Positions 1 through 64,000 of a stretch of DNA of 64,000 bases are shown here, one piece after another. The stretch is from Bradyrhizobium amphicarpaeae. Lineage in GTDB: Bacteria; Pseudomonadota; Alphaproteobacteria; Rhizobiales; Xanthobacteraceae. The translations under genes were made by a program, and so were the position numbers. How positions within the stretch are numbered: the first letter of the stretch is position 1; each line of letters starts with the position of its first letter. The DNA is taken from assembly GCF_002266435.3 (NCBI RefSeq), contig NZ_CP029426.2:3564001-3628000 (forward strand). Reading direction: 5' to 3'. The notes under the pieces are model-generated. The model ran no database searches, was not told the origin of the DNA, and worked only from the letters and a program-made list of their open reading frames with translations.

Positions 1-1
1 C

Positions 2-3000
2 GTCGAGCGCAAGATCGTGCTGCCGGTGGCGCCCAATGCGGCGCAGATCGGCATCAAGCCGCTGTTCGGCGCCAAGAACGTCGCCGAGGGCGACAAGGCC
101 GAGTTCGACGTTCTGTTCGTCTCGCCCGAGGGCGAGAAGCTGCGCCGCGACGGCCTGCGCTACGAACTCCTGAAGATGGAGTCGCGCTATCAATGGTATC
201 GCCAGAACAATTACTGGGAGTACGAGCCGGTCAAGTCGACCTCGCGCGTCGCCGACGGTGACGTGACCATTGCGGCCGACAAGCCGGCGCGGATTTCGCT
301 CAACCCGCAACCCGGCCGCTACCGCCTCGACGTGAAGTCGAACGATGCCGATGGCCCGGTGACCTCGGTGCAGTTCGACGTCGGCTGGTATTCCGACGGC
401 AGCGCCGACACCCCGGACCTGCTGGAGACCTCGATCGACAAGCCGCAATACGCCTCCGGCGACACCATGACCGTGTCGGTCAACGTCCGCAGCGCCGGCA
501 AGCTCACCATCAATGTGCTCGGCGACCGCCTGCTGACGACCCAGACCATCGACGTCAAGGAAGGCACTGCCCAGGTGAAGCTCCCGGTCGGCAAGGACTG
601 GGGCACCGGTGCCTACGTGGTGGCGACGCTGCGCCGCCCGCTCGATGCCGCGGCCCAGCGCATGCCGGGCCGGGCGATCGGGCTAAAATGGTTCGGCATC
701 GACAAGCAGACCCGCACCCTTCAGGTGAAGCTGTCTCCGCCCGCGCTGGTTCGACCGAATTCGACGTTGAAGATTCCGGTCAAGCTCGACGGGCTCAATC
801 CGGGCGAGGACGCCAAGATCGTCATCGCTGCTGTCGATGTCGGCATCCTCAACCTCACCAATTACAAGCCGCCGGCGCCGGACGACTACTATCTCGGCCA
901 GCGCCGCCTGAGCGCCGAGATCCGCGACCTCTATGGGCAGCTGATCGACGGCATGTCGGGCACGCGCGGCCAGATCAAGTCCGGTGGTGACGCCGGTGCG
1001 GCGGAGCTGCAGGGCTCGCCGCCCACTCAAAAGCCGCTCGCGCTCTATTCGGGCATCGTGACGGCCGGCGCTGACGGCACCGCCGAAGTCAGCTTCGACA
1101 TTCCGGAGTTCGCCGGTACTGCGCGCGTGATGGCTGTGGCGTGGACCGCGACCAAGCTTGGCCGCGCCAACACCGATGTCGTGATCCGCGACCCCGTGGT
1201 GCTGACCACGACCCTGCCTCGCTTCCTGCTCAATGGCGACCACGGCACGGTCAACCTCGAGATCGACAATGTCGAAGGCCAGGCCGGCGACTACGTCATC
1301 AACGTGAAGACCGGCGGCCCGGTGAAGATGACCGGCAGCCCCGCGACCACGGTCAAGCTCGCCGCCAAGCAGCGCAACTCCTCCGCGCTCGCGATCGACG
1401 CGACCGCGGCGGGGCAGGCGACGCTCGACGTCGACATCAAGGGACCGAGCGGCCTGACGCTGGCGCGCCATTACGCGTTCGACGTCAAGGCCGCGACGCA
1501 GGTGCTGGCGCGGCGCTCGATCCGGACGCTGGCGAAGGGCGAGAGCCTGACGCTGACCTCGGACATGTTCTCCGACCTGGTGCCGGGCACCGGCAGCGTC
1601 TCGGTCTCGGCCAGCCTGTCGACCGCGCTCGACGCAGCGACGATCCTCAAGGCGCTCGATCGCTATCCCTATGGCTGCTCGGAACAGATCACGAGCCGCG
1701 CCATGCCGCTGCTCTATGTCAACGACCTCGCCGCCGGTGCTCACCTCGCCATGGACACCGAAGTCGATCAGCGCATCCGCGATGCGATCGAGCGGCTGTT
1801 GGCCCGACAGGGCTCGAACGGCTCGTTCGGCCTGTGGTCGGCCGGCGGCGACGATGCCTGGCTCGATGCCTACGTGACGGACTTCCTGACCCGCGCCCGC
1901 GAAAAGGGTTTTGTGGTGCCGGACGTGCTGTTCAAGAACGCGCTCGACCGTGTCAGAAACTCCGTCGTCAACGGCAACGAGCCGGAGAAGGACGGCGGGC
2001 GCGATCTCGCTTACGGCCTCTACGTGCTCGCCCGCAACGGCGCAGCTCCGATCGGCGATCTTCGTTATCTCGCCGACACCAAGCTGAACAACCTCGCGAC
2101 CCCGATCGCGAAGTCGCAGCTCGCGGCGGCGCTGGCCCTGGTCGGCGACCGCAACCGCGCCGAACGGGTCTATGGTGCCGCGCTCGACAGCCTCGCGCCA
2201 AAGCCCGTCCTGGAGTTCGGCCGCACCGACTACGGCTCGCAGCTCCGCGATGCCGCAGCGCTGGTGTCGCTGGCCAGCGAAGGCAACGCGCCGAAGGCGA
2301 CGCTGACGCAGGCGGTGTCGCGGGTGGAGACCGCGCGCGGGCTGACGCCTTACACCTCCACGCAGGAGAATGCGTGGCTGGTGCTGGCGGCGCGCGCGCT
2401 GGCCAAGGAAAACCTGTCCATGGACGTGGACGGCCAGCCGGTCAAGACCGCGCTCTACCGCAGCTACAAGGCTGCGACGCTGGAGGGCAAGCCGCTGAAG
2501 ATCACCAACACCGGCGACGCGCCCGTGCAGGCGGTGATCTCGGTGTCGGGCTCGCCGGTGACGCCGGAGCCGGCCGCCTCCAACGGCTTCAAGATCGAGC
2601 GCAATTTCTTCACGCTCGACGGCAAGCCGGCCGACATCAGCAAGGTCAAGCAGAACCAGCGCTTTGCGGTGGTGCTGAAGATCACCGAGGCCAAGCCCGA
2701 GTACGGCCACATCATGGTGTCCGACTATCTGCCGGCGGGCCTCGAGATCGACAACCCGAGGCTGGTGTCGTCGGGCGACAGCGGCACGCTGGACTGGATC
2801 GAGGACGGCGAGGAGCCTGAGGACACCGAGTTCCGCGACGACCGCTTCACCGCCGCGGTCGATCGCGCCGCGGACTCCAAGTCGGTCTTCACCGTCGCCT
2901 ATATCGTGCGCGTGGTCTCTCCCGGCAAATACGTGCTGCCGCAGGCCTATGTCGAGGACATGTACAATCCCTCGCGCTACGGTCGGACGGGCACGGGGAC

Positions 3001-3025
3001 CGTCGAGGTGCGGGCGGCGAAGTGA
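2..3025 (+). CDS. Alpha-2-macroglobulin family protein, C-terminal part (5' end outside window)
   Basis: The open frame is already running at the window edge, so this is the last ~1007 residues of a larger protein; full-length bacterial alpha-2-macroglobulins of the YfhM type are roughly 1,600-1,750 residues. A CSEQ tetrapeptide in the context YPYGCSEQIT (about residue 560 of the visible part) fits the CxEQ thioester motif that covalently traps attacking proteases. The following helical repeats, with LLARQGSNGSFGLW and later YTSTQENAWLVLAARA, fit the alpha-helical thioester domain. The C-terminal beta-rich part (YGHIMVSDYLPAGLEIDNP) fits the receptor-binding-like domain. pbpC starts just downstream; yfhM-pbpC pairing is well known and suggests joint periplasmic defence and peptidoglycan repair. 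The family call is firm; lipoprotein status cannot be judged because the N-terminus is missing. Confidence 0.93.
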   Translation, partial: VERKIVLPVAPNAAQIGIKPLFGAKNVAEGDKAEFDVLFVSPEGEKLRRDGLRYELLKMESRYQWYRQNNYWEYEPVKSTSRVADGDVTIAADKPARISLNPQPGRYRLDVKSNDADGPVTSVQFDVGWYSDGSADTPDLLETSIDKPQYASGDTMTVSVNVRSAGKLTINVLGDRLLTTQTIDVKEGTAQVKLPVGKDWGTGAYVVATLRRPLDAAAQRMPGRAIGLKWFGIDKQTRTLQVKLSPPALVRPNSTLKIPVKLDGLNPGEDAKIVIAAVDVGILNLTNYKPPAPDDYYLGQRRLSAEIRDLYGQLIDGMSGTRGQIKSGGDAGAAELQGSPPTQKPLALYSGIVTAGADGTAEVSFDIPEFAGTARVMAVAWTATKLGRANTDVVIRDPVVLTTTLPRFLLNGDHGTVNLEIDNVEGQAGDYVINVKTGGPVKMTGSPATTVKLAAKQRNSSALAIDATAAGQATLDVDIKGPSGLTLARHYAFDVKAATQVLARRSIRTLAKGESLTLTSDMFSDLVPGTGSVSVSASLSTALDAATILKALDRYPYGCSEQITSRAMPLLYVNDLAAGAHLAMDTEVDQRIRDAIERLLARQGSNGSFGLWSAGGDDAWLDAYVTDFLTRAREKGFVVPDVLFKNALDRVRNSVVNGNEPEKDGGRDLAYGLYVLARNGAAPIGDLRYLADTKLNNLATPIAKSQLAAALALVGDRNRAERVYGAALDSLAPKPVLEFGRTDYGSQLRDAAALVSLASEGNAPKATLTQAVSRVETARGLTPYTSTQENAWLVLAARALAKENLSMDVDGQPVKTALYRSYKAATLEGKPLKITNTGDAPVQAVISVSGSPVTPEPAASNGFKIERNFFTLDGKPADISKVKQNQRFAVVLKITEAKPEYGHIMVSDYLPAGLEIDNPRLVSSGDSGTLDWIEDGEEPEDTEFRDDRFTAAVDRAADSKSVFTVAYIVRVVSPGKYVLPQAYVEDMYNPSRYGRTGTGTVEVRAAK

Positions 3026-3052
3026 GCGGTGGGCTCGAATCCGAGTGAAGTG

Positions 3053-5191
3053 ATGAGCACAGCAGAGCCGCATGACGGCGTGGATGGCCGGGTCAAGCCC
3101 GGCCATGACGGGCGGAGAGGGTGGCTTGCCTTTCGGGTTCTGTCGGTGGCCGCGCTCACCCTCGTCCTCGCCATCATCGGCTTCGTCGGCTGGGTCTATT
3201 CCCTCGGACCTCTCCCGCTCGACGAAGCCCGGCACGTCTCCACCACCATCGTCGACCGCAACGGCAAGCTGCTGCGCGCCTATGCGATGCCGGACGGTCG
3301 CTGGCGGTTGCCCGTCGATGCCAAATCCAACGTCGATCCGACCTATCTGAAACTGCTGTTCGCCTATGAGGATCAGCGCTTCTACGCGCATAACGGTCTC
3401 GACCCGCTGGCGCTCGGGCGTGCCGCCCTGCAGCTCGCGACACGCGGCCACATCGTGTCGGGCGGCTCGACCATCAGCATGCAGCTGGCCCGGCTGATGG
3501 AGCCGCGGCGGCAGCGTTCGCTCTACGCCAAGCTGCGGCAGATGGTTCGTGCGATCGAGATCGAGCGCAGCATGAGCAAGGCGCAGATCCTCGATCTCTA
3601 TCTCGCGCTGGCGCCTTACGGCGGCAATCTCGAGGGCATTCGTTCCGCCTCCATCGGCTATCTCGGCAAGGAGCCGAAGCGCCTGTCGCTGGCCGAGGCG
3701 GCGCTGCTGGTCGCGCTGCCGCAATCGCCGGAGACGCGGCGCCTCGACCGCCATCCCGAGGCCGCGCGCAAGGCGCGCGACCGCGTGCTCGACCGCATGG
3801 TCGAGGAGCATGTGGTCAGCGTGGACGACGCCAGGCAGGCCAAGGCCGTGCCCGTGCCAAAGCTGCGCAAGCCGATGCCGATTCTGGCGCCGCATGCCTC
3901 CGATACCGCGCTGTCGACGGTCAAGGACACGCCGGTCATCAAGCTGACGCTGGATGCGAATCTGCAGAAGGTTCTGGAGCCGCTGGCGCGAGATCGCGCG
4001 ATCGCGCTCGGCCCGAACATCTCGGTCGGCATCATCGTGGTCGACAATGACAGCGGCGACGTGCTGGCGCGTGTGGGGTCGGCTGATTATTTCGACGAAA
4101 GCCGGGCGGGGCAGGTCGATATGACCCGCGCGATCCGCTCGCCGGGCTCGACGCTCAAACCCTTCATCTACGGGCTCGCCTTCGAGGACGGCTTCGTTCA
4201 TCCGGAGAGCCTGATCGATGATCGTCCGGTCCGCTTCGGCTCCTACGCGCCGGAAAATTTCGACATGACCTTCCAGGGCACGGTACCGGTCAGGAAGGCG
4301 CTGCAACTCTCGCTGAACGTGCCGGCGATCGTGTTGCTCGATCGCGTCGGCTCCAGCCGGCTGGCGTCCCGGCTGCGGCAGGCCGGCGGCAATCTGGTTC
4401 TGCCCAAGGACGAAGCGCCGGGCCTCGCCATGGGGCTTGGCGGCGTCGGTGTGACGCTGCAGGATCTCGCCCAGCTCTACACCGGCTTCGCCCGGCTCGG
4501 CACCACCAAGCCGTTGCGCGAGGTGATGGCTGACAAGGACGACCGGGAGCCGCTTCGGCTGCTGGATCCCGTCGCGGCCTGGCAGGTCGGCAACGTTCTG
4601 CTGGGAACGCCGCCACCGGAGAATGCCGCACACAACCGCATCGCCTTCAAGACCGGCACCTCCTACGGCTACCGCGACGCCTGGTCGGTCGGGTTCGACG
4701 GCCGGATGACCATCGGCGTCTGGGTCGGTCGTCCCGACGGTGCGCCGGTTCCGGGCCTGATCGGCCGCGTCGCCGCCGCACCGATCCTGTTCGATGCCTT
4801 CGCGCGCACCGGCAAGACGCTGGCCGCATTGCCGAAGCCGCCACGGGGAACCCTGGTTGCCAGCAATGCCAAGCTGCCGTTGCCGCTGAAACGGTTCCGG
4901 CCGGTGGGAGAGCTGGTACGGACCGGCCGCGAGCAGGCGCTGCACATCCAGTTTCCGCTGAACGGGTCGCGGATCGATGTCGATCGCTCCGGGGGCCAGG
5001 AGAGTGCAGCGATGCCGGTCAAGGTCGCCGGCGGCGTGCTGCCCATGACCGTCATGGTTAACGGTACCGCGCTCGGCGAGATCGACGGCCGCCGCCAGCG
5101 CCTGATCGATCCACCGGGTCCCGGCTTTGCGCGGCTCACCGTGATCGATGCCACTGGCGCCGCGGACACAGTCGTCATTCGAATTCAATGA
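3053..5191 (+). CDS. pbpC: Penicillin-binding protein 1C (bifunctional glycosyltransferase/transpeptidase)
   Basis: Class A PBP that polymerises and cross-links peptidoglycan at the inner membrane's periplasmic face. After a cytoplasmic tail comes one membrane segment (VLSVAALTLVLAIIGFVGWV). The GT51 domain shows EDQRFYAHNGLDPLALGRA with the catalytic Glu, then GGSTISMQLARLM and the PYGGNLEGIRSAS stretch. The transpeptidase domain shows SPGSTLKPF (SxxK), QLSLNVP (SxN) and FKTGTSYG (KTG). A short C-terminal beta domain (HIQFPLNGSRIDVDRSG) matches the PBP1C-type C-terminal domain. ATG 3053 was chosen; GTG 3029 is in frame upstream, and the only later in-frame start before the membrane helix is GTG 3080, inside a repeat. 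The gene lies immediately after the macroglobulin gene and is probably co-transcribed with it. The N-terminal tail HDGVDGRVKPGHDG is encoded by a repeat element rather than by ancestral pbpC sequence. Confidence 0.93.
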   Translation: MSTAEPHDGVDGRVKPGHDGRRGWLAFRVLSVAALTLVLAIIGFVGWVYSLGPLPLDEARHVSTTIVDRNGKLLRAYAMPDGRWRLPVDAKSNVDPTYLKLLFAYEDQRFYAHNGLDPLALGRAALQLATRGHIVSGGSTISMQLARLMEPRRQRSLYAKLRQMVRAIEIERSMSKAQILDLYLALAPYGGNLEGIRSASIGYLGKEPKRLSLAEAALLVALPQSPETRRLDRHPEAARKARDRVLDRMVEEHVVSVDDARQAKAVPVPKLRKPMPILAPHASDTALSTVKDTPVIKLTLDANLQKVLEPLARDRAIALGPNISVGIIVVDNDSGDVLARVGSADYFDESRAGQVDMTRAIRSPGSTLKPFIYGLAFEDGFVHPESLIDDRPVRFGSYAPENFDMTFQGTVPVRKALQLSLNVPAIVLLDRVGSSRLASRLRQAGGNLVLPKDEAPGLAMGLGGVGVTLQDLAQLYTGFARLGTTKPLREVMADKDDREPLRLLDPVAAWQVGNVLLGTPPPENAAHNRIAFKTGTSYGYRDAWSVGFDGRMTIGVWVGRPDGAPVPGLIGRVAAAPILFDAFARTGKTLAALPKPPRGTLVASNAKLPLPLKRFRPVGELVRTGREQALHIQFPLNGSRIDVDRSGGQESAAMPVKVAGGVLPMTVMVNGTALGEIDGRRQRLIDPPGPGFARLTVIDATGAADTVVIRIQ
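3071..3116. repeat. Bradyrhizobium-type palindromic repeat inside the 5' end of pbpC
   Basis: The core is an inverted repeat, ATGGCCGGG (3084-3092) and CCCGGCCAT (3098-3106), around TCAAG. The flanks CATGACGGCGTGG and GACGGGCGG fit the dispersed element that translates as RVKPGHDG on one strand and MAGLDPAIH on the other. I recall this as common between genes in Bradyrhizobium and relatives. Here it is translated as part of the PbpC N-terminal tail. Confidence 0.75.
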
Positions 5192-5241
5192 CCCCGCCTC
5201 AAGCGGTTGTGGCGATGGCGGTTTCGGCGTAAGCGGAACCA

Positions 5242-6984
5242 ATGGCCGAGACCTATCCTACCCCCCGTTTTGGAGCGCCCCGCGAGCCGAAATCGCCCGC
5301 GAATCCGGGCAGCCGGCTCGTGAGCATGCTCGATGTCGTCACGGCCAGCCATGCCCGCGCCGTCGCCTTCCTGCTGGTGTGCGCGCTGCTGTTGTTCCTG
5401 CCGGGCTTCTTCACGATCCCGCCGGTCGACCGCGACGAGGCGCGGTTCGCCCAGGCCACCAAGCAGATGGTCGAGAGCGGCGACTATGTCGATATCCGCT
5501 TCCAGGAAGACGTCCGCTACAAGAAGCCGGTCGGCATCTACTGGCTGCAATCGGCGGCAGTCGAGATCGCCTCGGCGTTGAAGCTGCCCAAGGCCGAATT
5601 GCGGATCTGGGTCTACCGGATTCCGTCGCTGATCGGCGCGGTCGGCGCTGTGCTCATGACCTATTGGGCCGCGCTCGGTTTCGTCACGCGACGCGCCGCG
5701 GTGCTGGCGGCGCTGATGATGTGTGCGTCGGTGCTGCTCGGCGTCGAGGCGCGGCTCGCCAAGACCGACGCGATGCTGCTGCTCTGCGTGGTCGCCGCGA
5801 TGGGCGCGATGGCGCGGGCCTATCTGTCGTGGCAGCGCGCCGAGGACGAGACACATCCGCCCTGGAGCTGGCCCGCGATCTTCTGGACAGCGCTTGCGGT
5901 GGGCATCCTGATCAAGGGCCCGCTGATCCTGATGTTCGCAGGCCTGACCATTGTCGCGCTCGCGATCCAAGACCGCGATTCCTCCTGGTTGTGGAAGCTG
6001 CGTCCGCTCTGGGGCCTGATGTGGATGCTGGTGCTGGTGCTGCCCTGGTTCATCGCGATCTTCTGGCGCGCGGGCGATGCCTTCTTTGCGGACTCCGTGG
6101 GCGGCGACATGCTGAGCAAGATCGGCGCCCAGGAATCCCATGGCGCGCCGCCCGGATTGTACCTGGCGCTGTTCTGGATCACGTTCTGGCCGGGCGCGCC
6201 GCTCGCGGCGATGGCGGCGCCCGCGGTGTGGCGGGCCAGGCGCGAGCCCGGCGCGCAGTTTCTGCTGGCCTGGCTGATCCCGTCCTGGATCGTGTTCGAG
6301 GCGGTCCTGACCAAGCTGCCGCATTACGTGCTGCCGCTGTATCCGGCGATCGCGATCCTCACCGCCGGCGCGGTGGAGCGGCGGGTGCTGTCGCGCTCCT
6401 GGCTGATGCGCGGTTCGGCCTGGTGGTTTGCGATCCCCGCGGCCGCCTCGTTCATCGCGGTGGTGGGTGCGGTGATGCTGACGCGGCAGCCGGCCTTCGT
6501 GGCCTGGCCGTTCATCGCGGCGGCGCTGATCTTCGGCCTGTTCGCCTGGTGGCTCTACGACAACAATCGCGCCGAGCGCTCGCTGCTCAATGCGCTGGTC
6601 GCGGCCCTGATGCTGGCGGTGGTGGTGTACGGCATCGTGCTGCCGTCGCTGACGCCGCTGTTTCCGAGCATCGAGGTCGCGCGCGCGCTTCGCAACGTCA
6701 CCTGCGTCGGGCCGAAGGCTGCGGCTGCCGGCTATCACGAGCCGAGCCTCGTGTTCCTGACGGGCACCCAGACCGTGCTGACGGACGGCTCCGGCGCCGC
6801 GGATTTCCTGCGGCAAGGGAGCTGCCGCTTCGCGCTGATCGAGCAGCGTTCGGAGCGGAGCTTCGTGCAGCGTGCCGAGGCGATCGGGCTGCGCTACAAG
6901 GTCGGTGCCCGCATCGACGGCTATAATTTCTCGCAGGGACGCGCAATCTCGATCTCGATCTTCCGCTCCGAAGGCACCGATTAG
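5242..6984 (+). CDS. GT83/ArnT-like membrane glycosyltransferase
   Basis: 580-residue polytopic GT-C enzyme that uses a polyprenyl-phosphate sugar donor on the periplasmic side. After an N-terminal tail and the first membrane helix comes PVDRDEARFAQATKQMVESG, whose acidic DE pair in the first periplasmic loop is the family's catalytic signature. KKPVGIYWLQ then corresponds to the ArnT region before the second helix. About a dozen hydrophobic helices follow (for example LWGLMWMLVLVLPWFIAIFW), with LTKLPHYVLPLYPA, a conserved ArnT-family stretch. The C-terminal ~100 residues form a periplasmic domain. It heads an operon with a PAP2 phosphatase, a GT2 polyprenyl-phosphate sugar synthase and an LABN protein, which argues for sugar addition to lipid A or core LPS. 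The sugar cannot be read from sequence; rhizobial lipid A modifications include galacturonic acid and mannose. Confidence 0.85.
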   Translation: MAETYPTPRFGAPREPKSPANPGSRLVSMLDVVTASHARAVAFLLVCALLLFLPGFFTIPPVDRDEARFAQATKQMVESGDYVDIRFQEDVRYKKPVGIYWLQSAAVEIASALKLPKAELRIWVYRIPSLIGAVGAVLMTYWAALGFVTRRAAVLAALMMCASVLLGVEARLAKTDAMLLLCVVAAMGAMARAYLSWQRAEDETHPPWSWPAIFWTALAVGILIKGPLILMFAGLTIVALAIQDRDSSWLWKLRPLWGLMWMLVLVLPWFIAIFWRAGDAFFADSVGGDMLSKIGAQESHGAPPGLYLALFWITFWPGAPLAAMAAPAVWRARREPGAQFLLAWLIPSWIVFEAVLTKLPHYVLPLYPAIAILTAGAVERRVLSRSWLMRGSAWWFAIPAAASFIAVVGAVMLTRQPAFVAWPFIAAALIFGLFAWWLYDNNRAERSLLNALVAALMLAVVVYGIVLPSLTPLFPSIEVARALRNVTCVGPKAAAAGYHEPSLVFLTGTQTVLTDGSGAADFLRQGSCRFALIEQRSERSFVQRAEAIGLRYKVGARIDGYNFSQGRAISISIFRSEGTD

Positions 6985-6985
6985 G

Positions 6986-7831
6986 ATGCCTGTCACGACC
7001 AGCCGCTCGCCGCGCCCGTTCTATCCCGCGCAGTTGCTTGCCGTGTCGGGCCGCGCACTGAAGCAGCTCGTTCGCACGCCCTCGCATTCGCGGCGGGCAG
7101 AGGCCGCGCGAAAACTGGCGCGGCATTCGCTGTGGCTCAGCGCGGCTGGCGCAGCACTCGTCATTGTGCTGATGGTCGCGTTCGACCAGACCGAGATCCA
7201 GCTGATGCCGGCGCGCGGCACGCCAAGCCTGTGGCCGATCCGTATCCTGACCGATTTCGGCAAGGACGAGTATTTGCTCATCGCGCTGGGAGCTGCGCTG
7301 GTGGTGCTGGCGTTCGTTGCGGCAGGGCTTCACGGGACACGCCGCACGCTTCTCCTCGGTCTCGGCACACGGCTGCAGTTCATGTTTCTGTCGATTGCCG
7401 TCTCGGCATTCGTTGCCGAGATCCTGAAATATGTCATCGGCCGCGGACGTCCGTTCGTCGGCGGCAAGGCCAATCCGTTCAACTTCATGCCGTTCGAGGG
7501 GACGGGGGCTTACGCCAGTCTGCCGTCGGGCCATGCGGTGGCGGCATTCGCGCTGGCGTTTGCGGTGTCGGCATTGTGGCCGCGGCTGCGCGTGTTCATG
7601 TTCACTTACGCAATCGTGATCCTGTTGACGCGGTTGGTGCTGGTCGCGCATCACCCGAGCGACGTCGTGGCCGGCGCCCTGATCGGCACGGTCGGCGCCA
7701 TGGCGGTCCGCTATTGGTTCGCGGCCAGGCGGCTGGGTTTTGCCATCCGCGCCGACGGCACCATCGTGCCCCTTGCCGGGGCGATCCCGGGCCATCTCAA
7801 AAGGGTTGCCCGCGGGGCATCCGCCCCATAA
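6986..7831 (+). CDS. PAP2-family membrane phosphatase
   Basis: 281-residue lipid phosphatase of the PAP2 superfamily, starting at ATG 6986 directly after the stop of the preceding glycosyltransferase gene. All three catalytic motifs are present: KYVIGRGRP, a K-x6-RP motif; PSGH in SLPSGHAVAAFALAF; and R-x5-H-x3-D in RLVLVAHHPSD. Five or six hydrophobic helices surround these motifs. Family members dephosphorylate lipid A (LpxE, LpxF), undecaprenyl diphosphate or phosphatidylglycerol phosphate. The operon context with GT83 and GT2 enzymes favours lipid A dephosphorylation or recycling of the polyprenyl carrier, which is inference. The start is fixed by tight spacing; upstream in-frame sequence would lie inside the glycosyltransferase gene. 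Confidence 0.87.
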   Translation: MPVTTSRSPRPFYPAQLLAVSGRALKQLVRTPSHSRRAEAARKLARHSLWLSAAGAALVIVLMVAFDQTEIQLMPARGTPSLWPIRILTDFGKDEYLLIALGAALVVLAFVAAGLHGTRRTLLLGLGTRLQFMFLSIAVSAFVAEILKYVIGRGRPFVGGKANPFNFMPFEGTGAYASLPSGHAVAAFALAFAVSALWPRLRVFMFTYAIVILLTRLVLVAHHPSDVVAGALIGTVGAMAVRYWFAARRLGFAIRADGTIVPLAGAIPGHLKRVARGASAP

Positions 7832-7894
7832 AAGCGGCTGCCTGACGGGGCCGCCGGTTCCCCGGCAACGCCCATTCCAACCACGAGCCTCGAT

Positions 7895-8647
7895 TTGTCG
7901 TCGTCCCAGCCTCCGGTGTCCCAGCCCTCGGTTTCCATCGTCGTTCCCGTGCGCAACGAAGCCGACAACATCGCGCCGCTGATCGCGGAGATCGGCGCGG
8001 CGCTCGACGGCCGCTGGGCCTATGAGATCATCTACGTCAACGACGGCTCGACCGATGCCACCGGCGAACGCCTCGCAGCCATCATGGCGCGGCGGGACAA
8101 TCTGCGCCAGCTTCGCCATGCCAGATCAGGCGGCCAATCCGCGGCGGTGCGCAGCGGCGTGCGCGCGGCGCGCGGCGCGATCGTGGCGACGCTCGACGGC
8201 GACGGCCAGAACAATCCGGCCTTCCTGCCCGATCTGCTTTCGGCGGTCGAGAAGGGGGCAGGGCGCGTCGGCCTCGCCGCAGGGCAGCGCGTCGGACGCA
8301 AGGATACCGGCTTCAAGAAATTCCAGTCGCGCGTCGCCAACGGCATCCGCAACGCCATCCTGAAGGACGGCACGCGGGATACCGGCTGCGGGCTGAAGGC
8401 ATTCCGCCGCGAAGTCTTCCTGATGATGCCCTATTTCGACGGGCTGCATCGCTTCCTGCCGGCGCTGGTCCGACGCGAGGGCTACGACATCGCCTATGTC
8501 GACGTGATCGACCGGCCGCGCCATTCCGGCGTTTCGAATTACGGCTTCTTCGACCGGCTGTGGATCGGAATCATGGATCTCGCCGGGGTATGGTGGCTGA
8601 TCCGCCGCAAGAAGCCGACCCCGGAAGTGACTGAGGTGAACGCATGA
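7895..8647 (+). CDS. GT2 glycosyltransferase, polyprenyl-phosphate sugar synthase type
   Basis: 250-residue GT-A glycosyltransferase resembling DPM1/ArnC/RgtE-type enzymes, which load a sugar from a nucleotide donor onto polyprenyl phosphate at the cytoplasmic face. Motifs are SIVVPVRNEADNIAPLI at the N-terminus, YVNDGSTDAT, then TLDGDGQNNP carrying the metal-binding D-x-D, and DTGCGLKAFRREVF. It has no C-terminal pair of membrane helices, unlike ArnC/GtrB, so it is the shorter DPM1-like form and probably peripheral. The TTG start at 7895 was chosen because the motif-bearing region begins about 12 residues later and no nearby in-frame ATG exists. The stop overlaps the next start by four bases (ATGA), implying translational coupling to the LABN gene. 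Confidence 0.85.
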   Translation: MSSSQPPVSQPSVSIVVPVRNEADNIAPLIAEIGAALDGRWAYEIIYVNDGSTDATGERLAAIMARRDNLRQLRHARSGGQSAAVRSGVRAARGAIVATLDGDGQNNPAFLPDLLSAVEKGAGRVGLAAGQRVGRKDTGFKKFQSRVANGIRNAILKDGTRDTGCGLKAFRREVFLMMPYFDGLHRFLPALVRREGYDIAYVDVIDRPRHSGVSNYGFFDRLWIGIMDLAGVWWLIRRKKPTPEVTEVNA

Positions 8648-8982
8648 TCATCCAATACGGTCAGGCGCTGAGCAACTATCTCTACGACGTCTTCGTCGCC
8701 AAGTTCGATTTTTGGCTGGCGTTCGGCCTCGTCGCGCAGCTGTTCTTCACCGCGCGCTTCCTGGTGCAGTGGATCGCGAGCGAGCGCGCCGGCAACAGCG
8801 TGGTGCCGATGGCGTTCTGGTTCTGCTCGATGGGCGGCGGGCTGATGACGCTGGTCTACGGCGTCGTGAAGCGCGAACCGGTCATCATCCTCGGGCAATC
8901 GCTGGCGACGGTGATCTATATCCGCAACATCATGCTGATCATCAAGAATCGCGGCAAGGCGTCGAAGACGCTGGAGCGCTAG
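8644..8982 (+). CDS. Lipid A biosynthesis N-terminal (LABN) domain small membrane protein
   Basis: 112-residue protein with three or four membrane helices. The signature AQLFFTARFLVQWIASERAGNSVVPMAFW and the later SLATVIYIRNIMLIIKN fit the LABN family (PF07578). These small proteins are often encoded beside polyprenyl-phosphate sugar synthases and GT83 enzymes, and a role in presenting or flipping the lipid-linked sugar is commonly inferred. It overlaps the GT2 gene by four bases, so the two are probably made together. It is the last gene of the operon; the next gene is convergent, and its stop lies nine bases away. Confidence 0.85.
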   Translation: MIIQYGQALSNYLYDVFVAKFDFWLAFGLVAQLFFTARFLVQWIASERAGNSVVPMAFWFCSMGGGLMTLVYGVVKREPVIILGQSLATVIYIRNIMLIIKNRGKASKTLER

Positions 8983-8991
8983 TTAAAACAG

Positions 8992-10683
8992 TCAGCGCGG
9001 CATGGCCGAGGCCGTGCCCGATGCCGGCAGCGCGGCTGTCTCAGCCTCGGTCCTGCGATACGGCACGCCGGCCGCGTCCAGCACGGGATAGGCGACCGAG
9101 CAGATGTGCGAGTGGATGCGCCTGAGGTCGCGCAGCACGTCCAGATGCAACGAGGTCGTTTCGATGGTTTCGGGGCGGCCCTCGCGCAGGCGGTCGAGAT
9201 GCCGCTCGACCGCGGCAAGCTCGGTGTTGCGCAGCGCGGTTTTCTCCACCAGCAGCTTGCGCGCCTCGTTGGCGTCGCCCGACATGAAGACGCCGAAGGC
9301 GATCCGCAGCGAGTCCATCGTGCGCTTGTGGAAGGCAGCGAGTTCGTCCGCCCCTTCCGCCGAGAACTGGAAGCGTCGCTTGATCTTCTTGGTGGCGAGT
9401 TCGCTCAGGCTCTTGTCGATGATGTCGCCGATATGTTCGAGATTGATGGCGAAGGAGATGATCTCCATCGCACGCCGTCCTTCGCTCTCGTCGAGGCTGC
9501 CCCGCATCAGCTTGGTCACGTAGAGCTTGATGGCCTCGTCGAGGCCGTCGACGAAATTGTCCATCTTGGAGACCTGGTCGACCAGCGCACGGTCGCCGGT
9601 CATCATCGCCGCCATCACCTTGCGCAGCATGACCTCGACGAGGTCGCCCATCCGCAACGTCTCGCGAGAGGCGTCGGCGAGCGCCAGTGACGGCGTCTCC
9701 AGCGCGGTCTCGTCGAGATAGCGCGGACGGGCCGGATCTGCCTCCTGCACACGATCGGGCAGGAAGCGGGTCAACAGGCGCGACATGGTGTCGAGCAGGC
9801 CGATGAAGATCACGGCGGTGCCGACGTTGAAGGCAATGTGGAAAGCCGCCGTCATCCTGGCGAGATCGGGCTGCCAGGCTTGCATGTGCCCGGCGATCGC
9901 GCCCAGGAAGGGCAGGACCAGGGCAATGCCGATCATGCGGTTGACGAGATTGCCGACCGGCAGGCGATAGCTCGCGGGATCGTCACGCCTGGCGCCTTCG
10001 AATACGGGATTGATGGCACTGCCGAGATTGGCCCCGAGCACCAGCGCCAGCGCCGCCTCAGGCATGATGAACTGCGAATAGGCCAGCGACATGATCAGCA
10101 GCACGCTGGCGACGCTCGAATGCACGGCCCAGGTGACGAGGGCGGCGATGACGATGCACAGGATGGGATCGCCCGTGATGGCCGACATCACGATTCGGAC
10201 GCCCGGTGCGTTCTCCGCCGGCGCCAGCGTATCGAGCAGGATGTGCAGCGAGAGCAGCATCAGGCCGAGGCCGATGCAGACGCGGCCGATGTCCTTGATC
10301 CGCGATCGCGGGCCGGAGCGGAAGGCGACGAGGCCGAGCACGAACAGCACCGGCGCAACGGCTGCGATGTTGAACGACAGCACCTGCACGATCAGCGTCG
10401 TGCCGACATTGGCCCCGAGCATGATGGCGAGTGCAGCGGCGAGACTGACGAGGCCTTCGGCCGCGAACGAGCTCGTGATCAAGGCGGTCGCGGTGCTGCT
10501 CTGGAGCAGCGCGGTGAGGCCGAGGCCGGCAGCGAAAGCGCTGACGCGGTTGCTCAGCGCCTTGCCGAGCAGCCGCCTGAGGTCAGGACCGAAGGCGCGC
10601 AGGATCCCGCTGTGGACCATGTGCAGGCCCCACAGCAACAGCGCAACGCCGCCCATCAGATCGAGAAGAACCAACGTTCCCAT
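8992..10683 (-). CDS. Na+/phosphate cotransporter family protein with PhoU-like tail
   Basis: 563-residue inner-membrane transporter of the NptA/YjbB family. Two inverted Na/Pi repeats are visible: LLQSSTATALITSSF followed by LGANVGTT, and later WAVHSSVASVLLIMSL followed by LGANLGSAINP. After about nine hydrophobic helices, the last ~220 residues (from about 345) are soluble and helical and match PhoU-like regulatory domains (MKVMAAMMTGDRALVDQVSKMD, FAINLEHIGDIIDKSL). Expected role is sodium-coupled phosphate movement; E. coli YjbB promotes phosphate export. The start ATG is preceded by a 155-base intergenic region with a plausible sigma-70 promoter and a CRP-like palindrome. Confidence 0.88.
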   Translation of the reverse strand: MGTLVLLDLMGGVALLLWGLHMVHSGILRAFGPDLRRLLGKALSNRVSAFAAGLGLTALLQSSTATALITSSFAAEGLVSLAAALAIMLGANVGTTLIVQVLSFNIAAVAPVLFVLGLVAFRSGPRSRIKDIGRVCIGLGLMLLSLHILLDTLAPAENAPGVRIVMSAITGDPILCIVIAALVTWAVHSSVASVLLIMSLAYSQFIMPEAALALVLGANLGSAINPVFEGARRDDPASYRLPVGNLVNRMIGIALVLPFLGAIAGHMQAWQPDLARMTAAFHIAFNVGTAVIFIGLLDTMSRLLTRFLPDRVQEADPARPRYLDETALETPSLALADASRETLRMGDLVEVMLRKVMAAMMTGDRALVDQVSKMDNFVDGLDEAIKLYVTKLMRGSLDESEGRRAMEIISFAINLEHIGDIIDKSLSELATKKIKRRFQFSAEGADELAAFHKRTMDSLRIAFGVFMSGDANEARKLLVEKTALRNTELAAVERHLDRLREGRPETIETTSLHLDVLRDLRRIHSHICSVAYPVLDAAGVPYRRTEAETAALPASGTASAMPR

Positions 10684-10713
10684 GCTCCGTGTCCGGATTG
10701 GAGTCGATTGGTG

Positions 10714-10741
10714 AGGCTAGCGCCAAATGCTTGAGGTTCAA
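10714..10741 (-). promoter_or_regulatory. Candidate sigma-70 promoter of the Na/phosphate cotransporter gene
   Basis: On the minus strand, TTGAAC (10736-10741) and TAGCCT (10714-10719) are separated by 16 bases and lie about 30 bases upstream of the start codon. The match is moderate and read by eye. Confidence 0.3.
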
Positions 10742-10827
10742 ACCTTTTGTTGGCGCAGCGGCGTTAACGTTTGCGCCAGCTGCACGTTCCCGCGGCGCGC
10801 GTTGGCGCGTCCGCAGGCGTTGTGCCT

Positions 10828-10843
10828 TGTGAGCAAGCTCACA
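10828..10843. promoter_or_regulatory. CRP-like palindrome TGTGA-N6-TCACA
   Basis: TGTGAGCAAGCTCACA is a perfect TGTGA-N6-TCACA inverted repeat. It overlaps the metC stop codon and lies about 145 bases upstream of the Na/phosphate cotransporter gene on the same strand. It could be a Crp/Fnr-family operator or a weak intergenic hairpin. A second perfect site of the same form occurs at 38913-38928. Confidence 0.45.
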
Positions 10844-12023
10844 TTGCCGCCTTGAGGGCAGCAAAGCCGCGATCGAGATCGGCCTTGAGATCATCGACGC
10901 TCTCGAGCCCGATGTGGAGACGCAGCGTCGGGCCGCCGGGCGACCACTTGGTCGCGGTGCGATATGCGTCGCAATCGAAGGGAATCGCGAGGCTTTCGAA
11001 TCCGCCCCATGAAAAACCCATGCCGAACAGCTTGAGCGTGTTGAGCATGGTGTCGACCGCTTTCTGCGGCGCCGGCTTCAGCACGATGCTGAAAAGGCCG
11101 GACGCGCCAGTGAAGTCGCGCTTCCAGATCGCGTGACCGGGATCGGTCTCGAGCCCCGGATGCAGGACGCGCGCGACCTCGGGCCGGCTGGCCAGCCAGC
11201 GCGCCATGTCGAGCCCGGAACGATGATGTTGCGCCAGCCGCACCGACAGCGTGCGCAGCCCGCGCAGCGCGAGGAAGACGTCGTCGGGACCGGCGCAGAC
11301 GCCGAGCAGGCGGATGCCTTCCGCAACCTGCGGCCAGGCCTTGGCGTTGGCCGAGATCGTGCCGAACATGATATCGGAATGGCCGCCGATATATTTGGTG
11401 GCGGCCTGCATGCTGATGTCGACGCCCTGTTCGAGCGAGCGGTGATAGAGCGGCGTCGCCCAGGTGTTGTCGTCGATGACGAGCGCGCCGCGCCCATGCG
11501 CGACCTCGGCGATGGCGCGAATGTCGGGCATCTCGAACGACTGCGAGCCCGGCGCCTCCACCAGCACCGCGCGGGTGTTCGGCTTGAACAGCTTGTCGAT
11601 GCCAGCGCCGAGCATCGGATCGAAATAGGTGGTTTCGACGCCATAGCGGGTGAGCATGCCGTTGCAGAAATTGCGCGAGGGCCGATAGACGTTGTCGCAG
11701 ACCAGGAGATGGTCGCCGGCCTTGAGCACCGAGAGCAGGGTGGTGGAAATCGCCGACAGCCCCGACGGGACGATGCCGACGCCGGCGCATTGCGGTCCCT
11801 CCAACGCCATCAGCGTCTCCTGGAACGCCTTGGTGGTGGGGGAACCGTGGCGGCCATAGGTGAACTCGCCACGATGGGCGTGCAAATCCTCGGCGGTCGG
11901 GTAGAGCACGGTCGAGCCGTGAAAGACCGGCGGATTGACGAACCCCTTCTGCGCCTTGGTGTCGCGGCCGGAGGTGACCAGCCGGGTCTCGGCATGCTGC
12001 TGGGAGGGGTGCGAGGAATCCAT
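10839..12023 (-). CDS. metC: Cystathionine beta-lyase (PLP, trans-sulfuration family)
   Basis: 394-residue Cys/Met-metabolism PLP enzyme that cleaves cystathionine to homocysteine, pyruvate and ammonia in methionine synthesis. The PLP lysine lies in QAATKYIGGHSDIMFG. YGRHGSPTT near the N-terminus, PSGLSAI, and EAPGSQSFEMPDI are typical of the beta-lyase subgroup. Near the C-terminus, SWGGFESLAIP and GPTLRLHIGLES complete the fold. ATG 12023 was chosen: upstream in-frame residues are arginine-rich and unlike the family, and a good promoter lies between them. The gene is monocistronic or shares a transcript with the downstream phosphate transporter. Cystathionine gamma-synthase is a related alternative, but the SWGGFESL stretch favours the lyase. 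Confidence 0.88.
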   Translation of the reverse strand: MDSSHPSQQHAETRLVTSGRDTKAQKGFVNPPVFHGSTVLYPTAEDLHAHRGEFTYGRHGSPTTKAFQETLMALEGPQCAGVGIVPSGLSAISTTLLSVLKAGDHLLVCDNVYRPSRNFCNGMLTRYGVETTYFDPMLGAGIDKLFKPNTRAVLVEAPGSQSFEMPDIRAIAEVAHGRGALVIDDNTWATPLYHRSLEQGVDISMQAATKYIGGHSDIMFGTISANAKAWPQVAEGIRLLGVCAGPDDVFLALRGLRTLSVRLAQHHRSGLDMARWLASRPEVARVLHPGLETDPGHAIWKRDFTGASGLFSIVLKPAPQKAVDTMLNTLKLFGMGFSWGGFESLAIPFDCDAYRTATKWSPGGPTLRLHIGLESVDDLKADLDRGFAALKAAM

Positions 12024-12409
12024 GCGTCTGCTTTCAAAACCGCGTTTCCGCTCGGGCCTGGCGCCTGACGGGCTGGCCGAAAGGCCGCTGACTTTAATAA
12101 CAGAACACAGAAGAGTCCCGTCAACCCCTTGACCCGGCACGCCAGCCACCCTCCAATGCGCAGGTGCTGTTCAGTCGCCGCATGTTGAGGGGCCTGCCGC
12201 GACCTTCGTCCATCGTCTGACCGAACCTTGCGCCACAGCCATATCGGCGGGCGCCGCGGCGGGGACTAGGGTATGGCCTCCCGGGATCGGCGGGTGTTCG
12301 GCAAGGTTTCCAGCATGACTCTTGCAGGGCTGGCCTTGATAGGCCTGGCTCTGGCAGAGATGATCCTGAGACAACGTTCCCTAAGACGACTTTGAAAGGC
12401 CCAAAGCCC
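12024..12409. other. Intergenic region between divergent metC and aapJ
   Basis: A 386-base region without a gene. It holds the metC promoter candidate on the minus strand. Toward aapJ, the only notable structures are clustered GGC repeats (GGCTGGCCTTGATAGGCCTGG) around 12333-12353 and a purine-rich stretch (GAAAGG) before the ATG. I could not identify a convincing promoter for aapJ. Confidence 0.5.
12095..12124 (-). promoter_or_regulatory. Candidate sigma-70 promoter of metC
   Basis: On the minus strand, TTGACG (12119-12124) and TTATTA (12095-12100) are separated by 18 bases and lie about 75 bases upstream of the metC ATG. A GGCCTTTCGGCC hairpin follows in the leader. No SAM-riboswitch fold was recognised. 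Confidence 0.45.
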
Positions 12410-13426
12410 ATGAAACGCGTAACCCTGGCTCTCACCCTTGCTCTCGCCGCCGGCCTCTCCGCCCAGGCGGCCGATGCGCAAACGCTCAAGACCATCAAGG
12501 ACCGCGGCATGCTGTCCTGCGGCGTCAGCCAGGGCCTGCCGGGCTTCTCCTCGCCCGACGACAAGGGCAACTGGACCGGCCTCGACGTCGACGTTTGCCG
12601 CGCGATCGCCGGCGCGATCTTCAACGATGCGACCAAGGTCAAGTACGTGCCGCTGTCCGCCAAGGACCGCTTCACCGCGCTGCAATCCGGCGAAATCGAC
12701 GTGCTCTCGCGCAACACCACCTGGACCATCTCGCGCGATACCTCGCTCGGCGCCAACTTCACCGGCGTGACCTATTATGACGGGCAGGGCTTCATGGTGA
12801 AGAAGTCGCTCAAGGTGAATTCGGCGCTCGAGCTCAACAGCGCCTCGGTCTGCGTGCAGACCGGCACCACCACCGAGCAGAATCTGGCCGACTATTTCAA
12901 GGCCAACAACATGAAGTACGAGGTGATCGCGTTCGGCACCAACGACGAAACGGTCAAGGCCTACGAGGCCGGACGCTGCGATGTCTTCACCACCGACCAG
13001 TCGGGCCTCTACGCCAACCGTCTCAAGCTTGCCAATCCCAACGACCACATGGTGCTTCCCGAGATCATCTCGAAGGAGCCGCTCGGCCCGATGGTGCGTC
13101 ATGGCGACGACCAATGGTTCGACATCGTGAAGTGGACGCTGTTCGCGATGGTCACCGCCGAAGAGCTCGGCGTGACCTCGAAGAACGTCGACGAGAAGGC
13201 GAAGCTGGAAAATCCCGAGTTGAAGCGCGTCCTCGGCACCGACGGCAATTTCGGCGAACAGCTCGGCCTGACCAAGGACTGGGTGGTGCGGATCGTGAAG
13301 GCGGTCGGCAATTACGGCGAAGTGTTCGATCGCAATGTCGGCGCGGGCTCGCCGCTCGCCATCAATCGCGGTCTCAACAATCTCTGGAACAAGGGCGGTC
13401 TTCAGTACGCGCCGCCGATCCGCTGA
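12410..13426 (+). CDS. aapJ: General L-amino acid ABC transporter, periplasmic binding protein
   Basis: 338-residue solute-binding protein that captures amino acids in the periplasm for AapQMP. An N-terminal signal peptide (MKRVTLALTLALAAGLSAQAADA) is followed by TLKTIKDRGMLSCGVSQGLPGFS, the usual entry strand of polar amino-acid binding proteins. WTGLDVDVCRAIAGAIF and LSRNTTWTISRDTSLGANF are characteristic of the AapJ/BztA subgroup. ATG 12410 was used because it begins the signal peptide, although a frame-compatible start lies 18 bases upstream. The full aapJQMP order downstream confirms the assignment. Rhizobial Aap systems have broad L-amino-acid specificity and matter in symbiotic nitrogen exchange. 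Confidence 0.95.
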   Translation: MKRVTLALTLALAAGLSAQAADAQTLKTIKDRGMLSCGVSQGLPGFSSPDDKGNWTGLDVDVCRAIAGAIFNDATKVKYVPLSAKDRFTALQSGEIDVLSRNTTWTISRDTSLGANFTGVTYYDGQGFMVKKSLKVNSALELNSASVCVQTGTTTEQNLADYFKANNMKYEVIAFGTNDETVKAYEAGRCDVFTTDQSGLYANRLKLANPNDHMVLPEIISKEPLGPMVRHGDDQWFDIVKWTLFAMVTAEELGVTSKNVDEKAKLENPELKRVLGTDGNFGEQLGLTKDWVVRIVKAVGNYGEVFDRNVGAGSPLAINRGLNNLWNKGGLQYAPPIR

Positions 13427-13451
13427 TCGCCTCTGACCCGCTGGCAGCGGC

Positions 13452-14657
13452 ATGAGCACCGAGGCCCGAAATCCGCCGCCCCAGATCGCGCTGAAGATCA
13501 GGCGCATTCTGGGCGGCAAGGCAGGCTGGAACGGCGTTGCCGTCCAGTTTGCCTTCGCGGCGATCCTGGGCTGGATCGGTTATGAGATCGTCTCCAATGC
13601 CCGCGCCAATCTGGAGAACCAGCATATTGCCGCCGGTTTCGGTTTCCTCAGGAACAATGCCGGCTTCGACGTCAACCAGACCCTGATCTCCTATACCGGC
13701 TCCGACACGTTCCTGCGCGTGTTCGTGGTCGGGCTCCTGAACACGCTCGTGGTCTCGGTGGTGGGCATCGTCTTCGCCACGCTGATCGGCTTCATCATCG
13801 CGCTGTGCCGGCTGTCGCCCAACTGGCTATTGTCGCGCGTCGGCGAGATCTACGTCGAGATCATCCGCAACCTGCCGGTGCTGTTCCAGATCCTGTTCTG
13901 GTACCTCGCGGTGCTCGCGGCCCTGCCCAATCCGCGGCAGAGCATCTCGCTGCTCGGCATCGCCTTCATCAGCAACCGTGGCCTCGTCATTCCAAGTCCG
14001 ATCGGCGGCAGCGGCCTGGAGCCGTTCATGGCGATGCTGACGCTCGGCATCGTCGCCTCACTGGCCCTGCGTTTCCATGCGCGGCGCGCGCTTTTTCAGG
14101 AAGGGCGAATGATCAGGATCTGGCCCACTGTGCTGGGTTTGCTGGTCGGACTGCCGCTTGCCACCATGCTGGTGTTCGGCTTGCCGTTCACCTTCGAGCT
14201 GCCGCAGCTCAAGGGTTTCAACTTCGCCGGCGGCTCGCGGATCATCCCGGAGTTCGTGGCGCTGACGCTGGCACTGTCGACCTATACCGCCGCCTTCATC
14301 GCCGAGATCGTGCGCGCCGGAATCCTGTCCGTCCACAAGGGGCAGATGGAGGCGGGGGCCTCGCTCGGCCTCAGCCGCGGCGCCACGCTCCGGCTGGTCG
14401 TCGTGCCGCAGGCCATGCGCGTTATCGTGCCGCCGTTGACCAACCAGTACCTCAATCTCACCAAGAACTCGTCGCTGGCGGTTGCGATCGGCTACCCCGA
14501 CCTCGTCTCCGTGTTCGCCGGCACGTCGCTGAGCCAGACCGGGCAGGCGATCGAGATCATCGCCATGACGATGGGCATCTATCTCCTGATCTCGCTGCTC
14601 ACCAGCGCGATCATGAGCGTCTACGGTTGGCGCGTCAGCCGGAGTCTGGGCGCATGA
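13452..14657 (+). CDS. aapQ: General L-amino acid ABC transporter permease
   Basis: 401-residue inner-membrane permease of the His/Glu/Gln family. The N-terminal helix ([19 protein letters not shown]) is followed by a long periplasmic stretch. The ABC permease core begins near [21 protein letters not shown]. The cytoplasmic EAA loop reads [32 protein letters not shown] and contacts the ATPase AapP. The size agrees with the unusually long Aap/Bzt permeases. It lies 25 bases after aapJ, and its stop overlaps the aapM start by four bases, so AapQ and AapM are probably made stoichiometrically as a heterodimer. Confidence 0.94.
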
Positions 14658-16174
14658 GCGACATCGTCTCGAGCAGCTTCGTCCGGAAGGATCTGCTCGC
14701 CGAACGTCCGGCGCCGGTGAAGACCACGGGCTTCGTCGGGCTGATGCGCACGCGCCTGTTCAACTCGCCGACCAACATCCTGCTCACGATCGTGGGCGTC
14801 TTGCTGTTGTGGTTCACCATCATTCCCGCGGTCAAGTTCCTGATGGTCGATGCGGTCTGGAGCGGCAAGGACCGCGCAGCATGCCTCACGGAGAATGCCG
14901 GCTTTGCGGTCGGCGCCTGCTGGCCCTACATCCAGGCCAAGCTGCCGCAACTGATCTACGGCTTTTATCCCGAGGCCGAGCGCTGGCGGGTCGACCTCAC
15001 CTTCATCCTCGCGGTGGCCCTACTGGTGCCGCTGCTCGTACCGCGTCTGCCGGCGAAAGCGCTCAACGCCAGCCTGTTCTTCTTCGCATTTCCTGTGGTC
15101 GCGTTCTTTCTGCTGCACGGTGGCGGTATCAAGGGCTTCGGCCTCAGCTGGACCGCCGGCGTGCTGGAATTGTTCGACGACAGCATCATCGGCGCCGGGC
15201 AGGCCGTGCTCGGTGTCAGCAAGACATCCGCCGTCGCGCCGTTGTTCTGGGTGGTCGGGAATTTGATCGTGCTGGTCGGCGTGACGATCTCCTGGCTGAT
15301 CCTTCCGCTCACATGGCTGCGCGATCAGATCCAGGGGGCGGGCCAGCCGGTCTGGGGCGATTTCGCCGTGACGGCCGTCATCGTCTCCTCGATCGCCTTC
15401 GGCCTCGGCGGCGGCTTGCGCACCGGTTGGCGCGCGCTCGCCTCGAGCATCGCGACCTTTCTCGCCATCGCGCTCGTGATCAAGCTGATGGGGCTCGATC
15501 GCGGTGGACTTCCGGTCGTCACGACGAATTTGTGGGGCGGCCTGCTGGTGACGCTGGTGGTTTCCGTCACCGGCATCGTCACCTCGCTGCCGATCGGCAT
15601 CGCGCTGGCGCTCGGCCGCCGCTCCACCATTCCGCTGATCCGGATCTTCTCGATCGCCTTCATCGAGTTCTGGCGCGGCGTGCCGCTGATCACCGTGCTG
15701 TTCTTTGCCACCTACATGTTGCCGCTGTTCCTGCCCGGGAATTTCACCGTCGACGGTCTCGTCCGCGCGCTGATCGGCATCGCGTTGTTCACGGGGGCCT
15801 ACCAGGCCGAGAACGTCCGCGGCGGGCTCGCAGCGATCCCGCGCGGGCAGGGCGAGGCGGCTGCCGCCCTGGGGCTGTCGTGGTGGAAGACGACCTCGCT
15901 GATCGTGCTGCCGCAGGCGCTGCGCCACGTCATTCCGAACCTCGTCAACAGCTTCATCTCGCTGTTCAAGGACACTTCGCTGGTCTCGATCGTGGCGCTG
16001 TTCGACCTGCTGGGATCGCTCAGGGCCTCGTTCTCGGACCCGAAATGGTCGACGCCGTCGACCGCGTTCACCGGCTTCGCCTTCGCCGGGATCATCTATT
16101 TCATCTTCTGCTTTGGAATGTCGCGTTACTCGCTGTTCGTCGAGCACCGCCTCAACGCCCACCGTCGCAACTGA
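14654..16174 (+). CDS. aapM: General L-amino acid ABC transporter permease
   Basis: 506-residue second permease of the Aap system, starting at the ATGA overlap with aapQ. It has a long N-terminal extension of additional helices ([29 protein letters not shown]), typical of AapM/BztC. The conserved permease core starts at about [19 protein letters not shown]. The EAA loop reads [49 protein letters not shown] is the standard motif of polar amino-acid permeases. An in-frame open frame extends far upstream within aapQ, but the overlap start and homology to the family fix the beginning here. Confidence 0.94.
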
Positions 16175-16185
16175 TCGAGGTCACC

Positions 16186-16923
16186 ATGTCCGACCCCATC
16201 GTCAAGATTTCCGGCCTCAACAAATGGTACGGCGATTTTCACGTGCTGCGAGACATCGACCTCACGGTCGAGAAAGGCGAGCGCATCGTGATCTGCGGAC
16301 CCTCGGGCTCCGGCAAGTCGACGCTGATCCGCTGCATCAACGCGCTGGAGGAATTCCAGGAGGGCAAGATCGTCGTCGATGGCATCGCGCTCGGGCCCAA
16401 CCTCAAGCACGTCGACGCGGTGCGCCGCGAGGTCGGCATGGTGTTCCAGAGCTTCAACCTGTTCCCGCATCTCACCGTGCTGGAGAACTGCACGCTGGCG
16501 CCGATCTGGGTGCGCAACATCCCGAAGAAGGACGCCGAGATCAACGCGATGAAGTTCCTGGAGCGGGTCAAGATCCCGCATCAGGCCAACAAGTTCCCGG
16601 GGCAGATGTCCGGCGGCCAGCAGCAGCGCGTCGCGATCGCGCGGGCTCTGACGATGAACCCGAAGGTCATGCTGTTCGACGAGCCGACCTCGGCACTCGA
16701 TCCTGAAATGGTCAAGGAGGTGCTGGACACCATGGTGGACCTTGCCGAGGAAGGCATGACCATGCTGGTCGTCACCCACGAAATGGGCTTTGCCCGCGAG
16801 GTCGCCAACCGCGTCGTGTTCATGGACGCCGGGCAGATCATCGAGGCCAACACGCCGAACGAGTTCTTCGCAGCGCCCCAGCACGCACGCACAAAGCTGT
16901 TCCTGAGCCAGATCCTGCGCTGA
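16186..16923 (+). CDS. aapP: General L-amino acid ABC transporter ATP-binding protein
   Basis: 245-residue cytoplasmic ATPase that powers AapQM. Walker A is [13 protein letters not shown], the Q-loop region is [16 protein letters not shown], the signature is [15 protein letters not shown], Walker B is [15 protein letters not shown] and the switch histidine lies in [15 protein letters not shown] 16186 follows a GATCGAGG stretch and is 11 bases after the aapM stop. It is the last gene of the operon. About 50 bases later begins the leader of the unrelated glycosyltransferase array; no clear T-rich terminator was seen between them. Confidence 0.95.
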
Positions 16924-16991
16924 GCACCTGCCTCCTGAAGCCGCGCCGGCCTGACTGCCTCGCCAGCCTGGCACCAGCGAATCAGCTTTGC

Positions 16992-17019
16992 CTCTCTTCG
17001 GACCATCCTCCGGAGAGAG
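16992..17019 (+). promoter_or_regulatory. Hairpin sequestering the ribosome binding site of the first OGT-like gene
   Basis: CTCTCTTCGG (16992-17001) can pair over ten bases, with one G-U, to CCGGAGAGAG (17010-17019) around an eight-base loop. The right arm contains the Shine-Dalgarno sequence GGAGAG just before the TTG start. The GCGAATCAG box at 16977-16985 lies just upstream. The two downstream paralogues keep the SD and the box but not this pairing. Confidence 0.4.
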
Positions 17020-17022
17020 ACC

Positions 17023-19263
17023 TTGCAGAGCAGTGTCGGCGCGCGCGCATACCAGAATGCGCGATTGCATAAGAAGTTGAGGAAGCAGGCAGACGCCGTC
17101 ATGTCCCTCGCGGTCGAGGCTCTCCGGCAGGGCAGATTTGCGGAAGCCGAGACGCTCTGCCGCGGGATCGTGGAGGAGGTTCCGGACCATTTCCACGCCA
17201 CGCATTTGCTCGGCCTGCGCGCCTATGAGGGCGGACGGCTGCAGGAGGCGCAACAACTGTTCGAGCGCGCCGTTGCGCTCGATCCGCGCTCGCCCGATGC
17301 CCATGGCAATCTCGGCGCCGTCTATTTCGACCTCCAGAAATTCCAGGACGCCCGCGCGTGCCAGGAGAAGGCCATCGCGCTGAAGCCGAATTGTCCGATC
17401 ACCCTGACCAATCTCGGCAATACCCTCCTGAACATTGGCCTCGGCGAACAGGCGATCGGACTGCACGAGCGCGCTCTCAGGCTGCGGCCAGACTACGCCG
17501 ATGCATTCTGCAACCGCGGCATGGCCGAACTGATGATCGGCCGATCCGAGCGCGCCAAGGAGAGTTTCGACCGCGCTCTCTCGTTTCAGCCGCGTCATGC
17601 CGAAGCGATCGCCGGCAAGGGCATGGTGTGCATCGCGCTCCGCCACTACGAGGAGGCGGAAGCCGCCCTCGCAGCAGGCCTCGCGATCAAGCCGGGTTCA
17701 CCGCGAATTCTGGCGCAGCGCGGACGGCTCAATTTCGATCTCCACCGGCTGGAACAGGCGGCGGCGGACTTCGATGCGGCTCTGGCGCAATCGCCGCGGC
17801 TCGAGCTCGCGCTCCGTGGCAAGGCGCAAGTCAACCTTCTGCTGGGGAACACGACGCAGGCGATTGCGGCCGTCAAGACCCTGCTCGAGGACAATCCGCG
17901 GTCCGATTACGCTATCGTGCTGCTTGGCGCCTGCTATGCCAACCAGGGAGACGTCGCCACTGCGCTCGAGCACCTCGACGCGGCACTCGAGATCACGCCT
18001 GACTATGCGGATGCCATCGCGCGCAAGATATTCATCCTGGATTATTGGCCCGAGGCCGACTTCGCGGTCCAGCAGGCGGCGCGAAAATCCTGGTGGGATG
18101 CGATCGGCGCCAGACTGCCGCAACGGACATTGCCGCCCCGGGAGCTCGATCCGGACAAGCGGATCGTCGTCGGCTATGTCGCCTCGGAATTCAGGAACCA
18201 CTCGGCAGCATTCGCGCTGTTGCCGGTGCTGCGCCATCACGATCACACCAGGTTCGAGATCGTCTGCTATTCCTGCTGGCCGTTGCAGGACGAGATCACC
18301 GGGAAGTTCAGGCCTCTCGCGGACGTCTGGGTCGACGCCGCGCAGCTTTCGGACGACGAACTGGCCGATCGCATCCAGGCCGACAAGATCGATATTCTGA
18401 TCGATGTATCCGGACATACGGCCGGCAACAGGCTCCCCGTCTTTGCCCGCAAGCCGGCCCCGATCCAGGTCACGGGTTTCGGACACGCCACGGGAACGGG
18501 CCTTCAGACCATGGACTACGTGCTCGCCGACCCAGTCTTCATTCCGCAACCGGCGCGGCATTTGCTGGCCGAAAAGGTTCATGATCTGCCGTGCCTGATC
18601 ACGATCGATCCCATCCTGGACGTGCCGCCCTCGGAGCTCCCCATGCTGCGCAACGGCCATGTGACCTTCGGCGTGTTCAACCGCATCTACAAGATATCGG
18701 ATGAGGCAATCCGGGTTTGGTCGAAGGTGATGCGTGAGGTGAGGGGTTCGAAGATCATCATCAAGCACGGGCTGCTTGACGATCCCTTGCTGCGCGACGG
18801 CCTGGTTGCGCGGTTCGTGGCCCAGGGCATTGCCGAGAACAAGATCACTTGTCTTGGCTCGACCACGCGCCACGAGCATCTGCTGGCCTTTGCGCAAGTC
18901 GACATCTCGCTCGACACCTTCCCGCAAAATGGCGGCATCAGCACCTGGGAATCCCTCTATGCGGGCGTTCCGGTGGTCGCCAAGCTCGGCAACGGCTCTT
19001 CGGCGCGCGCCGGCGGCTCGATCGTGGCGGCCGTCGGCCTCGACGACTGGGTCGCCGAGGATGACGATGGCTACGCCGCGATCGCGTGCAACTATGCGAC
19101 GCAGCCCGCTCGTCTGGCAAAATTGCGGGCGGATCTGCCGGCTCGGATCGCAGCCTCGCCTGCCGGCAACGTCGAACTCTACGCGCGTGAGGTCGAGGCG
19201 GCCTATCGCCGGTTCTGGCGCGATTACTGTGCCGGCGCTGCGGAACGCGGCGAGTCGGGATAG
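17023..19263 (+). CDS. TPR-containing O-linked GlcNAc transferase-like (SPINDLY/GT41) protein, copy 1
   Basis: 746-residue soluble protein with TPR repeats over about residues 25-340 (for example HLLGLRAYEGGRLQEAQQLFERAVALDP, then LTNLGNTLLNIGLGEQAIGLHERAL), followed by a GT41 catalytic domain. Catalytic landmarks are RIVVGYVASEFRNHSAAFALLPVLRHHD, ILIDVSGHTAGNRL, GFGHATGTGLQTMDYVLADP, TFGVFNRIYKISDEAIRVW, and the donor-site stretch LDTFPQNGGISTWESLYAGVP. These place it in the bacterial SPINDLY-like OGT group, which transfers a sugar to protein Ser/Thr; the donor and targets are unknown. It starts at TTG, as do both paralogues, after a good SD. No signal peptide or membrane helix is visible. 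Confidence 0.88.
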   Translation: MQSSVGARAYQNARLHKKLRKQADAVMSLAVEALRQGRFAEAETLCRGIVEEVPDHFHATHLLGLRAYEGGRLQEAQQLFERAVALDPRSPDAHGNLGAVYFDLQKFQDARACQEKAIALKPNCPITLTNLGNTLLNIGLGEQAIGLHERALRLRPDYADAFCNRGMAELMIGRSERAKESFDRALSFQPRHAEAIAGKGMVCIALRHYEEAEAALAAGLAIKPGSPRILAQRGRLNFDLHRLEQAAADFDAALAQSPRLELALRGKAQVNLLLGNTTQAIAAVKTLLEDNPRSDYAIVLLGACYANQGDVATALEHLDAALEITPDYADAIARKIFILDYWPEADFAVQQAARKSWWDAIGARLPQRTLPPRELDPDKRIVVGYVASEFRNHSAAFALLPVLRHHDHTRFEIVCYSCWPLQDEITGKFRPLADVWVDAAQLSDDELADRIQADKIDILIDVSGHTAGNRLPVFARKPAPIQVTGFGHATGTGLQTMDYVLADPVFIPQPARHLLAEKVHDLPCLITIDPILDVPPSELPMLRNGHVTFGVFNRIYKISDEAIRVWSKVMREVRGSKIIIKHGLLDDPLLRDGLVARFVAQGIAENKITCLGSTTRHEHLLAFAQVDISLDTFPQNGGISTWESLYAGVPVVAKLGNGSSARAGGSIVAAVGLDDWVAEDDDGYAAIACNYATQPARLAKLRADLPARIAASPAGNVELYAREVEAAYRRFWRDYCAGAAERGESG

Positions 19264-19278
19264 TCGCTGCTGCGCTGC

Positions 19279-19296
19279 CCCCGGGAAATCCCGGGG
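19279..19296. repeat. Palindrome in spacer between OGT-like copies 1 and 2
   Basis: CCCCGGGAAATCCCGGGG has perfect eight-base arms (CCCCGGGA/TCCCGGGG) and starts 16 bases after the stop of copy 1. The second spacer holds the closely related CTCCGGGATATCCCGGAG at 21657-21674. There is no T-run, so it may serve as an mRNA-stabilising or attenuating hairpin rather than a classical terminator. Confidence 0.6.
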
Positions 19297-19330
19297 CTGC
19301 TGCCGGTCGGGTGACCGGCCGGCCGGGCCC

Positions 19331-19349
19331 GCGAATCAGTTAGACTCGC
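19331..19349 (+). promoter_or_regulatory. Conserved leader box of OGT-like copy 2
   Basis: GCGAATCAGTTAGACTCGC, 26 bases before the TTG start, forms an imperfect inverted repeat (GCGAATC/GACTCGC). It is identical to the box at 21701-21719 before copy 3, and its first nine bases recur before copy 1 at 16977. It is a candidate operator or promoter element carried by the duplicated unit. Confidence 0.5.
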
Positions 19350-19375
19350 CTCAAGGCATCCTCCGGAGAGACACC

Positions 19376-21640
19376 TTGCAGACCAGCGGCGGCGGTGCGC
19401 GCGCATACCAGAACGCGCGATTGCAGAAGAAACTGATGAAGCAGGCCGACGCCATCATCGCCGTTGCGGCGAACGCCTATGGCCAGGGCCGCTATGCCGA
19501 GACCGAGGCGCTGTGCCGTGACATCCTGAAAGCAATTCCGGATCATGTCGACGCCGTGCACCTGCTCGGCATGTGCGCCCATGACGGCCGGCGCCTGGAG
19601 GAGGCGCAGCAGCTGCTGGAGCGCGTGATTGCGCTCGATCCACGGCTGCATGATGCCCATAACAACCTCGCGACCGTGCATTTCGACCTCGGCAATTACG
19701 AGGAGGCGCGGCGGTGCCAGGAGAGGGCGATCGCGCTAAAGCCGAATTTCGCGGTCGCGCTGACCAATCTCGGCAACACGCTGATGCATCTGGGGTTTTA
19801 CGAACAGGCGCTCGAGATGCACGAGCGCGCCATCAAGATCAAACCGGATTATGCCGATGCCCTCTGCAATCGCGGCATGGTCGAGATCGTGCTCGGGCAG
19901 ATCATGCGCGCCAAGGAGAGTTTCGATCGCGCCCTGCTGTTTCAGCCGCGTCATGCGGAGGCCATCGTCGGCAGCGGCATGGTCAGCATGGAGCTGCGGC
20001 ACCACGAGGAGGCGGCAGCCAAGTTCGCCACGGCGCTTGCGATCAAGCCGGGCGCGCCGAGGATCCTCGCCCAGCGCGGGCGGCTCAGTTACGAGCTGCA
20101 GCGCCTGGAGCCCGCGCTTGCGGATTTCGATGCGGCGCTTGCGATCTCGCCCAAGCTCGAACTTGCGCTTCGGGGCAAGGCGCAGGTCTGCCTCGTCATG
20201 GGAAGGACCGCGCAGGCGATGGCGGCCGCGACGACCCTGATCGAGCGAAATCCGCGCTCCGAGATGGGGTTGGCGCTGATGGGCTTCGCTTATTCGAACC
20301 AGGGAGACATGGACTCCGCGATCCAATACCTCGACCGGGCGCTTGCGCTCCGACCTGATTACGGCGATGCGATCAGGGGCAAGATCTTCTTGCTGGACTA
20401 CCTCGCAGACGCCGATTTCGCGGTCCAGCAGGCGGTGCGAAAGTCCTGGTGGGATGCGATCGGCTCGAAGATTCCGCAAAGGACGCTGCCCGAGCGGCCG
20501 CTCGATCCGGACAAGCGGATCGTTGTCGGCTATGTCGCCGCCGAATTCCGGCAGCACTCGGCGGGACTGACCCTGCTGCCCGTGCTGCGCAACCATGATC
20601 ACACCAAGTTCAAGATCATCTGCTATTATTCATGGCCCGGAGAGGACGAGTACACCGCCAAGTTCAAGGAGTTGGCGGACGTCTGGGTGGACGCCTGGCA
20701 GATGTCGGACGACGAGCTCTCGGATCGCATTCAGGCGGACAATGTCGACATCCTGATCGACGTGTCCGGCCACACGACCGGCAACCGGCTGCAGGCTTTC
20801 GCGCGAAAGCCGGCGCCGATCCAGGCCACGGGATTCGGACACGCGACGGGCACGGGCATGCAGACCATGGACTATGTGCTCGCGGATCCTATCTTCATTC
20901 CGCCATCGGCTCGGCATTTGTTTCCGGAAAAGATCTACGATCTGCCGTGCCTGATCACGATGGAGCCCGTCACCAATCAGCAGCCGTCCGAGCTGCCGAT
21001 GCTCCGCAACGGCTATGTCACCTTCGGCGTGTTCAACCGCATCTACAAGATCTCGGATGATGCCATTCGTGTGTGGTCGCGCATCATGCGGGAGGTGCCG
21101 GGATCGAAGATCGTCCTCAAGCATAGTCTGCTCGATGATCCCTTGCTGCGCGACAGTCTGGTCGCACGCTTCATCGCGCAGGGCATTGCGGAGGAAAACA
21201 TCACCTGCCTCGGCACCACCTCGCGCGACGACCATCTGAAGGCCTTTGATCAGATCGATATTTCCCTCGACACGTTCCCTCAGAACGGCGGCATCAGCAC
21301 CTGGGAATCCCTCTACAAGGGCGTTCCGGTCGTCGCCAAGCTCGGTATTGGAGCCTCCTCGCGTGCCGGTGGCTCGATCGTGGCCGCTGTCGGTCTCGGC
21401 GACTGGGTCGCCGAGGATGATGACGGCTACGTCGAGATCGCGCGCAAATTCGCCTCGCAGCCCGAGTTTCTGGCGAAGCTGCGCGCGGGATTGCCGGCCC
21501 AGATCGCAGCCTCGCCGGCCGGCAATGTCGAGATCTACACGTGCGCGCTCGAAGCCGGCTACCGCCAATTCTGGCGCGACTATTGCGCCGCGGCCTCGGA
21601 AAGCCAGGGTGCTCGCGCCACCGAGCCGATCGGCTCTTGA
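19376..21640 (+). CDS. TPR-containing O-linked GlcNAc transferase-like (SPINDLY/GT41) protein, copy 2
   Basis: 754-residue paralogue of the preceding gene with the same architecture: an N-terminal GARAYQNARLQKKLMKQAD motif, TPR repeats to about residue 340, and the GT41 domain. The catalytic landmarks are RIVVGYVAAEFRQHSAGLTLLPVLRNHD, ILIDVSGHTTGNRLQAFARKP, GFGHATGTGMQTMDYVLADP and LDTFPQNGGISTWESLYKGVP. All landmarks are intact, so it is probably active. Differences concentrate in the TPR region and around HSAGLTLL (HSAAFALL in copy 1), hinting at changed partner choice. The TTG start at 19376 lies after GGAGAG; the open frame continues upstream through copy 1, but the conserved leader and the N-terminal match to the paralogues fix the start. 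Confidence 0.87.
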   Translation: MQTSGGGARAYQNARLQKKLMKQADAIIAVAANAYGQGRYAETEALCRDILKAIPDHVDAVHLLGMCAHDGRRLEEAQQLLERVIALDPRLHDAHNNLATVHFDLGNYEEARRCQERAIALKPNFAVALTNLGNTLMHLGFYEQALEMHERAIKIKPDYADALCNRGMVEIVLGQIMRAKESFDRALLFQPRHAEAIVGSGMVSMELRHHEEAAAKFATALAIKPGAPRILAQRGRLSYELQRLEPALADFDAALAISPKLELALRGKAQVCLVMGRTAQAMAAATTLIERNPRSEMGLALMGFAYSNQGDMDSAIQYLDRALALRPDYGDAIRGKIFLLDYLADADFAVQQAVRKSWWDAIGSKIPQRTLPERPLDPDKRIVVGYVAAEFRQHSAGLTLLPVLRNHDHTKFKIICYYSWPGEDEYTAKFKELADVWVDAWQMSDDELSDRIQADNVDILIDVSGHTTGNRLQAFARKPAPIQATGFGHATGTGMQTMDYVLADPIFIPPSARHLFPEKIYDLPCLITMEPVTNQQPSELPMLRNGYVTFGVFNRIYKISDDAIRVWSRIMREVPGSKIVLKHSLLDDPLLRDSLVARFIAQGIAEENITCLGTTSRDDHLKAFDQIDISLDTFPQNGGISTWESLYKGVPVVAKLGIGASSRAGGSIVAAVGLGDWVAEDDDGYVEIARKFASQPEFLAKLRAGLPAQIAASPAGNVEIYTCALEAGYRQFWRDYCAAASESQGARATEPIGS

Positions 21641-21656
21641 GCGTAACAATAGCGAT

Positions 21657-21674
21657 CTCCGGGATATCCCGGAG
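21657..21674. repeat. Palindrome in spacer between OGT-like copies 2 and 3
   Basis: CTCCGGGATATCCCGGAG is a perfect 18-base palindrome that starts 17 bases after the stop of copy 2. It corresponds in position and core (CCGGGA-N2-TCCCGG) to the element in the first spacer. Confidence 0.6.
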
Positions 21675-21700
21675 CGATTTCCATCCCGACGGCCCGTTGC

Positions 21701-21719
21701 GCGAATCAGTTAGACTCGC
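21701..21719 (+). promoter_or_regulatory. Conserved leader box of OGT-like copy 3
   Basis: GCGAATCAGTTAGACTCGC is identical over 19 bases to the box before copy 2, again 26 bases upstream of the TTG start. Confidence 0.5.
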
Positions 21720-21745
21720 GTCGGGCCATCTTCCGGAGAACCGCC

Positions 21746-23983
21746 TTGCAGAGCAGCGCCGGCGCGCGCGCATTCCAGAATGCGCGATTGCAGAAGAAAT
21801 TGAAGAAGCAGGTCGATGGCGTGATCGCCGCCGCGGCGAACGCCTATGGCCAGGGTAATTATGCCGAGACAGATGCGATCTGCCGCCAGATCCTGCAAGC
21901 TGTCCCGGATCATTTCGACGCCATGCATCTGCTCGGCCTGTGCGTGCAGCACGCCGGACGGCTGGAAGAGGCGCAGCAACTGCTCGAACGTGCGATCGCT
22001 GTCGATCCGCGTTCGCACGAAGCTCACACCAATCTGGCGTCGGTCTATTTCGCCCTTCAGAAACCCGAGGCGGCTCGGGCCTGCCAGGAGAAGGCGATCG
22101 CACTGAAGCCGAATTTTACGCCGGCCCTGGTCGGCCTCGGAAATACCTTGCTACAGCTGAACCAGCCTGCGCAGGCCATCGAGATGTACGAGCGGGCGAT
22201 CAAGCTGAAGCCCGATTATGCCGACGCGCATTGCAATCGCGGCGTTGCGGAGATGGCGCTGTATCGGTTCGAGCGCGCCACGGAGAGCTTCGCTCGCGCG
22301 CTGTTGTTCCAGCCCCGCCACGTCGAAGCTCTCGTCGGCAAGGGCGTGGCGAGCATGGAGCTCAAGCGCTATGGCGAGGCGGAAGCCGCGTTCGCGGCTG
22401 CGCTTGCGCTGAAGTCCGATTCCGCGAAGATCTGGGCGCAGCGCGGACGTCTCAACGCGGAATTGTTGCGGCTGGAAGAGGCGGCCGCGGATTTTGATGC
22501 GGCGCTCGCACTATCGCCCCGGCTCGAGGTGGCCTTGCGCGGAAAGGCCGAGGTTTCTCTCACGCTGGGGAATACCGCACAGGCGATCCTGGCCTGCACG
22601 ACCTTGCTCGAGCAAAATCCACGTTCGACGATCGCATTGGCGTTGCTGAGCTCCTGTTTCGCAAACCAGGGAGAGATCGCCTCCGCGATCGAACATCTCG
22701 ACGCGGCGCTGGCGATTTCGCCGGATCCGGACTTGATGGCGCGGAAGATCTACTTCCTCGACTTTCTCCCTGATGCCGATTTCACCATCCAGCAGGCGAC
22801 GCGCAAGGCATGGGGTGACGCGATCGGCGCCAGGGTACCGCAAAGGGGACTCGCACCCCGGCAGCGCGATCCCGACAGGCGGATCGTGATCGGCTATGTC
22901 TCCTCCGAATTCCGCTACCACTCGGCGTCGTTCGGCCTGCTGCCGGTGCTGCGCCATCACGATCATGGCAATTTCGAAGTCGTATGTTATTCGTGCTCGC
23001 CGACCCAAGATGCGGTGACAGCCGACTTCAGATCGGCGGCGGACGTCTGGGTCGATGCCTGGCAGATGTTCGACGACGAACTGGCCGAGCGTATCGAAGC
23101 CGACAAGGTCGATATCCTGATCGACGTCTCCGGGCATTCGTCGGGCAACAGGCTCCAGGTCTTCGCCCGCAAGCCGGCGCCTATTCAGGTCACGGGCTTC
23201 GGACACGCGACCGGTACCGGCCTTCGGACGATGGACTACGTGCTCGCGGATCCCGTCTTCATTCCGGAATCGGCCCGGCATCTGCTGGCCGAAAAGGTCT
23301 ACGACCTGCCGTGCCTGATCACGATCGATCCCATCCTGGACCTGCCGTCTACGGATCTTCCCATGCTCCGCAACGGCCACGTGACCTTCGGCGTATTCAA
23401 CCGCGTCAACAAGATCTCGGATGAGGCCATCCGCGTCTGGTCGAAAGTGATGCGCGAGGTGTCGGGATCGAAGATCGTCGTCAAGCATACTCTGCTCGAC
23501 GATCCCCTGGTGCGCGATGGTCTCCTCGCACGATTTGTGGCGCAGGGGATTCCGGAAGAAAACATCATTTGTCTGGGCGCGTCCGAGCGCTCCGAGCATC
23601 TGCGTGCCTTCGCCAACGTCGATATCTCGCTCGATCCATTCCCGCAGAATGGCGGCGTCAGCACCTGGGAGTCCCTTTATGCGGGCGTTCCCGTGGTTGC
23701 CAAGCTCGGTCACGGCGCATCGTCGCGCGCCGGCGGCTCTATCGTGGCGGCCGTCGGTCTCGATGACTGGGTCGCCGAGGATGATGAGGGCTATGTCGAG
23801 ATCGCCCGCAAGTTTGCCTCGCAGCCCGAGCATCTGGCGAAGTTGCGTGCCGAGTTGCCGGCTCGGATCGCGGCCTCAGCCGCCGGCAATGTCGAGGTCT
23901 ACACGCGCAGGGTCGAGCAGGGGTATCGCCAGTTCTGGCGCGACTATTGCGTCGCGGCTTCGAAAGGCGGCGAGGGTGCGTGA
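21746..23983 (+). CDS. TPR-containing O-linked GlcNAc transferase-like (SPINDLY/GT41) protein, copy 3
   Basis: 745-residue third paralogue. It shares the N-terminus (MQSSAGARAFQNARLQKKLKKQ), the TPR array and the GT41 landmarks: RIVIGYVSSEFRYHSASFGLLPVLRHHD, ILIDVSGHSSGNRLQVFARKP, GFGHATGTGLRTMDYVLADP, TFGVFNRVNKISDEAIRVW and LDPFPQNGGVSTWESLYAGVP. LDPFPQNGG replaces LDTFPQNGG of the other copies, a change in the donor-binding loop worth noting. It begins at TTG after CGGAGA. A GC-rich hairpin (CGGGG-ATAAAGG-CCCCG) follows the stop near 23993 and may end the array. The function is a predicted protein O-glycosyltransferase with unknown targets. Confidence 0.87.
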   Translation: MQSSAGARAFQNARLQKKLKKQVDGVIAAAANAYGQGNYAETDAICRQILQAVPDHFDAMHLLGLCVQHAGRLEEAQQLLERAIAVDPRSHEAHTNLASVYFALQKPEAARACQEKAIALKPNFTPALVGLGNTLLQLNQPAQAIEMYERAIKLKPDYADAHCNRGVAEMALYRFERATESFARALLFQPRHVEALVGKGVASMELKRYGEAEAAFAAALALKSDSAKIWAQRGRLNAELLRLEEAAADFDAALALSPRLEVALRGKAEVSLTLGNTAQAILACTTLLEQNPRSTIALALLSSCFANQGEIASAIEHLDAALAISPDPDLMARKIYFLDFLPDADFTIQQATRKAWGDAIGARVPQRGLAPRQRDPDRRIVIGYVSSEFRYHSASFGLLPVLRHHDHGNFEVVCYSCSPTQDAVTADFRSAADVWVDAWQMFDDELAERIEADKVDILIDVSGHSSGNRLQVFARKPAPIQVTGFGHATGTGLRTMDYVLADPVFIPESARHLLAEKVYDLPCLITIDPILDLPSTDLPMLRNGHVTFGVFNRVNKISDEAIRVWSKVMREVSGSKIVVKHTLLDDPLVRDGLLARFVAQGIPEENIICLGASERSEHLRAFANVDISLDPFPQNGGVSTWESLYAGVPVVAKLGHGASSRAGGSIVAAVGLDDWVAEDDEGYVEIARKFASQPEHLAKLRAELPARIAASAAGNVEVYTRRVEQGYRQFWRDYCVAASKGGEGA

Positions 23984-24119
23984 TGCTGGCCGCCGGGGAT
24001 AAAGGCCCCGCATTGCTGGGACCGGCTTAGTCGTCCGGAAACCATGAGCCGGCTCGCAGCCGCCCGCTTCACCGGTCCGAAAGCTGTTTGTAAGCATGTG
24101 GCACCAAAAGGGTGTGCCA

Positions 24120-24548
24120 ATGCTCGACCTCGTATTCGGCCTCAATACCCGGCTGGGACGCTTGCAGTTCTTCCTGGCCACGATCGTGCTTGCGGTGGTG
24201 ACGACCGCGATCTGCTTTGCAGTCGCGATGTCCGTGCTGCGCGACATCACGCCGGCCAATGTTCGTCCCGCGGATCTCCTGAAGAGTTGGGGGATGATCG
24301 CAGCGATCGCATTCTTCGCGCTGGCGACCGTGACGCTTTACTCGATGCGCTTCCGGGACATCGGATGGGACCCGGTTTGCGTGGTCCCGGCCTGGATCGC
24401 GCTCATGATCATCGACTATGTCGTCGCGACGCGGTTTCCCGCCTATGCGATCGGCCAGGATCATACCGGCACGATCGTCGGCGGCATCGCCAATCTCGTG
24501 CTGACGCTGGCGCTGTTGTTCTGGCCGAGCGGCGACCGTCACGACTGA
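24120..24548 (+). CDS. DUF805 family membrane protein
   Basis: 142-residue inner-membrane protein with about four hydrophobic helices. The N-terminal LVFGLNTRLGRLQFFLATIVL matches the DUF805 signature (a short F-N-x-R-x-x-R-x-x-F/Y motif before helix 1), and MRFRDIGWDPVCVVP matches the conserved R-L/F-RD-x-G-W loop. ATG 24120 was chosen because it puts the motif where family members have it; ATG 24096 is an in-frame alternative. The biochemical role of DUF805 is unknown. It is convergent with cysK. Confidence 0.8.
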   Translation: MLDLVFGLNTRLGRLQFFLATIVLAVVTTAICFAVAMSVLRDITPANVRPADLLKSWGMIAAIAFFALATVTLYSMRFRDIGWDPVCVVPAWIALMIIDYVVATRFPAYAIGQDHTGTIVGGIANLVLTLALLFWPSGDRHD

Positions 24549-24579
24549 CGCACGATGAGATGAGGTGCCGCTCGACTTT

Positions 24580-25614
24580 CTAGACGAACGGCAGCTTGAT
24601 GTTGCTGCGCTTCTCCAGCCATTCGGGCACGGGCAGGTTTTTGGCGCGCATGAAGTCCGCGTTGAACAGCTTCGACTGATAGCGGCTGCCAGAATCGCAC
24701 AGCACGGTGACGATCGTCTTGCCTGGTCCAAGCTGCCTGGCGAGGCGCATGGCGCCCACGACGTTGACACCGGTCGAGCCGCCGAGACACAGGCCCTCGT
24801 GCTGGAGCAACTCGTAGATCACGCTCACGGCTTCGGCATCAGGAATGAGATAGGCATCGTCGACCTTCGCGGTCTCGACGATCGCGGTTGCGCGGTTGAG
24901 GCCGATGCCTTCCGTGATTGAGCCGCCCGGCGTCGCCTTGGCGTCGCCGGTCCTGAAGTACTCGTACATGCCGGCGCCGTGCGGGTCGGCACAGGCGATC
25001 CGGATGTCCTTGTTCTTCTCCTTCAGATAGCGGCTGGTGCCGGCGAGCGTGCCGCCGCTGCCGACCGAGCAGACGAAACCATCGACCTTGCCGCCGGTCT
25101 GCTCCCAGATTTCGGGTCCCGTCGACTCGTAATGCGCCTTGGCGTTGTCGAGGTTGTTCCACTGGTCCGCGAACAGCACGCCATTGGGTTCGGTCTTGCG
25201 TAGCTCGTCGGCGAGGCGGCGGCCGACATGCTGGTAGTTGTTGGGATTGGAGTAGGGCAGCGCCGGCGATTCCAGCAGCTCGGCGCCGCACAGCTTCAGA
25301 AAGTCCTTCTTCTCCTGGCTCTGCGTCTCCGGGATGACGATCAGGGTGCGATAGCCGCGCGCGCTCGCGACGACCGCAAGGCCAATGCCGGTATTGCCGG
25401 CGGTCGATTCCACCACGAGACCGCCGGGTTTGAGCTCGCCGCGCTTCTCGGCCTCGAGGATCATCCATTTGCCGGCGCGATCCTTGACGGACTGGCCGGG
25501 ATTCATGAACTCGGCCTTGCCGAGAATGGTGCAGCCGGTCAATTCCGAGGCGCGCTTCAGCTTGATGAGCGGGGTGTTGCCGATGGCTTCGACAACGTCG
25601 TTTCGAATGATCAT
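24580..25614 (-). CDS. cysK: Cysteine synthase A (O-acetylserine sulfhydrylase)
   Basis: 344-residue PLP enzyme that makes cysteine from O-acetylserine and sulfide. The N-terminal AIGNTPLIKL is followed by the PLP lysine in NPGQSVKDRAG. ESTAGNTGIGLAVVASARGY is the substrate loop, and CSVGSGGTLAGTSRYLKEKN binds the phosphate of PLP. The C-terminal GGSTGVNVVGAMRLARQLGPG is typical of the fold. It is about 30 residues longer than E. coli CysK and belongs to a rhizobial long form. ATG 25614 was chosen; the frame stays open for ~590 bases upstream but encodes arginine/proline-rich sequence unlike the family. Confidence 0.9.
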   Translation of the reverse strand: MIIRNDVVEAIGNTPLIKLKRASELTGCTILGKAEFMNPGQSVKDRAGKWMILEAEKRGELKPGGLVVESTAGNTGIGLAVVASARGYRTLIVIPETQSQEKKDFLKLCGAELLESPALPYSNPNNYQHVGRRLADELRKTEPNGVLFADQWNNLDNAKAHYESTGPEIWEQTGGKVDGFVCSVGSGGTLAGTSRYLKEKNKDIRIACADPHGAGMYEYFRTGDAKATPGGSITEGIGLNRATAIVETAKVDDAYLIPDAEAVSVIYELLQHEGLCLGGSTGVNVVGAMRLARQLGPGKTIVTVLCDSGSRYQSKLFNADFMRAKNLPVPEWLEKRSNIKLPFV

Positions 25615-26345
25615 GTCGGGGAAATCGCTACCAAGGGGGTTGAACTGGTTGGCCAGAACGTAGTGCTTGGAAAGCCAAAGGGGAAGGCTTTTGCGTTGCG
25701 GCGAAATTGGCTGAAGCGCTTGTCCGAACAGTAAAATTCCCGAACCGCGCGACCGGCGACGATGCGCTTGGCCGCGAGGCGGGATATCGGTAGGAGGAAA
25801 TGACTGAACTCCGTCGGAGCACGGAAGATGCCGGTCGCCACCAGGCCCCTTCACGACCGCTTTTTTCCAAAAGCGGGCCGAGCAGATATCGAGGGGGTGA
25901 GATAGTGCCAGGACGGCCGAGATCATATCTGGATTGGAATGGTAGCCTCGTCGCAATGGACGGCCTTGTGACATGGTCCGATCCGATGTCCGGCCGCGGC
26001 CAACCCGCCCGGGGGGCCGTGGTAGGGTCGAAAGGAAAGGCCATTTCGTCGGTGTGGCGGTAATATCACATGAAATCTTGGTAAGCTTGTTCGCGTCTCC
26101 CAGTTTTTGAGAGTGAAAGAAGTCACTGCCGCACAGGCACCTTCTGCATTCCCATTGATCGAAATTCCGACTCTTTGGCAGGCCATCACGCAACTGCGGC
26201 ACTGTCCCGCTCGTCGGCGCCCGGCTAGGATGGATTTCAAGGTCCAGAAAGCATCACTTGTGAACGAGTTGTCCAAAGCCCCCCGTTTGTCCCGCCGCGA
26301 ATCGGTTAATCCCGTTGCGCGGGGGGGTGATCTGCCCGGTGGGGG
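25615..26345. other. Intergenic region between divergent cysK and the efflux operon
   Basis: A 731-base region without a gene I can support. An 87-codon open frame at 25800-26063 follows AGGAGGAA but looks non-coding. The region must contain promoters for both flanking transcription units, but no strong -35/-10 pair stood out. Just upstream of 26346 lies a G-rich tract (GGTGGGGGGTGG) that may supply the ribosome binding site. Confidence 0.5.
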
Positions 26346-27830
26346 GTGGATGTGACACAGGTTGTTCCGGCGATCGCCATACGGCGGTCTGGAAGTGCCA
26401 CATTCCGGACACAGCGCGCGGCGCGCTGGCTTGCGGTGGTGTGCCTCGCCGCCGGCTCCGGCGCTTGCGTCCTGACCCAGGACCTTCCCGATCCCGCGCT
26501 CGATGTTCCCGCGCAGTACAAATATGCCGGGAAGGCGGATGCGCCGCCGTCGCTGGATTGGTGGCGCAGCTTCCGATCCGCGGAGCTGACGCAGCTGATG
26601 GAGGAGGCGCAGACCGTCAATCTCGACATCGCCGCCGCAGTGGCGCGCATCGTCCAGGCTGACGCCCAGGCACGTCAGGCGGGCGCTGCGCTGCTGCCGA
26701 GCCTGTCCGGAACCGGGCAGGAGACCTATTCGCGCACCTCCGGCTCCTCGGCGTCCGGGCTCTCCATTGGCGGGCGCGAGGTCGTCAACTACCAGGCATC
26801 GCTGAGCGCGAGCTACCAGCTCGACTTCTGGGGGCAGAACCGCGATGCGCTGCAGACCGCCGAGGAGACGGCGAACGCCAACCGCTTTGACCGAGACACC
26901 GTCGCGCTGACGACGCTCGCGGCCGTCGCCAATGCCTATTTCCAGGTGCTGGCCTCGCAGGACCGCATCCGGACTTCACAGCGCAACATCGCCAGCGCGC
27001 AGCGGATCCTCGATGCCGTCAGGGAGCGGCGCAAGGCCGGCACCGGCACCGATCTCGACGTCGCCCAGCAGGAGAGCGTGCTTGCCAACCAGAAGGCCCT
27101 GGTGCCGCCGCTGCGCCAGACGCTGGACCAGAACGCCAACGCGCTTGCCGTGCTGGTCTCGCGCCCGCCGGAAAGCGTGCGCGTGCTAGGCGGCTCGCTG
27201 GACCGGATCGCGATCCCGCGCGTGACGCCCGGCCTGCCCTCGGAGCTGCTGACGCAGCGGCCCGACATTCGCCGCCAGGAGGCGCAGCTCGCCTCGGCGA
27301 CGGCGAATATCGGCAACGCCCGCGCGCAGTTCTTTCCGACCATTCAGCTCACCGGCAATGGCGGCTATCAGAGCTCGGCCCTGGTCTCGCTGTTCCAGCC
27401 CCATGCGGCCTTCTTCCAGCTTGTCGGCAGCGCGACGCAGCCGATCTTCGACGGCGGCAGGATCCTCGGCAATTTCGAGTTCGCCAAGGCGCGCCAGGAC
27501 GAATTGCTCCAGACCTACCGCAAGACCATCATCCAGTCGTTCACCGACGTCGACAACGCGCTGTTCTCGATCAAGCAGACCACGATCAAGCTTCAGCTGC
27601 AGCGCGATGTCGTCACCGCCTCGCGCCGCGCCTTCGATCTCGCCGAGCAGCAATTGCGCGCCGGCACCGCCGACATCGTGACCGTGCTCAACACTCAACT
27701 GACCCTGTTCCAGGCGGAAGACGCGCTGTCACAGGCGCAACTGGCCCGCTTGCTCGCCATCGTCAGCCTGTATCAGGCGCTCGGCGGTGGCTGGGAGCCG
27801 CGAATGGAGAAACCGGTCAATGCTCTTTAA
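26346..27830 (+). CDS. NodT-family outer-membrane efflux lipoprotein (RND outer-membrane factor)
   Basis: 494-residue outer-membrane factor that forms the exit duct for the RND pumps encoded downstream. The N-terminus has a basic region, a hydrophobic stretch (WLAVVCLAAGSGAC) and a possible lipobox cysteine in GSGAC, followed by LPDPALDVPAQYKY, like NodT/OprM members. Two repeats of the duct fold are visible, with YQLDFWGQNRDALQTAEE and LLTQRPDIRRQEAQLASATANIG. Near the C-terminus, AEQQLRAGTADIVTVLNTQ and LFQAEDALSQAQLARL complete the second repeat. GTG 26346 is the listed start; GTG 26352 is equally possible. It overlaps the adaptor gene by 11 bases. Confidence 0.88.
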   Translation: MDVTQVVPAIAIRRSGSATFRTQRAARWLAVVCLAAGSGACVLTQDLPDPALDVPAQYKYAGKADAPPSLDWWRSFRSAELTQLMEEAQTVNLDIAAAVARIVQADAQARQAGAALLPSLSGTGQETYSRTSGSSASGLSIGGREVVNYQASLSASYQLDFWGQNRDALQTAEETANANRFDRDTVALTTLAAVANAYFQVLASQDRIRTSQRNIASAQRILDAVRERRKAGTGTDLDVAQQESVLANQKALVPPLRQTLDQNANALAVLVSRPPESVRVLGGSLDRIAIPRVTPGLPSELLTQRPDIRRQEAQLASATANIGNARAQFFPTIQLTGNGGYQSSALVSLFQPHAAFFQLVGSATQPIFDGGRILGNFEFAKARQDELLQTYRKTIIQSFTDVDNALFSIKQTTIKLQLQRDVVTASRRAFDLAEQQLRAGTADIVTVLNTQLTLFQAEDALSQAQLARLLAIVSLYQALGGGWEPRMEKPVNAL

Positions 27831-29217
27831 GCCGGACAGCAAGCAGGGCGTAGAGCAGGGGACGGCAAAGAAATCGCGCGGCCGCGGCTTCATCATGACC
27901 CTGATCACGCTCGCGATCCTCGGCGGGCTCGGCTATTACGGCTGGACCGTCTGGCATCAGCAGCCGCAGCAGGCGAACGGCCGCAACCAGCGGCCCGATC
28001 TGCCGGTCCCGGTGCTGGCGGCGACGCCTCGCGTCCAGGACGTGCCGGTCTATCTCGACGGCGTCGGCGCGATCCGCGCGCTCAACACCGTGACCGTGCG
28101 CTCGCAGGTGGACGGCAAGCTCATCGCCGTGAATTTCACGGAAGGCCAGGACGTCAAGAAGGGCGACGTGCTCGGCGAGATCGATCCCGCGCTCTACCAG
28201 GCCACATACGACCAGGCGGTCGCCAAGAAGGCGCAGGACCAGGCCCAGCTCGCCAACCAGCGCATCGACCTGACACGGTACGAGCAGCTCGCTGCCTCCA
28301 ATGCCGGCTCCAAGCAGCAGGCCGACACCCAGCGCGCGCTGGTCGCGCAGACCGAGGCGCTGGTGAAAGCGGACCAGGCCGCGATCGACAACGCAGCAGC
28401 GACGCTGAGCTACACCAAGATCGTGGCGCCGATCTCGGGGCGCGCCGGCCTGCGCCAGGTTGACCAGGGCAATATCGTCCACGCCTCCGACACCACCGGT
28501 CTCGTGGTGATCACGCAATTGCAGCCGATCGCGGTGTGGTTCAGCCTGCCGCAGCAACAGATCATGCGCGTCAACGCCGCGGCCGCCAAGGGGGCGCTCG
28601 CAGTCGACGTCTTCGGCAACGACGGGATCACCGTGATCGACACCGGCAAGCTCACCGGCATCGACAACCAGGTCGACCAGACCACCGGCACGCTCAAGCT
28701 CAAGGCGGAATTTCCAAACGCCAACTACCAGCTCTGGCCGGGCCAGTTCGTCAATGTCCGCCTCAAGGTCGAGACGCTGATGCAGGCGCTGGTGGTGCCG
28801 ACGTCAGCCGTGCAGCGCGGACCGATCGGGACCTTCAGCTATGTCATCGGCGAAGACAATATCGTCTCGGCCAAGCCCGTGACGGTGACCCAGCAGAACG
28901 AGCACGACGCCGTGATCGCCAGCGGCCTGACGGCGAACGACAGGGTCGTCACGACCGGCTTTGCCAATCTGTCCGACGGCTCCAAGGTGACCATCGGCCG
29001 CGACGACCAGACCCCGTCGGCCGATCTCGCCCCGCGCAAGCGCGCGCGTGGGCCTGATGCCCAGAAGAAGGATGGTGCCAAGGAAGGGCAAAAGGACGGA
29101 CAGGGTAAGGACGGCGAGTTCCGCGCCAAGCGCAAGAGCAGCGAGGGCGACCAGAAGGGACAGACCGGGCCGGCGCCAGGGCCTGGTGCATCGGGAAATG
29201 GAGCCAAACAGCCATGA
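27820..29217 (+). CDS. RND efflux periplasmic adaptor (membrane fusion protein, MdtA-like)
   Basis: 465-residue adaptor linking the inner-membrane pumps to the outer-membrane factor. One N-terminal membrane helix (IMTLITLAILGGLGYYGWTVW) anchors it. The barrel-sandwich half motifs are VRSQVDGKLIAVNFTEGQDVKKGDVLGEIDPALYQ and LSYTKIVAPISGRAGLRQVDQGNIV, separated by a helical hairpin. Beta-barrel and membrane-proximal domains follow (GQFVNVRLKVETLMQALVVPTSAVQRG). The last ~75 residues are an unusual lysine/glycine-rich low-complexity tail (KKDGAKEGQKDGQGKDGE). ATG 27820 overlaps the end of the preceding gene. Confidence 0.9.
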   Translation: MLFKPDSKQGVEQGTAKKSRGRGFIMTLITLAILGGLGYYGWTVWHQQPQQANGRNQRPDLPVPVLAATPRVQDVPVYLDGVGAIRALNTVTVRSQVDGKLIAVNFTEGQDVKKGDVLGEIDPALYQATYDQAVAKKAQDQAQLANQRIDLTRYEQLAASNAGSKQQADTQRALVAQTEALVKADQAAIDNAAATLSYTKIVAPISGRAGLRQVDQGNIVHASDTTGLVVITQLQPIAVWFSLPQQQIMRVNAAAAKGALAVDVFGNDGITVIDTGKLTGIDNQVDQTTGTLKLKAEFPNANYQLWPGQFVNVRLKVETLMQALVVPTSAVQRGPIGTFSYVIGEDNIVSAKPVTVTQQNEHDAVIASGLTANDRVVTTGFANLSDGSKVTIGRDDQTPSADLAPRKRARGPDAQKKDGAKEGQKDGQGKDGEFRAKRKSSEGDQKGQTGPAPGPGASGNGAKQP

Positions 29218-29254
29218 TCCCGACAACAGCCGCTTGACGCGGCAGGCAGATCCC

Positions 29255-32200
29255 ATGGGTGTCTCCGAACCCTTCATCCGCCGTCCAATCGCGACCTCGC
29301 TGCTCGGTATCGCGCTTCTGATCGGCGGTCTGCTCGGCTATTTCGCGCTGCCGGTCTCGGCGCTGCCGCAGGTCGATTTCCCGACCGTGCAGGTGACGAC
29401 GCAGCTTCCGGGCGCGAGCCCCGACGTGATCGCCTCGCTGATCACGGCGCCCCTCGAGCGGCAGCTCGGCCAGATCCCGTCGCTGTCGGCGATGAACTCC
29501 ACGAGCTCGTTCGGCGTCAGCCAGATCTCGCTGCAGTTCGATCTCAATCGCGACATCGACGGCGCGACCCAGGACGTGCAGGCCGCGATCAATGCGGCGG
29601 CGGGCGTGCTGCCCAAGACGCTGCCGTATCCGCCGACCTACGCCAAGGTGAATCCGGCCGACGCGCCGGTGATGACACTGGCGCTGCGCTCGGACACCAT
29701 CTCGCTGCGGGCGATGAGCGACATCGCCGACACGCTCCTGGCGCAACGGCTGAGCCAGATTTCCGGCGTCGGTCGCGTCTCCGTGCTCGGCGGGTTGAAG
29801 CCGGCCGTGCGCATCCAGGCGGACCTTGCGCGGCTCGCCGCCTACGGCATCGCCATGGAAGATCTGCGCACCGCGATCGCCAATGCCAATGTCTCCGGGC
29901 CTAAAGGCTCGCTCGACGGCGCGCAGCAATCCTACATCATCGCGGCCAACGACCAGATCGCAGCCGCCGACGCGTACAAGCCCGTCATCATCACCTACCG
30001 CAACGGCTCGCCCGTCACCATCGGCGACGTCGCGCAGATCGTCGATGGCCTGGAAAATGACCGCACCGGCGGCTGGTACCAGGGCACGCCAGCCGTCATC
30101 ATCGACATCCAGCGCCAGCCGGGCGCCAATGTCATCGACGTCGTCAGCCAGATCCGCGCAGAAATCCCCAAGGTGCAGCGCGCGATTCCGGCCGGCGTGA
30201 ATCTCACCATCGTCTCCGATCGCACTGTCACCATCCGCGCCTCGGTCCACGACGTGCAGTTCACGCTGGTTCTCAGCGTCGTGCTGGTGACGCTGGTGGT
30301 GCTGCTGTTCCTGCGCTCCCTGCGCGCAACCCTGATCGCCGGCGTGGCGCTGCCGCTGTCGCTGATCACAAGCTTCGGCATCATGTATTTCGCCGGCTTC
30401 AGCCTCGACAATCTGTCGCTGATGGCGCTGACGATCGGCACCGGCTTCGTCGTCGACGACGCCATCGTCATGATCGAGAACATCGTCCGCCACATGGAGA
30501 ACGGCGACAGTGCGATGGAGGCCTCGCTGAAGGGCGCGAGCGAAATCGGCTTCACCGTGATCTCGCTGACGGTGTCGCTGATCGCGGTCTTCATCCCGCT
30601 GCTGTTCATGTCGGGCCTGGTCGGGCGCATGTTCCGCGAGTTCGCGCTGACCTTGACGATCGCGGTCGTGACCTCGGCCGTGGTCTCGCTGACGCTGACG
30701 CCGATGATGTGCTCGCGCCTGCTCAAGCACGCCCATGAAGAGCTGGCGGTGCCGGGCCTGGCCGCCATCAGCCGCTTCATCGACCGCACCGTCGAGGCCT
30801 ATCACCGCACGCTGCTGGTGGTTCTGCAGCACCAGCGCATGACGCTGGTCGTGACCTTCGCAACTCTGGTTGCGACCCTCGTCCTTTACGTCGTCGCGCC
30901 GAAAGGCTTCCTGCCGCTGCAGGACACCGCCTCGATCACGGCGGTGACGGAGGCCGGGCCCGACGTGTCGTTCGCGGAGATGCAGAAGCGGCAGGCCGAG
31001 GCGGCCTCCGCCATCAAGGCCGACCCCGACGTAACAGGCGTGGTCTCGGTGATCGGTGCGGGCTCGGTCAATCCGACCACCAATGTCGGCCGTCTCGTCA
31101 TGACCTTGAAGCCGCGCGGCGAGCGGCACGACGATGTCAGCGCGGTCATTGTCCGGCTGAAGGAGCGGGTCTCGGGCATTCCCGGCATGACCGTCTATTT
31201 CCAGCCGGTGCAGGACGTGCAGATCTCGACCCAGTCGAGCCGCTCGCAATATCAGTACACGCTGACCGGAACCGATGCGACGCTGGTGTCGGAATGGGCG
31301 CGCAAGCTGGTCGCAGAGATGCGGCACGATCCGTTGTTCCGCGACGTCTCCTCGGAGGCGCAGGAGGGGGGGTTGCGGGCGCAGCTCGACGTCGACCGCA
31401 CCCGCGCCGGCCAGCTCGGCGTCAGCCTGCAAGGCATCACCGATACGCTGAACGACGCCTTCGCGCAGCGGCAGATCTCGACCATCTACGGCCAGGCCAA
31501 CCAGTACCGCGTGGTGCTGGAGGCGCTGCCGATGTACCAGCGCGATCCCTCGATCCTGTCGAAACTCTATCTGCCGGGGGCCGCGAGCGCGACCGCCGGC
31601 GCGCCCAACGCGCAGGTGCCGCTGTCGGCCGTGGCGACGCTGAAGCGCACCACCGCGCCGCTCGCGATCTCGCACCAGGCGCAATTCCCCTCGGTGTCGC
31701 TCAGCTTCAATCTCGCGCCCGGCGCCGCGCTCGGCGATGCCGTCGATGCCGTCAAGACGATCGAGACCCGGATCGGCATGCCCAACAGCATCAGCGGCGT
31801 CTACGCGGGCGATGCCGCCGAATTCGCCAAGGCGCTCGCCGGCCAGCCCTGGCTGCTGCTCGCCGCCGTGATCACGATCTACATCGTGCTCGGGGTGCTC
31901 TATGAGAGCTACATCCACCCGATCACGATCCTGTCGACACTGCCTTCGGCGGGTGTCGGCGCCATCCTGGCGCTGCTGCTGTGCGGACAGGACCTCTCGG
32001 TGATCGGCCTGATCGGCATCATCCTGCTGATGGGCATCGTCAAGAAGAACGCGATCATGATGATCGACTTCGCGCTCGAGGCCGAGCGCAGGCAGGGCAT
32101 GTCGCCGAACGAAGCCATCGTGCAGGCCTGCCTGTTGCGCTTCCGCCCGATCATGATGACGACGCTGGCGGCGTTGTTCGGCGCGCTGCCGCTGGCGATC

Positions 32201-32404
32201 GAGAGCGGCACCGGCGCCGAGCTGCGCTTCCCGCTCGGCGTCTCCATCATCGGCGGCCTGCTGCTCAGCCAGCTCCTGACCCTCTACACGACGCCCGTGA
32301 TCTATCTCGCGCTTGACCGCATCAACCGTCGCCTCGAGCAGGCGCTGCCGCCGGCCGAACCCGGCGGCCCGCCGGTCGCGGGCGCGACCGAAGGGATGCA
32401 GTGA
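29255..32404 (+). CDS. RND multidrug efflux permease (MdtB-like)
   Basis: 1049-residue inner-membrane proton-driven pump of the AcrB/MdtB superfamily. The start motif EPFIRRPIATSLLGIALLIGG and PQVDFPTVQVTTQLPGASPDVIAS are typical. The proton-relay aspartates lie in TGFVVDDAIVMIENIVRHME of transmembrane helix 4. The C-terminal half shows GVLYESYIHPITILSTLPSAGVGA and GIVKKNAIMMIDFALEAERRQG. ATG 29255 was chosen 37 bases after the adaptor stop because it directly begins the conserved N-terminus. It is followed by a second full RND gene with a one-base overlap (TGATG), the arrangement of MdtABC-type pumps. Confidence 0.93.
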   Translation: MGVSEPFIRRPIATSLLGIALLIGGLLGYFALPVSALPQVDFPTVQVTTQLPGASPDVIASLITAPLERQLGQIPSLSAMNSTSSFGVSQISLQFDLNRDIDGATQDVQAAINAAAGVLPKTLPYPPTYAKVNPADAPVMTLALRSDTISLRAMSDIADTLLAQRLSQISGVGRVSVLGGLKPAVRIQADLARLAAYGIAMEDLRTAIANANVSGPKGSLDGAQQSYIIAANDQIAAADAYKPVIITYRNGSPVTIGDVAQIVDGLENDRTGGWYQGTPAVIIDIQRQPGANVIDVVSQIRAEIPKVQRAIPAGVNLTIVSDRTVTIRASVHDVQFTLVLSVVLVTLVVLLFLRSLRATLIAGVALPLSLITSFGIMYFAGFSLDNLSLMALTIGTGFVVDDAIVMIENIVRHMENGDSAMEASLKGASEIGFTVISLTVSLIAVFIPLLFMSGLVGRMFREFALTLTIAVVTSAVVSLTLTPMMCSRLLKHAHEELAVPGLAAISRFIDRTVEAYHRTLLVVLQHQRMTLVVTFATLVATLVLYVVAPKGFLPLQDTASITAVTEAGPDVSFAEMQKRQAEAASAIKADPDVTGVVSVIGAGSVNPTTNVGRLVMTLKPRGERHDDVSAVIVRLKERVSGIPGMTVYFQPVQDVQISTQSSRSQYQYTLTGTDATLVSEWARKLVAEMRHDPLFRDVSSEAQEGGLRAQLDVDRTRAGQLGVSLQGITDTLNDAFAQRQISTIYGQANQYRVVLEALPMYQRDPSILSKLYLPGAASATAGAPNAQVPLSAVATLKRTTAPLAISHQAQFPSVSLSFNLAPGAALGDAVDAVKTIETRIGMPNSISGVYAGDAAEFAKALAGQPWLLLAAVITIYIVLGVLYESYIHPITILSTLPSAGVGAILALLLCGQDLSVIGLIGIILLMGIVKKNAIMMIDFALEAERRQGMSPNEAIVQACLLRFRPIMMTTLAALFGALPLAIESGTGAELRFPLGVSIIGGLLLSQLLTLYTTPVIYLALDRINRRLEQALPPAEPGGPPVAGATEGMQ

Positions 32405-35400
32405 TGGCATCGATCTCGGAGCCGTTCATCCGCCGCCCGGTCGCCACCACGCTGCTGTCGATCGGATTGTTCCTGCTGGGTGTGGTTGCCTACGAGTTCC
32501 TTCCCGTCGCCTCGGTCCCGAACGTCGACTTCCCCGCCATCTTCGTCTCGGCCAGCCGGCCCGGCGCCGACCCGTCCGTGATGGCGGCAACCGTGGCCTC
32601 GCCACTGGAGCGGCGGCTCGGCGAGATCTCGGGCATCAACCAGATCACCTCGACCTCTTCGCTCGGCACGACCAGCATCCAGCTCCAGTTCGACATCGGC
32701 CGCAACATCGACAAGGCCGCGCGCGACGTGCAGGCGGCGATCAACGCCGCGATGGTCGATCTGCCGAGCGACCTGCCGACGCTGCCGCGCTTCCGCAAGG
32801 CCAATACCGCCGGCGCGCCGGTCTTCGTATTGGCGCTGACCTCGAAAACCCTTGCGGCGAGCGCGATCTACGATGTCGCCGACACCGTGCTGGCCCAGCG
32901 CATCTCGCAGGTCCCCGGCGTCGGCAACGTGACGATCAGCGGCGCGGACCAGCCGGCGGTGCGGATCCAGCTGAATCCGGTGGCGTTGTCGAATGCCGGC
33001 ATCGCCACCGACGACGTCCGAACCGCGATCATCAACGCCAATCCGCTTGGCCCCGTCGGCATCTTCAACGGCGAGCGCCAGAGTGAGACGCTGTCGCTGA
33101 ACAAGCAGATGCGCACGGCCAAGGAATTCCGGGACATCATCATCAAGAGCGCGAACGGCAGCTTCTTGCGGCTGTCCGACGTCGCCGAGGTCGAGGATGG
33201 GGTCCGCAATGCCCGTTCGATCGCCTGGTTCAACAAGCAGCCGGCGGTGCTGATCCAGATCACCAAGCAGGGCGACGCCAACGTCATCGATACTGTCGAC
33301 CGGGTGAAGGCGCTGATCCCCGAATTGAAGCAGTGGATCCCGGCCGGCGTTGACGTTTCCACCCTGGTCGACCGCACCAGCACGATCCGCGCCAGCGTGA
33401 TGGACATGCAATGGACGCTGCTGGCGACCGCCATCCTGGTGATGGTCGTGGTGTTCGTATTCCTGCGCCGCCTGACACCGACGATCGCGGCCGGCATCTC
33501 GGTGCCGCTGGCTCTGGCCGGCACCTGCGCCGGCATGTGGATCGCGGGCTTCTCGATCGACAATCTGTCGCTGATGGCGCTGGCGATCTCGGTCGGCTTC
33601 GTGGTCGACGACGCCATCGTCATGATCGAGAACATGTACCGCAATCTCGAGCACGGCATGCGGCCGTTCCCGGCGGCGGTCGAGGGTGCCCGGCAGATCG
33701 GCTTCACCGTGGTCTCGATCAGCCTGTCGCTGATCGCGGCCTTCACGCCGCTGATCTTCATGGACGGCATCGTCGGCCGCCTGTTGCGCGAGTTCTCGCT
33801 GACGCTGACCTTTGCGATCGTGGTCTCCACCCTGGTGTCGCTGACGGTGACGCCGATGATCTGCGCCCATTACATCCGGCAGACGACGTCCGGCACGGCA
33901 ACGATGTTCGATCGCATCATCGAAGGCTCGCTGTCGCGCATCGTCGCATTTTATGCCCGCACCCTGCGTACCGTGCTGGATTTCCCGCTGCTGACGCTGC
34001 TGGTATTCTTCGCCACCATCGGCCTTACCGTGATGCTCTATATCAAGGTTCCCAAGGGCTATTTCCCGACCGACGATTCCGGCTTCGTCATCGGCGCGAC
34101 GCGGGCCTCGGCGGACATCTCGTTCCAGTCCATGCTCAGCCTTCAGCAGCGGCTCGCCGACATCGTCATGAGGGATCCCGCCGTGGCCGGCATCGGCTCG
34201 ACCGTCGGTGGCGGAGGCGGGCCGGGGGGAGCGACCTCGAACCGCGGCACCATGTTCATCAGCCTGAAGCCGCCCGAGGAGCGCGACCACGTTTCGACGG
34301 AGGTTGTGATCGACCGTCTCAGGCGCGCGCTCTACCCCGTCCCGGGCATCCGCCTCTTCATGTTCGCAGCCCAGGACGTTCGCGCCGGCGGCCGGCAGAG
34401 CGATTCCAGCTTTCAGTATACGCTGAGCAGCACCGACCTCGGTCTCCTGCAGAAATGGGCGCCGATTGTCGCCAAGCGGATGGAAAGCGTCGAGGGCATC
34501 ACCGACGTGTCCAGCGATCGCGATCCCGGCGGGCTGCAACTCACTCTGAGCATCGACCGCCAGAAGGCCTCGGCGCTCGGCGTCAGGGTTCAGGACATCG
34601 ACAATGCGCTGAACAACGCGTTCTCGCAGCGGCAGATCTCGATCATCTACACCCAGCGCAACCAGTACATGACCGTGCTGGAGATCGACCCGAAATTCCA
34701 GGTCGATCCCTCCAACCTCGATCGCATCTACGTTGCCGGCGCCGGCGATGCGCAGGTGCCGCTGTCGGCCGTGGTGCATGCGACGCGCGGGCTCGCCGCG
34801 CTCGCGGTCTATCATTCGCAGTCGTTCCCTTCGACCACCGTGTCGTTCAACCTGCTGCCGGACGTGCAGCTTCAGGCGGCGACGCAGAACATCCAGCGCG
34901 CGGTGGAAGAACTGCACATGCCCGAAGGCATTCGCGGCAGCTTCGACGGCAATGCCGGCGACTTCGCCAAGACCAGCGGTCGGCAGCCGCTCCTGATCCT
35001 CGGCGCGCTGGTGGCGATGTATATCGTGCTCGGGGTGCTCTATGAGAGCCTCGCCCATCCGCTCACGATCATCTCGACGCTACCCTCGGCCGGGTTGGGT
35101 GCGCTGCTCGCCCTGCAGCTCACCAACACGCCGCTGACGGTGATCGCCTTCGTCGGCATCATCCTCCTGATCGGCATCGTCAAGAAGAACGGCATCATGA
35201 TGGTGGATTTCGCGCTCGAGGCCGAACGCCAGCGCGGCCTGTCCTCGGCGGAGGCGATCTTCGAGGCCTGCCAGGCGCGCTTCCGCCCGATCCTGATGAC
35301 GACCATGGCGGCGCTGTTCGCCGGCATTCCGCTCGTGGTGGCGACCGGGCCCGGCACGGAGCTGCGCCGTCCGCTCGGCATCACCATCATCGGCGGCCTG

Positions 35401-35508
35401 TTCGTCTCGCAGATCCTGACGCTCTACACCACGCCCGTGATCTACCTGCTGATCGACCGCCTGCGGCGGCGGTCGGAGCCGCGTCCGGTGCCTGCGCCGG
35501 CGGAATAG
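32404..35508 (+). CDS. RND multidrug efflux permease (MdtC-like)
   Basis: 1034-residue second RND pump. N-terminus MASISEPFIRRPVATTLLS, PNVDFPAIFVSASRPGADPSVMA, and the helix-4 relay SVGFVVDDAIVMIENMYRNLEHG are intact, as is GIVKKNGIMMVDFALEAERQRG near the C-terminus. It is translationally coupled to the preceding pump gene. Paired RND genes usually form hetero-trimers (MdtB2C in E. coli), so a mixed pump is likely. Substrates cannot be read from sequence; Mdt-type systems export bile salts, novobiocin and similar amphiphiles. No regulator gene is adjacent. Confidence 0.93.
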   Translation: MASISEPFIRRPVATTLLSIGLFLLGVVAYEFLPVASVPNVDFPAIFVSASRPGADPSVMAATVASPLERRLGEISGINQITSTSSLGTTSIQLQFDIGRNIDKAARDVQAAINAAMVDLPSDLPTLPRFRKANTAGAPVFVLALTSKTLAASAIYDVADTVLAQRISQVPGVGNVTISGADQPAVRIQLNPVALSNAGIATDDVRTAIINANPLGPVGIFNGERQSETLSLNKQMRTAKEFRDIIIKSANGSFLRLSDVAEVEDGVRNARSIAWFNKQPAVLIQITKQGDANVIDTVDRVKALIPELKQWIPAGVDVSTLVDRTSTIRASVMDMQWTLLATAILVMVVVFVFLRRLTPTIAAGISVPLALAGTCAGMWIAGFSIDNLSLMALAISVGFVVDDAIVMIENMYRNLEHGMRPFPAAVEGARQIGFTVVSISLSLIAAFTPLIFMDGIVGRLLREFSLTLTFAIVVSTLVSLTVTPMICAHYIRQTTSGTATMFDRIIEGSLSRIVAFYARTLRTVLDFPLLTLLVFFATIGLTVMLYIKVPKGYFPTDDSGFVIGATRASADISFQSMLSLQQRLADIVMRDPAVAGIGSTVGGGGGPGGATSNRGTMFISLKPPEERDHVSTEVVIDRLRRALYPVPGIRLFMFAAQDVRAGGRQSDSSFQYTLSSTDLGLLQKWAPIVAKRMESVEGITDVSSDRDPGGLQLTLSIDRQKASALGVRVQDIDNALNNAFSQRQISIIYTQRNQYMTVLEIDPKFQVDPSNLDRIYVAGAGDAQVPLSAVVHATRGLAALAVYHSQSFPSTTVSFNLLPDVQLQAATQNIQRAVEELHMPEGIRGSFDGNAGDFAKTSGRQPLLILGALVAMYIVLGVLYESLAHPLTIISTLPSAGLGALLALQLTNTPLTVIAFVGIILLIGIVKKNGIMMVDFALEAERQRGLSSAEAIFEACQARFRPILMTTMAALFAGIPLVVATGPGTELRRPLGITIIGGLFVSQILTLYTTPVIYLLIDRLRRRSEPRPVPAPAE

Positions 35509-35545
35509 GTTGTTGAAGCGCCGCATCAAGCGTATAGCGGCGCCC

Positions 35546-36280
35546 ATGTCGAACCCACCAGATATAGCCGCCGCCGACCCGATCCCCGAGTGCCCGCATT
35601 GCCAGAAGCCGATGCCGCTGTGCATCTGTGACAGCATCACGCCGATCGAAAAGAGCCGCCTCGGGCTCCTGATCCTCCAGCATCCGCAGGAGCAGGACAG
35701 GGCGCTCGGCACCGCGCGGCTGCTGGCCAGGCATTTCGCCAAGGCAACGGTGCGGGTCGGCCTGTCCTGGCCGAGCCTGTCCAAGGCGCTGGGCCATCAC
35801 GTCGAGAACGCCTCGCACTGGGCCGTGCTTTATCTTGGTTCGGCCCGTGCCTCCGATCTCGAAGCGGAAGCCGAGATCGTCGCGCTCAACCGCAAGGGCG
35901 AGGTCGCGGACAACCAGCGCGCCATCCTCGGCAAGCTCGAAGGCGTGGTGCTGCTCGACGGTACCTGGAGCCAGGCCAAGGCGCTGTGGTGGCGCAATCC
36001 CTGGATGCTCAAATGCCAGCGCGTGATCCTCAACCCCGCGCATCCCTCGCGCTATGGGCGCCTGCGCAAGGAGCCGCGCAAGGACGGGCTCTCCACCATC
36101 GAGGCCGCGGCGACGATGCTGGCCGGCCTCGAGAAGCGCCCCGACATCGCCGACACCCTGAACGCCAGTTTTGAACGGCTGTTAACGCGCTACCGCGAGG
36201 TCCAGGCCGAGATGCCGGAACTGGCGCCCAAGCCTGCCCCGAAGGGCCGGCGCGACTTCCGGCGGCGCAAACGAGCCTGA
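35546..36280 (+). CDS. DTW-domain tRNA-uridine aminocarboxypropyltransferase
   Basis: 244-residue DTW/TDD-family protein (YfiP/TapT type) predicted to transfer the 3-amino-3-carboxypropyl group of SAM onto a tRNA uridine. The N-terminal cysteine cluster CPHCQKPMPLCIC is a probable metal site. LLILQHPQEQDRALGTARLL and the family motif LLDGTWSQAKALWW are clear, and DGLSTIEAAATML completes the core. The C-terminus is lysine/arginine-rich (KGRRDFRRRKRA), fitting RNA binding. ATG 35546 lies 37 bases after the RND stop and is preferred to the upstream TTG at 35510. It may be read from the efflux transcript, with no functional link evident. Confidence 0.87.
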   Translation: MSNPPDIAAADPIPECPHCQKPMPLCICDSITPIEKSRLGLLILQHPQEQDRALGTARLLARHFAKATVRVGLSWPSLSKALGHHVENASHWAVLYLGSARASDLEAEAEIVALNRKGEVADNQRAILGKLEGVVLLDGTWSQAKALWWRNPWMLKCQRVILNPAHPSRYGRLRKEPRKDGLSTIEAAATMLAGLEKRPDIADTLNASFERLLTRYREVQAEMPELAPKPAPKGRRDFRRRKRA

Positions 36281-36422
36281 CTTCGGCCCAAGTCATCTGT
36301 ACGGTCGATTGCACCGCGAGGCGCGGGCGGCTAGAGGACGTCGGCCGGCACAGGTCGCGATCTGCGGTCCAGTTGCGGCGTCAGAGAGCGGCAACCGAAG
36401 GGGCAGTCGAATTCAGCTCGCG

Positions 36423-37196
36423 GTGAAGGAAATCCTGACACAGGCGGCGCGGCCCGACCGTTGGGGCACGCTCGCGCTGATGGACATTTCGCTGCGCTAC
36501 CGGCGGACCGTGATCGGCCCGCTCTGGATCACGCTGACACTTGCCGCGACGATCGCAAGCGTCGGCACGGTCTATGCGGCCCTGTTCAAGCAGGACATCG
36601 CTGCCTTCCTGCCGTCCTTCGCGGTCGGGCTGATCGTCTGGACCCTGATGGCTGCGACGCTGCAGGAGGGCTCCAACGTTTTCGTGGCGTCCGGCCATCT
36701 CATCAAGGCGGTGCCGGCGCCGCTGATCGTTCACGTCCTCCAGATGATCGCGCGCAACGTCCTCATCTTCGCGCATCATCTGGTGATCGTCGTGCTGCTC
36801 TACGTCGTGATGCCATGGCCGCTGCACTGGAGCATGCTGCTCGCGCTGCCCGGCTTTGCGATCCTGTTCCTCGCGCTGCTCGGCGGCGCGGTCGCGCTCG
36901 GCATGCTCTGCGCGCGTTTTCGCGACATTGGTTCGGCGATCGTCAGCGGCCTGCAATTCGTCTTCTTCCTCACGCCGATCATCTGGACCGAGGACAGCGC
37001 GCGCGGCACCGCGTTTCACTGGCTGACATGGGTCAATCCGTTCGCGACGCTGCTCGATCTGGTGCGCCGGCCGCTGTTGTCGCAGCCGACCGATGCGGAG
37101 CAATGGCTGTTAGGGGCCCTCTATGCGATCGTCTTGGCCGTCATCGGCCTCGGCTGCTACGCAAAATACCGCCATCGCGTGGCGTATTGGCTGTGA
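36423..37196 (+). CDS. ABC-2 type exporter permease (Wzm-like)
   Basis: 257-residue inner-membrane permease of polysaccharide/polyol-phosphate exporters. The entry motif LALMDISLRYRRTVIGPLWITL matches Wzm/TagG proteins, and six hydrophobic helices follow. AVALGMLCARFRDIGSAIVSGLQFVFFLTPIIW is the conserved region before the last helices. GTG 36423 gives the family-like N-terminus MKEILTQAARPDRWG; the open frame extends to 36309, but that stretch is arginine-rich and unlike the family. It forms an exporter with the ATPase seven bases downstream. No O-antigen biosynthesis genes are nearby, so the cargo is unknown. Confidence 0.85.
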   Translation: MKEILTQAARPDRWGTLALMDISLRYRRTVIGPLWITLTLAATIASVGTVYAALFKQDIAAFLPSFAVGLIVWTLMAATLQEGSNVFVASGHLIKAVPAPLIVHVLQMIARNVLIFAHHLVIVVLLYVVMPWPLHWSMLLALPGFAILFLALLGGAVALGMLCARFRDIGSAIVSGLQFVFFLTPIIWTEDSARGTAFHWLTWVNPFATLLDLVRRPLLSQPTDAEQWLLGALYAIVLAVIGLGCYAKYRHRVAYWL

Positions 37197-37203
37197 TGTG
37201 CGG

Positions 37204-37965
<762 letters not shown>

Positions 37966-38062
37966 CGGTTCGAAGGTCTCCCGGACCGGGCGGTCTCCGG
38001 CCAAAATCGGACGAAGGCGGTTGCCTAAATCCTTCATCCCCTATATTGCTCCGCCCTTACGG

Positions 38063-38136
38063 GGCCACGTGGCGGAGTGGTTACGCGCCGGTCTGCAAAA
38101 CCGTTTACTCGGGTTCGAGTCCCGACGTGGCCTCCA
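38063..38136 (+). tRNA. tRNA-Cys (GCA)
   Basis: A 74-base cloverleaf including the encoded CCA. The acceptor arms are GGCCACG and CGTGGCC, the anticodon loop is CTGCAAA with GCA, and the T-arm contains GGTTCGAGTCCC. The short variable loop fits a Cys tRNA. Confidence 0.95.
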
Positions 38137-38325
38137 TCATAGATATCTGATTTTCCTATTGAATTCAGCTCCGCGCGTATTCCGGTGAGCGCGCCGGGGT
38201 GGCGCACCGCGCGGTGTCCCCCGGGTTTGCCCGGGGCTCGCTGGAAACCCTGGATTCACGCCCGTTGGCATACACTTCGCATCTGCGAAGTGATGCGACT
38301 GACATCAACGAGCGCTGGAGCACCC

Positions 38326-38472
38326 GTGGGCGACATCGTCCGATTTGTCCCGAAATCCGAGCTGGAGCGGGCTCGCCTCATCCGCGAGGCCCGCGCGATC
38401 TACGACAGCATCTTTCCATCGTCTGCACCCGACCGGGCGCCGCAGGATGGCGAGGAGCGCGTCAAGACCTGA
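38326..38472 (+). CDS. Small conserved protein of unknown function
   Basis: 48-residue polypeptide starting at GTG 38326 with GGAG five bases upstream. The sequence GDIVRFVPKSELERARLIREARAIYD followed by SIFPSS resembles a small protein I recall as recurrent in Bradyrhizobium. It is helical and charged, with no membrane segment or catalytic motif. An in-frame ATG at 38293 is an alternative. The function is unknown. Confidence 0.55.
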   Translation: MGDIVRFVPKSELERARLIREARAIYDSIFPSSAPDRAPQDGEERVKT

Positions 38473-38553
38473 TCGTCGCGGCGGCGGCTTTCACACAGCG
38501 CCTACGGCAAAACGCCGGCGAGGCGGGCGGTACGGTTCATCGCGAAAGCAGCC

Positions 38554-38751
38554 TCAGCAGGCTGCGTACCAGCCGTCGGGGAACGGCAGGAGGGGCCAGG
38601 CGCCCTCATTGTCATTGGCCGCTTTGGGCGTCGCGTCGAAACTCCACGAGCGGGGCACGAATTCCTCCTCCGGCGCGTGAGCGAAATCTTCAATGACCAT
38701 GGCGTCCCGGACGGCATCCAGCAGCAGATTGAATTCGGCTTCGCTTCTCAT
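38554..38751 (-). CDS. Small acidic protein of unknown function
   Basis: 65-residue polypeptide from ATG 38751, preceded by a good SD (GAGGG, five bases upstream). The N-terminal half is acidic and helical (EAEFNLLLDAVRDAMVIEDFA). The C-terminal half carries PKAANDNEGAWPLLPFPDGW, and AANDN-type tails are common in alphaproteobacterial small proteins. No catalytic motif is visible. I judge it real from codon use and the SD. Confidence 0.55.
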   Translation of the reverse strand: MRSEAEFNLLLDAVRDAMVIEDFAHAPEEEFVPRSWSFDATPKAANDNEGAWPLLPFPDGWYAAC

Positions 38752-38912
38752 TGCACCCTCGCAGAACGCGGACGGCGCAATGTCGCAAAGCCGGTTTGTT
38801 ACCCGGTTGAGCCGATCGTTCGCATTTTAACGATCCGGCGATCGGGTCGCGATTGGTTAGCGATGTCTAAAAATCCCCGCGGAAACTCTAGGTTCCTCCG
38901 CTGCGCCGGCAG

Positions 38913-38928
38913 TGTGAAAGAGATCACA
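38913..38928. promoter_or_regulatory. CRP-like palindrome TGTGA-N6-TCACA
   Basis: TGTGAAAGAGATCACA is a second perfect TGTGA-N6-TCACA site in the window. It lies 83 bases upstream of the small secreted protein gene at 39012 and 160 bases upstream of the divergent gene ending at 38751. A Crp/Fnr-family operator is the natural reading. Confidence 0.45.
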
Positions 38929-39011
38929 TCCTCGGCGGTTTATTTCTCCTACCCCTTCGCCCACCGGGCCAATGCAGGCCGGAACGGGCAGGGCGAAACG
39001 GGAGACTGGTC

Positions 39012-39272
39012 ATGAAGGCGAGGTTCTTGCGGTTTGCGGGTGTGAAGAGCCGGGCGCGCCGCGCCTCCACGGTCGGGCTATTCCTGACGCTGTTTGCCTC
39101 CGCCGCCCACGCGCAGGGGACGGCTGAGCAACGCCGGGCCTGCACCCCCGACGTCTACCGGCTCTGCGCCGGCGAAATCCCCAATGTCCGCGCCATCACG
39201 GCCTGCCTGCGCCGTAACCGGTCGAGCTTGAGCGAGGCTTGCCGCAGCGTGTTCGACCAGGCCGGCGGCTGA
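39012..39272 (+). CDS. Small secreted cysteine-rich protein
   Basis: 86-residue precursor. A basic N-terminus and hydrophobic core (ASTVGLFLTLFASAAHA) end at a signal-peptidase site AHA before QGTAEQ. The mature part has four cysteines in CTPDVYRLCAGEIPNVRAITAC and EACRSVF, fitting a short cysteine-rich (GLG1-like) repeat. It is probably periplasmic with two disulfides. The function is unknown. The GGGAGACTGGTC leader gives a plausible ribosome binding site. Confidence 0.75.
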   Translation: MKARFLRFAGVKSRARRASTVGLFLTLFASAAHAQGTAEQRRACTPDVYRLCAGEIPNVRAITACLRRNRSSLSEACRSVFDQAGG

Positions 39273-39340
39273 CATACCGGCTCTGTGCATTTGTGCGCAG
39301 CAAGTGCCCCGCCAGAGCTGGCGAATCCGGCAGAGTCGGC

Positions 39341-39372
39341 CTGTGGATATGCTGCGGACAGGCTGTGGATAT
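39341..39372. repeat. Two DnaA-box-like direct repeats
   Basis: TGTGGATAT occurs at 39342-39350 and 39364-39372, 22 bases (two helical turns) apart, preceded by C in both cases. It differs by one base from the DnaA box TGTGGATAA. Confidence 0.3.
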
Positions 39373-39531
39373 CGCGGCGTCGGCGGGCAGATGCGTCCAC
39401 CGCCCGTCATATCTCCGTCAAGCGGCTTCATTGAATGAGGCTTCGATCGTGCAGATCTCTCTGCCAATGGAAACCATTTGATTCCTCCGAATTCGATAAT
39501 TGCGATCGCGCCCAGCGCGCCCCGAACAGTT

Positions 39532-39553
39532 TTTGGGCAACCGCCTGCCCAAA
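39532..39553. promoter_or_regulatory. Inverted repeat upstream of the binding-protein gene
   Basis: TTTGGGC and GCCCAAA flank eight bases, about 125 bases before the ATG at 39678. It is a candidate operator for the cluster. GG-N10-GC spacing is also present here but is a poor sigma-54 match. Confidence 0.3.
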
Positions 39554-39677
39554 TCGCGGGCCCCTCCATCCAATTTTTTGTACGCCCGCGGACAAGCTTT
39601 CCCGTTGGCTCTCCTCCTAGGCTCGCTTCCGAGATCTGGAACATGGCCTTTGCCATGACAATTCGAAGGAGCGGGAC

Positions 39678-40595
39678 ATGGAGAGACGGGTATTGCCCCA
39701 GGTGCGGAGGGGAACGGCGCGCACAAGGGCTTGGCGCAAGCTCGCGCTCGGCGCCAGCGTCGCCCTTGGCCTGGTTGCCGCAGCACCGCTGAGCGCACAG
39801 GCCGCAGCACCCGCCGCCTGTGCCGCGCTCCAGGAGAAATATCCGGACTGGAAGGGCAAGACGCTCGTCAACGCCATCAATCCGCACACGCCGGGCTATG
39901 AGACCATCGATCCGAAGGATCCCAGCAAGTATATCGGCTTCGACATCGATCTCGGCGAAGCCATCGGTGAATGCCTCGGCTTCAAGCTGACCTACAAGCC
40001 GGTGACGTTTGCGGCTCTGCTGACCACACTGGCCGCGGGCCAGGCCGACATCGTCATCTCCGACATCTACGCCACCAAGGAACGCGCCAAGGCCGCCGAC
40101 TTCATCACCTATTCGAAGGTGTTCGACGGTGTGCTGGTCGCCAAGGGCAATCCGAAGGGAATCAACGGCATCAACATGTCGATGTGCGGTGCCGCCGCCG
40201 CCGAAAACACCGGCTATGTCGAGGTGCCCCTGATCCAGGCCTTGGTCCCGGAGTGCAAGAAGGCCGGCAAGCCCGAGCCGACCATCCAGCTCTACGACAA
40301 CAACGCCAACTGCATCCAGGCGATCCTGGCCGGCCGGGCCGACACCTATGTCAACGACGTCAACACCGTCGACAGCGCGGTGAAGGCCTATCCCGACAAG
40401 CTGGAGAAGGCGATTGCGGTGACGATCCCGTATTCCGTCGGCATCGCCGTGCCCAAGGACAAGCCGAAATTCCGCGACGCCGTGCTGGCAGCGCTGATCG
40501 AGGTGCAGAAGGCCGGCACGCATATGGAGCTTCTGAAGAAGCATGGGCTCGACGTGAACAACTTCAAGGAGCCTGACATCCTCGTGGCTGACTAA
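39678..40595 (+). CDS. Amino-acid-type ABC transporter periplasmic binding protein
   Basis: 305-residue family-3 solute-binding protein. A basic N-terminus and hydrophobic core (LALGASVALGLVAAAPLSAQA) form a signal peptide. The mature part has YIGFDIDLGEAIGECLGF, LTTLAAGQADIVISDIYATKERAKAADFITYS and AILAGRADTYVNDVNTVDSA, typical of polar amino-acid or opine binding proteins. It starts the cluster with a fused permease-ATPase, two acetamidase-type enzymes and RidA, so the ligand may be an amide or a nitrogenous compound; that is inference. A perfect palindrome separates it from the permease gene. Confidence 0.87.
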   Translation: MERRVLPQVRRGTARTRAWRKLALGASVALGLVAAAPLSAQAAAPAACAALQEKYPDWKGKTLVNAINPHTPGYETIDPKDPSKYIGFDIDLGEAIGECLGFKLTYKPVTFAALLTTLAAGQADIVISDIYATKERAKAADFITYSKVFDGVLVAKGNPKGINGINMSMCGAAAAENTGYVEVPLIQALVPECKKAGKPEPTIQLYDNNANCIQAILAGRADTYVNDVNTVDSAVKAYPDKLEKAIAVTIPYSVGIAVPKDKPKFRDAVLAALIEVQKAGTHMELLKKHGLDVNNFKEPDILVAD

Positions 40596-40617
40596 GTGAT
40601 GGTCGGCCACCGCGGGC

Positions 40618-40646
40618 TCCACCTCTCCCCGGCGGGGAGAGGTGGA
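40618..40646. repeat. Intercistronic palindrome between binding protein and permease genes
   Basis: TCCACCTCTCCCC and GGGGAGAGGTGGA form perfect 13-base arms around GGC. It resembles a palindromic element common between Bradyrhizobium genes and sits where REP-type hairpins often protect binding-protein mRNA and lower downstream expression. Confidence 0.7.
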
Positions 40647-40702
40647 TCGTGTGCACGGCCTGCAATGCTTCGCATGGTTCACCACGTTCCGATTGACGGC
40701 TG

Positions 40703-42325
40703 ATGTCGCTGTTCCTGCACTATCTGAGCATGCCGTATCTGCTCGAGGGCATCGAGCTCACCCTCGAGGTGACCGCCCTCGGGCTCGGCGGCGGATTGAT
40801 CCTCGGATTGATCCTCGCCGGCATGCAGCTCTCGCGCTTCTGGCTGCTTGCGGCAATCGCCAGGGCCTACACCGTGATCTTCCGCGGCACGCCGCTGATC
40901 CTGCAGATGGTGTTCGCCTACGACGCGCTGCCGCATATCGGCATCAAGCTTCCGGCGGTGCTGGCCGCCGGCCTCGCGCTCGCCTGCAACGAGGCGCCGT
41001 TCATCGCGGAGATGCTGCGCGCCGGCGTCCTCGGCGTCGACCGCGGCCAGGTGACGGCGGGGCAGGCGCTCGGCATGACGCCGCGGATCCTGATGTGGCG
41101 CGTGATCGCGCCGCAGGCGATCCGCACCATGATCCCGGCCTTCGGCAACGAAGCCGTGAGCGCGCTGAAGAATTCCTCGCTGGCGTCCGTCGTCGCAGTC
41201 CAGGAGCTGACACTGCGTTCGACCCAGCTGGCGTCCTCGACGTTCGACTTCTTCTCGATCTTCTTCGCCTCGGGTCTGCTGTATCTCGTGCTGACCTTTG
41301 CCATCAGCATGATCCAGCTGTTCGTCGAATGGCTGCTCGATCTCGATCGCGCCAAGGGACGTCAGCGCAAGCTCGCCGATTACCTGCCGTGGCGCCGCGT
41401 CGATCTCGCCACGAAACTCGAACTTGCCGAAGCCACGGCGGGTGACCCGGAGCCGGTGCAGGCAGAGCCTGCCGACGCGCCGCCGCTCGCGTTGACCCGC
41501 GAGGAGCGCACGCGGCGCGCCTTGACGATCGCGCGCAACAACATCGCGGTCGAAACCAAGGACCTCACCAAGAGCTACGGCGCGCAAAAGGTGCTCGGCG
41601 CTGTCGATCTCACGGTGCGAGTCGGCGAGGTGGTCGCGTTGCTCGGGCCCAGCGGCTCCGGCAAGAGCACGCTGCTCCGCTGCATCAACCATCTCGAGAG
41701 CTGGGACGGAGGCACCGTACGCGTCGGCGGCCGCCGTCTCGGTTTCGACGACAACGGCAAGCTGCTGTCGCCGCGTGCAATCGCGAACGAGAGGGCTACG
41801 GTCGGCGTCGGAATGGTGTTCCAGCAATTCAACCTTTTCGCTCATCTGTCGGCGAAGGAGAACATTGCCGGCCCCTTGCGCTGGGTGCACGGCATGACCC
41901 GCATCGACGCCGACCGCCGCGCCGCCGAGCTGCTCGACCGCGTCGGTCTCTCGCATCGCGCCGATGCGCTGCCGCGGCATCTCTCCGGAGGCCAGCAGCA
42001 GCGCGTCGCCATCGCACGCGCGCTGGCGCCGAACCCGAGCGTGCTGCTGCTCGACGAGCCGACCTCCGCGCTCGATCCCGAGCTCGTCAACGAGGTGCTG
42101 GAGGTGATCCGCCGCCTTGCCATCGACGACGGCCTCACCATGATCATCTCGACGCACCAGATCCGCTTCGCCGACGAGGTCGCCGACCGCGTCGCGTTCC
42201 TGAGCGGGGGCGCGATCATCGAGGAGGGGCCGGCGCACGAGGTGCTCACCAATCCCCGCAATCCGCTGACGGCGCGCTTCCTCAACGTGATGGAAGCCGA
42301 CAAGACGCCGGAGTCAGTGCGATGA
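40703..42325 (+). CDS. Fused amino-acid ABC transporter permease and ATP-binding protein
   Basis: 540-residue single-chain transporter. Residues 1-220 form a polar amino-acid permease with several helices, IFRGTPLILQMVFAY, and an EAA loop (GQALGMTPRILMWRVIAPQAIRTM). A charged linker of ~60 residues follows (KLELAEATAGDPEPVQAEPAD). Residues ~285-540 form the ATPase, with [44 protein letters not shown] and [15 protein letters not shown], plus STHQIRFADEV for the switch histidine. The protein probably dimerises to form a complete importer with the upstream binding protein. All motifs are intact. Confidence 0.9.
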   Translation: MSLFLHYLSMPYLLEGIELTLEVTALGLGGGLILGLILAGMQLSRFWLLAAIARAYTVIFRGTPLILQMVFAYDALPHIGIKLPAVLAAGLALACNEAPFIAEMLRAGVLGVDRGQVTAGQALGMTPRILMWRVIAPQAIRTMIPAFGNEAVSALKNSSLASVVAVQELTLRSTQLASSTFDFFSIFFASGLLYLVLTFAISMIQLFVEWLLDLDRAKGRQRKLADYLPWRRVDLATKLELAEATAGDPEPVQAEPADAPPLALTREERTRRALTIARNNIAVETKDLTKSYGAQKVLGAVDLTVRVGEVVALLGPSGSGKSTLLRCINHLESWDGGTVRVGGRRLGFDDNGKLLSPRAIANERATVGVGMVFQQFNLFAHLSAKENIAGPLRWVHGMTRIDADRRAAELLDRVGLSHRADALPRHLSGGQQQRVAIARALAPNPSVLLLDEPTSALDPELVNEVLEVIRRLAIDDGLTMIISTHQIRFADEVADRVAFLSGGAIIEEGPAHEVLTNPRNPLTARFLNVMEADKTPESVR

Positions 42326-42368
42326 GTGCCGCCACCGCAAGATTCAAGACTCCCTAAGAGGCTATTGC

Positions 42369-43610
42369 ATGAAGCATGTCACGCTGCCGGTTTCGCCGAA
42401 GACGGTTCACTGGGGCTATTTCTCCAAGGCGGTCGCACCGGCCCTGACGCTGCGTTCCGGAGATCGCGCCACGATCGAGACGCTGACCCATCACGCCAAT
42501 GACGATTACGAGCGCATGATCCAGGGCGATGCCGGCGCCGAGAGCGTGTTCCAGTGGACCCGCGAGCACAAGGCGGTGGCGCGCCGCGGCTCCGGCCCCG
42601 TCGAGGGCCCGTTCATCCGCGGCGCAGGCGAGGGGATCGGCGTGCATCTCCTCACCGGTCCGGTCGCAATCGAAGGCGCCGAGCCCGGCGACATCCTCGA
42701 AGTGCGCATCCTCGATATCCGGCCCCGGCCGAGCTGCAGCGCCTGCCACGCCGGCCGTTGTTTCGGCTCCAACGTCGCTGCGAATTGGGGCTTTCACTAC
42801 CACGACCTCATCGAGGAGCCGAAGCCGCGCGAGGTCGTCACCATCTTCGAGCTCGACACCTCCGGCGAGCCCTACGCGAAGGCCGTCTACAATTACGTCT
42901 GGACGCCGCAGACCGACCCCGACGGCATCGTGCATCCGACCATCGACTATCCCGGCGTCCGCGTGGACCACGCCACCATCAGGAAGCGCGAGAACATCCT
43001 CTCCAGCGTCAAGGTGCCGGCGCGCCTGCACTTCGGCACCATGGGGCTTGCGCCATCGGAGGCCGATTTCGTCAGCTCGATCCCGCCGGGCTACACCGGC
43101 GGCAACATCGACGACTGGCGCATCGGCAAGGGCGCGCGGATGTTCTATCCGGTCGCGGTCCCCGGCGCCTATTTCTCGGTTGGCGATCCCCATGCCGCAC
43201 AGGGCGATAGCGAGCTCGGCGGCACCGCGATCGAGACCTCGCTGACCGGCGACTTCGAATTCATCCTGCACAAGAAGGCCGATCTCGCCGGCACCAGCCT
43301 CGAAGGTCTCGACCACCCCATGCTCGAGACCGACCATGCCTGGTCGTTCTACGGCTTCACCTATCCGAACTATCTCGCCGCGCTCGGCGCCGATGCACAA
43401 ACCGAGATTGCCAATCACGCGAGTCTCGACCGTGCGATGCGCGATGCGTTCAGAAAACTCCGCCGGTTTCTGATGACAGTGCACGGTCTCAGCGAGGACG
43501 AGGCGATCTCGCTGCTGTCAGTTGGCGCCGATTTTGGCGTCACCCAGGTCGTCGACGCCAACTGGGGCGTCCATGGCACGATCCGCAAGAACATCTTTCG
43601 GTGCGACTAA
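42369..43610 (+). CDS. Acetamidase/formamidase family protein
   Basis: 413-residue FmdA/AmdA-family amidohydrolase expected to release ammonia from a short-chain amide. The N-terminal VHWGYFSKAVAPALTLRSGDRATIETLTHHAND is the family signature. Other landmarks are GPVAIEGAEPGDILEVRILDI, then GSNVAANWGFHYHD, GGNIDDWRIGKGARMFYPV and SVGDPHAAQGDSELGGTAIE, which carry conserved metal or substrate residues. The C-terminal GADFGVTQVVDANWGVH closes the fold. It lies 43 bases after the transporter gene, so uptake and hydrolysis are probably co-expressed. The true substrate is uncertain. Confidence 0.9.
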   Translation: MKHVTLPVSPKTVHWGYFSKAVAPALTLRSGDRATIETLTHHANDDYERMIQGDAGAESVFQWTREHKAVARRGSGPVEGPFIRGAGEGIGVHLLTGPVAIEGAEPGDILEVRILDIRPRPSCSACHAGRCFGSNVAANWGFHYHDLIEEPKPREVVTIFELDTSGEPYAKAVYNYVWTPQTDPDGIVHPTIDYPGVRVDHATIRKRENILSSVKVPARLHFGTMGLAPSEADFVSSIPPGYTGGNIDDWRIGKGARMFYPVAVPGAYFSVGDPHAAQGDSELGGTAIETSLTGDFEFILHKKADLAGTSLEGLDHPMLETDHAWSFYGFTYPNYLAALGADAQTEIANHASLDRAMRDAFRKLRRFLMTVHGLSEDEAISLLSVGADFGVTQVVDANWGVHGTIRKNIFRCD

Positions 43611-43700
43611 TGCATTGATGTGAATTCGATATTCGGAATGACCACGTGAAGGAGAACCCGCATCTGCGGCCCGTCGCTGCGAGTGATGACCGCGCACGTC

Positions 43701-43716
43701 TGGCACAGAGGTTGCT
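43701..43716 (+). promoter_or_regulatory. Sigma-54 promoter upstream of the AraC-acetamidase fusion gene
   Basis: TGGCACAGAGGTTGCT has the exact GG-N10-GC spacing and near-consensus -24 (TGGCAC) and -12 (TTGCT) elements. It lies 28 bases before ATG 43745. This suggests RpoN control, probably through NtrC under nitrogen limitation. No clear NtrC site was identified. Confidence 0.7.
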
Positions 43717-43744
43717 TCGATCCACTGCAATTTGGGTCGATCCG

Positions 43745-46078
43745 ATGAGCTTCCGCCCGTTCACGAGCGAGTCCTACGCGCATGACGACCGCCCTGAGGC
43801 CTGGCGGGACGTGCTGGCCGCGGTCGGCCTGCAACCGGCGGGTGGTCACGGCCTGTTCGACGGACACGCGACCGCCTCGCACCGGAACGCCGCAGGCGTC
43901 GCGTTGACGCGCATGGCTGCGGGTGCGCAGAGCGTCGGTCCGCTCTCGCGAGCGAACGAGGACCTGCCCATCGCCCTGATGCCGGTCGAGGACGGCATGG
44001 TGCTGAAGAGCGCCGGCAGTCATCGTATCGTTCCCGTCGGCCACCTCGTGCTGCTGCCGCGCAGCGGTGATTGGACCATCGTATTCCAGCGCGACATGCG
44101 CGCCATCGTGCTGTCGGTGACGTCGGAAGCGCTGCACGGGCGCCTTTCGGGCAAGCCGCGGCTCGGCGAGCCCCGGGTCGTGCCGACCACCGGCTTTGCC
44201 GACGTGTTCTCACGCCTGCTGGACGCGGCCGCGCGCACGCTCGACACGCTGAGCGATGCCGAATGGAATTCGCTCGCGCAGTCGCTCGTCGATCTTCTCC
44301 TGACGCTCGCGCACCAGCTGGCGGCGTCGACTTCCGATGCCGGATCCAGTGCGGCGCAGGCTGCGCTGCTGCACCGGATCTGCCAGACCATCGAGCGTCG
44401 CCTCGACGATCCCGACATGGTGCCAGCCCGCGTCGCGCAGGCCGAGGGCATTTCCGAACGCTATTTGCAAAAGCTGTTCGAGACGGTCGGCGACAATTTC
44501 ACCCATTACGTTCGCGAGCGACGGCTTCAGCGTGCCTGGGCCGACCTGTCCAATCCGACCGAGGCGCATCGTTCGATCTCGGAGATCGCCTACGCCTACG
44601 GCTTTGGCGACTCCGCGCATTTCAGCCGCGCCTTCCGCCACCGCTTCGGCCTGCCGCCGCGCGAGTTTCGGCAGCAGGAGGCGGAGCGCGCGACGGCACA
44701 GCACGGAATCATCGGTCAGCGCGGCTGGCCGCAGGACGCGCTGGCACAGCTTCGCGCGCATCAGACCGGTGCGGAGGCGCGCAGCAATGTCTGCCTCGCC
44801 GACTTCGACGAGCCGAGAGTGGCGGGTCGCAAGCACCATCATCTCCCGATCGAAGCCAACCGTGTTCACTGGGGCTATTTCAGCCGTTCTCTGCAACCGC
44901 AACTCGAGATCGCCTCGGGCGATACCATCACCATCGAGACGCTGACCCAGCATGCCTCCGACGATCCCGAGCTGATGATCGCGGGCGATGACGCCGCTGA
45001 AAGCGTGTTCGGCTGGACCAAGGCCAGGAAGAACGTGGATCGCCGCGGTGCGGGTCCGATGGATGCCAGCGTGTTCGGTCGCGGCGCCGGCGAAGGTTTT
45101 GGCGTGCACATCTGCACGGGTCCCGTGGCGGTGAAGGACGCCCAGCCCGGCGACGTGCTGGAGGTGCGGATCCTCGACATCGTGCCGCGCGCGAGCCGTC
45201 ATCCCAAACATTCAGGCCGCGTGTTCGGCTCCTCCGTCGCAGCCTGGTGGGGATATCACTACAACGAGTTTCTCGCCGGCCCGAAGCCACGCGAGGTCGT
45301 GACGATCTACGAGATCTTCGACGACACCGACGCGCCGCACGCCCGCGCGCTCTATTCCTACCGCTGGGCACCGCAGACCGATCCGTTCGGGGTGGTGCAC
45401 GCGGCCTATGATTATCCCGGCGTTCCAGTGGCGCCCGGCACGGTCAAGCGCCGGCATGCCGTGCTCGACGGCATCAAGATTCCCTTGCGGCCGCATTTCG
45501 GCGTGATCGCCGTGGCGCCGCGCGAGGTCGATTTCATCGACTCGGTGCCGCCGTCCTATTTCGGCGGCAATCTGGACAATTGGCGGTTGGGGAAGGGATC
45601 GACGGTCTATCTCCCGGTTTCGGTCCCCGGTGCGCTGTTGTCGGTCGGTGATCCCCATGCCACCCAGGGCGACGGCGAGCTCAGCGGCACCGCGATCGAA
45701 TGCTCGATGACCGGCACATTCGAGGTGATCCTGCACAAGAAGGCTGATCTCGCCGGCCGGCCCTTCGCCGATCTCTCTTATCCCCTGATCGAGACTGCGA
45801 CCGATTGGGTGCTGACCGGCTTCAGTCATCCGAACTACCTCGCGGAGTTCGGCGCCCAGGGGCAAAGCGAGGTCTACGCGAAGTCGTCGCTCGATCTCGC
45901 CATGAAGGACGCGTTCCGCAAGATGCGGCGCTTCCTGATGAACGTCAAAGGCCTCAGCGAGGACGAGGCGATCGCGCTGATGTCGGCCGCCGTCGATTTC
46001 GGCGTCACGCAAGTCGTCGACGGCAATTGGGGCGTGCACGCCATCCTCAGCAAGCGCCTGTTTCAGGACGCACCTTAA
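43745..46078 (+). CDS. AraC-type regulator fused to an acetamidase/formamidase domain
   Basis: 777-residue fusion. Residues ~1-190 resemble the ligand-binding N-terminal domain of AraC regulators (GHLVLLPRSGDWTIVFQRDM). Residues ~205-315 form an AraC/XylS double helix-turn-helix with ISERYLQKLFETVGDNFTHYV and ISEIAYAYGFGDSAHFSRAFRHRFG. After a ~50-residue linker, residues ~365-775 are a full FmdA-like domain with VHWGYFSRSLQPQLEIASGD, GGNLDNWRLGKG, SVGDPHATQGDGELSGTAIE and DFGVTQVVDGNWGVH. The frame is continuous with no frameshift visible. ATG 43745 was chosen over GTG 43646 because a sigma-54 promoter lies between them. It may be a one-component regulator whose enzyme domain senses or removes the inducer. 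Confidence 0.9.
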   Translation: MSFRPFTSESYAHDDRPEAWRDVLAAVGLQPAGGHGLFDGHATASHRNAAGVALTRMAAGAQSVGPLSRANEDLPIALMPVEDGMVLKSAGSHRIVPVGHLVLLPRSGDWTIVFQRDMRAIVLSVTSEALHGRLSGKPRLGEPRVVPTTGFADVFSRLLDAAARTLDTLSDAEWNSLAQSLVDLLLTLAHQLAASTSDAGSSAAQAALLHRICQTIERRLDDPDMVPARVAQAEGISERYLQKLFETVGDNFTHYVRERRLQRAWADLSNPTEAHRSISEIAYAYGFGDSAHFSRAFRHRFGLPPREFRQQEAERATAQHGIIGQRGWPQDALAQLRAHQTGAEARSNVCLADFDEPRVAGRKHHHLPIEANRVHWGYFSRSLQPQLEIASGDTITIETLTQHASDDPELMIAGDDAAESVFGWTKARKNVDRRGAGPMDASVFGRGAGEGFGVHICTGPVAVKDAQPGDVLEVRILDIVPRASRHPKHSGRVFGSSVAAWWGYHYNEFLAGPKPREVVTIYEIFDDTDAPHARALYSYRWAPQTDPFGVVHAAYDYPGVPVAPGTVKRRHAVLDGIKIPLRPHFGVIAVAPREVDFIDSVPPSYFGGNLDNWRLGKGSTVYLPVSVPGALLSVGDPHATQGDGELSGTAIECSMTGTFEVILHKKADLAGRPFADLSYPLIETATDWVLTGFSHPNYLAEFGAQGQSEVYAKSSLDLAMKDAFRKMRRFLMNVKGLSEDEAIALMSAAVDFGVTQVVDGNWGVHAILSKRLFQDAP

Positions 46079-46092
46079 CAAGGACATTTCTG

Positions 46093-46476
46093 GTGAAATT
46101 CCACATGATCAGCGGCGGCCCAAAGCCGGTCGCGCCCTTCAGCCACGCCGTGGAGACCGATGGCTTCGTCTTCGTCACGGGCCAAATGCCGGACACGCCT
46201 CAAGCGCCGGGCGTGTTGCCTGATGGCATCGTCGCGCAGACCCGCGCGGTGATGGAGAATTTGAAGGTCGTGTTGGCGGGGCTTGATCTCGGCCTCGAGC
46301 ACGTCGTGATGACGCGGATCTATCTGACGCGTTTCAAGGAAGATTATGCGGCGATGAACGAGACCTACCGCACGTATTTTCCCCCGGATCGCCTGCCAGC
46401 CCGCACCTGCGTCGGTGTCACCGGCTTGGCGTATGACGCATTGATCGAGATCGATCTGGTCTGCCGGCGGCCGTGA
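46093..46476 (+). CDS. RidA family enamine/imine deaminase
   Basis: 127-residue YjgF/YER057c/UK114 protein. VAPFSHAVETDGFVFVTGQMPDTP and VVMTRIYLTRFKEDYAAMNETYRTYF are family landmarks, and the conserved arginine lies in LPARTCVGVTGLAYDALIEIDLV. RidA proteins form trimers that hydrolyse reactive enamines produced by PLP enzymes or amide/amine catabolism. It lies 14 bases after the fusion gene, so it probably shares the sigma-54 transcript. GTG 46093 is used; ATG 46105 is an alternative. Confidence 0.88.
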   Translation: MKFHMISGGPKPVAPFSHAVETDGFVFVTGQMPDTPQAPGVLPDGIVAQTRAVMENLKVVLAGLDLGLEHVVMTRIYLTRFKEDYAAMNETYRTYFPPDRLPARTCVGVTGLAYDALIEIDLVCRRP

Positions 46477-46527
46477 GGCCTTAGGTCAAGCAATGGCACA
46501 AACGGTTGCTACGGATTTTCTGAACAT

Positions 46528-47079
46528 TCAAAGATCACGAAAAAAGAGATTTAACAACTCCTTCAAGCGGACGTCGCCGTCATAATCTAGCGACAGAAAC
46601 ATGGAAGTGGCCATTAGGGAATGCATCACAAGGAGCGGCCTCCAGCGCTGTTTGAAGGCCGTCAAGTCTGTGAGGATGAGTTCACTGCCCACTTCAGGGT
46701 GCGCACCTACGTTCCGAGCCGAATGACACGCAAATGTATAGCACAAATTGTCCTGTAGCGCGGCGTTTGGCCTGTAGCAGCAAATATCAGACCAGTGTTC
46801 TGATATAAGCCCGGTTTCCTCGACAACCTCTTGTTTGATTGCATCTAAAGGAAGGCTTCCTTGCTCGATCAGCCCTCCTGGAAATTCGATCGTATAGTCG
46901 TCAATGCCATGACGATACTGCTTTACCAGCGCCAGCAAATTATCGCTTGTGAACACAATGGCGTTGACCCAATTAGGGCACTTCAGAGTATGAAATTTCG
47001 CAGGGGTTCCGGCCGCAGTATTGACCGTACGAGTGTGCACCGAAAATACATCGAAGTTGTAGACTTCAGATTCCTTCAT
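46528..47079 (-). CDS. Nudix hydrolase-like protein with degenerate Nudix box
   Basis: 183-residue protein with a Nudix fold signature GGLIEQGSLPLDAIKQEVVEETGL region (split here as GGLIEQGSLPLDAIK and QEVVEETGL). The catalytic EVVEE core is kept, but the first box glutamate is Ser and the usual Arg before the core is Gln, so activity is uncertain. The N-terminal VWVNAIVFT-like strand (NWVNAIVFTSDNLLALVKQYRHGID) is typical of ADP-ribose pyrophosphatases. It is the last gene of a five-gene minus-strand operon, and its start overlaps the preceding stop by 14 bases. Base composition is lower in GC than the flanks. Either a divergent hydrolase or a nucleotide-binding sensor is possible. Confidence 0.75.
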   Translation of the reverse strand: MKESEVYNFDVFSVHTRTVNTAAGTPAKFHTLKCPNWVNAIVFTSDNLLALVKQYRHGIDDYTIEFPGGLIEQGSLPLDAIKQEVVEETGLISEHWSDICCYRPNAALQDNLCYTFACHSARNVGAHPEVGSELILTDLTAFKQRWRPLLVMHSLMATSMFLSLDYDGDVRLKELLNLFFRDL

Positions 47080-47695
47080 ATCTTTCAGCTTGCTGCTTAA
47101 GCCAATCGATCTGTGTCGGCGAAAAATTCAATTCGATCAATTGAGCATTCTCGTAGTGTCGAACACGATATCCCTCACCGCGCTCAGGGCCTTTCATGTC
47201 AAACAAGTTCTGCAGGAGGATTAATATTGACGTCGTTGCTACGATCAAATTGACCCGTTGCTCGCCGGTACATTCTAGCAAATAATGTATCCCTCGACCG
47301 TAGAACGACCGGGGATCTTCCATGCCGTCTATATCTACGTCACATAGCTCAATCTCACCAGCGCGCCATTCATCCATAGACTTACTAGACGTTGGATAAA
47401 GGCGTCGAGCCTCTACAATAGGAACGCCTGCCAGAACACCCAAATGGATCGACTTTAGCTCGTCTCCAATAGTCATAGGAACGTCCAACGCGGTAGCCAA
47501 AATCTGTGCTGTTTCGATCGTTTGTGCCGTTGGGCAAGCAATCACTTGGTCAGGCAGGCGATCGAAGCTACGAATGTTCTCAGCCAGTAGTTCAGCTTCC
47601 AACCTGCCGGTCGGAGTTAAAGCCGCTCCTGGTCCGCCAGGAATACCTACAAGATTCTTCTCGCATTCAGCATGTCGGGCTACGAGGAGTTTCAC
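47066..47695 (-). CDS. Histidine phosphatase superfamily protein lacking key catalytic residues
   Basis: 209-residue phosphoglycerate-mutase-like protein starting at GTG 47695, in a four-base GTGA overlap with the upstream acetyltransferase gene. The N-terminal LLVARHAECEKN keeps the first catalytic histidine and arginine (RH). The usual S-x-x-x-R-A-x-Q-T stretch reads ACPTAQTIETAQIL with Gln for Arg; the L-x-E-x-x-x-G motif reads ELKSIHLGVLAG without the acid; and the second histidine (V-x-H-G-G) reads LIVATTSILILL. Three of five core residues are therefore missing, suggesting a pseudoenzyme or very divergent activity. It belongs to the coupled low-GC operon. Confidence 0.75.
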   Translation of the reverse strand: MKLLVARHAECEKNLVGIPGGPGAALTPTGRLEAELLAENIRSFDRLPDQVIACPTAQTIETAQILATALDVPMTIGDELKSIHLGVLAGVPIVEARRLYPTSSKSMDEWRAGEIELCDVDIDGMEDPRSFYGRGIHYLLECTGEQRVNLIVATTSILILLQNLFDMKGPERGEGYRVRHYENAQLIELNFSPTQIDWLKQQAERYEGI

Positions 47696-48336
47696 GTGGG
47701 GCGCTCTTTTTTGACTTTCCCGGGACTGCCCACAATCAATGATCCAGGCGGAGTATCGCGACGCACGAACGAGAGCGCTCCGATGGTACACCAATCCCCG
47801 ATATGGATCTGCTGTGCCACCGCCGATCCCATACCAAAATACACCCCCGTGCCGATGACAGTATCAGAACCTAGATTGACCCCCGGTGCGATAGACACGA
47901 ATCCACCCAGCCTTGTTCCGGCACCTATGGTAGAGTTAGCGTTGAGTACGGAGGACAGTCCAACATGGGATCCTGGGCCCAAGACAACCCCCGGGAACAG
48001 GATACTCCCATCGTCAACTCTCGCGTCGCCTAGGAGGGTGGCGCGTGGGTGAATGATAGTGGCAAAGCGTATTGTCGGAATCGACCGCACGATGCGGTTG
48101 TAAACTGCATATCGCGAGCGACAGTCGCCAATGGCGACGATAACTGCATATCCATCGACCTGCGCAAAGAGAGGAGCAAGAGTGTCTATGGGTCCTAAAA
48201 CGGGCACTCCGTCGACAATAGATGCTCTCCCCGGATCGTCATCAACGATGCCAACAACGGAGAATTTGCCCTGCGCACGCGCCACGGCAATTGCATCCCT
48301 TCCTAAGGTCGAAGCCCCGACCACTATCAAATCCAT
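47692..48336 (-). CDS. NeuD/PglD-like sugar O/N-acetyltransferase
   Basis: 214-residue protein with two parts. The N-terminal Rossmann-like domain (MDLIVVGASTLGRDAIAVARAQG, FSVVGIVDDDP) binds the sugar nucleotide in PglD/NeuD enzymes. From about residue 95, hexapeptide repeats form a left-handed beta helix (IIHPRATLLGDARVDDGSILFPGVV, ANSTIGAGTRLGGFVSIAPGVNLG). The usual catalytic His is not obvious; IIHPRAT is the best candidate. The C-terminal GSLIVGSPGKVKKERPT is typical. Family members acetylate sialic-acid-type or bacillosamine-type sugars. Its coupling to Nudix and phosphatase genes suggests a small modified-nucleotide or sugar pathway. Confidence 0.82.
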   Translation of the reverse strand: MDLIVVGASTLGRDAIAVARAQGKFSVVGIVDDDPGRASIVDGVPVLGPIDTLAPLFAQVDGYAVIVAIGDCRSRYAVYNRIVRSIPTIRFATIIHPRATLLGDARVDDGSILFPGVVLGPGSHVGLSSVLNANSTIGAGTRLGGFVSIAPGVNLGSDTVIGTGVYFGMGSAVAQQIHIGDWCTIGALSFVRRDTPPGSLIVGSPGKVKKERPT

Positions 48337-48345
48337 TCCGCGCTC

Positions 48346-49068
48346 TTAGGGAATTGAGTTGGCACCAATGATTTCGGATTTGATGCACTTGTGTTCAACG
48401 AAGTCGAATTTAAGAAAAGCAAACAGATCTTGTTTGATGTGGGGCTTTAAGGTCCGAGCGAGGTGCGCGTTTGCCGTGATGGCTTTAATCGCTTGCTCTG
48501 TTCCGTGCCCGTGCAATCCAAACACCACCAGCGCGGGTTTGGCATCCGGACCATTCCTGTCCAATTTGAGCAATCGAATAATCAGTCCGTAGTCTTGTGT
48601 AACCAGCCCTGATGGACTGTAAGCCGCCCGAAACTGGCCGCCACCGAAGAAGAAACAGCCCTCCGCCGCGTCGTAGCGAACGGGAAGGCGATCTGCCAGC
48701 CTTGAAAGCACGTGGTCGGAAACTCCATTGGCTTTGGGCCCGCCCAGAGAAACGAAGCTGTCCTTCTGTAACTGGTCCATGTCAGCCGAGGACCCGGATT
48801 TGATTTCTACGTTACGGCCGAGCGATGCTAAGACACTTCGTACATCCGAAAACGCTTGGACGTCGGTCAGACTTATCTTTCGAGGACTCCTAGGTTGGGC
48901 GCCGGGCTTGTCGGTGAGAACTACGGCAAGGGTACCTTTTCCCTTCAAGAACGGGCGCCAGAATTGTTTGCTGCCATACGTCTTTATAAATTGTAGTGCT
49001 CTGGTCGTCCCTAGTCCGAGCACGTACCAAATGGCGCTCGCCAGAAGATTTATTCCCAAATCCCCCAT
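48346..49068 (-). CDS. Membrane-anchored protein of unknown function
   Basis: 240-residue protein I do not recognise. One N-terminal hydrophobic segment (GINLLASAIWYVLGLG) is followed by a soluble domain. Visible features are TLAVVLTDKPG, FSDVRSVLASLG, the turn FVSLGGPKANGVSDHVL, FFFGGGQFRAAY, QDYGLIIRLLKLD, and VVFGLHGHGTEQAIKAI. Alternating strands and helices with Gly-rich turns look like a Rossmann-like ligand-binding fold; this is inference. The start has a strong SD (GGGAAGGAAC). It lies 11 bases after the second Nudix gene and 9 bases before the acetyltransferase gene. Anchoring beside nucleotide-processing enzymes suggests a sensor or effector role, unproven. Confidence 0.75.
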   Translation of the reverse strand: MGDLGINLLASAIWYVLGLGTTRALQFIKTYGSKQFWRPFLKGKGTLAVVLTDKPGAQPRSPRKISLTDVQAFSDVRSVLASLGRNVEIKSGSSADMDQLQKDSFVSLGGPKANGVSDHVLSRLADRLPVRYDAAEGCFFFGGGQFRAAYSPSGLVTQDYGLIIRLLKLDRNGPDAKPALVVFGLHGHGTEQAIKAITANAHLARTLKPHIKQDLFAFLKFDFVEHKCIKSEIIGANSIP

Positions 49069-49079
49069 GTTCCTTCCCG

Positions 49080-49571
49080 CTAATACTTTGCAGTAATCGA
49101 CAACACCGCAGAAACGGTAGGGGCGTGAGTGATGACACCGGCTCGAACCATTTCGATGGCTTCTTCAACAGGCACATGCCTGACCTTGAATTCCCCCTTC
49201 AATGCGCTGGGGCGGCCAACTGCTCGCGCTTCAAACACGTGCGTTCGATGAATTGTTGTCGAAAGATCGAGGTCAAGCTTGAAGAGAAAACGAGTGTCGC
49301 ACAAACCTAGTCCAGTTTCTTCGCCGAACTCTCGTTGAGCGCATTCAAGAGGAGACTCGCCCGTTCTCAGAGTTCCTCCGGGAAGCTCCAACGTGCTTTG
49401 TGCGATGGTCCGCCGAAGTTGTTCTACTAGTATGAGCGCGCCATCTACGTCGAGCGCAGCGATACAAGCAGAATCAGGGAATACGTAGGTTGTCCCTTTT
49501 TGGATATTGACGCTGTTCGGGCTCAAACGATCACTTCCCTTTATAGCTACGATCGGCTCGACCTCGCTCAT
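49080..49571 (-). CDS. Nudix hydrolase
   Basis: 163-residue Nudix protein and first gene of the low-GC operon. The Nudix box is canonical: GGTLRTGESPLECAQ followed by REFGEETGL (GX5EX7REUXEEXGU). The N-terminal strands (DSACIAALDVDGALILVEQLRRTIAQSTLELP) match ADP-ribose pyrophosphatase-type enzymes, as does a C-terminal helix after EFKVRHVPVEEAIEMV. It should hydrolyse a nucleoside diphosphate linked to another group, with Mg2+; ADP-ribose or a sugar nucleotide is plausible. Together with the degenerate Nudix at the operon end, it brackets the other three genes. Confidence 0.85.
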   Translation of the reverse strand: MSEVEPIVAIKGSDRLSPNSVNIQKGTTYVFPDSACIAALDVDGALILVEQLRRTIAQSTLELPGGTLRTGESPLECAQREFGEETGLGLCDTRFLFKLDLDLSTTIHRTHVFEARAVGRPSALKGEFKVRHVPVEEAIEMVRAGVITHAPTVSAVLSITAKY

Positions 49572-49859
49572 AAAACTTCTACTTTTCTACATCATGCTGC
49601 GCGAATTCCTGGATGAGTGCAACCCTACTAAATGATCTGCTATTTGGGAAAGCGTAGCAGGGTTCGCAGGTTCATGTCTGGTGCGACCCTGGGAGTGGTC
49701 CCGAAGAATGCACGGTCGCGCACGCGCTTGCCTCGGGAAGTTCGGATCCTACAATCCCTTGCGGTAACTGACGGGCGAAACACGCTAGTTGTGGGGCAAT
49801 GCGTTTTCGCAAAAAATCGCCTTTTACCGAATTTCGGATTGGCCGTACTGTCTCGCCAC
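49572..49859. other. Gap upstream of the low-GC operon
   Basis: No gene is supported here. The operon promoter should lie on the minus strand near 49590-49640, where a TTGCAC element is visible without a convincing -10. Confidence 0.45.
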
Positions 49860-50380
49860 CTCATCCCCAGTCAGAGGGGCGCATCGCGATCGTCAAGAAA
49901 CGCGCGATGAGCCGTGGTGGACGCAGCCCACACCGGCGCGAAGGCTATCGCAGGGCGGGCAACCGTGAGTGATAGCCTCCGCGCACACGACCGCTGTGGC
50001 TTGCGTACGGCAAAACCGTGTCGTCCTGACGCCCGGGGTCTGGCGTCAAGTCTTGCGATGTGGCGGCCCGACCGGGCACGCACATCGATCGTCCGCAAGG
50101 CGACGGGGGCAATAGTGCATCGCTCCCCGGGGAGAACTCGGCATAACCGTCAAACCACTGCGCAGGGAAGGCCGGTTGTTCGGCTTCACCTGTATGCCGC
50201 TGTGCAGCCTCTTGTATCGCAACCTTCGCACAGTGGACCGCGGGTGCCCAGCCGGCATCCGGTCTTCCTTGCACCCTCCGACAAAAGGGGGGGTGACTCA
50301 AGCAAAGCTCGGGCGAGATCAGCCGCGAGGACGCGGATCTGTGCGTGCGAGAGATTCGCGTCACGAGGGAGAGGTGGTTG
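49860..50380. repeat. Degenerate Bradyrhizobium-type dispersed intergenic repeat
   Basis: The stretch GAGGGGCGCATCGCGATCGTC at its start, the segments TACGGCAAAACCGTGTCGTCC and GGTCTGGCGTCAAGTCTTGCG, the motif TCCCCGGGGAGA, and CGCAGGGAAGGCCGG followed by the complementary-type GCCGGCATCCGG are recalled from a non-coding repeat found in many Bradyrhizobium genomes. Open frames across it are arginine/serine-rich and spurious. It lies directly next to the low-GC operon and may mark an insertion or recombination edge. Confidence 0.6.
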
Positions 50381-50620
50381 CCTCCAACTCTGTCAGTGCG
50401 AGCGGAGCGGACGAAGTCGTTGCCGAACGCTGCCTGCGTTTTGCTTCAAATTGCAACCCGCACGTGCAAGAAGTCTTGATTGGCGGTGATCTAGAGGAGA
50501 TGGCCCGCCTTGAACGCGGCCCCGGGCGACAGCGACTAATCCCTGGAGTGCACAAGGATCAGTGGAACGTGATCGTAGTTCCTCTTCCTAAAGTACCAAA
50601 ATGGTGCTTTAGTGCTTTTC
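50381..50620. other. Gap upstream of the TnpB-like/PspA gene
   Basis: No gene is supported. The end of this gap carries an AT-richer segment and an inverted repeat (50590-50610) immediately before the next start. Confidence 0.45.
50590..50610 (+). promoter_or_regulatory. Inverted repeat just upstream of the TnpB-like/PspA start
   Basis: AAAGTACC and GGTGCTTT (one mismatch) flank AAAAT, ending ten bases before ATG 50621. It could be an operator, a hairpin masking the start, or a relic of a transposon end. Confidence 0.35.
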
Positions 50621-51775
50621 ATGAGCCCGTCGTCCCGAAATGCGCCGTCCGCGCTGCGTTACAGGCTTGCCCCTGATCCGGCCGCCAAGGCCGCGCTGGA
50701 GGCGACGTTCAGGGCTTATGACCGCATGATGGAGATCCTCGATGAGGTCGCGCGGAGCCACAATGTCGGCTCCAACGTCGTGCTGCTGCATGCCCACGCC
50801 TATGACCCGATCCGCAAAGCGACCGCGCTGCCCTCGCGCCTGGTGACGCTGGGCTTGCGTGACCGCACCGAGTATCGCGCGGCGCAGGGCCGCCGCCTGC
50901 CGCTCGACGACAAGCTCGCCAAGATCAAGGGCCCGGCCACCATTTCGATTGCGACCGTGCAAGGGCGCATCACTGTGCCGTTCGATTATGCCGGCTATGC
51001 CGAGGGCTGGGGGCAGAGCGTGCCCGCGCGCCTGATCCGCACCGACGACGGCTTTGAAGTTCACTACGGCGTCACGCCGAACAACCTGCCAGAGGAGGAG
51101 AACGCCATGGATACCATCGCTGCCGCTCCCGAAAACTTCCTGTCCCGGGTCGGGCGCCTGATCGCCGGCATTGCCTATGACGCGATCGAGCAGGCGGAAG
51201 GCAAGAACAAGCTGAAAGTGGTCGGACAGGCCATCCGCGAGATCGAGCGCGCCGAGAGCGAGGCGCGCGATGCGCTCGCCGCCGCGCGTGCCGAGGAATA
51301 CCGCCTCAACGCGCGTCGCACCGAGATCGAACGCGAGATGGCCGATCTCGCGCCCAAGATCGAGGGGGCGATCGCCGATAGCCGCGACGATCTCGCCCGC
51401 GCCGGGATTGCGCGCCAGATGGATCTGGAGGCGCAGTTCGACGTGCTCTCCCGCGCCATCGACGAGAACAACGAAAAGATCGAGCAATGCATCACCTCGC
51501 TGCGCGCGGTGCTGTCCGCGCTCCAGGACGCCGAGCAGCGCCGTGCAGATCTCGAAAAGAGCGAGGCGGCCGCAAGCCATCAGGGCTCGAATTCCTCCCG
51601 AAAGCAGGCCGCCGGCTCTGCGGCAGCGAAGGCGCTGCGGGCGGGCAGGGCGGTGGCACGCGCCACCGGCGTGCCGCCGGGCATTCCCTATTCGAGCGAC
51701 ATCGACGAGCTCAGCACGCTGCATCGCGACAAGGAAATTGCGGCGAGGCTCGCGCGGTTGAAGTCGCGCTCCTGA
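50621..51775 (+). CDS. TnpB-N-terminal-like domain in frame with PspA/IM30-family protein
   Basis: A single 384-codon frame with two unrelated parts. Residues ~10-150 (ALRYRLAPDPAAKAALEATF, Y-DPIRKATALPSRLVTLGLRDRTEYR, ITVPFDYAGYAEGW, ARLIRTDDGFEVHYGV) look like the N-terminal half of an IS605 OrfB/TnpB protein and stop just where its RuvC nuclease would begin; no zinc ribbon follows. Residues 163-384 (MDTIAAAPENFLSRVGRLIAG, IREIERAESEARDAL, long coiled coil) are a PspA/IM30-like protein that coats and protects the inner membrane. A strong SD (AGAGGAGGAG) before the internal ATG 51107 suggests that PspA (222 residues) is also, or only, made separately. It heads an operon with YqiJ-like and flotillin genes. 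Confidence 0.8.
   Translation: MSPSSRNAPSALRYRLAPDPAAKAALEATFRAYDRMMEILDEVARSHNVGSNVVLLHAHAYDPIRKATALPSRLVTLGLRDRTEYRAAQGRRLPLDDKLAKIKGPATISIATVQGRITVPFDYAGYAEGWGQSVPARLIRTDDGFEVHYGVTPNNLPEEENAMDTIAAAPENFLSRVGRLIAGIAYDAIEQAEGKNKLKVVGQAIREIERAESEARDALAAARAEEYRLNARRTEIEREMADLAPKIEGAIADSRDDLARAGIARQMDLEAQFDVLSRAIDENNEKIEQCITSLRAVLSALQDAEQRRADLEKSEAAASHQGSNSSRKQAAGSAAAKALRAGRAVARATGVPPGIPYSSDIDELSTLHRDKEIAARLARLKSRS
51091..51109 (+). promoter_or_regulatory. Strong internal ribosome binding site and start of the PspA part
   Basis: AGAGGAGGAG ends six bases before ATG 51107, in frame with the long ORF. The match to the anti-SD is much better than at the upstream ATG 50621, which has no recognisable SD. 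Confidence 0.65.
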
Positions 51776-51785
51776 GTGCCGCGCC

Positions 51786-52448
51786 ATGAGCGCATTGCTC
51801 GAACATGTCATGTCGCCGGAGGTCAGGCCGTTCGCGATCGCGGCGGCCATGATCGTCATCGTCGGCTCGATCGAAGTGGTCTCGATGCTGGTCGGGGCGT
51901 CCTTGAGCGAGATGCTCGGCACCAACATCGATTTCGCTCACCCCAGCGACAATGGCGTCATCAATGCCATTTCCTGGATCAATGTCGGCGGCGTGCCGCT
52001 GCTGATCTTCCTGCTGCTGCTGCTCGGCGCCTTCTCGATCACCGGCTTCCTGATCCAGGACATCGCGCGGCTGGTGGCCGGGCCGTTGCCGGCGACGCTC
52101 GCCTCGGTCGGAGCGATCGCGGTCTCGATTCCCTTGGTCCGCGCCACCAGCCGCGCCATCGCGCGGGTGATCCCCAAGGATGAAAGCTACGTCGTCGGCC
52201 TCGGGGATCTCGTCGGCCGCATCGGTGAGGTCGTCATCGGCCCGCTCGACCAGGGGCCGCCCGGCAAGGTCAGCGTCGCCGACATCCACGGCAACCGCCA
52301 TTTCGTCTGGGCGGTTGCGGCGCCGGCGTCGGCACCTTTGCCGCAGGGGACCATGGTCCTGCTGGTCGATCGCGACGGCACGCGTTTTGTGGCGGTCAAG
52401 GCCGACGATGAACTCAAACCGTCCAAGCCCAGTCTAAGCAGCAGCTGA
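51786..52448 (+). CDS. YqiJ/DUF1449-like OB-fold inner-membrane protein
   Basis: 220-residue protein. Three hydrophobic helices (IAAAMIVIVGSIEVVSMLVG, GGVPLLIFLLLLLGAFSITGFLI, LPATLASVGAIAVSIPLV) lead to a C-terminal beta-rich domain from about residue 130 (ESYVVGLGDLVGRIGEVVIGPL, GTRFVAVKADDEL) resembling the OB fold of NfeD/YqiJ proteins. YqiJ-type proteins are partners of flotillins in membrane microdomains. It starts ten bases after the PspA-like gene and ends 19 bases before the flotillin gene, so the three are one operon. Confidence 0.82.
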   Translation: MSALLEHVMSPEVRPFAIAAAMIVIVGSIEVVSMLVGASLSEMLGTNIDFAHPSDNGVINAISWINVGGVPLLIFLLLLLGAFSITGFLIQDIARLVAGPLPATLASVGAIAVSIPLVRATSRAIARVIPKDESYVVGLGDLVGRIGEVVIGPLDQGPPGKVSVADIHGNRHFVWAVAAPASAPLPQGTMVLLVDRDGTRFVAVKADDELKPSKPSLSSS

Positions 52449-52467
52449 GTCATTATCGGAGAAAGTC

Positions 52468-54162
52468 ATGTTCGACATCGCAGTTCCGGCCATCATCGGC
52501 GTCGCGCTGATTGTCGCGCTCGGGATCGTCTTCACCATCCTCTACAAGCGCGCCACCCGCGACGAGGCCTTCGTGCGCACCGGCCTCGGCGGCAAGAAGG
52601 TCGTGCTCGACGGCGGCGCCATGATCCTGCCGATCTTCCACTCCTATGCCAGCGTCAATTTGAAGACGCTGCGGCTCACCGTGGAGCGGAAGGAGCGGGA
52701 GTCCCTCATCACCAAGGACCGCCTGCGCGTCGACATCGTCGCCGAATTCTACGTGCGCGTCCGCCCCGACGACGAGAGTATCGCGCTTGCAAGCCAGACG
52801 CTGGGTGCGCTGACCAATGACGCCGAAGCCCTGCGCAACCAGGTCGAGGCGAAATTCGTCGACGGCCTGCGCTCGGTGGCGGCGACCATGAGCATCCTCG
52901 AACTCCAGGAGAAGCGCTCGGACTTCGTCAAGCATGTGCAGGCAACGGTCGAGTCGGACGTCAAATCCAACGGCCTGGAACTTGAATCCGTGTCGCTGAC
53001 AAAGCTCGACCAGACCGACGTCAAGTTCTTCAACCCGGAAAACTTCTTCGACGCCGAAGGTCTGACCCAGCTCAAGACCGTCACCGAGACCCGCCGGCGT
53101 GACCGCAACTCGATCGTGCGCGACAACGAGGTGGCGATCGCGCAAAAGGACCTCGAGGCGCGGCAGCAGACCCTGACGATCGAACGGACCAAAAAGGAAG
53201 CCGAGCTTTCGCAGGAGCGAGACATCGCCAACAAGACGGCCAGCACCCGCGCCGAAGTCGCAACCGCGACGCAGACCGCGCGCCTCACCGAGGAGAACGC
53301 CCGCATCGACACGGACAGGGCGGTTGCCGAGAAGGAGGCCGGCGCCAAGCAGGTCAAGGAAACCGCGGTGATCGAGTCGGATCTGGCGATCAACAAACGC
53401 AAGACCGACGCCCAGCGCGAGATCCAGATCGCGACGCAAGAGAACGAGATCCAGATCGCGGCCAAGAGCAAGCAGACCTCGGAAGCCGTCGCCGAGGCCA
53501 AGACCGCCGAAGCGCTTGCGGTCTCCGCCGAGGAAAAGGTCGTGACCGCACGCGCGGTCGAGGTCGCCGATCGTGCCCGTCTCACCCAGGTGCTGGAAGC
53601 GCGAACCGAGGCCGAGCGCAAGTCGACCGAGCTGATCGTCGCGGCCGAGGCCGAGAAGAAGGCCTCGCTCGATCGCGCCGAGGCCGTGAAGACACTGGCC
53701 ACGGCCGAAGCCGAGTCCAACAAGATCAAGGCCGTCGGCGTCCGCAACATCGGTGAGGCGGAAGCCGCCGTCATCACCATGAAGAACGAGGCGCAGAACA
53801 AACTCGGCAGCAACGTCATCGACTTCGAGATCGCCAAGAAGCGGATCGAGACGATGCCGTTGGCGTTGGCCGAGATGGTCAGGCCGATCGGCAACCTGAA
53901 GGACGTCCGTATCCTGCACACCGGCGGCGCGTTCGGCGGCAACGGCGCCGGCGGAGGCAATGTCGGTTTCGGCGAGGGGCTCGCCGGCGAGCTGCTCAAG
54001 GTGCACGCGCTGCGTCCGATGATCGACGAGATCCTGCGCCAGAGCGGCTTTGCGCCCGGCGATGATCCCGTCAAGGCGCTGGTCGGCGCCGTGACCGGGA
54101 AGAGCAACGGCGCCGCCGTACCGGCGCAGGCGCCGGAGAAGACGAACACCGCCGATCTATGA
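52468..54162 (+). CDS. Flotillin/SPFH-domain family protein (YqiK-like)
   Basis: 564-residue flotillin. A single N-terminal membrane helix (AVPAIIGVALIVALGIVFTILY) is followed by an SPFH domain (GLGGKKVVLDGGAMILPIFH, RLRVDIVAEFYVRVRPDD). A long Glu/Ala-rich coiled coil spans about residues 215-430 (EKEAGAKQVKETAVIESD, AEEKVVTARAVEVADRARL). The C-terminal part (GAFGGNGAGGGNVGFGEGLAGELLK) ends in helices. Flotillins scaffold membrane microdomains and influence fluidity. Coupling with PspA-like and YqiJ-like proteins points to envelope-stress or membrane maintenance. Confidence 0.9.
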   Translation: MFDIAVPAIIGVALIVALGIVFTILYKRATRDEAFVRTGLGGKKVVLDGGAMILPIFHSYASVNLKTLRLTVERKERESLITKDRLRVDIVAEFYVRVRPDDESIALASQTLGALTNDAEALRNQVEAKFVDGLRSVAATMSILELQEKRSDFVKHVQATVESDVKSNGLELESVSLTKLDQTDVKFFNPENFFDAEGLTQLKTVTETRRRDRNSIVRDNEVAIAQKDLEARQQTLTIERTKKEAELSQERDIANKTASTRAEVATATQTARLTEENARIDTDRAVAEKEAGAKQVKETAVIESDLAINKRKTDAQREIQIATQENEIQIAAKSKQTSEAVAEAKTAEALAVSAEEKVVTARAVEVADRARLTQVLEARTEAERKSTELIVAAEAEKKASLDRAEAVKTLATAEAESNKIKAVGVRNIGEAEAAVITMKNEAQNKLGSNVIDFEIAKKRIETMPLALAEMVRPIGNLKDVRILHTGGAFGGNGAGGGNVGFGEGLAGELLKVHALRPMIDEILRQSGFAPGDDPVKALVGAVTGKSNGAAVPAQAPEKTNTADL

Positions 54163-54229
54163 ATGCCCGTTCATTGCTGCGGAGAATTCGAATCGATAAA
54201 AAGGCTGAGCGCGTCTCGCGTCGCGCGAC

Positions 54230-54279
54230 GTCCCGGAGTGCCGATCGATCGTCTTGAACCTTTCGATCGCACTCCGGAC
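54230..54279. terminator. Long imperfect hairpin after the flotillin operon
   Basis: GTCC(C)GGAGTGC(C)GATCGA (54230-54248) pairs with TCGATCGCACTCCGGAC (54263-54279) over 17 bases with two single-base bulges. There is no U-tract, so it may end the flotillin transcript in a Rho-assisted way, stabilise its 3' end, or belong to a leader or small RNA ahead of 54370. Confidence 0.4.
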
Positions 54280-54369
54280 GAATCTCCTGAGGCAACGCCA
54301 TTGGTTGCCGCGGCGCCTGCGCCGATCGACGCCAGGCGCTGACGCCTGTTTCGATCGGGGAAATTTCAT

Positions 54370-54738
54370 ATGAGATATTTTTTGTCTGGACTGATCGCGA
54401 TCGGCCTTTCGATCGCCGCCATGCCCTCGTTCGCGGCCGACGCCCGCAACGTCACCGTCGTCAACGAGACCGGCTATGCCATCAAATTCCTGGGCTTCAA
54501 CGCGCCGGACGATGGCCTGGACGAATGGGATAACGAGCTCGACAAGGTGTTGCAGAACCAGGCGAGCACCTATGTCGAGTTCGACGAGGACGACGACGGA
54601 TGCGTCTGGAACATCCGCGTCGACTGGAAGAACTACGACGAAGCCGTGCTCTGGAAAAACGTCAACCTCTGCAAGATGACCGCACTTCGGTTGCGCTACG
54701 ATCCCGGCACCAAGACCACCTCGTTCCTCGCGGAGTAG
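54370..54738 (+). CDS. Small secreted protein of unknown function
   Basis: 122-residue precursor with a signal peptide (MRYFLSGLIAIGLSIAAMPSFA) cleaved before ADARN. The mature domain is acidic and beta-rich (VTVVNETGYAIKFLGF, YVEFDEDDDGCVWNIRVDW, LRLRYDPGTKTTSF), with cysteines in DGCVWN and NLCKM that may form a disulfide. It is probably periplasmic. I recall no characterised family. The SD is weak (GGGGAAATTTCAT). Confidence 0.75.
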   Translation: MRYFLSGLIAIGLSIAAMPSFAADARNVTVVNETGYAIKFLGFNAPDDGLDEWDNELDKVLQNQASTYVEFDEDDDGCVWNIRVDWKNYDEAVLWKNVNLCKMTALRLRYDPGTKTTSFLAE

Positions 54739-54874
54739 CCTTCGGCCGACATGACCCGGAGGAGGGGGCGTCCCAACCTTCCTCCGGCGCGTTGCGGATG
54801 ATGACGAATTCGTCCTTTGCAAGCGCAAGCGGCTTTGTTATACGCAGCCGCGCGCGAACGACTGGTTCGCCTTT

Positions 54875-54949
54875 TCCTCGGTAGCTCAGCGGTAGAGCAT
54901 CCGACTGTTAATCGGATGGTCGCTGGTTCGAATCCAGCCCGGGGAGCCA
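54875..54949 (+). tRNA. tRNA-Asn (GTT)
   Basis: A 75-base cloverleaf with encoded CCA. The acceptor arms are TCCTCGG and CCGGGGA, the anticodon loop CTGTTAA gives GTT, and the T-arm contains GGTTCGAATCC. Confidence 0.96.
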
Positions 54950-55166
54950 AATCCTACCGCAAATTCAACAGGTTATGAGCGGGCTCTCGCGTATTACACG
55001 ATCTCGTTGCTGTGGCTTCTGAACGAAGCCTTGCGGGCTCCAGGCCGGGAATCGCATTCAAGCAGATGTGTTGTGGACTGGCCCGGTCACGCCATGCAGA
55101 CGGCGCCAAATCGACTCAATTGAAATCGAGCTTCGCGATCGCCGGATCTTAACGGAGCTGATTCCC

Positions 55167-55340
55167 ATGCCAGACATCCAGGTCGACCCTATGGCCCCCT
55201 CGATTCTGCCCGCCGAGATTCCCGAGCTCAGCGACGACCAATGCCTGGCCTGTCTGGCCCGTGCGGTCGAGACGCCCGATTCGGCACGGCTGGACGAGGT
55301 CGCCGCCCTGATCGGCCGCCTTGCAGTCGCGATCGAATAA
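55167..55340 (+). CDS. Small acidic protein of unknown function
   Basis: 57-residue polypeptide from ATG 55167 with GGAG nine bases upstream. The sequence is acidic and mostly helical (ELSDDQCLACLARAVETPDS, LDEVAALIGRLAVAIE), with a CLAC cysteine pair. No family is recognised. The frame stays open upstream to 55068, but that part is basic and unlike the rest. Confidence 0.5.
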   Translation: MPDIQVDPMAPSILPAEIPELSDDQCLACLARAVETPDSARLDEVAALIGRLAVAIE

Positions 55341-55477
55341 TCCGGCCCGACCCCGATGCGGTAAGATGCGGAAGCCTTAGCCCAGCGGGCTAACGGCCAT
55401 GTTGCGTTTTGGCCTTGCATGCTCCAAAGATGCCGCGAATTTCGTCCGCGGCATCGTCCGCCTTGCAGGGTCCGCAA

Positions 55478-56140
55478 ATGTCCGGTTTCTCGACCGCGCG
55501 CCTCAAAATGGTCGATGGCCAGGTGCGCACCAATGACGTCACCGACCGTCGTGTTATCGATGCCATGCTCACGGTTCCGCGCGAGGCCTTCGTGCCGGCC
55601 GACCGGCAGGCGCTGGCCTATCTCGATCTCGACCTCGATGTGAGCGAAGGCGCCGCCAAGCGCTTCCTGATCAAGCCGCAGTTGACCGGCAAGCTGCTCC
55701 AGGCCGCCGAAATCGGCGAGGGCGACAACGTGCTGGTGGTCGGCTGCGCCACGGGCTACCTCGCCGCGCTGACCGCCAGGCTGGCGCGGCAGGTGACCGC
55801 GACCGAATGCGATTCGGCTTTGGCCGCGAAGGCCAAGGCCGCCTCGGCCGCGCTGAACCTTGCCAACGTCACCTGCAAGGCCGCGGCCTGCGCCGAAGGC
55901 GATCCGTCCGCCGCTCCCTATGACGTAATCGTCCTCAATGGCGCCACTGAGGTGACGCCGGAAGCGCTGCTCGGGCAACTGAAGGAGGGCGGGCGTCTGG
56001 TAGGGGTGTCCGCCGAATCCAGGCCGCCGCGGGCGATGATCGTGACCCATACCCACGGCGAATTCGGCCATCGCCCCCTGTTCGATGCCGCAGCCCCGGT
56101 GCTTCCCGGGCTCGAACGGGCGGCCGCCTTCGTCTTCTGA
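55478..56140 (+). CDS. Protein-L-isoaspartate O-methyltransferase-like protein
   Basis: 220-residue SAM-methyltransferase-fold protein of the PCMT family. N-terminal ARLKMVDGQVRTNDVTDRRV and VPREAFVPADRQALAYLD are typical of the family. The SAM-binding motif reads NVLVVGCATGYLAALTARL, with Cys-Ala in place of the usual Gly-x-Gly. The acidic strand end is VTATECD, and YDVIVLNGATEVTPEALLGQLKEGG follows. The altered SAM loop makes repair activity uncertain; this short, divergent form sits before tolC in several alphaproteobacteria. ATG 55478 was chosen; an earlier in-frame start at 55409 is less family-like. Confidence 0.82.
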   Translation: MSGFSTARLKMVDGQVRTNDVTDRRVIDAMLTVPREAFVPADRQALAYLDLDLDVSEGAAKRFLIKPQLTGKLLQAAEIGEGDNVLVVGCATGYLAALTARLARQVTATECDSALAAKAKAASAALNLANVTCKAAACAEGDPSAAPYDVIVLNGATEVTPEALLGQLKEGGRLVGVSAESRPPRAMIVTHTHGEFGHRPLFDAAAPVLPGLERAAAFVF

Positions 56141-56215
56141 CGGCCCAAAGCCCGTTAAAATCCCGTTCTGAATCAGAAGTGTGGCCGGGATGCTGCACGT
56201 GAAGAGTTTCCACCG

Positions 56216-56237
56216 GGAACTACGCTCAGGTAGTTCC
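56216..56237. promoter_or_regulatory. Inverted repeat upstream of tolC
   Basis: GGAACTAC and GTAGTTCC are perfect eight-base arms around GCTCAG, about 90 bases before the tolC start. It is a candidate operator or leader hairpin. Confidence 0.4.
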
Positions 56238-56328
56238 GTCGCGCCAATCCGCATCCTATGTTGCGGCGGGGCAACGACTCCACTCGGTAGACGGTAACCC
56301 AGCTCGCGGGCACGAGCCGGGCGTTAGA

Positions 56329-57732
56329 ATGAACGGAATTTCAGGGATGCATGGGGTGAAGCTCTTCACCGGAGCTGCGGTTTCGGTCCTGCTGCTCGCG
56401 CTTGCCGGGCCGATGCCTGTCTTGGCGGACACGATCGAGTCCGCGCTGGTGCGCGCCTATCAGAACAATCCGCAGCTCAACGCACAGCGCGCCCAAGTGC
56501 GCTCGACCGACGAGAACGTGCCTCAGGCCTTGTCCGGCTACCGGCCCAGGGCCTCGCTCACGGCGAGCGGTGGCTATCAATATCAAGATCTGCAGAGTGG
56601 CGTGGGTAGTAACGCGATCCATGGGACCACCTTGCCTCGCAGCGTTGGAATCACCGCTTCCCAGACGCTGTACAACGGTAACCAGACTGCCAACCGGACA
56701 CGCGCCGCGGAGAGTCAGGTGTCCGGCTCGCGCGAAGCGCTGCGCAGCCTCGATCAAAGCGTCCTGCTCCAGGCCGCCACGACTTACATGGACTATCTGC
56801 GCGACTCGGCCACGCTCGAAGTCCAGCGCAGCAACGTTCGGGTGCTCGAGCAGACGCTCAAGCAGACTCGTGACCGCTTCAATGTCGGTGAAGTGACGCG
56901 CACCGACGTCGCACAATCGGAAGCACAGCTGGCAGCCGGCAGGACGCAGGCGCTGACTGCTGAAGCGAATCTCAACACGACCCGTGCCACTTACCGCCGC
57001 ATCATCGGCAACGAGCCGACAAACCTTGCGCCGGGTTCGCCGGTCGACCGTTTCCTGCCCCCGTCGCTCGCCGCCGCGGTGGAGCTCGGCTTGATTGAGC
57101 ATCCCAACGTCACGGCCGCCATGTTCGGCATCGACGTCAACTATCTGCAGGTCAAGGTCGCCGAAGGTGCGTTGCTGCCCACGCTGACGATCCAGGCATC
57201 GGCCACGCAGGCCAACGAACAGTCCATCATTCAGTTGCGGTCCTTCAACGCCGCCGCGACTGCTCAGCTCTCGGTGCCGATCTATCAGGGCGGCACGGAA
57301 TATGCGCTGATCCGCCAGTCCAAGGAAAACCTGGCGCAGCAGCGTCTCAACCTCGAAACCACGCGCGACCAGACCCGTGCGACCGTGGTGCAGTGGTGGG
57401 GGTCGTTGCAGGCCGGCAAGGCGCAGGTGCAGTCGGCGCAGGCGCAGGTGACGGCGTCCGAGATCGCGCTGAACGGCGTTCGCGAAGAGGCCAAGGCCGG
57501 TCAACGCACCACGCTCGACGTGCTCAACGCGCAGCAGGCGCTGGTCAATGCGCGCGTCGCGCTGGTGACCGCGCAGCACGACCGCGTCGTCGCGTCCTAT
57601 CAGGTGCTGGCTGCCGTCGGCCGTCTGGCGCCGCAGGTCCTGGGCCTTGCGACCACGATCTACGATCCCAGCGTTCACTACCATCAGGTCCGCGACAGCT
57701 GGGCCGGCGTGCGCACGCCTGACGGGCGCTAG
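56329..57732 (+). CDS. tolC: TolC-family outer-membrane channel of type I secretion/efflux
   Basis: 467-residue outer-membrane factor. A signal peptide (GAAVSVLLLALAGPMPVLA) is followed by DTIESALVRAYQNNPQLNAQRAQVRSTDENV, the classic TolC N-terminus. TASQTLYNGNQTANRTRAAESQV and QTRDRFNVGEVTRTDVAQSEAQLAAG form the first repeat. LSVPIYQGGTEYALIRQSKENLAQ and VREEAKAGQRTTLDVLNAQQALVNARVALVTAQHD form the second. Unlike the NodT-type protein at 26346 it lacks a lipobox, and the subgroup is that used by type I secretion and AcrAB-like efflux. ATG 56347 is an alternative start. Confidence 0.92.
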   Translation: MNGISGMHGVKLFTGAAVSVLLLALAGPMPVLADTIESALVRAYQNNPQLNAQRAQVRSTDENVPQALSGYRPRASLTASGGYQYQDLQSGVGSNAIHGTTLPRSVGITASQTLYNGNQTANRTRAAESQVSGSREALRSLDQSVLLQAATTYMDYLRDSATLEVQRSNVRVLEQTLKQTRDRFNVGEVTRTDVAQSEAQLAAGRTQALTAEANLNTTRATYRRIIGNEPTNLAPGSPVDRFLPPSLAAAVELGLIEHPNVTAAMFGIDVNYLQVKVAEGALLPTLTIQASATQANEQSIIQLRSFNAAATAQLSVPIYQGGTEYALIRQSKENLAQQRLNLETTRDQTRATVVQWWGSLQAGKAQVQSAQAQVTASEIALNGVREEAKAGQRTTLDVLNAQQALVNARVALVTAQHDRVVASYQVLAAVGRLAPQVLGLATTIYDPSVHYHQVRDSWAGVRTPDGR

Positions 57733-58035
57733 TCCCCGTAGTCGTCCGGCCGGCCTCGCGAATAGTCGAAGCCGACCGGCGCTTTGCTTGCAATCATCAA
57801 AATCCCTGACATAGCCTTGCCAGGATGATGCGGGTCGATTCGGCTCGCATCGATGCTGTGTGCGTAAAGCTTGAGTGCCGGGGGCAGGGGCGCACCGCTG
57901 CACGTTGAGCCGTGATCTGGGGACAAGTCGGGCTGCCGCGACGAAAATGTCGGGCCACCCATCCGGAACCGGCCAATCCTGTCGTGCTTGGTGTAAAACA
58001 ACGCATGCGAGGGCGTTGATGATGTGGAGTCGGAG
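57733..58035. other. Gap between tolC and the popZ-like gene
   Basis: A 303-base region without a gene. GC-rich, partly complementary runs (GGCCGGCC and GCCGACCGG) just after the tolC stop may act as a terminator, but no T-run follows. No clear promoter for the downstream gene was seen. Confidence 0.45.
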
Positions 58036-58803
58036 ATGACGCAGCCTGCAAAGGTCACAGAACCCTCGATGGAGGAGATTCTGGCCTCGATCCGGCGCAT
58101 CATTGCCGACGATGAAGCCAAGCCGCCGCCGGCTGAAGCCGCCAAGCCTGCGCCCGCCGCGGCTGCGCCGAAGCCGCAGGCGATGAACGACATTCCGCCT
58201 TCCAAGGTCGCCCCCGCCAAGCCTGTCGCCGAAAAGCCCGCGCCGCCGCCGGCTGCAAAGCCCGCTCCAGCGCCGCCGCCACCTGCGGCGGATGCATCCA
58301 ACAACCAGGACGATATCGACGCGCTGCTGGCAGGGCTGGACGCGGCCACGCCTGCGCCCGAGGTCCGCGCGCCGGAACCAGAGCCCGAGCCTGAGCCGGA
58401 GCCGGAGCCCGACGTGCTCGAACTGACCGACGAGATGGCGATGGACCCGACGCCGCCTCCGCCGCCGCCGAGCTTCCGCAAGGTCGAGCCGCGCGACGAT
58501 CTCGAATTCGCCGAATCGCCACCGCGCCCGACGCCGCCGCCGTCCTACGCGCCGGTGGACTTCGACGCACCTCCGGTACCGCCGCAGCAGCCGATCCTGG
58601 CGCAATCGACCGTCTCGGCGGTCGAATCCGCCTTCAATTCCCTGGCCCATACGGTGCTCAGCAGCAATGCCCGGACGCTGGAGGATCTGGTCAAGGAGAT
58701 GCTGCGTCCGATGCTGAAATCCTGGCTCGACGACAATCTGCCGGGCATGGTCGAGCGTATCGTGAAGGCCGAAATCGAGCGGGTCTCGCGCGGCGGCCGC
58801 TGA
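58036..58803 (+). CDS. popZ: PopZ/DUF2497 family cell-pole organising protein
   Basis: 255-residue protein with the PopZ layout. The N-terminal helix EPSMEEILASIRRIIADDEAK is the partner-binding region. Residues ~35-165 form a disordered proline/glutamate/alanine-rich linker (EPEPEPEPEPEPDVLELTDE). The C-terminal helices (VESAFNSLAHTVLSSNARTLEDLV, EMLRPMLKSWLDDNLPGMVERIVKAEIERV) drive oligomerisation into a polar matrix. In Caulobacter PopZ anchors the centromere and signalling proteins at the poles. Adjacency to valS is conserved among alphaproteobacteria. ATG 58036 was chosen over an upstream GTG. Confidence 0.87.
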   Translation: MTQPAKVTEPSMEEILASIRRIIADDEAKPPPAEAAKPAPAAAAPKPQAMNDIPPSKVAPAKPVAEKPAPPPAAKPAPAPPPPAADASNNQDDIDALLAGLDAATPAPEVRAPEPEPEPEPEPEPDVLELTDEMAMDPTPPPPPPSFRKVEPRDDLEFAESPPRPTPPPSYAPVDFDAPPVPPQQPILAQSTVSAVESAFNSLAHTVLSSNARTLEDLVKEMLRPMLKSWLDDNLPGMVERIVKAEIERVSRGGR

Positions 58804-58927
58804 TACGGCCCTGCGGCCCCGATAAAGCCCTGCTCCCGTGGCATATTCGGCCTGCGGATCAGGCCGGAAAGCCGTTGCCGCCGAGCTTCCCGTTGACTTG
58901 CCCCGCACACGCGGCTTTCTAGCGCCC

Positions 58928-61804
58928 ATGATCGAGAAAAATTACCAGCCCGCCGATATCGAAGCCCGCATGTCCGTGGTGTGGGAGGACAGCCTGGCCT
59001 TCAAGGCCGGCCGTCCTGACCGCCGCGACGCCGTGCCCTTTACCATCGTGATCCCGCCGCCGAACGTGACGGGCTCGCTGCACATGGGCCATGCCCTCAA
59101 CAACACGCTGCAGGACATCCTGTGCCGCTTCGAGCGCATGCGCGGTCGCGACGTGCTGTGGCAGCCCGGCACCGACCATGCCGGCATCGCCACCCAGATG
59201 GTGGTCGAGCGGCAACTGACGGAGCGCAAGCAGCCCGGGCGCCGCGAGATGGGCCGCGAGAAATTTCTCGAGCGGGTCTGGCAGTGGAAGGCCGAGAGTG
59301 GCGACACCATCATCAACCAGCTCAAGCGGCTCGGCGCCTCCTGCGACTGGTCGCGCGAGCGCTTCACCATGGACGAGGGCCTGTCGAAGGCCGTCGTCAA
59401 GGTGTTCGTCGAGTTGCACCGTGACGGGCTGATCTACAAGGATAAGCGCCTGGTGAATTGGGACACCAAGCTGCTCACCGCGATCTCGGATCTCGAAGTG
59501 CAGCAGACCGAGGTCAAGGGCCACCTCTGGTATCTGCGCTATCCGATCGAGGGCAGAACATTCAGCCCCGAGGATCCCTCGAGCTTCATCGTCGTCGCCA
59601 CGACGCGGCCCGAGACCATGCTCGGCGATACCGGCGTTGCCGTGCATCCCGAGGATGAGCGCTATCTGAAGCTGGTCGGCAAGAACGTGATCCTGCCGCT
59701 GGTGGGCCGCAAGATTGCGATCGTGGCAGATGACTATTCCGATCCGGAAAAGGGCTCGGGCGCGGTCAAGATCACGCCGGCCCACGACTTCAATGATTTC
59801 GAAGTCGGCAATCGCCACGGCCTCGCCCGCATCAGCGTGATCGACCGGGAAGGTTGTCTCGATCTCGTCGACAACGAGGATTATCTGCGCGACCTGCCCG
59901 AAGGCACCGCGCAATTCGCCGAGGAATTCCACAAGGTCGACCGCTTCGTCGCGCGCAAGCGCATCGTCGAGCGTCTGGAATCGTTCGGCTTTATCGAGCG
60001 GATCGAGCCGCATACCCACATGGTGCCGCACGGCGATCGCTCGAACAGCGTGATCGAGCCGTATCTGACCGACCAATGGTATGTCGACGCCAAGACGCTG
60101 GCAAAGCCGGCGATCGCGGCGGTGCGTTCGGGCGAAACCAATTTCGTGCCGAAAAACTGGGAAAAGACCTATTTCGAGTGGATGGAGAACATCCAGCCCT
60201 GGTGCATCTCGCGCCAACTCTGGTGGGGCCACCAGATCCCGGCCTGGTACGGCCCGGACGGCAAGGTGTTCGTCGCCGAGACCGAGGAGGAGGCCGTCAG
60301 TCACGCGCTCGGCTATTACGTCGAGCAGGAGGTCATCACGGCCGAGCAGGGCCGCGAGATGGCGCTCGACCGCAACAAGCGCGAGGGCTTCATCACCCGT
60401 GACGAGGACGTGCTCGACACCTGGTTCTCTTCGGCGCTGTGGCCGTTCTCGACGCTCGGCTGGCCCGCGGACGCGCCCGAGGTGCAGCGCTACTATCCGA
60501 CCAATGCGCTGGTGACCGGCTTCGACATCATCTTCTTCTGGGTCGCCCGCATGATGATGATGGGCCTGCACTTCATGAAGGAGGTGCCGTTCTCGACCGT
60601 CTACATCCACGCCCTCGTCCGCGACGAGAAGGGCGCCAAGATGTCGAAGTCGAAGGGCAACGTCATCGATCCGCTCAACCTGATCGACGAATACGGCGCG
60701 GACGCGCTGCGCTTCACGCTGGCCGCGATGGCGGCGCAGGGTCGCGACATCAAGCTGGCCACCAGCCGCGTCGAGGGCTACCGCAATTTCGCGACCAAGC
60801 TGTGGAATGCGTCGCGCTTCGCCGAGATGAACCATTGCGCCGTGCCCGACGGTTTCGAGCCGGCGAAGGTCAAGGAGACGCTGAACCGCTGGATCGCGCA
60901 TGAGAGCGCGCACACCACGCGCGAGGTGACCGAGGCCATCGAGGCCTATCGCTTCAACGACGCGGCAGGCGCGATCTACCGCTTCGTCTGGAATGTCTAT
61001 TGCGACTGGTATGTCGAGCTCGCAAAACCCGTTCTGCTCGGACCGGACAGCCCGGCCAAGGACGAGACCCGCGCCATGGTCGCCTGGGCGCGCGACGAGA
61101 TCCTGAAGCTGCTGCATCCCTTCATGCCCTTCATCACCGAGGAGCTGTGGGAAGTGACGGCCAAGCGCGATGGTCTGCTCGCATTGGCGCAATGGCCGCT
61201 GAAGCCGGCCGAACCGACCCCGGAGCAGCTCGCAATGCTTGCTGCTGCGGCCGGACCGACCGATCCGCTGGTGTCCCCGATGCTGATCATGCCGATCTTC
61301 GACCACGCCGACTTCACGGACCCTGCGGCGGAAGCCGAGATCGGCTGGGTGATCGACCTCGTCACGCAGATCCGTTCGGTGCGCGCCGAGATGAACATAC
61401 CGCCGGCGACGCTGACGGCGCTGGTGCTCGTGGGCGCATCGACTGAAACCAGCGAGCGCGCGCCACGCTGGGCCGAAATCGTCAAGCGCATGGCCCGGCT
61501 GTCGGACATCTCCTTCGCCGATCGCGCGCCCGACGGAGCGGTCCAGCTGCTCGTGCGCGGCGAAGTCGCGGCACTGCCGCTCAAGGGCGTGATCGACGTC
61601 GCCGCCGAGCGCGCGCGTCTCGACAAGGAGATCGGCAAGGCCGACGCCGATATCAAGCGCGCCGAGGCCAAGCTCGCGAACGAGAAATTCGTCGCCAACG
61701 CGGCCGAGGAGGTCGTCGAGGAGGAGCGCGAAAAGCGCGAGGCCGCGCTGGCCCGCAAGGCCAAGCTGCTCGAGGCGCTGGAGCGGCTGAAGCAGGCCTC
61801 ATAA
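58928..61804 (+). CDS. valS: Valyl-tRNA synthetase
   Basis: 958-residue class I aminoacyl-tRNA synthetase charging tRNA-Val. The HIGH-type motif is PPPNVTGSLHMGHALNN and the KMSKS motif is GAKMSKSKGNVIDP. The CP1 editing domain shows ATTRPETMLGDTGVAVHPEDERY and GSGAVKITPAHDFNDFEVG. The C-terminal arm is a coiled coil (RLDKEIGKADADIKRAEAKLANEKFVANA), as expected for ValRS. ATG 58928 begins the conserved MIEKNYQPADIEARM. The stop lies two bases from the convergent mpg stop. Confidence 0.97.
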   Translation: MIEKNYQPADIEARMSVVWEDSLAFKAGRPDRRDAVPFTIVIPPPNVTGSLHMGHALNNTLQDILCRFERMRGRDVLWQPGTDHAGIATQMVVERQLTERKQPGRREMGREKFLERVWQWKAESGDTIINQLKRLGASCDWSRERFTMDEGLSKAVVKVFVELHRDGLIYKDKRLVNWDTKLLTAISDLEVQQTEVKGHLWYLRYPIEGRTFSPEDPSSFIVVATTRPETMLGDTGVAVHPEDERYLKLVGKNVILPLVGRKIAIVADDYSDPEKGSGAVKITPAHDFNDFEVGNRHGLARISVIDREGCLDLVDNEDYLRDLPEGTAQFAEEFHKVDRFVARKRIVERLESFGFIERIEPHTHMVPHGDRSNSVIEPYLTDQWYVDAKTLAKPAIAAVRSGETNFVPKNWEKTYFEWMENIQPWCISRQLWWGHQIPAWYGPDGKVFVAETEEEAVSHALGYYVEQEVITAEQGREMALDRNKREGFITRDEDVLDTWFSSALWPFSTLGWPADAPEVQRYYPTNALVTGFDIIFFWVARMMMMGLHFMKEVPFSTVYIHALVRDEKGAKMSKSKGNVIDPLNLIDEYGADALRFTLAAMAAQGRDIKLATSRVEGYRNFATKLWNASRFAEMNHCAVPDGFEPAKVKETLNRWIAHESAHTTREVTEAIEAYRFNDAAGAIYRFVWNVYCDWYVELAKPVLLGPDSPAKDETRAMVAWARDEILKLLHPFMPFITEELWEVTAKRDGLLALAQWPLKPAEPTPEQLAMLAAAAGPTDPLVSPMLIMPIFDHADFTDPAAEAEIGWVIDLVTQIRSVRAEMNIPPATLTALVLVGASTETSERAPRWAEIVKRMARLSDISFADRAPDGAVQLLVRGEVAALPLKGVIDVAAERARLDKEIGKADADIKRAEAKLANEKFVANAAEEVVEEEREKREAALARKAKLLEALERLKQAS

Positions 61805-61806
61805 AG

Positions 61807-62409
61807 CTATTTCGGGAACGGCTTGCTCAGGAACTTCGAGCCCCTGACGCCATAGCGCCAGGGGAGCTCGACCGCCTTGGTGATGCCGATCCGGATGCCG
61901 GCCACCACCTCGACATCTTCCGTCCGCGCATGCAGCGCGATCGGCGGCCGGTCCAGCGGCAGGGTGTTGTGCGCGATGGTGATGCCGAGCGCCTCGGTCA
62001 GCTTGCCCGGGCCCGAGCACAGCGCGTGCACCTCCTGGAGATGACGACGGCGGCGCATCGCGGCAAGGCCATGCGTCGGCTCCAGCGCGCGGATCAGCAC
62101 GGCGGCCGCGGAGCCAGCCTCCTCGCAAACGAAGTTGACGCACCAATGGATGCCGTAGGAGCGGTAGACATAGGCAAAGCCGGGCGGGCCGAACATCACC
62201 TGGTTCCGCGGCGTCGGGCCGTTATAGGAGTGCGCCGCCGGTTCGGTATGATGATAGGCCTCGACCTCGACGATGATGCCGCCGACGCCGTCCACGAGCA
62301 TGGTCGCACCGATCAGGTCCGGCGCGACCTCGCGGACGTCGCGGGCGAAAAAGGCTCGCTTCAGGACCTTGCCGAGCCGAGGTGTGGAAGTCTTCGAGAC
62401 TGGAGCCAT
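61807..62409 (-). CDS. mpg: DNA-3-methyladenine glycosylase (AAG/MPG type)
   Basis: 200-residue monofunctional glycosylase that removes alkylated purines during base excision repair. The catalytic glutamate lies in [24 protein letters not shown]. The DNA-intercalating and pocket residues are in [41 protein letters not shown] is a strong family motif, and the C-terminal [15 protein letters not shown] ends as in other members. It starts divergently from lipA with a 130-base shared promoter region. Confidence 0.93.
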
Positions 62410-62539
62410 TCGAGGAGAGAATCGCTTGAGAACAGAGCAGGATATTGCCCATATCTGCCATGTTCCCTGAAGCGGCGCGAGCCGGGTTGCGGCTGGCAGG
62501 CAGACAGACTAGGTAGGACCTGAACAGACCGGACAGACC

Positions 62540-63496
62540 ATGGTCGTTATTGTCGATACCATCGCGAACCCGCTGCGCCCGCGTCACCCCGAAAAGGTGA
62601 ATCGCCCTGACTCCGCTTCGCCGCCGAAGCCGGACTGGATCCGCGTTCGCGCGCCCAACACCCGCGGCTATGCCGACACCCGCAACATCGTGCGTGCCAA
62701 CGGCCTGCACACGGTGTGCGAGGAGGCGGGTTGCCCGAATATCGGCGAGTGCTGGGACAAAAAGCACGCGACTTTCATGATCATGGGCGACACCTGCACC
62801 CGCGCCTGCGCCTTCTGCAACGTCAAGACCGGCCTGCCCAATGCGCTCGATGCGGCCGAGCCGAAAAACGTCGCCGAGGCCGTGGCCAAGCTCGGGCTTG
62901 CCCATGTCGTCATCACCTCCGTCGACCGCGACGATCTCACCGACGGCGGCGCCGAGCACTTTGCCGAGACCATCCGCGCGATCCGCGCCGCGTGCCCCTC
63001 GACCACGATCGAGATCCTGACGCCCGATTTTCTCCGCAAGGAGGGGGCGCTCGAGGTGGTCGTTGCCGCCAAGCCCGACGTCTTCAACCACAATCTCGAG
63101 ACCGTGCCGTCGCGCTATCTCACGGTGCGGCCGGGCGCGCGCTACTTCCATTCAATCCGGCTGCTGCAGCGGGTCAAGGAGCTCGATCCCACCATCTTCA
63201 CCAAGTCCGGCATCATGGTCGGTCTCGGCGAGGAGCGCCACGAGGTGCAGCAGGTGATGGACGATCTGCGCTCGGCTGACGTCGATTTCCTGACCATCGG
63301 CCAGTATCTGCAGCCGACCCGCAAGCACCACGCCGTGATGCGCTACGTGCCGCCGGACGAGTTCTCGTCCTACGAAAAGGTCGCCTACACCAAGGGCTTC
63401 CTGATGGTGTCGGCGAGCCCGCTCACGCGCTCGTCGCATCATGCCGGCGAGGATTTTGCGAAACTGAAGGCCGCGCGGGCCGCAACCGTCCGCTGA
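62540..63496 (+). CDS. lipA: Lipoyl synthase
   Basis: 318-residue radical-SAM enzyme that inserts two sulfurs into protein-bound octanoyl groups. The auxiliary cluster ligands are [12 protein letters not shown], and the radical-SAM ligands are [15 protein letters not shown] (CxxxCxxC). Other landmarks are [52 protein letters not shown] and [12 protein letters not shown]. The C-terminal [16 protein letters not shown] includes the serine that ligates the auxiliary cluster (RSS). The ratA-like gene follows after 18 bases, probably in the same transcript. Confidence 0.97.
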
Positions 63497-63514
63497 ACCG
63501 CCATCTGAGTCACC

Positions 63515-63994
63515 ATGCCCAAATTTTCGAGCAAGCGCCGTGTCAATCACAGCGCCTCCGAGATGTTCGATCTGGTCGCCGACGTCGAGCGCTATCCGGA
63601 ATTCGTGCCGCTCTGCAGCGCGTTGAAGGTGCGCCAGCGCATAGCCAAGCCCGACGGCACCGAGGTGCTGGTCGCCGACATGACGGTGTCGTTCAAGCTG
63701 GTCAAGGAATCCTTCACCAGCCGCGTGAGCCTCGACCGCGCCAATCTGAAAATCCTGGTCGAATATCTGCAAGGTCCGTTCAGCAATCTCGAGAATCGCT
63801 GGACGTTCGAGCCCAAAGGCCAGGAGCAGGGCAACGGCGTCTGCGACGTCGGTTTCTACCTCGCCTACGAATTCAAGAGCCGCATGCTGGCGCTGCTGAT
63901 GGGCTCGATGTTCGACGCCGCCTTCGCGCGGTTCTCGACCGCGTTCGAGAAACGGGCGGATGCGATCTACGGCCGGAAGCTCGCGTCGTCGTAG
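63515..63994 (+). CDS. RatA/COQ10-family START-domain protein
   Basis: 159-residue protein of the polyketide cyclase/COQ10 (START-like) superfamily. The N-terminal KRRVNHSASEMFDLVADVERYPEFVPLCSALKV is the family signature, and LVEYLQGPFSNLENRWTFEPKG plus CDVGFYLAYEFKSRMLALLMG complete the fold. COQ10-type members chaperone ubiquinone, while E. coli RatA is described as a translation inhibitor; the alphaproteobacterial location after lipA favours the quinone-binding role. The gene is complete and ends six bases before the window edge. Confidence 0.9.
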   Translation: MPKFSSKRRVNHSASEMFDLVADVERYPEFVPLCSALKVRQRIAKPDGTEVLVADMTVSFKLVKESFTSRVSLDRANLKILVEYLQGPFSNLENRWTFEPKGQEQGNGVCDVGFYLAYEFKSRMLALLMGSMFDAAFARFSTAFEKRADAIYGRKLASS

Positions 63995-64000
63995 GTTATC

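What the first reader, a model, noticed from the sequence alone, without database searches (positions are those of the whole stretch)
50621..51775. TnpB-like N-terminal domain read in frame into a PspA/IM30 protein
The first ~150 residues resemble the N-terminal half of IS605 OrfB/TnpB and end where the RuvC nuclease should begin; the remainder is PspA-like. A domesticated, nuclease-less TnpB fragment heading a PspA-YqiJ-flotillin operon would be unusual. It could act as a nucleic-acid-binding regulator of the operon, as an appended domain on PspA, or be a transposon scar.
Basis: partly seen in the sequence, partly recalled or inferred. Interest (0 to 1): 0.8.

Follow-up and report, generated by a model that had tools for sequence, protein, structure and literature searches.

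The report
Nuclease-less TnpB domain fused to PspA
In many rhizobia and some relatives, the DNA-recognition half of a transposon RNA-guided nuclease has lost its cutting half and become a conserved front part of a membrane-stress protein, probably letting that protein switch its own operon on and off.

The parts
50590..50610 (+). Inverted repeat AAAGTAC-N7-GTGCTTT (likely operator, in the likely promoter)
   Evidence: Only exact AAAGNAC-N7-GTNCTTT site in the 7.03-Mb genome; conserved in position across lineages with paired half-site changes
50621..51106 (+). TnpB-derived WED+REC domain, residues 1-162 of the long form; start without Shine-Dalgarno, possibly leaderless
   Evidence: start context
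50648..50668 (+). WED first strand (residues 10-16)
   Evidence: AlphaFold2 DSSP; order strand-helices-barrel as in TnpB (PMC10097598 passages)
50678..50881 (+). REC helices (residues 20-87), three helices
   Evidence: ISDra2 TnpB has four
50894..51073 (+). rest of the WED beta-barrel (residues 92-151)
51092..51101 (+). Shine-Dalgarno (gaggaggaga) inside the coding sequence, for the internal PspA start
51107..51775 (+). PspA/IM30 part, with its own internal ATG at 51107
51786..52448 (+). YqiJ-like membrane protein
   Evidence: Pfam YqiJ_N E 1.6e-19, YqiJ_OB 4.8e-10
52468..54162 (+). Flotillin (SPFH/Band 7)
   Evidence: Pfam Flot E 1.9e-29, Band_7 6.9e-16

Best explanation
The gene makes two proteins. 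A start codon without Shine-Dalgarno, 10 nt after an inverted repeat in the promoter region, gives a long form: the WED+REC half of a TnpB, with RuvC gone, fused to PspA. An internal Shine-Dalgarno gives PspA alone. In TnpB the WED/REC cleft reads the TAM as double-stranded DNA. I propose that the domesticated cleft reads the two half-sites of the inverted repeat as a PspA-held dimer or oligomer, without guide RNA, and represses (or tunes) its own PspA-YqiJ-flotillin operon; on membrane stress PspA moves to the membrane/flotillin, pulls the domain off the operator, and the operon is induced, with the short form as bulk effector. Shown: homology, in-frame fusion, purifying selection, operon, paired repeat with constant spacing, internal Shine-Dalgarno. 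Inferred: that both forms are made, that the domain binds the repeat, that it needs no RNA, the sign of regulation, the titration by membrane, and leaderless translation.
For: WED+REC fold and homology, single clade 100/100. TnpB reads the TAM duplex in the WED/REC cleft, while the RNA scaffold is held mainly by WED and RuvC (PMC10097598 passages): what is left here is the DNA-reading part. Net charge is +3..+17 in 13 of 14 TnpBs and has a median of -2 in 141 distinct N-domains, against retained RNA binding. The repeat is unique in the window's genome. An exact copy is somewhere in the genome in 112 of 113 congeneric genomes with the open-frame domain and in 4 of 82 without (recount). It is absent (4 or more mismatches to 12 fixed bases) near 5 N-domain-less operons and 2 decayed loci. 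Half-sites change on both sides with N7 constant: AAAGCAC/GTGCTTT (110 of 160 loci), AAAGGAC/GTCCTTT (one genome, G280), AAAACAC/GTGTTTT (G385), AAAGTAC/GTACTTT (G190), and 6 of 7 symmetric CAATGAC/GTCATTT (G524). The only genes shared by all 16 neighbourhoods compared are the three operon genes, so no linked regulator is a candidate. Long start: 10-12 nt after the repeat in 129 of 132; Shine-Dalgarno energy of -6 or better in 0 of 130, against 96 of 106 at the internal start. Precedents: PspA shuttles between nucleoid and membrane as controller of PspF (PMC3709507 abstract); an SPFH protein brings PspA to the membrane (PMC8581546 abstract).
Against: No binding data. In many of the 82 genomes the whole operon may be missing (not checked), so the co-occurrence partly follows operon presence; only 7 YqiJ-flotillin operons without an intact domain were checked directly. 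In 3 genomes without the domain (G027, G093, G104) such a repeat stands before another ORF. The repeat is degenerate in L271 and has 5 of 7 symmetric arm positions in 7 of 160 loci. Single-sequence significance is modest (7 of 7 arms in 0.5-5.5% of shuffles; 6 of 7 arms, as in the window's own copy, are at chance level). The window's own promoter does not pass a sigma-70 scan, and the same scan flags the repeat as terminator-like. Three distinct loci have no Shine-Dalgarno to speak of at the internal start (-2.9). From recall: TnpB is not known to bind its TAM stably without RNA.
Confidence: 0.48

Rival explanations
1. The domain is an appended protein-protein or oligomerisation module on PspA (for instance docking to flotillin, YqiJ or the nucleoid); the inverted repeat is bound by an unlinked regulator.
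For: Net charge of the domain is near zero or negative. PspA works as an oligomer (general knowledge). The repeat could belong to another factor, as such repeats exist before another ORF in 3 genomes without the domain.
Against: The repeat is unique in the window genome, accompanies the domain and is absent near the N-domain-less operons checked; no linked regulator is shared.
Confidence: 0.27
2. The repeat is an RNA hairpin in the mRNA leader and the domain, descended from an RNA-binding protein, binds it to control translation of its own long form.
For: A stem with 7-base loop directly before the start codon; T-G (wobble) variants are commoner than C-A (19 against 7 of 160 loci). TnpB WED binds RNA (PMC10097598 passages).
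Against: The repeat lies over promoter-like hexamers in many lineages, with the ATG 10-12 nt further on, so the transcript probably starts at or near the ATG (not mapped); C-A variants break an RNA pair; the domain has lost its basic charge.
Confidence: 0.13
3. A TldR-like RNA-guided repressor that borrows an omega-RNA from elsewhere.
For: TnpB-derived; precedent of RNA-guided TldR transcription factors (PMC13418256, start of abstract in search listings).
Against: No RuvC, which in ISDra2 TnpB shares the RNA scaffold and the heteroduplex channel; charge lost; no PF07282 TnpB found in the own genome at E 0.01.
Confidence: 0.03
4. A transposon scar or unexpressed leader with no function.
For: Two decayed copies exist, L079 and L080.
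Against: 113 of 195 genomes keep a long open frame; median dN/dS 0.072-0.177, near PspA's 0.081-0.122; kept across families as one clade.
Confidence: 0.02

Closest known systems
TnpB, in particular the subfamily of alignment A6 (Deinococcus, Bacillota, Actinomycetota, Alphaproteobacteria, archaea and others)
   Same: WED and REC domains, order and sequence motifs
   Different: No RuvC, no TNB; chromosomal operon gene, one copy in the window's genome (a second, E 0.2 hit is not credible); basic charge lost
TldR, TnpB-derived RNA-guided transcription factors
   Same: Domesticated TnpB, likely regulator
   Different: TldR is RNA-guided (PMC13418256, start of abstract); here RuvC is gone altogether and the domain is fused to PspA
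PspA/PspF of E. coli
   Same: PspA coupled to control of its own operon, with membrane contact (PMC3709507 abstract)
   Different: There PspA controls a separate enhancer-binding ATPase; here a DNA-binding candidate is fused to PspA
PspA-band-7/flotillin-YqiJ operons of Ravi et al. 2024, and B. subtilis PspA with YdjG/H/I
   Same: PspA works or lies with flotillin/SPFH and membrane partners (PMC11237479 passages; PMC8581546 abstract)
   Different: The passages read name no TnpB-derived domain; those operons carry a CesT/Tir protein beside PspA
PspA fusions named by Ravi et al. 2024 (NlpC/P60, PspAA)
   Same: PspA with an added domain
   Different: A WED/REC domain is not among those in the passages read; 'transposase' occurs 0 times

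Membership tests
TnpB | WED domain with REC inserted after the first strand | tested here: met
TnpB | RuvC nuclease with DED triad | tested here: not met
   The frame passes into PspA about where RuvC-I would start; no match to the RuvC half
TnpB | TNB zinc-ribbon domain | tested here: not met
   Absent from the Pfam scan of the whole protein
TnpB | associated omega-RNA/reRNA | not tested
   No RNA search was run
TldR | TnpB-like protein with inactive RuvC that uses a guide RNA (RuvC detail recalled) | tested here: not met
   RuvC absent rather than inactive; guide RNA not tested
PspA/IM30 | PspA_IM30 coiled-coil domain | tested here: met
   Pfam 40.1 bits over cut-off 33.9; helices 173-318 in the model
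PspA (NCBIfam phageshock_pspA equivalog) | equivalog score cut-off | tested here: not met
   34.1 bits against 242.95: a diverged PspA family member
Leaderless gene | transcription start at or within a few nt of the start codon | not testable with these tools
   Only indirect: position of promoter-like hexamers and lack of Shine-Dalgarno
DNA operator | two-fold symmetric site kept by paired change | tested here: met
   an RNA hairpin would show the same
DNA operator | bound by a protein | not testable with these tools
   -

The most novel reading that the evidence does not exclude
The TAM-reading cleft of a TnpB has become a stand-alone, RNA-free, two-fold DNA-binding domain, and by fusion to PspA it forms a one-gene envelope-stress switch: sensor, repressor and effector, with the repressor-effector and the pure effector made from two starts in one frame. 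To my knowledge it would be the first DNA-binding regulator built from a TnpB/Cas12 recognition lobe without nuclease domain or guide.
Probability: 0.4. Interest if true: 0.92.

Novelty: new variant of a known kind. Interest (0 to 1): 0.82.

Why it matters
From recall, the known domesticated TnpBs keep the guided architecture. Here the recognition lobe alone is kept under selection across several bacterial families, which separates TAM reading from RNA guidance in nature. It would also give a testable account of how a PspA-YqiJ-flotillin operon is controlled in well-studied rhizobia (a copy is in Rhizobium johnstonii 3841, L147).

Tried and rejected
Sequence-only recognition: Pfam, PHROGs, PDB-sequence and NCBIfam searches with 17 N-domains gave nothing convincing (PF12323 in 4 of 17, best E 0.17; TIGR01765 transposase N-terminal domain in 1 of 17, E 0.047; unrelated families scored as well or better, such as TIGR01486 in 4 of 17, E 0.0089). 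A set of general TnpBs gave only 21% in hhalign; one with two distinct TnpBs of the right subfamily gave 78%; 14 gave 99.1%. The 14 were chosen from tblastn hits of one such TnpB: 11 of 12 plasmid records fetched (one, H1, was not annotated and was left out of the alignment) plus L104, L222 and L224.

Stand-alone WED-REC proteins: a profile search scored 5680 candidates (length limit about 88-280 aa) and gave 19 hits, which by eye are short or cut versions of the fusion; full-length TnpBs were outside its length limits. In viral contigs 15 stretches matched a pattern, none encoded a relative.

First dN/dS attempt counted codons back from the internal start without alignment, inflating values where indels occur; replaced by codon alignments. 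There pairs outside dS 0.05-1.5 were left out: used N/PspA 406/406 of 406 (Bradyrhizobium A and B alike), 998/1312 of 1431 (Rhizobiaceae), 35/44 of 45 (f11/f50).

TnpB-residue equivalence: I did not map Y52, K76, Q80 of ISDra2 onto this domain; alignments were printed for three other chains only, and the ISDra2 match begins at its residue 102.

Papers: searches found no report of a TnpB domain on PspA in their listings; the library lacks most subscription journals. Of 5 papers I saw passages or the abstract; of the rest only search listings.

Set aside: terminator or attenuator reading of the repeat (flagged), because its distance to the start codon is nearly fixed. Sigma-32 promoter reading: thought of, not tested.

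Full report
What is there. The ORF 50621-51775 encodes 384 aa. Residues 174-325 match PspA_IM30; the full-length model (pLDDT 76.7, pTM 0.41) shows the N-domain, a low-confidence stretch (152-171) and the PspA helices. YqiJ and flotillin follow at once. The genome is a single 7.03-Mb contig; the closest named homologues are from Bradyrhizobium and Bradyrhizobiaceae. A second PspA lies elsewhere in the genome.

Is it kept? In 195 genomes of the genus 115 have a match; two are remnants (L079, L080), and 113 sit in open frames of 336 aa or more. One of the 113 (G174, L069) has a broken frame near the PspA C-terminus. In 397 genomes of the order 34 matched the combined model, 24 with the N-domain, in seven families, and 10 with PspA only; at most four candidates per genome were scored, so these are lower bounds. 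In 385 genomes of the class 6 matched the N-domain model, two of the own genus and four from three families of other orders; at most nine candidates were scored. A scan of named genomes found 217 relatives and kept 80: among them Rhizobium, Neorhizobium, Ensifer, Pararhizobium, Endobacterium and Bradyrhizobium. Of 40 loci read for context, 30 have a full-length N-domain; in all 30 it is in one frame with PspA and followed by YqiJ, and in 29 by flotillin too (L065 ends inside YqiJ). Two are the remnants. Eight have PspA only: five with YqiJ and flotillin (L093, L094, L095, L096, L098) and three without either in the stretch (L097, L099, L103). Codon-aligned median dN/dS, N-domain against PspA: Bradyrhizobium A 0.072/0.102, B 0.120/0.115, Rhizobiaceae 0.177/0.122, families f11/f50 0.147/0.081. 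So the N-domain is translated and selected.

Two starts. The PspA part begins at an in-frame ATG (51107) preceded by gaggaggaga. Over 106 distinct loci (of 160 scanned) the anti-Shine-Dalgarno energy there is -9.5 (median) against -2.4 for 1397 other ATGs in the same frames; 96 of 106 reach -6, against 7.7% of controls; the ten others run from -5.9 to -2.9. The residues that encode it differ between lineages (EEENA, EEN, EEKT, QKETT, EERS), so the signal, not the peptide, is kept. At the long start 0 of 130 reach -6. A 162-aa domain in front of PspA's N-terminal membrane helix should hinder it (inference from PspA biology, recalled), which would explain why a free PspA is also made.

The repeat. 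Ten bases before the long ATG lies AAAGTAC-N7-GTGCTTT (50590-50610). In 160 loci (some genomes counted twice) 112 have 7 of 7 symmetric arm positions, 39 six, 7 five, and 2 three (L053 and L090, the same place, which carry CAATGAC-N7-GTCATTT instead). The other paired variants are each from one or two genomes: AAAGGAC/GTCCTTT (G280), AAAACAC/GTGTTTT (G385), AAAGTAC/GTACTTT (G190), and, six of seven, AAAGGAT/GTCCTTT (G588, G1084) and AAAGTAT/GTACTTT (G1010). In L271 (G1152) it is degenerate. The start codon is 10, 11 or 12 nt beyond it in 129 of 132 distinct sequences, 13 in one, and not found in two (the two loci scoring under 5 left out). In many lineages, by eye, TTG lies directly 5', and hexamers such as TATGTT (35 of 130) or TACGTT (16) begin at its last base, but also TAGTGC (25) and others. 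This resembles the TTG-N16-18-TATA RpoD consensus of B. japonicum, where 320 gene starts map 0-10 nt before the start codon (PMC4842269 passages). The window's own copy is a poorer promoter match and is not called by the scan. In the window's genome the site is unique; one other place has it with one mismatch. In the genus, 112 of 113 genomes with the open-frame domain have an exact copy (G146 has it with one mismatch at the promoter), and 4 of 82 others: G048 in a stretch that reads like coding sequence, and G027, G093, G104 before another ORF. The list of places was cut; those I compared lie beside the domain. Since many of the 82 may lack the operon altogether, the better test is the operons without an intact domain: in 5 N-domain-less operons and 2 remnants nothing closer than 4 mismatches to the 12 fixed bases was found in 460-570 nt.

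How it may work. In TnpB the WED/REC cleft contacts the TAM bases directly, while RNA is held mainly by WED and RuvC (PMC10097598 passages). The retained half is thus the DNA reader. Its net charge has a median of -2 in 141 distinct N-domains (range -9 to +5, window copy +1), against +3..+17 in 13 of 14 TnpBs; one haloarchaeal TnpB is -12. Among 16 neighbourhoods only the three operon genes recur in all; some downstream ORFs recur in 4-8 of them, mainly Rhizobiaceae (the first four members of each cluster were printed, flanks differ in length). I therefore favour a PspA-tethered operator-binding autoregulator released by membrane stress, at 0.48. Rivals are given with their odds; the plain appended-domain rival is the strongest.

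Novelty. Databases name these proteins 'PspA/IM30 family protein', 'phage shock protein A' or hypothetical. PspA operons with flotillin and YqiJ are described, with a CesT/Tir protein, in the PSP survey whose passages I read; it says that over 98% of PspA homologues show little variation and names tandem repeats, NlpC/P60 and PspAA among the rest (PMC11237479). The seven literature searches listed under Tried and rejected found no report of this fusion.

Noticed in passing
G085 (L079) and G153 (L080): Remnant N-domains: the repeat, the start and most or all of PspA are gone while YqiJ and flotillin stay open, so the fusion can be lost with its repeat.
   Followed up: partly
G027 (L277), G093 (L275), G104 (L278): The inverted repeat, with a second palindrome beside it, stands before another, unidentified ORF in three genomes without the N-domain.
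   Followed up: partly
window 54875-54949: tRNA-Asn (gtt) gene; the ORF listed at 54696-54950 on the - strand overlaps it and is probably spurious.
   Followed up: yes
window 46528-49571, - strand: A run of ORFs that look by eye like two NUDIX hydrolases, a histidine phosphatase and a sugar O-acyltransferase; not tested.
   Followed up: no
window 54370-54738: Small ORF after the flotillin with a signal-peptide-like start (by eye) and no Pfam family over its cut-off.
   Followed up: no
L069 (G174) around 4401-4446: The PspA C-terminus is split between two frames, by true frameshift or sequencing error.
   Followed up: no
G000:C1:1063195-1063872 (L032): A second PspA in the same genome, in an open frame of 240 aa, too short for the N-domain.
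   Followed up: no
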